From positions 1-34,384 of the forward strand of contig CAMEWS010000015.1 of assembly GCA_945946765.1 (NCBI GenBank): 34,384 nt of DNA, in the 5' to 3' direction. Position 1 is the stretch's first letter. Every line of letters starts with the position of its first letter. The position numbers and the translations under genes are program-made. Shown in pieces: positions 1 through 34,384 of this stretch. The stretch comes from an uncultured Clostridia bacterium. Lineage in GTDB: Bacteria; Cyanobacteriota; Vampirovibrionia; Gastranaerophilales; Gastranaerophilaceae. The notes under the pieces were generated by a model. That model was given only the letters and a program-made list of their open reading frames with translations. It had not been told where the DNA came from and searched no databases.

Positions 1-144
1 GTACAAAATAACAGTGCCGCTCATGAATTAGAGTTATTATTACAAAAGGATTCTACATTAAAAATTAAAGATATTATATATGAGTCTAAAACAAATGCTT
101 GGAAGATTATAGCCGATGTCGATAATAAAGGGGGTAGCTTATAG
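1..144 (+). CDS. C-terminal end of an unrecognised flanking gene (partial)
   Basis: Frame 1 is open from the first base to a TAG at 142-144, giving the last 47 residues of a protein that begins outside the window. The tail is rich in Leu, Lys and Asp and ends KGGSL. No motif is visible, so no function is assigned. It lies outside the tRNA/integrase boundary and is probably not part of the prophage. Confidence 0.55.
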   Translation, partial: VQNNSAAHELELLLQKDSTLKIKDIIYESKTNAWKIIADVDNKGGSL

Positions 145-236
145 GTTAGGGGTTTTTATCCCAACATATAAAATTCTTATTTCATCTGATACTTTTTCTT
201 AAACTGCAAGTCAAATCACAACCCTCGCGGGTCTAA

Positions 237-257
237 AAGTTCGGAGAAGGCGGGATT
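237..257 (-). repeat. 21-bp copy of the tRNA-Ser 3' end
   Basis: The 21 bases at 237-257 are identical to 542-562, which contain the last 16 bases of the tRNA-Ser gene plus its 3' flank. The copies lie in the same orientation, 305 bp apart. A duplicated tRNA 3' end downstream of an intact tRNA gene is the usual scar of site-specific integration, so this may be an att remnant of another, now eroded, element. A repeat family that carries a tRNA end is an alternative. Confidence 0.6.
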
Positions 258-436
258 GTCTTGCTCGCTCGCGTGTAACGGCAATTCCGTGTTTTGTTTT
301 CAGTGATTTCATCACTTCAAACAAAAGCACTCCAGCCTCAGCTCGCTCGCGCTCGAACCTGTTACAAAGCTTCGCTTTGTGGTTCTCATCCCACCTAACA
401 AAAAAGACCCTTGCGGTATAAGTGACGTCTAGTGTC

Positions 437-475
437 AAAAAGCCGGCAAATGCTCTCGCTTTGACCGGCTTTTTT
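437..475. terminator. bidirectional intrinsic terminator
   Basis: A perfect 10-bp stem pairs 437-446 (AAAAAGCCGG) with 465-474 (CCGGCTTTTT). The A-run on one side and T-run on the other would terminate transcription in both directions. Confidence 0.75.
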
Positions 476-500
476 CACTTTTGCAAGGCTCACTCACAAC

Positions 501-530
501 AAAAAACGGGGCACAAGCCCCGTAATTTTT
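501..530 (-). terminator. terminator downstream of tRNA-Ser
   Basis: The stem is ACGGGGC (506-512) with GCCCCGT (517-523) and loop ACAA. On the minus strand it is followed by a run of T (complement of 501-506). It lies 17 bases past the tRNA 3' end and should end the tRNA transcript. The plus-strand side also has a T-run, so it may work both ways. Confidence 0.75.
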
Positions 531-546
531 GTTGTTTCGTTAAGTT

Positions 547-633
547 CGGAGAAGGCGGGATTCGAACCCGCGGTGGAGTTGCCCCCACACAAACGTTCCA
601 GGTTTGCACCTTAAACCACTCGGACACCTCTCC
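547..633 (-). tRNA. tRNA-Ser (anticodon GGA)
   Basis: The 87-nt cloverleaf on the minus strand has a 7-bp acceptor stem (GGAGAGG with CCTTCTCC plus discriminator G), a D arm with GTGGTTTAAGG, and an anticodon stem CAAAC/GTTTG around loop CTGGAAC, which gives anticodon GGA. It also has the long class II variable arm typical of serine tRNAs and a T arm with GGTTCGAATCC. CCA is not encoded. The first 23 bases overlap the 3' end of the integrase gene, so the sequence upstream of the mature 5' end is phage integrase sequence. The tRNA must be expressed from within or through that gene. Confidence 0.93.
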
Positions 634-1741
634 TTTGTCTGGCAAGGGTTTTGGTTTTCTTTGTGCCAGTTTTTGTGCCAGTTGATATCGAATTAAGTAA
701 ATTTATTATCTTTTCATTATCGGTCGGCATACAATGATTATATATGTTCAAAGTAGTTTTGCAATCCCTATGACCCAATCTTCGACTTACAGCTATAACA
801 GGCACTCCGTTTTGTAACAGATACGTTGCGTGGGTATGACGTAAACAATGCGGAGTTATATCATCTAAATCTAAGTCAAGTTCTTCTTCAACTTCATTAA
901 TAATTGACCTGAAATGTCGTTCTCTCATATTATTCACATTGACGTGTTTACCGTTTATCAAAGTAGAATTAAACAATAATTCTGATGTTTTAGTTTTATA
1001 TAATTTTTTTAAAAGCTCTAATAAAGAATCAGGAATGTCAATTATACGTGTTTCATAATTTTTTGTTGGTGTAATCCGATAACGGTAATATTGTTTATTT
1101 ATACTCATTTTTTGTTTTTTAAAATCAATATCCGACCACTCCAAAGCAATACACTCACTAATTCTTAATCCTTGTTTTAAAATGGTCATAAAAAAAACAT
1201 AAACCCAAAACGGTTTATTTTTTGCGTGTTTAATAAATGATTGCATTTGTTCATACGTCAAAGCTTTTACTTCTGATTTTTTTAGTTTTGCTGCTTTTAT
1301 TTTTTTAATAGGATTTTCGGAAATTATTTTTATTTCCAGTAAATAATTAAAAAAGCTTTTAAGATAAGTTAATATATTATTTACAGTTTTTGGCGAGTAT
1401 GATTCAAGTAAATTTAATATATAACGCTCTGCGTGCTGTCTTTTAAAATCTTTTACTTTATAAATATATAAAGGTTTTAATGCAACATCGGTATAGTTTC
1501 TGTACGTTTCAATGGTAGAATCTTTACAATGTAATTTACAATGAGTATTTAAATATTCATTGATTGCTTCTTTAAAATAAGGATTTTTACTTACAGTGTC
1601 CTCAATCTGCGCAAGTTCTTTTATTGTAGGCTTATGATCAAAAGATATCCTTTTACGTGTTCCGTTGGAGAAATAATCATATAAATAACGAGTAGTGATA
1701 CTTCCGTCTTTATTTTTCCACGTTCTCTTTCTAACGCTCAT
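611..1741 (-). CDS. int: tyrosine recombinase / phage integrase
   Basis: This 376-residue tyrosine recombinase should catalyse integration and, with the excisionase, excision at the tRNA-Ser locus. An N-terminal arm-binding region (about 1-50) is followed by a SAM-like core-binding domain (about 55-145) and the catalytic domain. Visible active-site residues are Arg193 (GLRISE), His298 and Arg301 (HCLRHT), His324 (LGH) and nucleophile Tyr334 (NIYNH). The stop codon lies in the tRNA D arm, and the last nine residues (RQRRGVRVV) are encoded by or next to tRNA sequence. The protein's extreme C-terminus may therefore differ between the integrated and free phage. A 12-nt in-frame repeat near 660-681 encodes TGTK twice. 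The gene is the last of the minus-strand early operon, 2 nt after the excisionase. Confidence 0.95.
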   Translation of the reverse strand: MSVRKRTWKNKDGSITTRYLYDYFSNGTRKRISFDHKPTIKELAQIEDTVSKNPYFKEAINEYLNTHCKLHCKDSTIETYRNYTDVALKPLYIYKVKDFKRQHAERYILNLLESYSPKTVNNILTYLKSFFNYLLEIKIISENPIKKIKAAKLKKSEVKALTYEQMQSFIKHAKNKPFWVYVFFMTILKQGLRISECIALEWSDIDFKKQKMSINKQYYRYRITPTKNYETRIIDIPDSLLELLKKLYKTKTSELLFNSTLINGKHVNVNNMRERHFRSIINEVEEELDLDLDDITPHCLRHTHATYLLQNGVPVIAVSRRLGHRDCKTTLNIYNHCMPTDNEKIINLLNSISTGTKTGTKKTKTLARQRRGVRVV

Positions 1742-1743
1742 AA

Positions 1744-1956
1744 TTAAATAACCTCTTTTGAGTTTTCTATAATTCTTTCAATTTCAGAAAGTTTATAAAA
1801 AACACTGCCACCTACTTTATAGCGAGTAATTATACCTTGTTTTGCCCAACTCTCATAAGTAGCTTGTGAAATACCTACAAAGATTTTGCTTAAATCCTTT
1901 GCTCTAATCATTTTTTCATTAAATTGATACTCTTTTATTTTTACTACATTTGACAT
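1744..1956 (-). CDS. xis: excisionase-like / MerR-type HTH protein
   Basis: This 70-residue basic protein has a winged-HTH excisionase pattern: LSKIFVGISQATYESWAKQG (recognition region), then YKVGGSVFYKLSEIERII. The 'tool-like' GG-x-x-F/Y-x-x-xE pattern is typical of AlpA/Xis family recombination directionality factors. A strong SD (ATAGGAGG) precedes the ATG. It ends 2 nt before the integrase start, so the two are probably co-translated, and its role is likely to steer the integrase toward excision. A pure transcriptional regulator cannot be excluded. Confidence 0.8.
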   Translation of the reverse strand: MSNVVKIKEYQFNEKMIRAKDLSKIFVGISQATYESWAKQGIITRYKVGGSVFYKLSEIERIIENSKEVI

Positions 1957-2000
1957 ATTACCTCCTATTATTTAATTTATTTTCATGAAGTTTTGTTAAG

Positions 2001-2675
2001 TTAAAATAGCTTTAATTGTGCTTGTGCGTTTTTTAATCTTTCTACGCTTGCTTTGTAATAATCTTCGTCTTTTTCTATACAGATAAATCGCCGTTTTAAA
2101 TTATAACAAGCAACTGCTGTTGTGCCGCTACCGCTAAAACAATCAAGGACAAGGTCATTTTGGTTGCTATAATCGTTTAATATCGTTTCAAATAATTTTA
2201 AAGGTTTTTGTGTAGGATGTATGCGTATATCTTTATTTTTCATATCTTGTTGTAACATACCTTTCCATAAAAAAGTATATTTTCTTACTGCTTTATTAAA
2301 TGAGGTATATGCTAATTCACAATCAGCATATAAATTATCCCCAGTTAATTTATCCCACACTAACCAACAAGATGAATTATTAAGAAAATCAACAAAATAA
2401 TTACCACCAAATATTATTTGGTTTTTTGATACTCTTCTTATTTCTTTAAATATTTCTTTTTTAGGAATATCTTTATCCCAATTAGATATTTTATAATTTA
2501 ATCCACTTACACATTTTGATTTTCCCGTTTGTTTTCCTTGTCTTAAAAAGTTTTTGCTTGAAGCGTTTATCCCATACGGTGGGTCTGTCAAAACTAAATC
2601 AATACACTTATCGGGTAGTTGCTTTAGAATATCCATACAGTCTGCGTGGATAATTTTATTAATATATTGTTCCAT
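2001..2675 (-). CDS. DNA adenine (N6) methyltransferase, orphan
   Basis: The 224-residue enzyme has the catalytic motif IV DPPYG at residues 31-35, HPTQKP at 153-158, and the S-adenosylmethionine motif FSGSG at 180-184. With the catalytic motif ahead of the SAM motif, this is the beta-class arrangement of N6-adenine/N4-cytosine methyltransferases, and DPPYG favours adenine. No restriction endonuclease gene is beside it, so it is probably a solitary phage methyltransferase that protects phage DNA or affects its regulation. The recognition site cannot be predicted here. SD GGAGGAG stands before the ATG. Confidence 0.92.
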   Translation of the reverse strand: MEQYINKIIHADCMDILKQLPDKCIDLVLTDPPYGINASSKNFLRQGKQTGKSKCVSGLNYKISNWDKDIPKKEIFKEIRRVSKNQIIFGGNYFVDFLNNSSCWLVWDKLTGDNLYADCELAYTSFNKAVRKYTFLWKGMLQQDMKNKDIRIHPTQKPLKLFETILNDYSNQNDLVLDCFSGSGTTAVACYNLKRRFICIEKDEDYYKASVERLKNAQAQLKLF

Positions 2676-2685
2676 TTACTCCTCC

Positions 2686-2718
2686 AAAAAAAAGCGGGGT
2701 GTTCTCCCCGCTAAAAAA
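2686..2718 (-). terminator. intergenic terminator-like hairpin before the methyltransferase
   Basis: The stem AGCGGGG (2693-2699)/CCCCGCT (2706-2712) is followed on the minus strand by about eight T. The SD of the methyltransferase begins immediately after. It would lower or gate expression of methyltransferase, xis and int relative to upstream early genes. Confidence 0.7.
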
Positions 2719-2734
2719 TACTATTCTATCTCTA

Positions 2735-2980
2735 TTAAAAAATCCCGATTGGTTTATCGAGATTCTCTATCTTTTTATATTCTTCAAGTATTTTCTTTTC
2801 TATTTCACGCTTTAAATATCCCAGTTGGTTTATATAATCAAGTGTTTTTATTTTTATTTTGTTTTTATTTATGATTTGCTCTTTAACAAAATTTTGATAA
2901 CTGTTCCAGTTTCTTTCTTCGTCTGCGGATAAAAATTCAACTTGATTTTTTAAGTCGTAATATGTTTTTAACACATTCAT
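2735..2980 (-). CDS. hypothetical early protein, 81 aa
   Basis: This is a highly charged, Lys- and Glu-rich, probably helical protein with no recognised motif. Its ATG overlaps the TGA of the preceding small gene (ATGA), so it is translationally coupled. It is the last gene before the 2686-2718 hairpin. Confidence 0.6.
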   Translation of the reverse strand: MNVLKTYYDLKNQVEFLSADEERNWNSYQNFVKEQIINKNKIKIKTLDYINQLGYLKREIEKKILEEYKKIENLDKPIGIF

Positions 2981-3114
2981 TTTTGTGTCTTCTCCATTCT
3001 TTTCAAAAATTCTTCTTTATTTATTTTGCCTTGTATATACAGGTTTGTAACCTGTTCTTTTGTTTCTTTACCTTTAAATCCTAAGAGGAAATTTAAAATG
3101 TCGTTATCGTTCAT
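2977..3114 (-). CDS. small hypothetical early protein, 45 aa
   Basis: The frame from ATG 3114 to TGA 2977-2979 begins MNDNDILNFLLGFKGKET and ends RMEKTQK. It overlaps the upstream stop by 1 nt (TAATG) and the downstream start by 3 nt (ATGA), so it fits tightly into the operon's coupled chain. The function is not recognised. Confidence 0.6.
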   Translation of the reverse strand: MNDNDILNFLLGFKGKETKEQVTNLYIQGKINKEEFLKRMEKTQK

Positions 3115-3305
3115 TATTCACCTTCATAAATATTTTCTAGTTTAACAATTTCATCTTCTAAATTTCTGTAATCGCTGATATTTAAACTTTTAAGTAAATA
3201 TTTTGATAATCTCCAAAATACTTTCATAAGTTGTTGATGATACTGACGTCCTACATAATACTGACAATCAATACATCTACAATTAATTTGTTTTTCTGTG
3301 TACAT
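3114..3305 (-). CDS. small hypothetical early protein, 63 aa
   Basis: The protein begins MYTEKQINCRCIDCQYYV. Three Cys near the N-terminus (C-x-C-x2-C) hint at metal binding, but there is no matching second half. Its ATG follows the YopX stop directly. Confidence 0.6.
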   Translation of the reverse strand: MYTEKQINCRCIDCQYYVGRQYHQQLMKVFWRLSKYLLKSLNISDYRNLEDEIVKLENIYEGE

Positions 3306-3725
3306 TTATCCCTCCAATAGTTCAGGATTCTCGTATATGTTGCCGATTACTTCATAATCTAAATCGTGTCTTCCTAAATGCCAATCTTTCCAATTATCAT
3401 ACTCGCTTGGATTTATTTTAGAAATATAAAATTGTCCCATATTATAATTCCATTTTGTTATATATTTAACAAATTTTTTGTTTACAGTTCCACCTAAATA
3501 TTTAATTACATCCCCTTCATAAATCAGCTTGCCGTCCTTATCTTTTAAGCCTGTGCAAAATTGAGGTTTGAAATATTTACCCATATATAAATTTGAGTTT
3601 TCTGACAATGGAAATATTAAGCCCTTATCAAATCCGTCTGTTCCTATTTGTATTTCAGGTTTGTCAAAATAACTAAACTTTTTAACTAAAGTATTCCACA
3701 CTCTAAACTTAAATCTATCTTGCAT
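3306..3725 (-). CDS. YopX-family phage protein
   Basis: This 139-residue protein has the marks of the YopX family of phage early proteins: an N-terminal FKFRVWN, a central CTGLKDKDGKLIYEGDVI, and a C-terminal EVIGNIYENPELL. Family members are widespread in temperate phages, but their biochemical role is unknown. The start overlaps the upstream gene's 3' end by 11 nt, with the SD GAGGAAG inside it. Confidence 0.85.
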   Translation of the reverse strand: MQDRFKFRVWNTLVKKFSYFDKPEIQIGTDGFDKGLIFPLSENSNLYMGKYFKPQFCTGLKDKDGKLIYEGDVIKYLGGTVNKKFVKYITKWNYNMGQFYISKINPSEYDNWKDWHLGRHDLDYEVIGNIYENPELLEG

Positions 3726-3996
3726 TATTTACTTCCTCGCATTTCTGTATGATTTGTAAAATGTCTTGTCCGCAAGAACAATCAACAAAAGGGTGTTCAT
3801 TTTGTAATATCTCTTTAATTTCCTCAACAACTTGTTTGTAGCGTTCAGATAGTTGTTTATAATGTTCGCACCAATTCTTTTGACATTCTGCCTCTCCTTG
3901 CCAATATAAGAGCTTTAAGTCATCTTCATTCAACTTGACTTCTATTATAGGTGCTGTGTGTTTTTTTTTCACATCTTCGTTAATATCTATTTCCAT
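3715..3996 (-). CDS. hypothetical early protein, 93 aa
   Basis: This acidic, helical protein ends with CGQDILQIIQKCEEVNNAR. A very similar segment, EQDILQIIDEVER, ends the protein at 4883-5395, so the two genes share a C-terminal module. The last codons (EEV) carry the SD of the YopX gene. The function is unknown. Confidence 0.6.
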   Translation of the reverse strand: MEIDINEDVKKKHTAPIIEVKLNEDDLKLLYWQGEAECQKNWCEHYKQLSERYKQVVEEIKEILQNEHPFVDCSCGQDILQIIQKCEEVNNAR

Positions 3997-4295
3997 TAGT
4001 TATTCTCCTTAAATAATGCTTGTACTTGGTGTTTAAACCTGTCTTTATGTAAACAATAGCCATATCTTTCTATACAATAATTAAGTACAACTTCTTTTAA
4101 ATGTTCTACATTTTTTATTCCTTTAAATTCTACTGTTATTTCAGAAGATGTTGATATACATATCAACTCCAACAATATACGGTCGGTTATTTGTGGGTAT
4201 ACTTTGTCTATATAACACGGGAAAGTATCATATATTTGAACACATACAGGCTTAATCCCAAAAGTATCAAAAAACTGTTTTTCTATTTCACTCAT
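3996..4295 (-). CDS. hypothetical early protein, 99 aa
   Basis: The protein begins MSEIEKQFFDTFGIKPVC and has no recognised motif. Hydrophobic and polar residues alternate as in a small globular alpha/beta fold. Its stop and the next gene's ATG overlap by 1 nt. A GAGGTAG SD precedes the start. Confidence 0.6.
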   Translation of the reverse strand: MSEIEKQFFDTFGIKPVCVQIYDTFPCYIDKVYPQITDRILLELICISTSSEITVEFKGIKNVEHLKEVVLNYCIERYGYCLHKDRFKHQVQALFKENN

Positions 4296-4306
4296 TTTCT
4301 ACCTCG

Positions 4307-4501
4307 CTAATAAATTTCATTCTGTATTTGCATTAGTTCTTTTGTTAATTCAACTCTTAATCTTTTGAATTTTGCTCTATTAGCACTCGTAAATATATAG
4401 TTTTGATTATTTTCCAATTCTCTTTGCGTAGCTTTTAAACTTTTAATGAGTTCTTTACACATATTTTCTATGTATAAAATTCTGTCTTTACTTAATTTCA
4501 T
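4307..4501 (-). CDS. small helical early protein, 64 aa
   Basis: Lys- and Glu-rich, probably a helical hairpin (ENMCKELIKSLKATQRELE). Two ATGs stand in tandem at the start. The second (4501) is preferred because it sits 7 nt from the GAGG of the SD and overlaps the upstream stop as TGATG. The function is unknown. Confidence 0.55.
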   Translation of the reverse strand: MKLSKDRILYIENMCKELIKSLKATQRELENNQNYIFTSANRAKFKRLRVELTKELMQIQNEIY

Positions 4502-4671
4502 CATTCCACCTCGCTTTCAAGCCATTGTTTGAATATTTTAGGACAATCATCATAAGTTATATCTTCATTGCAAAAATCTTGTGCAGGACATTTCACACAA
4601 AACATTATATCGCCCCAATATTTTGCAAATTTATCAATATTCATAGCCTTTATATACTCAAAATGATTCAT
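4501..4671 (-). CDS. small Cys-containing early protein, 56 aa
   Basis: The frame begins MNHFEYIKAMNIDKFAKYW. It contains FCVKCPAQDFC and a later DDCPKIF, giving a C-x2-C-x5-C-x8-C pattern that could bind a metal. It ends WLESEVE, and those last three codons contain the SD of the next gene. Starts and stops are coupled on both sides (TGATG). It resembles small Cys-rich proteins common in phage early operons; the function is unknown. Confidence 0.6.
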   Translation of the reverse strand: MNHFEYIKAMNIDKFAKYWGDIMFCVKCPAQDFCNEDITYDDCPKIFKQWLESEVE

Positions 4672-4886
4672 CATTCCACCTCACTAATTTTTTTGTATAA
4701 ATCAGTAATCTTTTTAGTTTCTTTACAAGAAATATAGTCCGAAGTTTTGGTGTATATACTTTTACACATATTATTTTGGATGTCGGCAGTCACTTTAAAA
4801 GTTCCTATTATGAATCCTATAACAATTAAAAGCAATGAATATACAATAAATCCTAATATACCAGTATTATCATCATAATTATTCAT
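4671..4886 (-). CDS. small membrane protein, 71 aa
   Basis: One clear transmembrane helix (about residues 8-29: GILGFIVYSLLLIVIGFIIG) follows a short polar N-terminus. The rest is hydrophilic with two Cys. It ends KISEVE, overlapping the SD and start of the next gene. A role at the membrane is inferred only from the helix. Confidence 0.6.
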   Translation of the reverse strand: MNNYDDNTGILGFIVYSLLLIVIGFIIGTFKVTADIQNNMCKSIYTKTSDYISCKETKKITDLYKKISEVE

Positions 4887-5395
4887 CGTTCCACCTCGTC
4901 TATGATTTGTAGGATATCTTGTTCTATATAATTTATGTTGAATAAACTTGTTTGTGATATATCTTTATTTTTAAAATATTTTCTTATCCGTTCAAGTTTT
5001 TGCTCGGCTTGCTCCATTCTTGGCTTGTACTTCTGCCACAAATCACGTTCCCCAGTTCTGACGTCAGTCAATGCCACGTGTACTTCGGGATTATCTAACA
5101 TATTCTTATAAATTTCATTCTCTGCTTTGAGTTGGTCGAGTCCATCTTGATAAAGCTCTTTAATCCTAGTTTCTCGTTCACATTTAGACATCCAACTATC
5201 AAGCACAGATTTCAACTCCTCGCATTCCTGAGTTTTGCGGGCGAGTTGTTGCCTTGTATCCTTTAAAACTTTTTTACAGAATTCAAGTTCATCATCTTTC
5301 GTAAATTCTATGTTTGCTAATTTTGGTATCATCTCTTTTATTTCTTTTTCAATTTTTTCTTTTTTGTCAATCATTATCGGTTTATTTTCTGTCAT
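4883..5395 (-). CDS. coiled-coil early phage protein, 170 aa
   Basis: A long, strongly charged helical protein with probable coiled coils (about residues 5-20 and 35-95) and the C-terminal module EQDILQIIDEVER, also seen in the 3715-3996 product. The ATG at 5395 (MTENKP) is chosen over 5404 because the GAGG at 5406-5409 is only 1 nt from the latter and 10 nt from the former. No enzymatic motif is seen. Confidence 0.65.
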   Translation of the reverse strand: MTENKPIMIDKKEKIEKEIKEMIPKLANIEFTKDDELEFCKKVLKDTRQQLARKTQECEELKSVLDSWMSKCERETRIKELYQDGLDQLKAENEIYKNMLDNPEVHVALTDVRTGERDLWQKYKPRMEQAEQKLERIRKYFKNKDISQTSLFNINYIEQDILQIIDEVER

Positions 5396-5540
5396 ACCAT
5401 TCATACCTCATTGATTCTGCTAACTTTTCTGATATTTTATGTGCTCTCTCGGCTGATTCTTTAGCAAATTTTTTACGTTCTTTGCTTTTTAAAAAGATTT
5501 CTATATCTTTGGTTATTTTTTTATAAATATTTTCTGTCAT
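5382..5540 (-). CDS. small charged early protein, 52 aa
   Basis: The protein begins MTENIYKKITKDIEIFLK and is Lys- and Glu-rich and probably helical. An upstream in-frame ATG (5615) would add 25 residues, but it lacks an SD, whereas AAAGGA stands before 5540. Its end overlaps the next gene in another frame. Confidence 0.5.
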   Translation of the reverse strand: MTENIYKKITKDIEIFLKSKERKKFAKESAERAHKISEKLAESMRYEWYDRK

Positions 5541-5584
5541 TTTATTTTTTCCTTTCATTATAGGGATGTGTAGATAATTAGTAA

Positions 5585-5641
5585 TCAAGGCTTTCTTTTT
5601 ACTTTGCCCGTGCAACCGACCCGAACAAAAACCTTGAACAT
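5585..5641 (-). CDS. possible 18-aa leader peptide
   Basis: A good SD (GGAAGG) lies 7 nt before ATG 5641. The frame gives MFKVFVRVGCTGKVKRKP and stops 45 nt before the next gene's start. The peptide is basic. It could be a tiny gene or a leader that couples translation across an otherwise gene-free 160-nt gap (5541-5703). Nothing else is seen in that gap. Confidence 0.3.
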   Translation of the reverse strand: MFKVFVRVGCTGKVKRKP

Positions 5642-5703
5642 AACAATCACCTTCCTTCTATGTCCTTTAGTAACACCTGCCAGTGTAAAGTCAGTAAATT
5701 ATG

Positions 5704-5958
5704 CTATTTTAAAATTTCTTTCATTCTCTCAATTTGTCTTTTGCATTTGAAATATTTGATGTTATAAATATCCGAATCCCAACCTTTAAAATGTGATATT
5801 TGTTCAATCAGGTTTACAACATCCGCCATTTCTTCTTTGATGTGTTCTTCGTCATTTTCGTAAATTATTGTCTGTTCCAGTTCCCGAAGTTCTTCTATAA
5901 GTTTTTTGAGTTGATTTTCATATCCGTAGTGATTAATTATTTGTTGCTGCAATTCCAT
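5704..5958 (-). CDS. MazG-like NTP pyrophosphohydrolase domain protein
   Basis: This 84-residue protein is a minimal all-alpha MazG-type domain. It has EELRE (22-26) and EEMAD (42-46), giving the E-x2-E...E-x2-D metal-binding signature of the family, with the usual helical spacing. Family members hydrolyse (d)NTPs to monophosphates, and phage versions are thought to adjust nucleotide or alarmone pools. It is short, so the activity is inferred. The start overlaps the upstream gene by 26 nt, with SD AAGGG. Confidence 0.7.
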   Translation of the reverse strand: MELQQQIINHYGYENQLKKLIEELRELEQTIIYENDEEHIKEEMADVVNLIEQISHFKGWDSDIYNIKYFKCKRQIERMKEILK

Positions 5959-6166
5959 TTTTTACCCTTCTGTTTTTATAACGATTTTCAATTAATTTTT
6001 TCAGCAAATTAATATCATCGTTTGTCATATAGTAATAGCGGTTCGGCTGTTTTTTTATCACCTCACGTTGAATATGACTAAACTCATAACGGCATAAATA
6101 AACATCTATTGTTTGAATACTTACGCCCAATATTTTTTCTAAGTAATTACCCAAAACTACCGTCAT
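5933..6166 (-). CDS. small HTH-like early protein, 77 aa
   Basis: From ATG 6166 (SD AGAGG about 6 nt upstream) the protein reads MTVVLGNYLEKILGVSIQTI..., ending in a basic tail. LGVSIQTIDVYLCRYEF resembles a helix-turn-helix, and the C-terminal half (DDINLLKKLIENRYKNRR) is basic and helical. It may be a DNA-binding protein. An ATG further upstream (6241) would overlap the HNH-like gene by about 95 nt and is not chosen. Confidence 0.5.
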   Translation of the reverse strand: MTVVLGNYLEKILGVSIQTIDVYLCRYEFSHIQREVIKKQPNRYYYMTNDDINLLKKLIENRYKNRRVKNGIAATNN

Positions 6167-6476
6167 AATAACCCTCTTTCCATTTTCTGCGTGAAAATAG
6201 CAAATCAAACCATTTAAAGCCGTGATAATCAAAGTTGTCACTGCATCCGTGCAATTGTTGATGAATATTTTTTGGTATTAAAAAAAGCTTTTGCAGATGT
6301 TCAACCCTTGCGTAAAGCTCTTTGTTTATTTTTCTGATTGATTTCGGTATAAAATGATGTAACTCATACGCTCCGTGATAATAATCGTTTACTGATTTTA
6401 TACCCACTTTGACTAATTGCCTGTTTGGTCTGATTGCATATACCCCGTAATCTCTAATATCATCGTCAAAACTCAT
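6147..6476 (-). CDS. HNH-like nuclease, small
   Basis: The 109-residue protein contains ELHHFIPKS (His40, His41), then LIPKNIHQQLH (Asn70, His72, His76). This pattern matches the first strand, second element and helix of HNH/beta-beta-alpha-metal endonucleases. There are no zinc-knuckle cysteines. The start follows GAGGGTG, which also encodes the end of the previous gene. Its place among replication/recombination genes fits a DNA-processing role. The terminase-associated HNH of many phages lies elsewhere, so this is a different gene. Confidence 0.55.
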   Translation of the reverse strand: MSFDDDIRDYGVYAIRPNRQLVKVGIKSVNDYYHGAYELHHFIPKSIRKINKELYARVEHLQKLFLIPKNIHQQLHGCSDNFDYHGFKWFDLLFSRRKWKEGYYDGSFG

Positions 6477-6673
6477 AACGCACCCTCACAAGTATAAAGG
6501 TTAAAGTTTTTACCGTTTCTTGAGATTCTTTCCGCAGTAATTTTGAAACGTCTTCTCAATTCCCTTACAACCCCGTGCGGACACGTGGTATTGGTTATAT
6601 CCATAATGTCCTGACACGTAAATTGCGGATGTTCCGAAATGTAATTTTCCATCATTTTTGCATAAGTAAGCAT
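6473..6673 (-). CDS. winged-helix/HTH-like protein, 66 aa
   Basis: The protein starts MLTYAKMMENYISEHPQFTC. The order (helix, QDIMDITNTTCPHGVVRELRRRF, then beta-like ITAERISRNGKNFNLYT) matches small winged-helix proteins of phage replication regions. The SD AAGGAGG is strong, and the stop overlaps the next start by 4 nt. A DNA-binding role is inferred. Confidence 0.55.
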   Translation of the reverse strand: MLTYAKMMENYISEHPQFTCQDIMDITNTTCPHGVVRELRRRFKITAERISRNGKNFNLYTCEGAL

Positions 6674-6685
6674 TTGTAAACCTCC

Positions 6686-7147
6686 TTATCGCTCCTTAAT
6701 ATAATCTTTGTAAGTTGTCCCCATAGTCTTTAATTCTTTACATAAGTCGTTCCAATTCCTAAAATCTTCTGCCCTTACTTTTGGCGCTAAGTAAGGATCA
6801 GTATTTATACATTCTTCTACAAGCAACGTAAATACGTTTCTGTGTACTCCGTTATTAGGAATCAACTCATTTTTGTATTGCCACCAAATAAATCGGGGCA
6901 TAAATATTTTTAATCTGTTTTCGTTTTCGGCTAAGATTATAAATTTATCTTTGAATGTTTCTTTTAAATCTTTGTAAGTAATGTTTTTACAGCCGATTTT
7001 GAAATTCAAATCATCAATGTCAATGTCGATTATTCCTGCATAATTGCACTTCGATTGCAAATAATCGTATGCGCATTTCATTTCGGGAGTAAGTTTACGA
7101 TAAAAAGGGTCGTCAAACTTCCCGGAATCAAAAAATCTTTTTGCCAT
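6686..7147 (-). CDS. putative phage replication protein (replisome-organizer-like)
   Basis: This 153-residue protein opens MAKRFFDSGKFDDPFYRKL and continues with a region that looks like the winged-helix N-terminal domain of phage replisome organizers or DnaD-like proteins (DDLNFKIG, then FIWWQY). No ATPase motif is present. It lies between RecT/RecE and the HTH/HNH genes, as replication initiators often do, so it may help load the host helicase. The identification rests on pattern and context only. Confidence 0.5.
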   Translation of the reverse strand: MAKRFFDSGKFDDPFYRKLTPEMKCAYDYLQSKCNYAGIIDIDIDDLNFKIGCKNITYKDLKETFKDKFIILAENENRLKIFMPRFIWWQYKNELIPNNGVHRNVFTLLVEECINTDPYLAPKVRAEDFRNWNDLCKELKTMGTTYKDYIKER

Positions 7148-7159
7148 AATTTCCTTCCT

Positions 7160-7185
7160 AAAAAAACGGGGCTTTAAAAAGCCCC
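7160..7185 (-). terminator. intrinsic terminator-like hairpin
   Basis: GGGGCTT (7168-7174) pairs with AAGCCCC (7179-7185). On the minus strand the stem is followed by about seven T (complement of 7160-7166). It lies between the 7198-7398 gene and the replication-type gene and could attenuate the downstream part of the operon. Confidence 0.7.
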
Positions 7186-7197
7186 AATAGTATCAGG

Positions 7198-7398
7198 TTA
7201 TTTATTGTCTTCTTTGTCAGACAAGCACACGTTATAATCAGGGTGTTTGTCTTCTGTTTTATTTTCGTTTTGATGTAATGTTAAAAACTGATTTTCTTTT
7301 ATATTCAAGGGTAACAACTCTTTTGATATTGAACAGCTAATGTATTCTTTGTTTGTTTCTTTTGAAACTCTGTTCCACCCTGCACCAATTTTAATCAT
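7198..7398 (-). CDS. DUF736-like small phage protein, 66 aa
   Basis: The protein starts MIKIGAGWNRVSKETNKEYI and later has HPDYNVCL. This resembles small beta-rich proteins next to phage recombination genes (DUF736-like). The function is not established. The SD GAGG is inside the last RecT codons, and the two genes overlap by 8 nt. Confidence 0.6.
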   Translation of the reverse strand: MIKIGAGWNRVSKETNKEYISCSISKELLPLNIKENQFLTLHQNENKTEDKHPDYNVCLSDKEDNK

Positions 7399-8023
7399 TA
7401 TTTACCTCCACAATTTCTGATAGTTTTTCTTCAAGTCTTGTAGCCTGCGCACTGCGTTCGGGCTTTATATCTTCCGTTTCGTACTCGTCAGTTAAGCCCA
7501 GTAACTTTTCAGGACAATGAACACGGGCAAAGAATGTAAAAGCTCTGTACTGTAACATTTGTTCGGGCATTGTCTGCCACTTTGAGCCGCTTTTAGCGTA
7601 CCAACCCTCTTTTTTTGCCATTTCAAGCGTAACTTTTGAGCCGATACACTCGTTGCCGTTTTTGTCGGTAGCAATTACCCTGCAGCCTTTTTCTTCAATA
7701 GGTCCGTCTTTGTCACCGCACCACTTTATTTTTACGTTTGTAAAGTTTGACCTTACGATAGCTGTACAATATTGACCCGACCAACTCGGCTTGCCTTGTA
7801 CTACATATAAGTTTTGCATAACGAAAAGCGGGTTTTTTGCGCCGATTTGCCTTGCGATGTCTAAGGCTATTAAACACGCTTCAGGTTTATTTTTATAACT
7901 TGAAGGCACAAGTTCGGTTTTACTTAAACCTTCCGCCATTTTTATATATTTGTCATACAAATTCACATCAGAATACACGCTTACTTGTGTATCAGTTGTT
8001 TCATAACTAACCAATTCATTCAT
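7391..8023 (-). CDS. recT: RecT-family single-strand annealing protein
   Basis: This 210-residue protein is a RecT-type recombinase that anneals complementary single strands made by the neighbouring exonuclease. Typical family features are visible: the LYVVQGKPSWSGQ segment, an ATDKNG..GSKVTLEMAKKEGW core, and the conserved SKWQTMPEQMLQYRAFTFFA run followed by CPE..LG..DEYE. ATG 8023 is chosen because GAGG stands 9 nt upstream; an ATG at 8038 would overlap recE. It follows recE by 1 nt, so the pair should be co-translated. Confidence 0.88.
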   Translation of the reverse strand: MNELVSYETTDTQVSVYSDVNLYDKYIKMAEGLSKTELVPSSYKNKPEACLIALDIARQIGAKNPLFVMQNLYVVQGKPSWSGQYCTAIVRSNFTNVKIKWCGDKDGPIEEKGCRVIATDKNGNECIGSKVTLEMAKKEGWYAKSGSKWQTMPEQMLQYRAFTFFARVHCPEKLLGLTDEYETEDIKPERSAQATRLEEKLSEIVEVNND

Positions 8024-8024
8024 A

Positions 8025-9041
8025 TTAAGCAACCTCATATTTCATCAAAATATTATCGATATAATGCGGGGCGTAAATCAGACCCAAATTTTTATCAAAG
8101 TAGTTTGATATTTCATCGGGTCTGTCTTGTAAAGTCATTTCAATAACTCTGTCAGAATATGCGCCCCATACTCCCGATTCTTGACATTCCAAATAAACTT
8201 TCAAAGCGTTTCTTACGGCTTTATTTCCGTGTTCAATCAATCCCATATCAGGCACATAAACCTGTGTAATGAACGGCGGTTCTTTTTCCTGCGCAACAAA
8301 GAAAAATGAATCAACGTCAATACCTGTAACGGCTTTTATGCCTGTTTTATACATACTTGCTTGCACGTGATAACCGTAGTTTAAAAAGTCTTTATAAAAC
8401 GTTTCCGGATTAACGCTTGCACAAGTTTTATAATCGGGTACAAACTTGCAGTCGTAGGGTAAGAAATCGGGTCTGCATTTTAACCACAGACCCGTTTCTT
8501 CATCCTTCCAAAAAATACTTAATTCCGATTCACCTTTTTGACTGAAAGCTGCGTTTGCGTGTTTGTTTCCCTTAATAGCCTTTGCAACTCCCACAACCTG
8601 ATTGAGTTCATTTTTGTTCAAGTGTATCTCTTTTGGTTCGATGCCTTCATTTTCAAGTACAAGTTGCATTAAATCAGACAACAAGTATTTTTTTATTGAT
8701 ATATCATAACCGAATTTGTCCATTAAAAGTTTAACAAGGTCGTCTTTTTTGAGTTCGGAATACGGATTATGCCAGTATATTTTTTCAAAGGTTTCTTGTC
8801 CTTCTAAAATGTAACAATGGCAAGCCTTACCGATTTTAAAATGCGGTGCTTCTTTTGGCTCGTATTCACCCGAAAGATATTTGTAATAATACTTTGCGGG
8901 ACAATCAAGTAATATTTTAAGTCCGCTGTTAGATAATGCAGGCATTTTGTGATAAACATCAATCGGAATCCCCCGAACAATACAGGGTTCATTAATTGTC
9001 ATACCTTCTTTGTAATCAATAATTAAATCTTTTATGCACAT
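8025..9041 (-). CDS. recE: RecE-like PDDEXK exonuclease (DUF3799 type)
   Basis: This 338-residue nuclease is the expected 5'-3' double-strand exonuclease partner of RecT. The N-terminal ALSNSGLKILLDCPAKYYY and GKACHCYILEG motifs are typical of the RecE/DUF3799 group. Catalytic candidates are Glu173 (ESELS), Asp192 (CRPDF), Asp203-x-Lys205 (PDYKT) and Gln227 (YHVQASMY), which is a PDDEXK arrangement. It is far shorter than E. coli RecE, as is usual for phage versions carrying only the nuclease domain. The SD GAGGA lies 8 nt upstream. Confidence 0.88.
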   Translation of the reverse strand: MCIKDLIIDYKEGMTINEPCIVRGIPIDVYHKMPALSNSGLKILLDCPAKYYYKYLSGEYEPKEAPHFKIGKACHCYILEGQETFEKIYWHNPYSELKKDDLVKLLMDKFGYDISIKKYLLSDLMQLVLENEGIEPKEIHLNKNELNQVVGVAKAIKGNKHANAAFSQKGESELSIFWKDEETGLWLKCRPDFLPYDCKFVPDYKTCASVNPETFYKDFLNYGYHVQASMYKTGIKAVTGIDVDSFFFVAQEKEPPFITQVYVPDMGLIEHGNKAVRNALKVYLECQESGVWGAYSDRVIEMTLQDRPDEISNYFDKNLGLIYAPHYIDNILMKYEVA

Positions 9042-9223
9042 TTATCTGTCCTCATTTCCAGTTTTTTTAACCCTTCAAACAGTCCGTGATGACAAACATC
9101 TTCACCACAGCCTGTATAACAGTTGCTTGTGCCTGCAAAATCACAATATGAACACAACTCATTTTCTGTCATTGCGCTGATTGCGATTTCCAACATTCCC
9201 AACAGTAATTTTTCGTTGTACAT
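9032..9223 (-). CDS. small Cys-rich early protein, 63 aa
   Basis: Seven Cys occur in 63 residues (LCSYCDFAG, NCYTGCGEDVC, then DKC), a pattern that suggests metal binding. The N-terminal half is helical. It overlaps the recE start by 10 nt. The function is unknown. Confidence 0.6.
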   Translation of the reverse strand: MYNEKLLLGMLEIAISAMTENELCSYCDFAGTSNCYTGCGEDVCHHGLFEGLKKLEMRTDKCA

Positions 9224-9360
9224 TACACACCTCTCATTTTTATTATTAAAAATATTGCTGTTTTTGCAGTTTGAAGATTTTCACGTTCGAGATAACTCAA
9301 ATCATCACGTTGTAAAAACTCAATGAGTTTTACATAAATCTGTTCTAATTCATTCAGCAT
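9223..9360 (-). CDS. small helical early protein, 45 aa
   Basis: ATG 9360 to TAA 9223-9225. The protein begins MLNELEQIYVKLIEFLQRDD and is amphipathic throughout. Its stop overlaps the next ATG (TAATG). A weak SD-like GAGGTG lies upstream. Confidence 0.5.
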   Translation of the reverse strand: MLNELEQIYVKLIEFLQRDDLSYLERENLQTAKTAIFLIIKMRGV

Positions 9361-9499
9361 TTTTACACCTCATTGTTTCTAAAAATTGTGTTAAATCTTT
9401 TAAAGCGTTTTCATAATATCTTTTTTGAATATTTGATTTTGCCGTTTTACAATAGTTTTCCAATTTGCTTATTAATTTTAGTATTTCCGTAATATTCAT
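9350..9499 (-). CDS. small helical early protein, 49 aa
   Basis: ATG 9499 to TGA 9350-9352. It begins MNITEILKLISKLENYCKTA and is Lys-rich and helical. It overlaps the following gene by 11 nt, and its end carries that gene's SD (GAGGTG). Confidence 0.5.
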   Translation of the reverse strand: MNITEILKLISKLENYCKTAKSNIQKRYYENALKDLTQFLETMRCKNAE

Positions 9500-9784
9500 T
9501 TATGCACCTTTAATTAAGTCATATTTTTCATTGACAAGTTTTTTATTGTATATGTCTTTTAAGTAGTTAACTGTTTGTTTTTTTGTTTCTTCTTTGTTTC
9601 CGTTGAAAAAATGAGCATAAGCAAATGAATAAATCTTTTTTAATTTGAATTTTGTTAAATCATCAATTTGTTTTTTCTTTTCAAGTAATTCTTTGAAAAG
9701 AGCAACTAACAACATTGAAAAAAATAAAAGTAATACATAACTTTCCATTATGAATTCTTCTTGAATAAATGTTTGAATATCCAT
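9500..9784 (-). CDS. small membrane protein, 94 aa
   Basis: A single transmembrane helix (about residues 15-31: SYVLLLFFSMLLVALF) is followed by a Lys-rich soluble tail of about 60 residues. The ATG at 9784 has a strong SD (AAGGAG), better than the internal ATG before the helix. It is the first gene after the structured leader region. A holin is unlikely, as there is one helix and an early position; a role at the membrane is all that can be said. Confidence 0.6.
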   Translation of the reverse strand: MDIQTFIQEEFIMESYVLLLFFSMLLVALFKELLEKKKQIDDLTKFKLKKIYSFAYAHFFNGNKEETKKQTVNYLKDIYNKKLVNEKYDLIKGA

Positions 9785-9796
9785 AGTTACTCCTTA

Positions 9797-9876
9797 TGTT
9801 CTTATTCTTTTTCTTGTTCTTTTTCTTATTATTGTTCTGTTTCTTTTTCTTTCTCTTTTCCCCCGCCCCCGCCCCG
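9797..9876. other. polypyrimidine/polypurine tract
   Basis: About 80 bases that are almost pure C/T on the plus strand (purines on the minus strand), ending in CCCCCGCCCCCGCCCC. The run includes near-repeats of TTCTTTTTCTT. It lies just upstream of the first early gene. Such tracts can form triplex DNA or unstructured purine-rich RNA leaders; no coding role is seen. Confidence 0.6.
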
Positions 9877-9915
9877 GACCCGCTCGGGAATTTTCCGTCC
9901 GATATTGGGTTAAGG

Positions 9916-9937
9916 AAAAGCGGGGAATTGCCCCGCT
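9916..9937 (-). terminator. GC hairpin, possible weak terminator
   Basis: AGCGGGG (9919-9925) pairs with CCCCGCT (9931-9937), and the minus strand then has four T. It belongs to the same GC-hairpin type as 2686-2718 and lies in the early leader. Confidence 0.5.
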
Positions 9938-9982
9938 AGGATAGAAGTAGTGATGTTTTTCAACATCAATGAGAATCTAAAG

Positions 9983-10320
9983 AAAAGCCCGTTTGAGTAT
10001 ATTTATGCGTTATAGAAAGAATAAACGGGCTATGAGATTTAAAATGTTTATAAGTGCCCTCTACTTAATGAAAGCGAGGGCTGATATAAAAATTTTAATT
10101 TTTATCCGTTGTTTGAAATCACACGCCTGTTTTGCCTGCCCTATCGACTGTCGGGTAATGATTTCTTTTTACCCCGTCGAGGCTCAGCGGTCGTCTTACG
10201 TTATTCAGTTGTCAATGTGCGGTTTGTGAGCTTCTTGCTCGTGCCTTGCGCAATCTTTTGCCTTAGCTGTTAATAAATTTTTCGCAACAAAATTGCACGC
10301 TAAAAGAGGGTAAACCCCTT
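9983..10320 (-). ncRNA. gene-free hairpin-rich stretch, candidate structured RNA or leader
   Basis: No credible gene is present. Strong inverted repeats follow each other: AGCCCGTTT/AAACGGGCT (9986-9994/10023-10031), with T on the minus strand, terminator-like; GCCCTC/GAGGGC (10056-10061/10076-10081); a compound stem with TCGAC/GTCGA enclosing GGGTAA/TTACCC at about 10143-10177; and GAGC/GCTC near 10229-10241. GC content is above the phage average. The minus-strand reading ends in the terminator-like hairpin, so a minus-strand RNA or the early-operon leader is favoured. An origin of replication is an alternative. Confidence 0.35.
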
Positions 10321-10347
10321 GCGTTTTTATCTTGTTTTTAGTAAAAT
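10319..10347 (+). promoter_or_regulatory. candidate sigma70 promoter, plus strand
   Basis: TTGCGT (10319-10324), a 17-bp spacer and TAAAAT (10342-10347). Transcription would start near 10354, run antisense through the RHH gene and on into the repressor gene. This layout is like lambda pRE. Confidence 0.35.
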
Positions 10348-10385
10348 GATTTTATGGAATTAATACTGGGGGAGTGCGTAAAAGA

Positions 10386-10535
10386 TTACGCAACTTCACC
10401 GGTATTTTTTTCTGAAAAGTAATCTCCCAGAATTTTATCGAGTATATATGAAACAGTTCGGTCATCGTTGACAGCCATTGTTTCAATTATCTCTTTATAT
10501 TCAGGTTTTACTCTTCCTGTCAATAAAACTTTCAT
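10386..10535 (-). CDS. ribbon-helix-helix (Arc/CopG-like) regulator, 49 aa
   Basis: The minus-strand frame starts at ATG 10535 (SD GGAG about 9 nt upstream) and gives MKVLLTGRVKPEYKEIIETM, continuing to a short acidic tail. A short N-terminal strand (KVLLTGRV), a helix (PEYKEIIETMA) and a second helix starting DRTVSYILDKIL match the beta-alpha-alpha RHH fold. Such proteins bind DNA as dimers. It is divergent from the S24 repressor, the place where Cro-like early regulators sit, so a role in the lysis/lysogeny switch or early control is likely. Confidence 0.65.
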   Translation of the reverse strand: MKVLLTGRVKPEYKEIIETMAVNDDRTVSYILDKILGDYFSEKNTGEVA

Positions 10536-10569
10536 AAGTTTTGACTCCAATCATTTAACTTATGATAAC

Positions 10570-10598
10570 AGTGTATACAATAAAATGTATTTTGTCAA
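10570..10598 (-). promoter_or_regulatory. early (lytic) sigma70 promoter
   Basis: On the minus strand, TTGACA (complement of 10593-10598), a 17-bp spacer and TACACT (complement of 10570-10575). The start of transcription would be near 10563, 28 nt before the RHH gene. TGTATACA (10572-10579) is an 8-bp palindrome overlapping the -10 box and could be an operator. A second TTGACA on the plus strand (10631-10636) faces away. Confidence 0.7.
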
Positions 10599-10656
10599 CA
10601 AAAAAAAACGAACATAACAAAATTAGTGTTTTGACATATAAGGGTTAGTGTTAAAT

Positions 10657-11283
10657 ATGAAGTATAGTGTGCTTTTAGCTACTTTACAAAACTTAAACAT
10701 ATTAGATTATATTCCTAAGCAAGCTGATTTTTGTAAAATATTAGGCTTATCGAGAGCAACTGTTTCGGCAAGGGCTCAACGTGATACGGAGTTTACGGAA
10801 GAAGAAATACAAAAGCTTGAAGAATATTGGGCTGTTTCTATTCCTCGTGACATTGCAAGCGAAGTTGAACTCGATTATTACCCCGATGTTTTTGGTTCGT
10901 GCGGAAGCGGTGCGTTTGTATTATCTGAAACAAAAGAACGTATCAGCGTGCCGCGTAAGAGTTTTTTAACTCGTGTTATGCCCAATATAACCAATTTTAA
11001 AAAATACTCCGTTATAAACGCCGTAGGTGACAGTATGCAGCCTGTTATTTATGAAAACGACAAGCTTATTGTTGAGCATTTTGAGGGCGGGCAAATTAAA
11101 GACAATAAAATCTATGTTTTTTGTTATGACAATGAGATTTTTGTAAAAAGATTAGTAAAAAATATTACGCAAATTGTTATAAAGTCAGATAACACACTTT
11201 ACGACCCGATAAAAATTGACAGTAAGGATTCAAATTTTGTTGTAATAGGCGAAATTGTCGGAATGTTACGAGATTTGTCGTAA
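10657..11283 (+). CDS. phage repressor with S24 (LexA-like) self-cleavage domain
   Basis: This 208-residue CI/LexA-type repressor keeps the prophage silent and is inactivated by self-cleavage after RecA activation. N-terminal HTH: about 20-45 (KQADFCKILGLSRATVSARA). C-terminal S24 domain: catalytic Ser126 (VGDSMQP) and Lys164 (FVKRL). The expected cleavage site before the domain reads SCGSGAF, with Cys82-Gly83 as the likely bond. LexA and CI use Ala-Gly; Cys-Gly is what UmuD uses. A GTG at 10648 would add three residues, but AAGGG is only 3 nt from it; ATG 10657 is 12 nt away, so the start is uncertain. Confidence 0.88.
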   Translation: MKYSVLLATLQNLNILDYIPKQADFCKILGLSRATVSARAQRDTEFTEEEIQKLEEYWAVSIPRDIASEVELDYYPDVFGSCGSGAFVLSETKERISVPRKSFLTRVMPNITNFKKYSVINAVGDSMQPVIYENDKLIVEHFEGGQIKDNKIYVFCYDNEIFVKRLVKNITQIVIKSDNTLYDPIKIDSKDSNFVVIGEIVGMLRDLS

Positions 11284-11345
11284 TAATCCACAAGATTAAT
11301 TGTTTATTATTAAAAATATGCAATAATTAAAATAAAGAGGTTGTT

Positions 11346-11675
11346 ATGTCTGCTAGAATAGAAGAATTACAAGAACAACAAAAAAGAGTTTATACAACTA
11401 ATCAAGTTACGCCGATGATGTTTGAGTTGATTTGTACACTTAGAGATGTAAAAGCAACTGAAACCGTTGACAGTGTGTATATAAATGTTGCAAATGAAAA
11501 TTTAGAGGTTTATGTCTTTTACGAAAAAGAAAATTTTGAAATTGAAGATAAAATATCAAAATATTTTACTGATTGGGAAATAGAATACTGTTATTTTCCT
11601 GAAGTCTTTATATTTCCGTTAGATATGATTCCCGGAAAAGAATTAAGTTTGCCGCAAAGTGCAATGGAGATTTAA
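11346..11675 (+). CDS. unknown protein coupled to the HEPN-like gene, 109 aa
   Basis: SD AAAGAGG precedes ATG 11346. An N-terminal helix is followed by a region that looks like alternating strands and helices (DSVYINVANENLEVYVFYE). There is no recognised motif, and the GS-x10-D-x-D signature of MNT nucleotidyltransferase antitoxins is absent. Its TAA overlaps the ATG of the HEPN-like gene (TAATG). It sits in the lysogeny module beside the repressor, where exclusion and toxin-antitoxin genes are common. A partner or antitoxin role is inferred. Confidence 0.6.
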   Translation: MSARIEELQEQQKRVYTTNQVTPMMFELICTLRDVKATETVDSVYINVANENLEVYVFYEKENFEIEDKISKYFTDWEIEYCYFPEVFIFPLDMIPGKELSLPQSAMEI

Positions 11676-12043
11676 TGGACCGTTATGTACAAGACTATTT
11701 AACAAAGTCTGAAGAAAATTATAAATTATATGAATATTTAGCCCAAAATGATTGCTTTGAAAGTTGGCAAATAGTTGCTATATTTTACAGTGCATTATGT
11801 ATTGCAAAAGCCTACTTGTATTATAAAAAAGTTCCTAAAAACTCTATAAATTCTCATAATAGTATTAAAGGTTGGCTTTCTAAAGAATCAGAAGCCAAAA
11901 AGTTAAATGTTATTTTTTATTATGAAAAATTGTATCAAGACAGCAGAGATGCCAGATATTCCGTAAAGAAAATAAGTAAAGCCAGAATAACAAAAGCTTT
12001 AGAGACTTATGGTAAAGTGCAACATTTATTACTTATAAAATAA
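11675..12043 (+). CDS. HEPN-domain-like protein, 122 aa
   Basis: This all-helical protein has the usual HEPN order: a first helix (YLTKSEENYKLYEYLAQ), a helix with AIFYSALCIAKAYLYYK, an SHNSIKGWL loop, and a final YQDSRDARYS segment as in PF05168-type proteins. The R-x4-6-H nuclease motif of toxic HEPN RNases is not evident, although Arg-rich SRDAR is present. Its ATG overlaps the upstream stop, and a strong terminator follows. With the upstream gene it may form a defence or toxin-antitoxin pair; alternatively it is a non-catalytic HEPN protein. Confidence 0.55.
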   Translation: MDRYVQDYLTKSEENYKLYEYLAQNDCFESWQIVAIFYSALCIAKAYLYYKKVPKNSINSHNSIKGWLSKESEAKKLNVIFYYEKLYQDSRDARYSVKKISKARITKALETYGKVQHLLLIK

Positions 12044-12052
12044 GTTATATTA

Positions 12053-12085
12053 AAAAGACGATAATTACTCCGTCTTTTGATTTTT
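12053..12085 (+). terminator. intrinsic terminator after the lysogeny genes
   Basis: AAAAGACG (12053-12060) pairs perfectly with CGTCTTTT (12071-12078). TTTTT follows at 12081-12085. It separates the repressor/HEPN unit from the late genes. Confidence 0.8.
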
Positions 12086-12210
12086 AAACCTGTTAGATTA
12101 CTCTGGTGTTTTTTTTTTATTTTACCTATGTAGGTAATTTAAAAAATTCAAATAAGGTATATAACATTTATTATTGTTTTCGCATTTATTTGAATAGACA
12201 AGGGGTTAAT

Positions 12211-12294
12211 ATGAGAGAGCCATTAATTTTAGTCATAAAAATATATGACCAAAAGCACAAATTTATTATCAAAAATTTAGAAATAAAAACATAA
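12211..12294 (+). CDS. possible 27-aa small ORF
   Basis: ATG 12211 has an SD-like AAGGGG 5 nt upstream and encodes MREPLILVIKIYDQKHKFII plus seven residues. The interval 12086-12366 contains nothing else clear. It may be a small gene or chance. Confidence 0.25.
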   Translation: MREPLILVIKIYDQKHKFIIKNLEIKT

Positions 12295-12311
12295 ATATAA
12301 CAAAGTTGTTT

Positions 12312-12339
12312 TTGGATTTTTTAATGTTAACTGTATTGT
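12312..12339 (+). promoter_or_regulatory. weak candidate promoter for the late genes
   Basis: TTGGAT (12312-12317), 16 bp, then TATTGT (12334-12339), 27 nt before the first late gene. The match is poor. The six-fold late element found further downstream does not occur here. Confidence 0.25.
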
Positions 12340-12366
12340 AAAAATAGTTATTTTAATGGTGAAATT

Positions 12367-12954
12367 ATGTCTAAAATGCTTCATAATATACTTATGACTG
12401 CGCAGTTGTCATTGTTCGGAAACTACATAAAAAGCACGAAAAAAAAGCGTGTTCACTTTAAAACCCCGACTTACAAAAAATTTTACAGCGTAAAACGCTA
12501 TGACAGGCAAAAATTCAGACATTATTTGAATTTAAAGCTAAAAGGTTATAAGTGCATAAGACCGCTAAGCCAAAATGACATATTAAAGCTGTGTTATCTA
12601 AAAGATGAATACGGGAATCAGCTTTATGACGGGGACGAAAAACATATTTTCAGATACAGCGCCCTGCACTATGCCCCCGATGATGACAAGCAAAAAACAC
12701 GTTGCAAGTACCGTAATTATGGTATTCACGAATTGATTTATAATAAGATACGTCCCAATTACGACAATGATATTATAGAAACAAACAATGTAGTTTGTTA
12801 CCCCGATGAAAGGCAAGCGGAAATAAAAAACACTTGGCAGTTGCCACTTACAAAAAGAATTAAAATACATATCAGGCTGTTGTGGTTGCTTGATGATTAC
12901 AATTTAAAACAATCAATGGAATGGATGAATGAAGTTGATATAAAGAGGTTATGA
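12367..12954 (+). CDS. first late-region gene, unknown, 195 aa
   Basis: A basic protein rich in Lys, Arg and Tyr (KKKRVHFKTPTYKKFYSVKR), with no recognised domain. It directly precedes the terminase small subunit and overlaps its start. Basic proteins in this place include packaging or late-regulatory factors, but nothing in the sequence proves either. SD GGTGA lies before the ATG. Confidence 0.6.
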   Translation: MSKMLHNILMTAQLSLFGNYIKSTKKKRVHFKTPTYKKFYSVKRYDRQKFRHYLNLKLKGYKCIRPLSQNDILKLCYLKDEYGNQLYDGDEKHIFRYSALHYAPDDDKQKTRCKYRNYGIHELIYNKIRPNYDNDIIETNNVVCYPDERQAEIKNTWQLPLTKRIKIHIRLLWLLDDYNLKQSMEWMNEVDIKRL

Positions 12955-13397
12955 TGTCAGAAAAATTAACCCCAAAACAAGAAAAATTTTGTCAGGAGAT
13001 GTCAAAGCTTGGTAATCAACGCTTAGCATACCAAAACTCTTACAGTGCAAAGAATATGAGCGAAAAATCAATTGATAGAGAAGCTTCTGTATTAATGAAA
13101 AACCCAAAGGTTACCCAAAGGTTAAAAGAGCTTTCGGAAGAAATAAAATCAAAAAACATTGCTGACGCCGTTGAAATCCAAACTATGCTTACGAAAATCT
13201 TACGTGGTGAAGAATCAGAAGAATGTGTTGCGGTTGAGGGTACAGGCGACGGCTGTTCCGAAGCAAGAATTGTTACAAAACAAGTAACACCCAAAGACCG
13301 CATAAAAGCCTGCGAAACCCTTGCTAAAATGCGCGGTTATTTTGATTTGACAATAAAAATCGATAATGCACCTACAATAGTTGACGATATAAAATGA
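12954..13397 (+). CDS. terS: terminase small subunit
   Basis: This 147-residue protein opens with the Terminase_2 pattern: LTPKQEKFCQEMSKLGNQ, then AYQNSYSAK and the helix SIDREASVLMKNPKVTQRL. It recognises phage DNA and recruits the large subunit for packaging. The central and C-terminal parts form the oligomerisation region (DAVEIQTMLTKILRG) and an acidic tail. Tandem ATGs occur at 12951 and 12954; the second has the better distance to AGAGG. It overlaps terL by 4 nt. Confidence 0.88.
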   Translation: MSEKLTPKQEKFCQEMSKLGNQRLAYQNSYSAKNMSEKSIDREASVLMKNPKVTQRLKELSEEIKSKNIADAVEIQTMLTKILRGEESEECVAVEGTGDGCSEARIVTKQVTPKDRIKACETLAKMRGYFDLTIKIDNAPTIVDDIK

Positions 13398-14641
13398 TAC
13401 GTTTGAGCGAACTTATAATCAATAGATTTTACAATGTCCACAAGGATATAAAACAACGCGGACACACTCACTATTGGATGATAGGGGGCAGAGGTTCGAC
13501 AAAATCGTCATTTATTTCGCTTGAAATAGTCACAAATATAATTGAAGACCCGGAATGTCACGCTATTTGTTTTAGAAAAATAGGCAAAGACATTGAGGAA
13601 AGCGTTTACAATCAAATACTTTGGGCAATAGATGTGCTTGGTGTTAATGATTTTTTTAAGGCGTATAAATCACCTTACCGAATAGTTTATACACCGACAG
13701 GTCAAATAATAGCATTTCGTGGCTTGGACGATGCAAAAAAAACAAAATCAATCAAGTTAAAAAAGGGCTATTACAAAATATCGTGGTTTGAGGAGTTAGA
13801 CGAGTTTTCGGGTATCGAAGAAATAAGGAAAGCAGAGCAATCCGTAATGCGTGGCGGAAATCAGTTTATAGCTTTTAAGTCATATAACCCGCCGCAAAAT
13901 ATCAATAACTGGGTAAATAAAGAAGTAAAGCACGACAGACCGGACAGAATGGTTACTCATAATACCTATTTGGATGTACCAAAAGAGTGGTTGGGTGAAC
14001 AGTTTTTTATTGAAGCCGAATTTTTAAAAGAGTTCAACGAGATTGCATACCGCCACGAGTATTTGGGAGAGGTCACAGGTACAGGCGGAATCATTTTTCA
14101 AAATGTTAAAGATATGCAAATTTCTGATGAAATGATAAAAACATTTGATAATTTGAGAGAGGGTCTTGACTGGGGTTTTGCTGCCGACCCGTTTGCTTGG
14201 AATAAAATGCACTATGACAAAACACGCAGAGTTTTATATATTTACGATGAAATTCACAAAATCGGATTGACAAATGACAGGGCAATGGAAGAAATTAAGC
14301 CCAAAAATCAAACTTATATAACAGCGGACAGTGCAGAGCCGAAATCAATTGAAGAATTCAGGATTAATAATTTTCAGATTAAAGGCGCAGTAAAAGGTCC
14401 TGATTCTGTGCGTTACGGCATAAAGTGGTTACAAAAGCTTGCTGCAATTTATATTGATAAAAAGAGATGTCCGCATACTTACGATGAGTTTAGCTTATAC
14501 GAACTCGAAAAAGACAAAAACGGTGATTTTAAAGACAAATACCCCGACAAAAACAATCACCATATTGATGCGGTGAGATATGCCCTTGAAGATGATATGA
14601 ACAACAGTTATATAACCGTAATAAAAGGATTACAGCTTTAA
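13394..14641 (+). CDS. terL: terminase large subunit (PBSX type)
   Basis: This 415-residue packaging motor has Walker A GGRGSTKSS at residues 31-39, and Walker B with catalytic Glu in ISWFEELDEF (129-138). The RNase H-like nuclease has acidic residues at Asp259 (LDWGFAADP), Asp312 (TADSAEP) and Asp392 (HHIDAVRYAL). The ATPase pumps DNA and the nuclease cuts concatemers. Length and motifs match PBSX/Terminase_3 large subunits, often linked to headful packaging. All key residues are intact. Confidence 0.95.
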   Translation: MIRLSELIINRFYNVHKDIKQRGHTHYWMIGGRGSTKSSFISLEIVTNIIEDPECHAICFRKIGKDIEESVYNQILWAIDVLGVNDFFKAYKSPYRIVYTPTGQIIAFRGLDDAKKTKSIKLKKGYYKISWFEELDEFSGIEEIRKAEQSVMRGGNQFIAFKSYNPPQNINNWVNKEVKHDRPDRMVTHNTYLDVPKEWLGEQFFIEAEFLKEFNEIAYRHEYLGEVTGTGGIIFQNVKDMQISDEMIKTFDNLREGLDWGFAADPFAWNKMHYDKTRRVLYIYDEIHKIGLTNDRAMEEIKPKNQTYITADSAEPKSIEEFRINNFQIKGAVKGPDSVRYGIKWLQKLAAIYIDKKRCPHTYDEFSLYELEKDKNGDFKDKYPDKNNHHIDAVRYALEDDMNNSYITVIKGLQL

Positions 14642-14644
14642 AAT

Positions 14645-14675
14645 GCCCGATTTGAAATCTTATATGCTTGTGGCA
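14645..14675 (+). promoter_or_regulatory. late element P1 (GCCCRATTT class)
   Basis: GCCCGATTT (14645-14653), 8 nt, ATATGCT (14662-14668), 6 nt, predicted +1 A at 14675. This is the weakest -10-like box of the six copies. The transcript would begin with the SD AGGAG of the portal gene. It lies 3 nt after the terL stop. Confidence 0.6.
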
Positions 14676-14691
14676 TAGGAGATTTCAGAAT

Positions 14692-16056
14692 ATGCAATAT
14701 CAAATACAAACTGATAGCTTGGAGATTACGGCTAAAAATGTTTATAGTTGGATAAATTCATTTAAAAATAACATTTTGCCGACAAGACAAAAGCTTTGTG
14801 ATTATTATGACGGAAAAAACGAAGTCGTAAAACAAGGCGCGGTGAAAGGACGTCCGAATTATTCTATTAACGTAAATATGGCAAAGTATATTATAGACGT
14901 TGCCACTTCATACGCTTTTGGCAATCCTATAAAATACACTACCGATAACGAAAATGCAAAAGCAATACTGGAGAAAATTCAATATATACACAAAAATTGT
15001 TCTATTGCAGAAGTTGACTTTCAACAAGGCGGTGATATGGCTACTTACGGTGTATCATATCAGCTTGTTATGGCATTAGCGGGCAAAGGTAAAATCGAAG
15101 ATAGAATTTTGTTTAAATATTTAAACCCTTTGCAAACATTTTATGTAGTTGACAATACTATTCTTGAAAATCCGATTTGTGCTGTTTATTTCTACGAATA
15201 CACAGAGAAAAAAGTTAAAAAAACAAAAGTATATGTCTACGACAGCGTAAATCTTACTGTTTTTAACGGTGATATTTCAAATTTACAAACAGAAAGCATT
15301 GAACAGCACAATATGGGCGCTATTCCAATTATACAATGCTTAAACAATGACGATGCGTTTGGTGATATTTATTGCGTTACTGACTTACTGGACAGTTTAA
15401 GCCTTGCGGTGTCAAACTCAACCGACAACTTGCAATCTATCGCAAATGCTATTTTGACAACAACGGGCGGACAGTTAACAGACAAACAAATTGAACAAAT
15501 TAATCAATATAAAGTTGCTAATTTACCGATAGGCGCAGTTATGCAATGGGTTATTAAAAACGTTGACCCTACCGCAGAACAGCAACAAGTTGATAACTTA
15601 TTGAAGTTTATTTTTCAAATATCACAAGTACCGGACTTAACAGACGATGCCTTTGCGGGTAATCAATCAGGCGTGGCAATGCAATATAAATTATGGGGCT
15701 TAGACCAATTGTGGGTCACTAAAACTACAAAGTATAAAAAAGCCATTATCGAACGACTTAAAATTATTATGCACTTGTTACAATACCGTTTTACAAGCAC
15801 CGTACAAATGCTTGATGAAATCAATATTACTTTTGATAAAAATCTGCCAAAAGATAACAGTGCAGAATATGCGATGGTGCAAGCGCTTAAAGATGTTATT
15901 TCGAAGAAAACTTTACTTGAAAACATCTCAATTGTTAAAGATGTTCAAAAAGAAATTGAAGCACTTGACGAAGAATCAGCCAAAAACGCAGACTTATACG
16001 GATTCAATAATAACGAAAACTTAAACGCTCAAGGCGGAGAGGATGTCGAAGAATAG
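14692..16056 (+). CDS. portal protein (SPP1 gp6 type)
   Basis: This 454-residue protein forms the dodecameric gate at the capsid vertex through which DNA passes. It has the SPP1-type features: YYDGKNEVVKQGAVKGRPNY near residue 40, VDVATSYAFGNPIKY-like sequence, a central KNVDPTAEQQQVDNLLKFIF and QSGVAMQYKLWGLDQL. The acidic C-terminus ends AQGGEDVEE. ATG 14692 is used because AGGAG lies 9 nt upstream; a TTG further upstream would overlap the predicted promoter. It overlaps the MuF gene by 14 nt. Confidence 0.92.
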   Translation: MQYQIQTDSLEITAKNVYSWINSFKNNILPTRQKLCDYYDGKNEVVKQGAVKGRPNYSINVNMAKYIIDVATSYAFGNPIKYTTDNENAKAILEKIQYIHKNCSIAEVDFQQGGDMATYGVSYQLVMALAGKGKIEDRILFKYLNPLQTFYVVDNTILENPICAVYFYEYTEKKVKKTKVYVYDSVNLTVFNGDISNLQTESIEQHNMGAIPIIQCLNNDDAFGDIYCVTDLLDSLSLAVSNSTDNLQSIANAILTTTGGQLTDKQIEQINQYKVANLPIGAVMQWVIKNVDPTAEQQQVDNLLKFIFQISQVPDLTDDAFAGNQSGVAMQYKLWGLDQLWVTKTTKYKKAIIERLKIIMHLLQYRFTSTVQMLDEINITFDKNLPKDNSAEYAMVQALKDVISKKTLLENISIVKDVQKEIEALDEESAKNADLYGFNNNENLNAQGGEDVEE

Positions 16057-17401
16057 TCAGGAATATTGGGCAGAACGCCGAAGAAAAGACAAAATTAAGG
16101 TTATTAATACAGGTGAAAAAGGTATAAATAACCTTAAACGCTTGCTTAAATTGAATCTTGATGATGTTGAGCGCAAAATCAAAGAGTTTCACGAAAAATA
16201 CGGCGATAACCCCGCCGAAGAAATGAGTCGCAAAGAATTTGAAAAGTACAAAGCCAAACTTAGCAAAATGGCAAAGAAAAACCCTAAAGATAAGACTTTA
16301 CAAAGACTTGCAAAACAAGATATTCCCAAATATAAAATAGACAGATTAAGAGCCTTGCAAGGTGAATTGCAAATGCAACTCACAGAAGCTACATTGGGGC
16401 AAGAAAAAGGCATTTACGATACGCTTGACGATGTTTCAAAAGTATCACAAACCGTACTTGCTAAAACAATGAAAGATAGTATCGGTTTAAATTTCAATAC
16501 AATTGCAAGCAGAAAAATGAAACAGCTTTTAAGTTCGGATTGGTCGGGTGCAAATTGGAGTGACAGACTTTGGAACAATAGAGAAGAAGTCGGAAAAAAA
16601 CTTACAAATATACTTGAAAAAGGCATAACGCAAGGTACATCGTTACAAAATATGTCACGTGAGCTTAGAGATGTGACAGGGCAAAGCTTTAACAACGCTT
16701 TTAGATTGATAAGAACAGAAACAAGCTACATTGACGGACAAGCAACGCTTGAAGGTTATAAACAGGCACAAGAAGAACTGGGACTTGAATATTACGAGTA
16801 TGACGCTTTTCTTGATGACAGAACGTCAGCAATCTGTCGTGAACTTGATAAAAAACGATTTAAAATGTCCGAAGCCGAAGTCGGGGTAAACTTTCCCCCA
16901 ATGCACCCGAACTGCAGGTCGACTACTCAGCTTATACTGAATAATGACGAAACGAAAGAGCCTGTTAAGGAATTAACAGAGTTTAAAGATTTTGGTGAGT
17001 TTAATCGTAAAGCTTATGGATTGGCTGATTTTGCAAAACAAGCTGAAAACCCTACACAATGGGCTAGAAATAATTACGACAAAAACACATTAAATAGTTT
17101 TTACAATATTGGTAAATTAAATGCAGAACAACAGCGCTTATTAGGTAGTAAAACAGATAATATCAAATTTTCACTGGATAGTATGATTAAAAATAGAATA
17201 CATCATCCTGATTTAAAGTTTTATGATTACAAAAAACTTTCTGATATTATTTCTAATCCTGATGAAATAATATTAAACAATAAAAAAAGTAATTGTGTTT
17301 TATTATTAAAAAAAGATGAGAAAATGTATCAAGCAGTTATAAAAACAACAAAAGATAAAACAGAAAACTATTTAACATCTTTTAGATTCGCTGAGCATTA
17401 A
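16043..17401 (+). CDS. MuF-type minor head protein with C-terminal nuclease-like toxin domain
   Basis: This 452-residue protein is a two-part fusion. Residues about 170-300 are the phage Mu F-like head-morphogenesis domain (SLQNMSRELRDVTGQ, RLIRTETSYIDGQA, FLDDRTSAICRELD, FPPMHPNCRSTTQ). After a linker, residues about 365-452 resemble the PBECR-type (Barnase/EndoU/Colicin E5-D/RelE-like) nuclease domain, with IHHPDLKFYDYKKL, VLLLKKD and TENYLTSFRFAE. Such MuF-toxin fusions are known in temperate phages, and the toxin may be packaged and injected. No immunity gene is seen right after it. The domain call is from pattern. Confidence 0.85.
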   Translation: MSKNSQEYWAERRRKDKIKVINTGEKGINNLKRLLKLNLDDVERKIKEFHEKYGDNPAEEMSRKEFEKYKAKLSKMAKKNPKDKTLQRLAKQDIPKYKIDRLRALQGELQMQLTEATLGQEKGIYDTLDDVSKVSQTVLAKTMKDSIGLNFNTIASRKMKQLLSSDWSGANWSDRLWNNREEVGKKLTNILEKGITQGTSLQNMSRELRDVTGQSFNNAFRLIRTETSYIDGQATLEGYKQAQEELGLEYYEYDAFLDDRTSAICRELDKKRFKMSEAEVGVNFPPMHPNCRSTTQLILNNDETKEPVKELTEFKDFGEFNRKAYGLADFAKQAENPTQWARNNYDKNTLNSFYNIGKLNAEQQRLLGSKTDNIKFSLDSMIKNRIHHPDLKFYDYKKLSDIISNPDEIILNNKKSNCVLLLKKDEKMYQAVIKTTKDKTENYLTSFRFAEH

Positions 17402-17403
17402 AA

Positions 17404-17485
17404 AAGATTATCTTATTATGAGGACTCCCGCACCCCTCTGTCACCTATTGGTTCGGTAGGGAGAATTACCGTATAAGATAATCTT
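17404..17485. other. 82-nt element with 13-bp terminal inverted repeats
   Basis: AAGATTATCTTAT (17404-17416) and its exact complement at 17473-17485 enclose 56 nt that contain further short stems (GAGG/CCTC, CCTA/TAGG or GGTA/TACC). The interior is far more GC-rich than the neighbourhood. It starts 2 nt after the MuF-toxin stop. It could be a folded RNA, a miniature inverted-repeat element, or a terminator (on the minus strand the stem is followed by TTTTT). The remaining bases up to 17552 show nothing. Confidence 0.6.
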
Positions 17486-17552
17486 ACTTATATTATAAAC
17501 CATTTTAAAAATTTTTCAATCCTTGCACTTGCGTTTTTTATATTCAATATCA

Positions 17553-17651
17553 CCGCCAAACTGGTCAAACTGGTCAAACTGGCATTATAACTAGCTTTGC
17601 AGTTTGGCGGGTACTGGTCAAACTGGTCAAACTGGCTAAACTGGTCAAACT
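17553..17651. repeat. iteron-like array of AAACTGGTC with flanking inverted repeat
   Basis: Three 9-bp units stand at 17558-17584 (AAACTGGTC, AAACTGGTC, AAACTGGCA). Four more, the first and third altered, stand at 17611-17646, with a partial fifth to 17651. The first block begins with CCGCCAAACTG (17553-17563), whose exact inverted copy CAGTTTGGCGG is at 17600-17610. It lies just upstream of late element P2. Protein-binding site, pac site or origin are possible roles. Confidence 0.8.
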
Positions 17652-17662
17652 AAAATAAAAAT

Positions 17663-17693
17663 GCCCGATTTTCAACCTGTCATACTGTCTGTA
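17663..17693 (+). promoter_or_regulatory. late element P2 (GCCCRATTT class)
   Basis: GCCCGATTT (17663-17671), 8 nt, TCATACT (17680-17686), 6 nt, predicted +1 A at 17693, which begins an ATG. It lies upstream of the scaffold/capsid genes and directly after the iteron array. CATAC/GTATG at 17681-17695 form an inverted repeat across the -10-like box. Confidence 0.7.
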
Positions 17694-17758
17694 TGTTCCT
17701 AGAACAGTAAAACTAGGGTTATGTACAGGACAGTAAAACTGAAAACAGGAGAAACACA
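17693..17758 (+). promoter_or_regulatory. structured leader of the scaffold/capsid unit
   Basis: The leader starts with a five-codon frame (ATG 17693 to TAA 17708-17710, MFLEQ). It contains the palindrome GTTCCTAGAAC (17695-17705) and two copies of ACAGTAAAACT (17704-17714, 17730-17740). The scaffold SD AGGAG follows. It may tune expression of the most abundant virion proteins. Confidence 0.35.
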
Positions 17759-18253
17759 ATGTCAGAAGACACAAAAACATTTACACAGGCAGATTTTGAT
17801 GCGCTGAAAGCAGAACACAGCAAAGCGTTAAAAGAGTTGGAAGAAAGACTAAAAGGCGAAACAGCCCGCAAAGTAGATGCCGCAATTAAAAAAACACAAG
17901 CAGAAGCAGAAGAAGCTGCAAAAAATGCAAACTTGTCAGAACTTGAAAAAGCGCAAAAAGCAGCCGAAAACTATCGAATCAAATACGAAGCGGAGGCTGA
18001 AAAAACAGCTTTAACAGCTCAAAAAGAAGAAACAAGAAAGCTTATGAGTGAGCTTGGCGTAGATGAAAAGTGTTTGGACTTTGTTTTTATCCCCAAAGAT
18101 ATTGAAGGCACAAAAGCAAGGGTGCAAGCTTTCAAAGGGTATGTTGACGATGTTAAAAAGACTACTTTTGAAAACAATGTACAATCAAAAACTCCGAAAG
18201 CAGGCAATCCCCCCGCTGAACAAGATGTCTTTGAATTAGGTTTCGACAGCTAA
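17759..18253 (+). CDS. capsid scaffolding protein
   Basis: This 164-residue protein is almost entirely charged and helical, with a long coiled coil (about 10-95, ending QKEETRKLMSELGVDE). A conserved tail (CLDFVFIPKDIEGTKARVQAF) matches GP20/DUF4355-type phage scaffolds. It sits directly before the major capsid gene, as usual. Scaffolds guide procapsid assembly and then leave. SD AGGAG stands 8 nt before ATG. Confidence 0.8.
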   Translation: MSEDTKTFTQADFDALKAEHSKALKELEERLKGETARKVDAAIKKTQAEAEEAAKNANLSELEKAQKAAENYRIKYEAEAEKTALTAQKEETRKLMSELGVDEKCLDFVFIPKDIEGTKARVQAFKGYVDDVKKTTFENNVQSKTPKAGNPPAEQDVFELGFDS

Positions 18254-18266
18254 AAGGAGATAAAAA

Positions 18267-19085
18267 ATGGCAATTAATTATGCTGAAAAGTACGCAGACA
18301 AAGTTGATGAACGTTTTAAGCTTACATCAATTACAACAGCTTTAACAAACAGTGATTACGAGTGGACAGGCGTTAAAACATTAAAAGTTTTTTCTGTTGA
18401 CACAGTAACCCCGGGTAATTACACAAGAACAGGTGCAAACAGATACGGTACACCTTCCGAATTGGGCGACACCGTAAAAGAATACACCGTTTCTCAAGAC
18501 AAAGCCTTTACATTCACAATCGACAAAGGTAACGACCTTGAACAAATGGGTATTAAAAACGCAGGCAAAGCACTTGCAAGAGAAATTGACGAGGAAATTG
18601 TACCAATGGTTGACAAATATGTACTCGGTAAAATGATTGCAGGCGCAGGCTTGACAGCTACAACCACTGTTACAAAAGCAAACGCTTACGAATCATTGTT
18701 GGCAGGTGTTGAAGCAATGGGCAATGCAAAAGTTCCCAAAGCAGGCAGAATCATTGTAGCGCCTAACTCTTTCTACACAAAAATCAGACTTGACGATGCA
18801 TTTATTAAATCATCCGACATCGCTCAAGATATGCTTATCAACGGTCAAATGGGTACAATTGAAGGTATGCCGTTAGTGCTTGCACCTACTGACTACTTTA
18901 CTGAAGGTGTTCAATTTATGATTGTTCACCCGATAGCAACAACTGCGGCAAACAAATTGAGCGAATACAAAATCCATATTGACCCGCCCGGAATTTCAGG
19001 CGCATTGGTTGAAGGTCGCAATATTTTTGATGCGTTTGTTCTTGAAGCTAAAAAGAACGCTATTTACGTTTGCAAAAACTCATAG
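18267..19085 (+). CDS. major capsid protein (HK97 fold)
   Basis: The 272-residue coat protein begins MAINYAEKYADKVDERF and has the family's QDKAFTFTIDKGNDLEQMG and IVAPNSFYTKIRL segments and a C-terminal DPPGISGALVEGR. Placement after the scaffold and before connectors, with a strong SD (AAAAGGAG), supports the call. Codon use is rich in well-translated codons, as expected for an abundant protein. It lacks the long N-terminal delta domain, consistent with a separate scaffold. Confidence 0.88.
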   Translation: MAINYAEKYADKVDERFKLTSITTALTNSDYEWTGVKTLKVFSVDTVTPGNYTRTGANRYGTPSELGDTVKEYTVSQDKAFTFTIDKGNDLEQMGIKNAGKALAREIDEEIVPMVDKYVLGKMIAGAGLTATTTVTKANAYESLLAGVEAMGNAKVPKAGRIIVAPNSFYTKIRLDDAFIKSSDIAQDMLINGQMGTIEGMPLVLAPTDYFTEGVQFMIVHPIATTAANKLSEYKIHIDPPGISGALVEGRNIFDAFVLEAKKNAIYVCKNS

Positions 19086-19093
19086 GAGGGTTT

Positions 19094-19243
19094 ATGAGAA
19101 CTTTTAAAAAAGGTGATAGACTTGAAAAAACCAATGACGTATTTATTATAGATGCGTTACTGCAAAGCGGTTACGAAGAAGTAATTGAAGCAGACGAGGA
19201 AATCGTTAAACCTGCAAAAAAACGTTCAAAAATAGAGGAGTAA
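19094..19243 (+). CDS. small protein after the capsid gene, 49 aa
   Basis: ATG 19094 has an SD (AGGAGGG) 4 nt away and encodes MRTFKKGDRLEKTNDVFIID, continuing to an acidic, then Lys-rich tail (KPAKKRSKIEE). Small genes of this type between capsid and connector genes are common in phages. The function is unknown. Confidence 0.65.
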   Translation: MRTFKKGDRLEKTNDVFIIDALLQSGYEEVIEADEEIVKPAKKRSKIEE

Positions 19244-19248
19244 GGGGA

Positions 19249-19266
19249 AGGGGGAGCAATCCCCCT
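19249..19266 (+). other. GC hairpin between the small capsid-region genes
   Basis: AGGGGG (19249-19254) pairs with CCCCCT (19261-19266), loop AGCAAT. Only a short T-run follows, so it is more likely a processing, stability or attenuation hairpin than a full terminator. It lies after the highly expressed capsid unit. Confidence 0.5.
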
Positions 19267-19276
19267 ATCTTTAAAA

Positions 19277-19453
19277 ATGGACAAAGTAGGCTATCAAAAA
19301 ACAACTAAATTTGAGATTTTCGGCAAGTGTATATTTAAAATCGATACTGTTTATAACGAACAGAGCGAAGAAAACACCGACGAAATGACCGAATATTACA
19401 TAACTAACGATTACTACAACGAAGAATTTAAGACGGACAAAAAAGATGATTGA
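19277..19453 (+). CDS. small protein, 58 aa
   Basis: ATG 19277 to TGA 19451-19453 encodes MDKVGYQKTTKFEIFGKCIF and an acidic, Tyr-rich C-terminal half. It overlaps the next gene by 8 nt. There is no clear SD other than the one held in the preceding hairpin. The function is unknown. Confidence 0.5.
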   Translation: MDKVGYQKTTKFEIFGKCIFKIDTVYNEQSEENTDEMTEYYITNDYYNEEFKTDKKDD

Positions 19454-19784
19454 AAACTTTGATGCAATAAAACAAAATGTATTGATTTTGGGCGATTTTG
19501 AAGACAGTCCCAAACTTGACTTGCAAATACAAATGATAATTGATGAATGTTTGGCTTATTGTTATCGTAAAGACATACCGCCACAAATGGTATTACCGTT
19601 GTCAGACGTTATAGTAAGTGCATTAAACAAACGCAGCTTAATTGGTCTTGAGGGTAATGTTGCAAGCTATTCCGAAGGTGATATGTCCGTTTCATTTGGC
19701 AGTAACACCAATATATCCAATCAATTTTATGACGGAAAACTGGAGCCGTTTAAACAAATCATCGGAGTAGTTGAAGATGTTTAG
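19446..19784 (+). CDS. head-tail connector (gp6/gp15-like adaptor)
   Basis: This 112-residue helical protein has the DIPPQMVLPLSDVIVSAL segment and the final FKQIIGVVE helix typical of head-tail adaptor proteins that dock on the portal ring. Position after the capsid and before the closure protein supports this. It overlaps both neighbours. Confidence 0.75.
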   Translation: MIENFDAIKQNVLILGDFEDSPKLDLQIQMIIDECLAYCYRKDIPPQMVLPLSDVIVSALNKRSLIGLEGNVASYSEGDMSVSFGSNTNISNQFYDGKLEPFKQIIGVVEDV

Positions 19785-20109
19785 AGATGATATATGTACG
19801 ATTATCCGACCAGTTGAAACAGAAGAAGAAGGCGAAGTTATCGGCTACGAAACAATAACTGTTGCCGAAAATATACCTTGCCATTTGTCGGTAAGCAGTA
19901 TAAGTCCCGTAAACCAATCACAAAGTACGGCTACGGTTTTACTGGATTACCTATTGTATATTGATACCAAACTTGGTATAACTATCCAATCAAACGACAC
20001 AATAAACGTGACAACCGTACAAGGTCAACAATACGAACTTAAAGCAGGCGAAAGCCATAAATATAAATTTACTACCCAAACTCATTGTGAGGTGGTTAAA
20101 GTTGTTTGA
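19777..20109 (+). CDS. head closure / stopper protein
   Basis: From ATG 19777 the 110-residue protein (MFRDDICTIIRPVETEEEGE) is beta-rich with the 'NIPCHLSV' and 'Y-x-L-K-A-G' patterns of head-tail joining or stopper proteins (SPP1 gp16-like), which seal the filled head. The SD GGAG is 8 nt upstream. A TTG at 19771 is a less likely start. Confidence 0.7.
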   Translation: MFRDDICTIIRPVETEEEGEVIGYETITVAENIPCHLSVSSISPVNQSQSTATVLLDYLLYIDTKLGITIQSNDTINVTTVQGQQYELKAGESHKYKFTTQTHCEVVKVV

Positions 20110-20629
20110 TAAGTATGCAGAAAAGCTAAAAAAACTTGAAGCTGATGTTCCAAAAATATTTGAGAAAGTTGCAAAAGACGGTGCAATTAAATTTGTAAAC
20201 GAAGCAAAAAAACGAACTGATAAAGAAAAGCTTGTTGACACAAGCAACTATAAAAGGAATTGGAACGCACAAGCCGTTGAGCCTATGCCTGAAACATACG
20301 GTGTACAATGCAATAACAGTGTTGAATATGCATCTTTTCTTGAATATGGTTACGTTTTAAAAAAAGATGTGTTTATTCCCTTTGATGAAGGTAGCGGAAT
20401 AAGTAAAAAAACAGGCAAACGCTGGAAAACAAAAGGAATGCAAGGCGGTCCTAAAACAAAAGAATTTATACAGAAAATAAAAGCAAAATATCCTAATGCA
20501 AAAGGTTTTAAGAAAAAAGCAGGAAAATACAAAGGTTATTTTGTTGGCGAATTAGCTATGGGCGATGCCCGATATTACTGTATTGAAGAATTAGAAAAAG
20601 AATTGGAAAAAGCTTTCAGAAAACAATAA
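20102..20629 (+). CDS. HK97 gp10-like tail completion protein
   Basis: This 175-residue basic protein has the gp10 signatures: an N-terminal helix (EKVAKDGAIKFVNEAKKRT), VDTSNYKRNWNAQ, and NSVEYASFLEYGY followed by a loop. The family is thought to act at the head-tail or tail-terminator interface. TTG 20102 is chosen as start because GAGGTGG lies 6 nt upstream; a GTG at 20087 overlaps the previous gene and has no SD. Confidence 0.75.
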   Translation: MFDKYAEKLKKLEADVPKIFEKVAKDGAIKFVNEAKKRTDKEKLVDTSNYKRNWNAQAVEPMPETYGVQCNNSVEYASFLEYGYVLKKDVFIPFDEGSGISKKTGKRWKTKGMQGGPKTKEFIQKIKAKYPNAKGFKKKAGKYKGYFVGELAMGDARYYCIEELEKELEKAFRKQ

Positions 20630-20630
20630 T

Positions 20631-20661
20631 GCCCGATTTGTGTTTTGTCATACTCTAATTA
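20631..20661 (+). promoter_or_regulatory. late element P3 (GCCCRATTT class)
   Basis: GCCCGATTT (20631-20639), 8 nt, TCATACT (20648-20654), 6 nt, predicted +1 A at 20661. That base is the A of the next gene's ATG, and no SD is present, which predicts a leaderless mRNA. The element starts 1 nt after the previous stop codon. Confidence 0.75.
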
Positions 20662-21086
20662 TGGCAATCATTATCGACATAAAAAACGCTGTAAGAAAAG
20701 CTATACACACAAAAGATTCCGCTGTTAATTTCTTTTTTAACGAGATTTTAAAAGTCAAATATCCGTATGTGTTTTTTTACATCCCGTCATTTCGTATTGA
20801 TAAAGCCATAGACACAGAATACTGGCGAAAAATTACGCTTATGTGTGTTGCGGAATATGCAAAATCCGAAGACAACAAAGCAGTCGACTTGTGGGAATAT
20901 TGCGACACATTAACCGAAGCTTTTAAGTCTTTTGAGTTTTTGGACTCAAGAATAAGCGCAACAAACATAGAGTTTAAGACGATTGACAGCGTTTTACAAA
21001 TGACTTTTGACCTCGAATGTTATGTAAAAGCTGTTGATGAAACCGAACTTATGAAAGATTTGGACCTTACATTAAAACAAATATAG
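20661..21086 (+). CDS. tail terminator protein
   Basis: This 141-residue protein begins MAIIIDIKNAVRKAIHTKDS and has the mixed alpha/beta profile of myophage tail terminators (DUF6838-like): PYVFFYIPSF, then DLWEYCDTLTEAFKSFE. Its place between the gp10-like gene and the sheath fits. No SD precedes the ATG, which coincides with the predicted transcription start of P3. An upstream TTG at 20640 would lie inside the promoter element and is rejected. Confidence 0.7.
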   Translation: MAIIIDIKNAVRKAIHTKDSAVNFFFNEILKVKYPYVFFYIPSFRIDKAIDTEYWRKITLMCVAEYAKSEDNKAVDLWEYCDTLTEAFKSFEFLDSRISATNIEFKTIDSVLQMTFDLECYVKAVDETELMKDLDLTLKQI

Positions 21087-21097
21087 GAGATTAAAAA

Positions 21098-22189
21098 ATG
21101 GTGCAAACACAACCAAAATTTAATGTGTCGTTTAAAGAGGATGCCGTACTTGCTATACAAAAACAAGAACGTGGCGCAGTTATTATGATTTTAAATGACA
21201 CAACAAACGCAGAAATTGACAAAATAACTTTCAGAGGATTGGGCGATGTTAAAAAAGCTGATTTTACGGAAGATAATTACGATTTGTTAACATTGGCTTT
21301 TTTAGGCAATCCGTCAAAAGTTATTGTAATCAAAAATGAAACAAACTTTACGGAAACTTTGGCAAAGCTTGACTACTACGATAACTATACGCTTTGTTTT
21401 CCTAAAGCAAAACCCGAAGACCAAACCGCAATTATTAACTATATTAAACAAATAAGAGGAAAAAATAATTATTCAATCGCTGTTTTAGGCGCAGCAACCG
21501 CACCGGATGCACAATATGTTGTTAACTTTACAACAGACGGTATTAAGGCAAACGTAAACGGTGAAGTAAAAGAACTTACGACAGGCGATTATACGGCACG
21601 TGTTGCAGGTGCTTTGAGCGGACTTGCTTCAAGTCGTTCACTTACTTACTTTGAGTTACCTGAATTGGTTGAATGCAATTTATCGGAAGACGAAGACAAA
21701 GACGTAAAAGACGGAAAATTAACGATATTACATCAAGACGGCTCTTTTAAATTTGGTCGTGCGGTAAATTCTCTTACTACTTTAACTGACGGAGTAACGG
21801 AAGCTTTCCAAAAAATAAGAGTAGTAAATACCCTAGATACAATCGCTAACGATGTTGTGGCAACTTTTAGAAAGTATTATGTCGGCAAATATACAAACAA
21901 TTTCACAAATAAAAATCGCTTTATAGGTGCAATAAACTCATATCTTTATGACAGAGCGGTTGAAGGCTTGTTGGAAATTGAAAACGACAATGCAGTTGCT
22001 ATTTCTTACGAAAAAACAAAATCTTATTTGGAGGGCAAAGGCGTTGACACTTCAAAAATGTCATATATCGAAATTTTAAAAGCAAATACAGGTTCAAGAG
22101 TTCTTTTAGACGGGGTATGTTCACCTACTGATGCAATGGAAGATTTGGACTTGGGTATGTACTTATTTCAAGCATTACAAAACGCATAA
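21098..22189 (+). CDS. contractile tail sheath protein
   Basis: This 363-residue protein shows the tail-sheath layout: N-terminal domain, central insertion domain (KVIVIKNETNFTETLAKLDYY, FPKAKPEDQTAIINY), GDYTARVAGALSGLASSRS, and the conserved C-terminal subtilisin-like/stem part with VVNTLDTIANDVVATFRK. It makes the phage a myovirus. Its SD is AGGAG. Confidence 0.92.
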   Translation: MVQTQPKFNVSFKEDAVLAIQKQERGAVIMILNDTTNAEIDKITFRGLGDVKKADFTEDNYDLLTLAFLGNPSKVIVIKNETNFTETLAKLDYYDNYTLCFPKAKPEDQTAIINYIKQIRGKNNYSIAVLGAATAPDAQYVVNFTTDGIKANVNGEVKELTTGDYTARVAGALSGLASSRSLTYFELPELVECNLSEDEDKDVKDGKLTILHQDGSFKFGRAVNSLTTLTDGVTEAFQKIRVVNTLDTIANDVVATFRKYYVGKYTNNFTNKNRFIGAINSYLYDRAVEGLLEIENDNAVAISYEKTKSYLEGKGVDTSKMSYIEILKANTGSRVLLDGVCSPTDAMEDLDLGMYLFQALQNA

Positions 22190-22201
22190 GGAGATTACAA
22201 T

Positions 22202-22630
22202 ATGGCAGGCAAAACAGCAAAAGAGGTTTTAACGGGTTCAAATGCCAAAGTCTTTTTGGACGGTGAAGAATTGGGAACTTGGACAAACTTAGAATTAAAC
22301 GTAACTATAAATTATGAAGACGTGCAAATCGGTTTTGACGTAAAACGCAAAGCTGTATCGTGGCAAGGTGATTTAACATTAAACTGGCAATCTACAAACT
22401 CAATGACGGTTGAAATGTTCAATAAAATCAAAGCAAATAAAGACGTTAGTTTTGTAATCGAAGCCGAAATAACAAGCGATGCAACAGGTGAAACACAATC
22501 ACAAACAATAAACGATGTTACATTTGATACTATACCTTTGGGAACTTGGGAAAAAGGTGCATTGGTAACAAACGAGCTGTCAGGACGTTTTGCGCCGTCA
22601 GAGTTACAAGTAACACAGTTAATAGGATAA
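22202..22630 (+). CDS. tail tube protein (XkdM-like)
   Basis: This 142-residue, beta-rich protein starts MAGKTAKEVLTGSNAKVFLD and has the VNYEDVQIG-type strand, SWQGDLTLNW and a final FAPSELQV, as in Bacillus PBSX XkdM-like tube subunits. The tube is the inner conduit under the sheath. SD AAGGAG. Confidence 0.9.
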   Translation: MAGKTAKEVLTGSNAKVFLDGEELGTWTNLELNVTINYEDVQIGFDVKRKAVSWQGDLTLNWQSTNSMTVEMFNKIKANKDVSFVIEAEITSDATGETQSQTINDVTFDTIPLGTWEKGALVTNELSGRFAPSELQVTQLIG

Positions 22631-22646
22631 TTGCAAAATCCTCATT

Positions 22647-22662
22647 GCCCCCCTTTGGGGGC
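22647..22662 (+). other. GC hairpin between tube and chaperone genes
   Basis: GCCCCC pairs with GGGGGC across a four-base loop. The following T-run is too short for a firm terminator. It could partly stop transcription or protect the abundant sheath/tube mRNA 3' end. Confidence 0.5.
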
Positions 22663-22687
22663 TTTGGGGTTACAACAAGGAGGATTT

Positions 22688-23089
22688 ATGGCAAACTTAG
22701 ACAAATTGTTAAAAAGAATCGAAAAAAATAAAGAAACGGCAAACGAAACAAAAATATTTCCGCTAACTATCGGCGATGATACTTTTGACGTTAAAACTAT
22801 GACCCGTAGCGAAAAACGTGATTTTATTTATGCTCAGGAAGCAGGCAAAGCCAATATGACGGCGGGTGACATCATTAAAAAGATGAAACCTTTTATATAT
22901 AAAGCTCTTAACCTTAAAGAGTTGGCAGTAAAAGCAAAAGATGCAGGGTATATTAATTCATATTATGACGTAATTGAAGCTTTGTTTGAGCCTGAACAAA
23001 TAATTGAAATCATCGCTTTTATAACTGAAATAAACAATGTTTCCGATAAAGATATTACGGAGGATATTGAGCAAACAAAAAAGCCATAG
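22688..23089 (+). CDS. tail assembly chaperone, short form (XkdN-like)
   Basis: This 133-residue helical protein (MANLDKLLKRIEKNKETANE..., TMTRSEKRDFIYAQE, PEQIIEIIAFITEINN) is the gpG-type chaperone that helps wind the tape measure before the tube polymerises. SD AAGGAGG. Its 3' end carries the A-AAA-AAG slip site (23077-23083) just before the stop, so a fraction of ribosomes should make the longer form. Confidence 0.88.
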   Translation: MANLDKLLKRIEKNKETANETKIFPLTIGDDTFDVKTMTRSEKRDFIYAQEAGKANMTAGDIIKKMKPFIYKALNLKELAVKAKDAGYINSYYDVIEALFEPEQIIEIIAFITEINNVSDKDITEDIEQTKKP

Positions 23090-23235
23090 AGGAAAATTTA
23101 GACCTTTTATTATGCGCTTATTATTTGCAAAAAGGTATCACACCCGATGTTATTTTAAATTTAACAACAAGAGAAAAAATATTTTACTTAGCTTCAATAC
23201 AATGGTGGGCTGAAAAACAGCAAGTGGAGAATTAA
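22688..23235 (+). CDS. tail assembly chaperone, -1 frameshifted long form (gpGT type)
   Basis: In the 0 frame, the codons ACA AAA AAG CCA TAG end the short form. The heptamer A-AAA-AAG (23077-23083) is the canonical -1 slippery sequence. After slipping, reading resumes with GCC at 23083 and continues for 50 residues (AIEENLDLLLCAYYLQKGIT... WWAEKQQVEN) to TAA 23233-23235. This second frame has no start of its own, fills the gap to the tape measure gene, and looks like the conserved XkdN/gpT extension. The full product would be about 182 residues. Confidence 0.85.
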
Positions 23236-23238
23236 CCA

Positions 23239-24495
23239 ATGGCACAATACAAAGACATATTTTTACTTGTGGACAAAGTGTCAAAACCTTTACAAAAAAT
23301 TCAAGACAAAATGAAAGGTGTTAATCAGATTTCTGAAAAAACACAAGGCAAATTGTTAAAATTTAAAAACGGACTTGATAAAATCGGTAAAGTAGCTAAA
23401 ACTACTGCCAAAGTTATTGGTACAGTAGTAAGCGCAGTAGGAGTATTAGGCAGTGCGGCACTTGCAGGCGCTAACAAATATGCTGATTACGGTGACAGAA
23501 TTGACAAAATGAGCCAAAAAATCGGAATGTCACGCAAGGCATTTCAAGAATGGGACTATATAATGTCACAGAATGGCGGAAATGTCGAAACCTTGCAAAT
23601 GGGATTTAAAACTCTTACTACCCAAATAGAAGGTGTTCAAAAAGGGTCAAAAGACAGTATCAAGGCTTTTAGAAATTTAGGGGTAAGTGTTAAAGACAGC
23701 AACGGAAATTTTAAAAATCAGGATGCAATTTTTAATGAAACTATAAGAAAATTACAAAAAATAGAAAATCCGACAAAAAAAGCAATGTTGGCAAATCGTC
23801 TGTTCGGTAGAAGTGCGGCAGAATTAAGACCATTGTTGAATCAAGAAGCAAGTGCCGTTGATAATTTAAGAGAAAAAGCAAATTCTATGGGGTTAATAAT
23901 ATCTGATAAGGATATTGAAAACGCTGTAAAATACAAAGATACAATGGACACCTTTTCAAGGTTTTTTGAAGCTAAATTTGCAAGTGTAATGATGAGTGTA
24001 ATGCCCGACCTTACAAATGCATTAGAAAATATAATACAATTGGTTGAAGAAAATCAAGAAGTTTTTGACGGATTAGGTTCGGCAATTAAATGGATTGGCG
24101 GCACAGCGTTACCCAAAGTTATAAAAGGTATATTGTTTACCCATAAAGTCTTTAGTGGTATTGGCGGTTTTATAGGTAATATTTTAGGCAGAATATTGTC
24201 GATACCGACAGCAATCCAAACAGCAATTAACAATATACTAACCGGCATAATTATATTTATTAACAAAATTATCGAAAAAATATCTCAATTATTAAACGGT
24301 ATAAAAAAAGTGCAAGAATGGAGCAGTAAAGAAAGTAAAAAAACAGCCGATGAAGTTGGAAAAGGTGCAACTTCAAGCAGTAGAGTAAATAACACAAAAA
24401 CTATAAACAACAATAATAATAACAGCAGAACTTATAACATAAAAGCAACGGGAGTAGACCTAAAAGGATTGCTTAAAAATAAACATTCAAGGTAA
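23239..24495 (+). CDS. tape measure protein
   Basis: This 418-residue protein sets tail length and is extruded on infection. It has an N-terminal coiled-coil region, a hydrophobic stretch (about 55-80: VIGTVVSAVGVLGSAALAGA), a conserved DRIDKMSQKIGMSRKAFQEW segment, RLFGRSAAELRPLL, and a second hydrophobic region (about 310-345). At 418 residues it is short for a myophage, so a short tail of roughly 60 nm is expected from the usual 1.5 angstrom per residue. No lysozyme or peptidase domain is visible. The C-terminal end has an Asn-rich run. Confidence 0.88.
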   Translation: MAQYKDIFLLVDKVSKPLQKIQDKMKGVNQISEKTQGKLLKFKNGLDKIGKVAKTTAKVIGTVVSAVGVLGSAALAGANKYADYGDRIDKMSQKIGMSRKAFQEWDYIMSQNGGNVETLQMGFKTLTTQIEGVQKGSKDSIKAFRNLGVSVKDSNGNFKNQDAIFNETIRKLQKIENPTKKAMLANRLFGRSAAELRPLLNQEASAVDNLREKANSMGLIISDKDIENAVKYKDTMDTFSRFFEAKFASVMMSVMPDLTNALENIIQLVEENQEVFDGLGSAIKWIGGTALPKVIKGILFTHKVFSGIGGFIGNILGRILSIPTAIQTAINNILTGIIIFINKIIEKISQLLNGIKKVQEWSSKESKKTADEVGKGATSSSRVNNTKTINNNNNNSRTYNIKATGVDLKGLLKNKHSR

Positions 24496-24505
24496 ATGAT
24501 TTATA

Positions 24506-24534
24506 TTGATTAAATTTTATATAATCAATATAAT
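24506..24534 (+). promoter_or_regulatory. sigma70-type promoter of the cargo gene
   Basis: TTGATT (24506-24511), exact 17-bp spacer, perfect TATAAT (24529-24534). Transcription would start near 24541, 10 nt before ATG 24551. This is unlike the phage late element and suggests expression by host RNA polymerase in the prophage state. Confidence 0.75.
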
Positions 24535-24550
24535 AAATTTATTAGTTAGT

Positions 24551-25507
24551 ATGGTATTATTTATGTTTATTGCGTTATTGATTTTAATCGTTCTGGTTGT
24601 ATATTTTGTTAAGCAAAAAAAGAATCAAAGCATTAATACTTTGAATTTTACAAATTCTTGTAATACGAAAGAAGAATACGAAAAACGTAAATTAAAAAAA
24701 ATTGAATTTGCAACAAATGATTTTTACTTTTGGGAAAAATTAAAAATTCCGTCATTTAAAATAAATAAAAATTATTTAAAAAAATGGATTTGCCCTTATT
24801 GTGGACAAAAATTAACTCCTAAAAAAGGAAATACGTTTAAATGCCAAAATTGTAAGCAAAAAATATTTAGAAAAAGAGAAATACTAACTACGGAAGAAGG
24901 GTTATTTACAGAGGAACAAAAAGAGCAAATCAATTTTCTTTGGAGTGAATATCAACAAAGAATCAAATTTTTAGAATGTTATCAATATATGGACAACATT
25001 CTATTGCCAAAACCAACATTAAATGAAATTGGCGAAATTGTTAAACCAAAATTTACAGAAAATAAAAAACAAAACATAAAAACGCTTATAACTTATTTAC
25101 ACTTAGGTTCGCCTGATTTCTATAAAAAAGAAAACATAAATAAACTTAGAGAATCAAGATATTATGAGGGTAAATTTCAAAATATTTATGGCACAGTAGA
25201 ACAATCAACAAATGCCTTTATGAGTGTATTATACATAGATTTAATAGGTGATTATTGCGAATTATATAATGACGTAAATTACACAAAAGACGAGTTAAGA
25301 GAAGACGGTTTTGAAGAATGGTCAGAAGGTTTTATCGCTCCAGCTATATATAGTTATGCTTTTCAAGAAGATTTAACTTTAGAAAAAAATAAAGAAATAT
25401 TTATGTTTAATGCTAACAGTTTAGTTAAATTATTACAATTTACACCACCAATATCACCGGAAGAAGCTTGGCAAAGAATACTTGAATATAGAAAAAATTT
25501 AGAATAA
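24551..25507 (+). CDS. cargo (moron) membrane protein with zinc ribbon, unknown function
   Basis: This 318-residue protein has one N-terminal transmembrane helix (MVLFMFIALLILIVLVVYF), then a Lys-rich segment and a zinc ribbon with CPYCGQK and CQNCKQK, followed by about 200 soluble residues with no recognised fold. It interrupts the tail genes between tape measure and small virion genes, is more AT-rich than its neighbours, and has its own sigma70 promoter and terminator. A TTG at 24506 would place the start inside the promoter, so ATG 24551 is preferred although it lacks an SD. Superinfection exclusion or defence is a guess from context. Confidence 0.7.
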   Translation: MVLFMFIALLILIVLVVYFVKQKKNQSINTLNFTNSCNTKEEYEKRKLKKIEFATNDFYFWEKLKIPSFKINKNYLKKWICPYCGQKLTPKKGNTFKCQNCKQKIFRKREILTTEEGLFTEEQKEQINFLWSEYQQRIKFLECYQYMDNILLPKPTLNEIGEIVKPKFTENKKQNIKTLITYLHLGSPDFYKKENINKLRESRYYEGKFQNIYGTVEQSTNAFMSVLYIDLIGDYCELYNDVNYTKDELREDGFEEWSEGFIAPAIYSYAFQEDLTLEKNKEIFMFNANSLVKLLQFTPPISPEEAWQRILEYRKNLE

Positions 25508-25510
25508 TCA

Positions 25511-25533
25511 AAGCCCCCAAACAGGGGCTTTTT
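25511..25533 (+). terminator. intrinsic terminator after the cargo gene
   Basis: AAGCCCC (25511-25517) pairs with GGGGCTT (25524-25530), loop CAAACA, and the T-run is 25529-25533. Late element P4 begins 5 nt later. Confidence 0.85.
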
Positions 25534-25537
25534 AAAT

Positions 25538-25568
25538 GCCCAATTTGTGAAGGCTTATTATTTATATA
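25538..25568 (+). promoter_or_regulatory. late element P4 (GCCCRATTT class)
   Basis: GCCCAATTT (25538-25546), 8 nt, TTATTAT (25555-25561), 6 nt, predicted +1 A at 25568. It follows a terminator directly, which supports a promoter role. The transcript leader forms AGTTGC/GCAACT around the SD AAGGAG of the next gene. Confidence 0.7.
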
Positions 25569-25604
25569 GGAGTTAAGAATAGTTGCAACCAAAAAGGAGC
25601 AACT

Positions 25605-25859
25605 ATGTTAGAAATCAAAAGAATTTTAAGGACATTCAACAGCGAAATGCTACACAAAATTATCAAAATTGCGGAATTAAACGAGAATGAAAGCACTTTA
25701 ATAAAAGAGTTTTTCATACGAAAAAATTCAAGAGATAACATATGCGAAAAAATGAGCATTTCACGTTCAACTTTTACAAACATTAAAAATCAAGCATTGT
25801 TAAAAATTAAACTGACCTTAATTGTTCTTTTAGACGAAAAGATTAAGCAATTGACTTAA
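25605..25859 (+). CDS. small sigma-region-4-like HTH protein
   Basis: This 84-residue protein begins MLEIKRILRTFNSEMLHKII. Its second half (FIRKNSRDNICEKMSISRSTFTNIKNQAL) has the helix-turn-helix spacing of sigma70 region 4 or related phage late regulators (ArpU-like). It is the first gene of the P4 unit. A role in recognising the late element, for example its upstream GCCC box, is a testable inference. SD AAGGAG is 5 nt from ATG. Confidence 0.6.
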   Translation: MLEIKRILRTFNSEMLHKIIKIAELNENESTLIKEFFIRKNSRDNICEKMSISRSTFTNIKNQALLKIKLTLIVLLDEKIKQLT

Positions 25860-25884
25860 AAGACTAACCAAACAAGAACAGATT

Positions 25885-25916
25885 ACCTCTATACTCAAAG
25901 TATGGAGGTTTTTTTT
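25885..25916 (+). terminator. terminator that also holds the next gene's SD
   Basis: A 10-bp stem (25885-25894 with 25900-25909, one G-T pair) has loop TCAAA and is followed by eight T. The 3' arm contains GGAGG, the SD for ATG 25917/25920. Transcripts that read through would hide this SD in the stem. Confidence 0.8.
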
Positions 25917-26288
25917 ATGATGAATTACGGATATTTTAACCCAATGATGACACCTCAACAAAGATTGTCGCAGTTAGAGCAACAATACTCACAGTTTGGT
26001 CAACAAGTCGGATTTAAAGTTTTGCCCGTTACTAATGTCGAAGAAGCAAACGCTTCGCAAATTGATTTAAACGGAAACCCTGTTTTTTTCTATAACAAGG
26101 GCAAAAACGAAGTTTACATCAAACAATTTAACGTGCAAACAGGACTTGCAGACTTTTATACGTTTACAAGAGTAGAAAATGCAACAAAAACAGAATCAAA
26201 AGACGAATTTAAGCTAATTAACGATAAATTAGACAAACTTTATTCAATTTTAGAAAAACCCAAAAAGGCGGTAAAAAATGATGAATAA
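25917..26288 (+). CDS. small virion-associated phage protein, 123 aa
   Basis: The protein starts MMNYGYFNPMMTPQQRLSQL and continues with a Gln-rich helix and a small beta domain (FKVLPVTNVEEA, NPVFFYNKGKNEVYIKQFN). It resembles short proteins found between tape measure and baseplate genes in gut prophages; their exact role is not known. The C-terminal helix DEFKLINDKLDKLYSIL may form a coiled coil. The start at 25917 or 25920 is set by GGAGG in the terminator stem. Confidence 0.65.
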   Translation: MMNYGYFNPMMTPQQRLSQLEQQYSQFGQQVGFKVLPVTNVEEANASQIDLNGNPVFFYNKGKNEVYIKQFNVQTGLADFYTFTRVENATKTESKDEFKLINDKLDKLYSILEKPKKAVKNDE

Positions 26289-26493
26289 TATAATGCAAAT
26301 GTTTCAAATGTTTAAATGCGCACAAAACCCAATGCAAATGATGATATCAACACTTGGTAATAACCCGCAATTTAATCAAGTAATGCAAATAGCAGAGGGC
26401 AAAAGCCCGCAAGAATTAGAGCAATATACAAGAAATGCTTACAAGTCTTGCGGTCAAGATATAAATATGGTTTTAAAACAGTTCGGACTATAA
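26278..26493 (+). CDS. small Met/Gln-rich phage protein, 71 aa
   Basis: It begins MMNNIMQMFQMFKCAQNPMQ and ends with a Cys-containing helix (YKSCGQDINMVLKQFGL). The Met- and Gln-rich, amphipathic character is shared with small proteins in the same place in other gut prophages. It overlaps the upstream gene by 11 nt. The function is unknown. The following 66 nt carry the palindrome CACCTCAAGGTG and a repeated GGYGTGATTT. Confidence 0.65.
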   Translation: MMNNIMQMFQMFKCAQNPMQMMISTLGNNPQFNQVMQIAEGKSPQELEQYTRNAYKSCGQDINMVLKQFGL

Positions 26494-26559
26494 CCGCTTC
26501 GGCGTGATTTACCACCTCAAGGTGTGATTTGTAATACACAACAAAGAAAAGAGGTAAAA

Positions 26560-27159
26560 ATGGAAGCAACACCACTCACTGCCGCAGATATTGCAGCAGT
26601 AACAGGAAAACACGGTTATGGTTATGACGGTATGAATAGTTGGATATGGATAATCCTTTTATTCTTTCTTTTCAGTAACGGTTACAACCGTAACAGCGTA
26701 ACAGCACAAGAAATGCAACAAGGCTTTGACAATCAATCCGTTATGAGAAAACTTGACGGCATTGCTCAAGGCTTATGTGACGGATTTTACGCACAAAATA
26801 CAAATCTTTTAACAGGTTTTAATGCAATTGGTAAAGAGATTGCAGAAAACAGATTTGCTGCACAAAATTGTTGCTGCGAAACAAACCGCAATATTGATGC
26901 CGTAAGATACGAAAACGCAAAAAACACTTGCGACATAATTACTGCAGGCAATACAAACACTCAAAAAATATTGGATTATTTAACTCAAAACAAAATTGAT
27001 TCATTGAGAACTGAACTCCAATCCGCACAGCTTCAACTTGGTAATTTGTCACAAACAAATACTATTTTGCAAGCTTTACAACCTACTCCAAAACCTGCAT
27101 ACCCTGTACAAAGCCCATACGCTACATATACGGGTTGCGGTTGCGGTCAATTTGCGTAA
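26560..27159 (+). CDS. phage protein with one membrane helix and Cys cluster, 199 aa
   Basis: An N-terminal helix (about residues 27-40: SWIWIILLFFLFS) is followed by GFDNQSVMRKLDGIAQGLCDGFY, a Cys cluster (AAQNCCCETNRNIDAVRYENA), a long coiled coil, and a C-terminal YTGCGCGQFA. This layout recurs in gut prophages near the tape measure and baseplate genes. The role is unknown; membrane or virion association is inferred. SD AGAGG. Confidence 0.65.
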   Translation: MEATPLTAADIAAVTGKHGYGYDGMNSWIWIILLFFLFSNGYNRNSVTAQEMQQGFDNQSVMRKLDGIAQGLCDGFYAQNTNLLTGFNAIGKEIAENRFAAQNCCCETNRNIDAVRYENAKNTCDIITAGNTNTQKILDYLTQNKIDSLRTELQSAQLQLGNLSQTNTILQALQPTPKPAYPVQSPYATYTGCGCGQFA

Positions 27160-27167
27160 TCAACCCG

Positions 27168-27196
27168 GGCAAGGGGTTTTGACCCTTGCCTTCTTT
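27168..27196 (+). terminator. possible intrinsic terminator
   Basis: GGCAAGGG (27168-27175) pairs with CCCTTGCC (27183-27190), followed by TTCTTT. The T-run is interrupted, so it may be partial. Confidence 0.6.
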
Positions 27197-27220
27197 ATAA
27201 ACACATAGAAAGAGGATAAA

Positions 27221-27556
27221 ATGAACAATTGCAATAAAACTTGTCACAAAGTGCAAACAGTAACAACAACAGATACAAACGTTGTATTAACAGTAACAAA
27301 TTCAACAAATATAAGTTCACTGGATTGTTTTAATTTTTCAAGAGATTGTAAATCAATTAGCGATGTAGTTACAGGTTCACCATTGCCTGTTCAAATCATT
27401 GTAAACGGTGTAGCTGTAAGCTTATTAAATAAGTATTCATTACCAATATTGAGCAATAGAGTACCTTACAGGTCGAGAGGTGCTTATGTCGTGCCTAGCA
27501 GCGGCACTCCGTACGTTATTTTGTTCGATACACCTTATTGCAAATGCAATGTTTAG
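27221..27556 (+). CDS. small beta-rich phage protein, 111 aa
   Basis: Starts MNNCNKTCHKVQTVTTTDTN and is rich in Thr, Val and Ser with beta-strand character, ending TPYCKCNV. Paired Cys at both ends may form a disulfide or metal site. It resembles a small conserved protein of gut prophages in the same neighbourhood; the function is unknown. SD AGAGG precedes it. Confidence 0.65.
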   Translation: MNNCNKTCHKVQTVTTTDTNVVLTVTNSTNISSLDCFNFSRDCKSISDVVTGSPLPVQIIVNGVAVSLLNKYSLPILSNRVPYRSRGAYVVPSSGTPYVILFDTPYCKCNV

Positions 27557-27755
27557 CGAAGAACAATTGGCACTTATGGCAAACATAGTGCAGATTTTTA
27601 ATTACATTGAAAATTCACATCAAACAAGTAACGACAAAATAATGTTGGAATTACAAAAACAAAATGAAGTCTATTTGGAAACCTCAATAAAACAAAACAA
27701 CGAAATAATCGAAAGATTGGAAAGGTTAGAAAATGGAAACAATAAGAGAACCTGA
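27549..27755 (+). CDS. small helical protein, 68 aa
   Basis: From ATG 27549 the protein reads MFSEEQLALMANIVQIFNYI and then a Glu- and Lys-rich coiled coil (EIIERLERLENG). It overlaps the upstream gene by 8 nt and the next by 23 nt. The function is unknown. Confidence 0.6.
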   Translation: MFSEEQLALMANIVQIFNYIENSHQTSNDKIMLELQKQNEVYLETSIKQNNEIIERLERLENGNNKRT

Positions 27756-27945
27756 ATTAAACATATCAGAACTGAAAATTGAAGATATTTATGAAGAAGT
27801 CTATAAAATAGCACTTTCAACAGAAGATAAAGCTATTGAATTGCAAGCTTGGAGTTTACTCATAAATTACAAGAAAGACTTGGAATTTAAAGAAACTAAA
27901 GAAAAAACAATGAAAGAGATGATTTCTTCATTAGCGAAATTTTAA
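27733..27945 (+). CDS. small helical protein, 70 aa
   Basis: Acidic and helical throughout: METIREPELNISELKIEDIY at the start, KEMISSLAKF at the end. It has no recognised motif and is co-transcribed with its neighbours. Confidence 0.6.
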   Translation: METIREPELNISELKIEDIYEEVYKIALSTEDKAIELQAWSLLINYKKDLEFKETKEKTMKEMISSLAKF

Positions 27946-27956
27946 GGAGATATAAA

Positions 27957-28415
27957 ATGTACGATTTAAAGAAAGCTGATGAAATATATCAAAAAAAACG
28001 TGAAGAAAATCCAAACTATGACCACGAATTGGTTATGGAATGGAAAAAAGATATGCCAAATCAATTTGCTCAAAAAATGTATGAAGATGAATACGGATGT
28101 CATATTTTTAACAAAGATATGTACGAAGAATCAACAGAGCTTTTTGAGTGGGTTGACGGCAAAGGAACAGGCATTAAATGGTCAATAGATGATATTGTTA
28201 AACTGTCAAATATTAGCTTTGACACAAAGGAATATACAAAATTTGATTATGCATATGTCGTAAATATGCTTTGGTCTGATTATTGCAATGTATTTACAGA
28301 GCCGGGTTATTATTTAAAAATGTCAAAAAATTACTTAGAAGACCCCGATTATTGCGGCGAAGCTTCCGAAAGAGCTTATCACAATGCCGTAAAAAGAATA
28401 AAATACAACCCCTAA
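27957..28415 (+). CDS. phage protein of unknown function, 152 aa
   Basis: The protein begins MYDLKKADEIYQKKREENPN and contains the aromatic-rich WVDGKGTGIKWSIDDIVKL and MLWSDYCNVFTEPGYYLKM. This resembles a conserved hypothetical family in gut prophages, in the same place before the baseplate genes. It is the last gene of the P4 unit; a strong terminator follows. SD AAGGAG. Confidence 0.6.
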   Translation: MYDLKKADEIYQKKREENPNYDHELVMEWKKDMPNQFAQKMYEDEYGCHIFNKDMYEESTELFEWVDGKGTGIKWSIDDIVKLSNISFDTKEYTKFDYAYVVNMLWSDYCNVFTEPGYYLKMSKNYLEDPDYCGEASERAYHNAVKRIKYNP

Positions 28416-28420
28416 ACTTT

Positions 28421-28443
28421 GAGGGCTTGCGCCCTCTTTTTTT
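28421..28443 (+). terminator. intrinsic terminator before the baseplate genes
   Basis: GAGGGC (28421-28426) pairs with GCCCTC (28431-28436), loop TTGC, followed by seven T. Late element P5 begins at the next base. Confidence 0.88.
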
Positions 28444-28474
28444 GCCCAATTTATCAAATGTCATAATAAATTTA
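28444..28474 (+). promoter_or_regulatory. late element P5 (GCCCRATTT class)
   Basis: GCCCAATTT (28444-28452), 8 nt, TCATAAT (28461-28467), 6 nt, predicted +1 A at 28474, the first base of the next gene's ATG. There is no SD, so a leaderless mRNA is predicted. It abuts the preceding terminator. Confidence 0.78.
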
Positions 28475-29136
28475 TGGCTAAAAGATTATACATACAACTA
28501 TATAATGCAAAAACAGGCGAAAGTATTACTTTGCCTTTAAACCCCGAAACAACCGACATACCCAACGAAAAAGACATTAAAACTTATAACATATTGGGTT
28601 ATGGAGAAGTATCGCTAAAAGGCAACAGACAATTAAAAAGATTGACTTTGTCTAATATATTTCCCGATAATAATACCCGCTTTGCTTTGCTTGCTTCACT
28701 TGTAAAACAGCTTAATTACAAGCCTTATTCAATGCAAGAAACAATTGATATGATAAACAGGTGGGTTGATAACGATAATATAATCAGAGTTATTATTTCA
28801 GGTCATTTAAACGCAGAATTCAGAATAGCAAGCCATACGTCACAAATTAAAGAAAGCGTAAGCGATGTAGGTTATACAATTGAACTTGTTGAGTATCGAA
28901 ATCCAACTCAAAAATCCGAAATTTATACTGTTAAAAAATCAAAACTGACAAAACTCAAAGAAAGAGCAATTAATAAATACATTCCTTCGCAAATTACAGG
29001 TCAAACAGGGCAAACAATTTACAAACTTGCTAAGTTAAATTATGGCGGTAAGTGGGAAGAATTGGCACAAAAAAACGGAATAACCAACGCTAATATGCAA
29101 CTTGCGGGGCAAATCGTGGAGATGTTGCCGCTATGA
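28474..29136 (+). CDS. XkdP-like baseplate/tail protein with LysM-like end
   Basis: This 220-residue protein follows the layout of PBSX XkdP: an N-terminal domain (MAKRLYIQLYNAKTGES... GEVSLKGNRQLKRLTLSNIF), a middle beta region, and a C-terminal LysM-like segment (QTIYKLAKLNYGGKWEELAQ... NGITN). It sits between tube/tape measure and hub genes and is likely part of the tail tip. The ATG coincides with the predicted start of transcription of P5. It overlaps the next gene by 4 nt. Confidence 0.75.
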   Translation: MAKRLYIQLYNAKTGESITLPLNPETTDIPNEKDIKTYNILGYGEVSLKGNRQLKRLTLSNIFPDNNTRFALLASLVKQLNYKPYSMQETIDMINRWVDNDNIIRVIISGHLNAEFRIASHTSQIKESVSDVGYTIELVEYRNPTQKSEIYTVKKSKLTKLKERAINKYIPSQITGQTGQTIYKLAKLNYGGKWEELAQKNGITNANMQLAGQIVEMLPL

Positions 29137-30041
29137 TTTTGATTGACGATGTTGAAATATTAACAGTGCAAGACGATATACAATGGAGCGGTGCAAAAGA
29201 CTTGGTAACACGTACTTTAGAGTTTAGTTTTTTGTACAACCCTTTAAAGGAAGACTTGCCAAAATATAAGGCAAGAGTAAACAGCAAAGTAGAGTGGCGC
29301 GAAAACAACAAAACTTTATTTTTGGGTTACATTGAAACATTGCCTTATAATACTGACGATGATACTATAACTGTTTCTTGCCCCGACTTGGCAAGTCGTT
29401 TGGTGCGTTCAAAATTTGTCGGTCGTATGCGTGGAACGCTCAACCAATTAGCAAATAACATCTGCGGTTCATTTAACATCAAAAACGGTATTAATTCAGA
29501 CAGTACACACGTGCACAATATCGTGTCTGACGGTGATTTAACATATTACGACATCCTTAAAACAGCTTGTGATTCTATGTTTGAACGCTATACGCTGTAT
29601 ATGGACGGTGATACTCTTAAACTTGCTTCTCACGAGGTTCAAAATACTTTTGAAATTTATAAAAATATACGTTCATCAAACTTTAGACAATCAATGTCCG
29701 ATATGGTTACAAAGGTATTAATAATTGACAATGACGGCAATCTTTTAGATGCCGTTGAGGATAAAGAAAATCTTAAAAAGTTTGGATTGTTTCAAGAGGT
29801 ATATAACTACAACAAAGATTGCAAAAATAATCTTGCAGAGGCTAAAAAGTTACTAAAAGGTGTCGACAACGAAGCAAGTATCGTGTGCGATAACGATAAT
29901 AACTGTATCAGCGGACGTTTTATCAAAATTATAGAGCCTGTAAATAATATTCAAGGTATATTTGAAATCCAAACAGACAATCATACTATTGGTACTGACA
30001 GTTATATGGAGTTGGAGGTTAAATATGTCACAGGAGGGTAA
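29133..30041 (+). CDS. baseplate hub protein (XkdQ-like)
   Basis: This 302-residue beta-rich protein (MILIDDVEILTVQDDIQWSG..., YIETLPYNTDDDTITVSCPD, LYMDGDTLKLASHEV) matches the gp27-type hub family (XkdQ/DUF3644-neighbour proteins), which connect tube and baseplate. No catalytic motif of a cell-wall hydrolase is seen. The position is standard for myophages of this type. Confidence 0.75.
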   Translation: MILIDDVEILTVQDDIQWSGAKDLVTRTLEFSFLYNPLKEDLPKYKARVNSKVEWRENNKTLFLGYIETLPYNTDDDTITVSCPDLASRLVRSKFVGRMRGTLNQLANNICGSFNIKNGINSDSTHVHNIVSDGDLTYYDILKTACDSMFERYTLYMDGDTLKLASHEVQNTFEIYKNIRSSNFRQSMSDMVTKVLIIDNDGNLLDAVEDKENLKKFGLFQEVYNYNKDCKNNLAEAKKLLKGVDNEASIVCDNDNNCISGRFIKIIEPVNNIQGIFEIQTDNHTIGTDSYMELEVKYVTGG

Positions 30042-30456
30042 ATTTTGGAACACTGTTAAACAGCAATCAAAATCAATGAATCAAAACCCTGTACAAGTCG
30101 GTTCTGTTAAAACCCTTAACCCTTTGTCCATCCAATTTCAAGGCATAGAATTAAGCTACGAAAACGGAGATACAATTTATATCAATCATCTCTTGTTGGA
30201 TGAAAATATTAACCTTGATGTCGGTTCAATGGATAACCCGCAAAACATTGACCCGGCATTGTGGCAAGCCGACAACTCACCTACTCCGAATGTATCAATT
30301 TCGGGAACGCAAAAACAGTTTTTAACTGATTTTTACAACTGGACAAAGGCGGTTCACGATAGGTATATACTACATATAGGCGATTATGTTGCTGTCCAAA
30401 AACTGGGTAACAACTCGTATTTAATTCTTGAAAAGGTGCAAAAAATTGAGCGATAA
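30025..30456 (+). CDS. baseplate protein (XkdR / DUF2577-like)
   Basis: From ATG 30025 (SD GGAGG 6 nt upstream) the 143-residue protein starts MSQEGKFWNTVKQQSKSMNQ. VQVGSVKTLNPLSIQF and HIGDYVAVQKLGNNSYLILEKV are DUF2577-type features, with a small OB-like core similar to baseplate spike or hub adaptors. It overlaps the hub gene by 17 nt. Confidence 0.75.
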   Translation: MSQEGKFWNTVKQQSKSMNQNPVQVGSVKTLNPLSIQFQGIELSYENGDTIYINHLLLDENINLDVGSMDNPQNIDPALWQADNSPTPNVSISGTQKQFLTDFYNWTKAVHDRYILHIGDYVAVQKLGNNSYLILEKVQKIER

Positions 30457-30892
30457 TTATTCTTTTATACCTTCAACACTTACGGAAACTACGGAAATTC
30501 AAACAACCGTAGATTTGCCAGTGTTTAAAGAATTAGCCTTTGACTTTGAAACAGGACAGCTCAAACTTAAAGGCGGTCAATATTACTACGTAGAAAAAAA
30601 CGAAGCGATAAAAGTTTGGATTTGGTTCGCTTTATTTACAAGCCGTTTTACTCATTTGGCATATTCAACAAACTACGGAAACGAAATCAAAACTTTAATA
30701 GGTCGTTATTTGGCTAAACAGCTTTTATATTCAGAATTAAAAAGGCTGATTGAAGAAGCTTTATTGTGCAATCCTTACATAACAAGCCTGTCAAATTTTC
30801 AAGTCGAGCAAAAAGGCTCACAAGTTACTTGCTTGTTTGCTGTAAATACAATTTATGGCAATGTAGCGCAATCCTACACATATTTGGAGTAA
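30446..30892 (+). CDS. baseplate wedge protein, gp25-like (XkdS / DUF2634)
   Basis: This 148-residue protein contains YYVEKNEAIKVWIWFALFT and NYGNEIKTLIGRYLA, features of the XkdS/gp25-like wedge family that starts sheath polymerisation. TTG 30446 is chosen as start because AAGG lies a normal distance upstream; a TTG at 30428 lacks an SD. It overlaps the previous gene by 11 nt. Confidence 0.78.
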   Translation: MSDNYSFIPSTLTETTEIQTTVDLPVFKELAFDFETGQLKLKGGQYYYVEKNEAIKVWIWFALFTSRFTHLAYSTNYGNEIKTLIGRYLAKQLLYSELKRLIEEALLCNPYITSLSNFQVEQKGSQVTCLFAVNTIYGNVAQSYTYLE

Positions 30893-30896
30893 TAAA

Positions 30897-31934
30897 ATGG
30901 GAAAACAAGAAGAAATACAAGAACGTATAAACTCAAGATTAACAATGGACGCAAATTTGCTTGAAGGCGGTTTTTCGCAACAAATTATCGGGTCAGTTGC
31001 TTATGAGTTTGCCAATGTAGAAGAAACCGAACTTAACACAATAGCTGACAGGTCATTTGTAACAACCGCACAAGGTGATGACTTAGACCGTGTAGGCAGT
31101 GATTACGGTTTACCTCGCAGAGAATCGGACAATGCAATTGTTTATTTGGAAATAACCGGCGAACAATATGCAGTTATAAACCAAAACGTAAAAGCTATTT
31201 ACAATAACCTTGTTTTTACTGTTCAAGAATACAAAAAAATAAACTCATCAGGTGTTGCACTTGTAAAAGCAAAATGCGAAACAACAGGGACAATCGGTAA
31301 CGTACCCGCAAATACAATTAAGCAATTTTTGACAGATTATGTCGGTTTGAAAACTGTAAACAACCCAGAGCCTGCGTATGACGGTTTTGACAAAGAAGAT
31401 GACGAAATTTACAGACAAAGAATTTTAGACTATTTAAAAGAAGATGCAACAAACGCCAATGCCGCACAATACGAAAAATGGGCAAGAGAAGTTGTCGGAG
31501 TGCAAAAGGCTGTGATTAAATCTGCCGAAACAATGGGAGCGGGCAATGTAGGAGTGTTTATATCGGCAATAGATACGGAAGTGTCGGAAGATTTAAAAAA
31601 TGCGGTGTATGAGCATATAGACAGTGTACAGCCGATTAATGCTACTGTTATTGTTAACGCATTAAATTACGTTGATATAAACATCAATGCAACTTTGGTG
31701 TTAAAGGACGGATTTGTGCCAACAGACATAAAAGATGAGTTAACTGTTGCGTTGAAAAAATATTTGCCAACGGTAGACAATACGGTATCTTATTTTAAGA
31801 TATCTGAGTTATTGTTTGACTGTTCAGGCGTTGAGGATGTTGTTGAGTATACTTTAAACGGTTCTGCGGAATCTGTTAACTTATTGGATACAGATTATCC
31901 CGTAATCGGGGAGGTTACAATTGTCGCTGGTTGA
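30897..31934 (+). CDS. baseplate J-like wedge protein (XkdT / gp47 type)
   Basis: This 345-residue protein has the Baseplate_J profile: an N-terminal ...GSVAYEFANVEETELNTIADRS, GDDLDRVGSDYGLPR near residue 60, a middle PAYDGFDKEDDEIYRQRIL with ...NANAAQYEKWAREVVGVQKA, and a C-terminal ATLVLKDGF region. It links hub, wedge and tail fibres. SD GGAG, overlapping the next gene by 14 nt. Confidence 0.92.
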   Translation: MGKQEEIQERINSRLTMDANLLEGGFSQQIIGSVAYEFANVEETELNTIADRSFVTTAQGDDLDRVGSDYGLPRRESDNAIVYLEITGEQYAVINQNVKAIYNNLVFTVQEYKKINSSGVALVKAKCETTGTIGNVPANTIKQFLTDYVGLKTVNNPEPAYDGFDKEDDEIYRQRILDYLKEDATNANAAQYEKWAREVVGVQKAVIKSAETMGAGNVGVFISAIDTEVSEDLKNAVYEHIDSVQPINATVIVNALNYVDININATLVLKDGFVPTDIKDELTVALKKYLPTVDNTVSYFKISELLFDCSGVEDVVEYTLNGSAESVNLLDTDYPVIGEVTIVAG

Positions 31935-32415
31935 TAACGAACACTTGCCTAAAATAGTTACTAAAGTTGACGGAATCAGGGATATTTTATTGGCAATAGA
32001 CCCCGAAGTCGTTTTAATGCGTAAAAATATCTCGCAATTAAAAAAAGAGTTGTATGTAAAAACTACCGAAAAATTGATTACAAGGTGGGAAAAAGATTTC
32101 AGCTTGTCTTACGATGCAACTTTAAGCTTGCAACAACGCCGACAAAGAATCTTAAATAAGCTTGCTCGTAAAAAAACCTTAAATTGGGAAAACTTAAGAT
32201 TGTTGATTAAAAATAATATACTAAAACCCCAATTTTATATCTCAAACAATAGCGGTGAATACAGCTTTAAAATATTTCTTGAAGAAGAAAACATATCGGA
32301 ATTAAAAAATGCACTGGATAAAGCTAAGCCCGCATATTTGGTTTATGAGTTAATAGTAACGGAGTTTTTCAGACGTTATTGCGGCACGTTTAATTGTGGA
32401 ACAGAGCCGTTATAA
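31921..32415 (+). CDS. baseplate protein YmfQ-like (XkdU / DUF2313)
   Basis: This 164-residue protein has DUF2313 features: LSLQQRRQRILNKLARK in the middle and a C-terminal RYCGTFNCGTEPL, like the family's usual RSGTFRCG end. It joins the baseplate to the tail fibre. The TTG start (31921) has GGAGG 7 nt upstream, better than any ATG nearby. Confidence 0.82.
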   Translation: MSLVDNEHLPKIVTKVDGIRDILLAIDPEVVLMRKNISQLKKELYVKTTEKLITRWEKDFSLSYDATLSLQQRRQRILNKLARKKTLNWENLRLLIKNNILKPQFYISNNSGEYSFKIFLEEENISELKNALDKAKPAYLVYELIVTEFFRRYCGTFNCGTEPL

Positions 32416-32446
32416 GCCCGATTTTAAAACTTTCATAATGGGATTA
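32416..32446 (+). promoter_or_regulatory. late element P6 (GCCCRATTT class)
   Basis: GCCCGATTT (32416-32424), 8 nt, TCATAAT (32433-32439), 6 nt, predicted +1 A at 32446. It begins directly after the previous stop codon. The 20-nt leader carries the SD GGAGG of the tail-fibre gene. Confidence 0.75.
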
Positions 32447-32465
32447 TATAATTTATGGAGGTTTT

Positions 32466-34384
32466 ATGGCATATATTCCTAATAAATGGGTTGACAGAGA
32501 AGGCACAACACGTTATTTTGAATCGGTTGAAAAAGACGGTGCAAAAATATTTACACCCGATTATACCCAACTTACGGAAATCGGCACACCTGTAAACGCT
32601 GATAATATGAATCACATCGAAGAAGGTATTGCCGCAGGTTCTTTTACAAAATACAATTCCGATGAGATTTATCAATTAAACGATTTGGTCACTTGTTTTG
32701 TTGATGACGAATTAAAAGTTTTTAAATCATTGCAAAATGAAAACCATAACAACCCTGTAACAAATACCTCTTTTTGGGAAGAAGTCGCACTTGGCGGTGG
32801 TTCAGGCTTAGAAGTTTGTGATATAGGTATGTCGCTCTATGTCGATGAAACAAAAGGTTTAAGACGTTACCTTAACGGACAAATTGTTGATATAAACACT
32901 AATACACAAGCGTTTTTGAATAGGTTAAAAGATATTACAACACTTCATCCGTCATTACTTTGTACAGAAGATGAATGGCAAACGGCTAAAACAATGTCAG
33001 CTTTCGGGCAAGTTGGTAAATTTGTATTTAATTATAGCGGTGATGAGGTTGTATCAGTTCGTATACCTAGAGTAGTCAATGTTCAAGGTTTGTTTGATTT
33101 ACAGAATTTAGGTTTGACGGTTGGGGCAGGATTGCCGAACATTACGGGTTCTGTCGAAATAACGAAAGCTGATTCATCGGGCACAGGAGCATTTCTAAGT
33201 TCTACAAATGGAACTGGTGGAGCAGGAACAAATTCTAGCGGTAAAGTCAGGTTTTATGCACAGGCAAATTTTGACGCTAGTAATTCTAATAGCATTTATG
33301 GTAACTCCGACACAGTTCAACAAGAATCTATACAATACCCTTACTTTATTCAAATAGCAACAGGAAGTGAAACGGAGAACAATATTATAAATGAGATTGA
33401 GTTAAACAATCCTTACAGCTTGTTTGACAGCAAGTATTCAGACCACGAGTTAAATAATTTATCTTGGTTAAAATCAGAAGGTCAATGGAATGCTAAGGCT
33501 GTTTATCCGACAGCTTATGACAAGTTGTTGAAGGTCTATAACGGTACGGAAACTGTTGAAGGGTTAAGTGTTAAGTTATCAACGGAAGAATATACCGATT
33601 ACGATTTTGTTTTGAATACATCAGATGAAACATTTAGGTTGCCGTTGTTGGATGGTGACAGGGTTCTTGTTGCCAAAAAAGTACCGACAAGCGATGACCT
33701 TACTTGGTTTAACTGGTATTCTGACGGTTGGTTGGAACAAGGCGGAAGCGTTGAAGGAACAACTTCAATTACTGTACAGCTTGTTAAACATTTTGCTAGT
33801 ATAAATTACTCGGCTTTTGCGACAGTAGAAGGGGCAACACAATCATATACTTGTTCTGTTGTAATTAATTCCAATTCACAAATAACTATTCAATCAGGAG
33901 CTTCAAGCACTTGCACTAAACTATGGCAAACATCGGGATACGGAGCAATTCCTCAACCTTCAGACTACACAGATGGCATAAATCTCTACTACTACGTAGG
34001 TGAAACAGTACAAAACGCTAACCTTATTGACGCAGGCAGGATTGGGGAAGTATTACCGACTAAAACTGATAAGGTTCAAGCTGCCCAGTCAGGTATGCCG
34101 TCAGGTAGGTATATTGATTTAACTTTGGGGGCTAGTGGTACAACTTATACTGCTCCTGCTAATGGATATTTTTCTTGGTCAGGTTTGTTAAAAGGTACGG
34201 TTGCTAGTTTTAGCCTTTATAATAAAACCACAAGTTTAGGTACACAATCATATAGTAATTACAACGCCGATACAGGTATAAATGGTTTTTGTTTTGTACC
34301 TGTAAGTAAGGGTGACGTTGTCGTTAATGAGAATTACGCAAGTACGTCATTAACAACAAACTATTTTAGATTTATCTACGCAGA
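32466..34384 (+). CDS. tail fibre / receptor-binding protein (partial)
   Basis: The frame from ATG 32466 (SD GGAGG 6 nt upstream) is open to the window end, at least 639 residues. The N-terminus (MAYIPNKWVDREGTTRYFES, then TPVNADNMNHIEEGI) is the usual baseplate-anchoring part of phage fibres. The rest is Gly-, Ser-, Thr- and Asn-rich and beta-like, with repeat-like segments, and nears a knob (SGTTYTAPANGYFSWSG). Receptor recognition is inferred from position and composition. The C-terminus, any chaperone, and lysis genes lie outside the window. Confidence 0.85.
   Translation, partial: MAYIPNKWVDREGTTRYFESVEKDGAKIFTPDYTQLTEIGTPVNADNMNHIEEGIAAGSFTKYNSDEIYQLNDLVTCFVDDELKVFKSLQNENHNNPVTNTSFWEEVALGGGSGLEVCDIGMSLYVDETKGLRRYLNGQIVDINTNTQAFLNRLKDITTLHPSLLCTEDEWQTAKTMSAFGQVGKFVFNYSGDEVVSVRIPRVVNVQGLFDLQNLGLTVGAGLPNITGSVEITKADSSGTGAFLSSTNGTGGAGTNSSGKVRFYAQANFDASNSNSIYGNSDTVQQESIQYPYFIQIATGSETENNIINEIELNNPYSLFDSKYSDHELNNLSWLKSEGQWNAKAVYPTAYDKLLKVYNGTETVEGLSVKLSTEEYTDYDFVLNTSDETFRLPLLDGDRVLVAKKVPTSDDLTWFNWYSDGWLEQGGSVEGTTSITVQLVKHFASINYSAFATVEGATQSYTCSVVINSNSQITIQSGASSTCTKLWQTSGYGAIPQPSDYTDGINLYYYVGETVQNANLIDAGRIGEVLPTKTDKVQAAQSGMPSGRYIDLTLGASGTTYTAPANGYFSWSGLLKGTVASFSLYNKTTSLGTQSYSNYNADTGINGFCFVPVSKGDVVVNENYASTSLTTNYFRFIYA

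Follow-up and report, generated by a model that had tools for sequence, protein, structure and literature searches.

The prophage and its two tail genes

The window, by which we mean the whole stretch of DNA analysed (34,384 bases, the whole of contig C15 of a 1.65 Mb draft host genome), holds a contractile-tailed, PBSX-like prophage, in which we recognised an integrase, RecT, a CI-like repressor, terminases, portal, scaffold, capsid, tail sheath, tape measure and an XkdP-like gene. The analysis centres on two of its genes, both on the forward strand: the tail terminator gene (20661-21086; Pfam Phage_tail_terminator_8, E 3e-13) and the XkdP-like tail assembly gene (28474-29136; PHROG 380, weak LysM). 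As the initial annotation had pointed out, and as inspection of the sequence confirmed, neither gene is preceded by an SD, and the predicted transcription start (+1) of each, at 20661 and 28474, is the A of its ATG. The terminator start codon itself is real: M1 and A2 do not vary across the 13 terminators of the first alignment.

The relatives used for comparison were 14 IMG/VR contigs with tail sheaths 66-76% identical to that of the window, two contigs of a MAG labelled Muribaculaceae, which were probably mis-binned, and the deposited genome of Dulem virus 31 (PP511318; sheath 66% identical). The tail-terminator set comprised 16 non-identical loci with their upstream region, window included, and the XkdP-like set comprised eight.

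A repeated late promoter element

Six late-strand elements in the window follow the pattern GCCCRATTT-N9-YATNNT-N6-A+1 (looser -10 boxes allowed), with predicted +1 positions at 14675, 17693, 20661, 25568, 28474 and 32446, all on the forward strand. P1 (14644-14674) lies upstream of the portal gene, whose ATG at 14692 follows a 17-nt leader with an SD (AGGAG). P2 (17662-17692) has its box at 17663-17671 and a -10-like CATACT at 17681-17686. P3 (20630-20660), which precedes the tail terminator gene, consists of the box GCCCGATTT (20631-20639), a -10-like CATACT (20649-20654) and the 6-nt discriminator CTAATT. P4 (25537-25567) serves an SD-led gene at 25605 with a 37-nt leader. P5 (28443-28473), upstream of the XkdP-like gene, has the box GCCCAATTT (28444-28452) and a -10-like CATAAT (28462-28467) followed by AAATTT, while P6 (32415-32445) is followed by an SD (GGAGG) and the tail-fibre ATG at 32466.

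When the motif TGCCCRATTTN6TGTCATAMT was sought with up to three mismatches, the window gave four matches (three strict and one with two mismatches), as compared with 0.10 expected in shuffles, and none of 100 shuffles reached four. In the rest of the host genome, outside the prophage contig, the element occurred only as 3-mismatch matches, at about the rate of a reversed-pattern control. A host-wide promoter was therefore rejected, since copies with few mismatches are confined to the prophage contig. Among 193 related genomes, a strict ATG-linked element was found in one, as a single match that is probably due to chance.

The aligned promoter columns show a -10 without a -35 hexamer and a putative activator box near -30, and the sigma54 signature (GG-N10-GC at -24/-12) was not found in them. 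T4 middle promoters combine a MotA box, located between about -30 and -22, with a sigma70 -10 and no -35, and the window phage elements resemble them in having a sigma70 -10, no -35 and a putative activator box. However, the box differs, and no MotA or AsiA relative was found among the 20 phage proteins, part of the gene set, that were scanned with Pfam. The late-promoter initiator prefers T-A-T/G, so that an ATG at +1 is somewhat to be expected in any case; 11 of 12 scaffold leaders begin with one although the scaffold gene is not leaderless.

Conservation of the start-codon layout

The alignment of related phages showed an unchanged 6-nt distance between the -10 and the ATG at every locus of both sets (16/16 for the tail terminator, 8/8 for the XkdP-like gene), the former figure not amounting to 16 independent events, since a single ancestral layout was passed on to the homologues. 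None of the 16 tail-terminator and eight XkdP-like homologues has an SD between element and ATG. The signature [TC]AnnnT stands at -12 in 15 of the 16 terminators (the exception being locus L012, with AATAAT) and in all eight XkdP-like genes, compared with none at most neighbouring offsets. In the terminator alignment there is not a single indel between box, -10 and ATG, and columns -28C, -24T, -11A, -7T, -1T and the ATG are invariant, whereas spacer columns -22 and -17 to -15 have an identity of 0.23-0.28, near the 0.28 expected by chance for the base composition. Conservation on this scale led us to reject a chance alignment of promoter and ATG. In Dulem virus 31, moreover, the starts annotated by the depositors coincide with the predicted +1 at the tail terminator (6823), the tail assembly protein (11493) and baseplate J (13972).

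Sequence comparison thus supports the leaderless interpretation put forward in the initial annotation: we encountered neither an SD between element and ATG in these homologues nor an indication of transcript starts well upstream of the ATG, and the prediction that the mRNAs of the tail terminator and XkdP-like genes begin at the AUG of the start codon is well supported. The layout looks derived in the window's phage group, as distant homologues, in Clostridioides phage JD033 and Terrisporobacter phage TPELB_ph1, look SD-led; the homologue in L024, a prophage in a genome of the host's family, looks SD-led as well.

Predicted leaderless starts are gene-specific

The contrast with other genes, almost all of which had been said to carry an SD, is roughly right: we found one in 21 of the 29 late genes checked, and of the remaining starts without one, several fall inside or directly next to an upstream gene. 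The view that leaderless starts sit at chosen late modules also held, given that portal, scaffold and tail-fibre genes are leadered under the common promoter (11-17 nt for portal and 44-102 nt for scaffold), nearly all with a recognised SD. Because SD-led, leadered genes stand under the identical late promoter, the leaderless choice is specific to the gene, and a leader of zero length is no constraint of the promoter.

Several genes have, by the same predicted layout, gained a leaderless late start singly. In Dulem virus 31 it is baseplate J, in L083 a 136-aa gene, whose relative in L028 has such a start too, in L029 a 63-aa gene and in L053 a reverse-strand gene of 133 aa. In L010, the gene after xkdP starts at the +1 of its own late-promoter copy, whereas in the window xkdP and the gene in this position share 4 nt; it seems that in L010 a gene on the reverse strand has come between the two. 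Spacer saturation and these single-gene gains together argue for selection on the leaderless layout.

A matching signature in the host chromosome

We looked for TAnnnT at -12 relative to the first ATG in 400 kb of host chromosome. It occurs there in 20 of the 144 genes lacking an SD, as compared with 0 of the 160 genes with one, and at neighbouring offsets in about five of the 144. The set includes homologues of DnaA, MiaB and RimO, as judged by eye. Zheng et al. (2011) read a TAnnnT upstream signal as marking leaderless genes (PMC3160421). Leaderless starts are, by this signature, probably ordinary in the host, and the phage probably uses a mode of initiation that the host's ribosomes already support. 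The phage genes are like these TA-led genes in that they lack an SD, carry TAnnnT some 10-12 bp upstream of the start codon and have their predicted +1 at that codon, and unlike them in having a phage-specific box in place of the -35 and, often, a C at -12 (CATAMT).

As for the host itself, the best PDB matches of its RpoB fragment are 8syi, 8h3v and 8gzg, which we take to be cyanobacterial RNA polymerase entries, and the host is probably a non-photosynthetic cyanobacterial relative from the gut. A 16S rRNA search gave no match in genome G000 or in five genomes of the same genus. This gut lineage, probably of non-photosynthetic Cyanobacteriota, is indicated to use chromosomal leaderless mRNAs, which affects start-codon annotation in its genomes and in those of its phages.

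A late promoter that would start AUG-first mRNAs

We consider it very probable that a phage late promoter starts leaderless, AUG-first mRNAs at the tail terminator and XkdP-like genes, which are then translated by the host type of leaderless initiation. According to this proposal, the GCCCRATTT box, centred near -26, would replace the -35 hexamer and act together with a sigma70-type -10, the +1 being fixed on the A of a T|A(T/G) initiator; the promoter would most likely be read by the host RNA polymerase with a phage-encoded activator. As the initiator is an ATG at the two tail genes, their mRNA would start with AUG and be translated without a leader. Lacking an SD, both genes should be poorly translated from upstream read-through RNA, and their output would thus depend on the internal promoter.

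The closest alternative, which we regard as improbable, is that transcription starts 1-4 nt further upstream, e.g., at a purine at -3 or -4, leaving a very short untranslated tip that would be functionally close to leaderless. The distance from a sigma70 -10 to the start does vary by 1-2 nt, and many homologues have purines at -3 or -4, yet each of the 24 leaderless loci reads T at -1 and A at +1, and with few exceptions the leadered promoters of the late class have A at +1 as well. A good deal less probable is translation from a polycistronic mRNA, by coupling to the upstream cistron or re-initiation after it, with the element being incidental or a secondary promoter. The upstream gene does end some 30 nt short of the ATG in the majority of terminator loci, as such a mechanism might lead one to expect, but a gap of ~30 nt is long in the absence of an SD. 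In L015 and L017 the distance from the stop of the neck gene to the terminator gene is 263 nt, making coupling unlikely there. For the window's XkdP-like gene, coupling is excluded by a strong intrinsic terminator (GAGGGC-TTGC-GCCCTC + T7; 28421-28443, forward strand) that separates the upstream RNA; it ends where the P5 box begins, which leaves ~30 nt for any promoter of the gene's own. The XkdP-like gene of Dulem virus 31 is even preceded by a gene in reverse orientation.

Slighter still is the chance that the two genes are leadered after all and start independently of an SD, in an AT-rich, unstructured region of an mRNA from an upstream promoter, as reported for many cyanobacterial genes. 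The region is AT-rich and the host probably of cyanobacterial lineage, but this explanation does not account for a -10-like box and a 6-nt distance that are held despite spacer saturation. That the repeated element is an operator or another DNA signal, and no promoter at all, seems to us barely credible: its GCCCRATTT box, lying between the usual -35 and -10 positions, could serve as a repressor site, but the box is accompanied by a purine start and, at a constant distance, by a hexamer resembling TATAAT, and the element lies in front of gene starts, on their coding strand, where it often directly follows a terminator. We thus favour the late promoter with leaderless starts over these alternatives.

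The best candidate for the activator of such a promoter may be the product of a 195-aa gene (12367-12954, forward strand) upstream of the terminase small subunit gene, as suggested by its position and conservation: homologues are present in all relatives that reach this region and in Dulem virus 31 (27% identity). The product had zero matches in Pfam, PHROG or PDB, with no recognisable family or fold, and its structural model is of low confidence (pLDDT 65).

Regarding the reason for such a layout, we can only speculate about dosage or gating at the mRNA 5' end. Tentatively, activator-fired promoters with start-codon initiators may keep selected late genes silent on polycistronic read-through RNA, leaving the leaderless transcript of each gene as the sole template for its translation. 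The genes concerned would be the tail terminator, the XkdP-like gene and sometimes baseplate J, and a single promoter class might in this way distinguish low-copy tail parts from head proteins that are SD-led and made in high copy.

Relation to known leaderless mRNAs

The initial annotation had described leaderless late starts as an uncommon control feature in phages, which proved too strong: the host's genes share the signature, and leaderless middle and late phage mRNAs are known. In Thermus phage phiYS40, most middle and late mRNAs are leaderless and the host uses leaderless genes (PMC3594737). Both phages would therefore express late genes as leaderless mRNA in a host with leaderless genes, although they differ in that the window phage is predicted to be leaderless only at certain late genes, under a promoter that these have in common with SD-led genes. 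The cI mRNA of phage lambda is also leaderless (PMC4965119), and is similar in that the mRNA of a phage gene begins at AUG, in the window by prediction; cI differs from the window's tail genes in being a lysogeny repressor, rather than a late structural gene, under another type of promoter. A -10 adjoining the ORF is also known in Deinococcus-Thermus (PMC12340547). The tail-gene layout is thereby a new, well-conserved case of an already known mode, with precedent in late leaderless phage mRNAs. Its value lies in being a clean comparative case, in which selection would maintain leaderless starts at named late genes, while the SD-led genes that have the promoter in common with them provide an internal control.

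The 5'-terminal AUG of the scaffold leader

At P2, too, the +1 (17693) had been reported to begin an ATG, of a five-codon frame, and it does: the ATG is followed by TTC CTA GAA CAG TAA. Nonetheless, this is not a leaderless gene but a 5'-terminal AUG in the leader of an SD-led mRNA. The predicted leader (17693-17758, forward strand) holds the five-codon frame (17693-17710), a covarying hairpin and an SD (AGGAG, 17747-17751), and the head scaffolding protein gene (17759-18253, forward strand) follows after 66 nt. We rejected P2 as a leaderless gene because the scaffold gene with its SD lies 66 nt downstream, the length of the mini-frame ranges from 5 to 15 codons between relatives, and the hairpin covaries. 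The hairpin has a conserved loop ending in ACAGTAAAA, of which a second copy lies downstream, and in one subgroup, where the mini-frame overlaps the hairpin, two pairs are changed on both sides (G-C to C-G and U-A to C-G). E. coli has mRNAs with a 5'-terminal AUG and a downstream SD-led gene (PMC4965119); P2 shares with them the AUG at +1, the short frame and the SD-led gene downstream, and differs in that its frame, whose translation is putative, overlaps a covarying hairpin.

RNA elements at and upstream of P2

The leader of the scaffold mRNA, which begins at the predicted +1 of the late promoter P2, carries two copies of ACAGTAAAA (window 17693-17750, + strand). The first copy lies in a hairpin loop, and two pairs of this hairpin covary; this two-copy leader is kept across much of the phage group. 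Directly upstream of P2 are tandem CTGGTCAAA-type repeats (17560-17650, + strand), and none of this type were seen in the P2 upstream regions of those relatives that we inspected.

The interval separating the minor head gene from P2 contains a structured RNA of ~83 nt (17404-17486, + strand; MFE -25.7 kcal/mol, z -2.6), which is also kept in the compared sequences L013 (6513-6594), L090 and L092 and in Dulem virus 31 (L086, 3943-4024). Its core reads GAGGACT..CCCTCTGTCRCC..TTGGYTCGGTA..TTACCG, and an apparent extra helix shows compensatory changes (CTCCC/GGGAG, CTCGG/CCGAG, CTGGA/TCCAG). An Rfam search with this RNA returned nothing above chance, and the element is possibly an undescribed phage RNA.

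Leaderless signature in the host chromosome

Across 400 kb of host chromosome (L059-L078), TAnnnT peaks at -12 from the ATG, and this peak is confined to genes without an SD, a sequence pattern suggesting that chromosomal leaderless genes exist in the host lineage. Within the window, a host-type -10, TATACT, stands 6 nt before ATGGAGGTTTTTTTTATG (25902-25917, + strand); at this site the +1 AUG overlaps, in addition, the SD belonging to the following ATG.

Database labels of the relatives

Dulem virus 31 (PP511318.1) has a circular genome of 35.8 kb that encodes terminase, portal and tail sheath proteins, a gene content at odds with its placement in Microviridae by GenBank taxonomy. Two different relatives of the window prophage, L041 (JAMPCZ010000021) and L042 (JAMPCZ010000026), are held in a MAG labelled Muribaculaceae, where they are probably mis-binned contigs.
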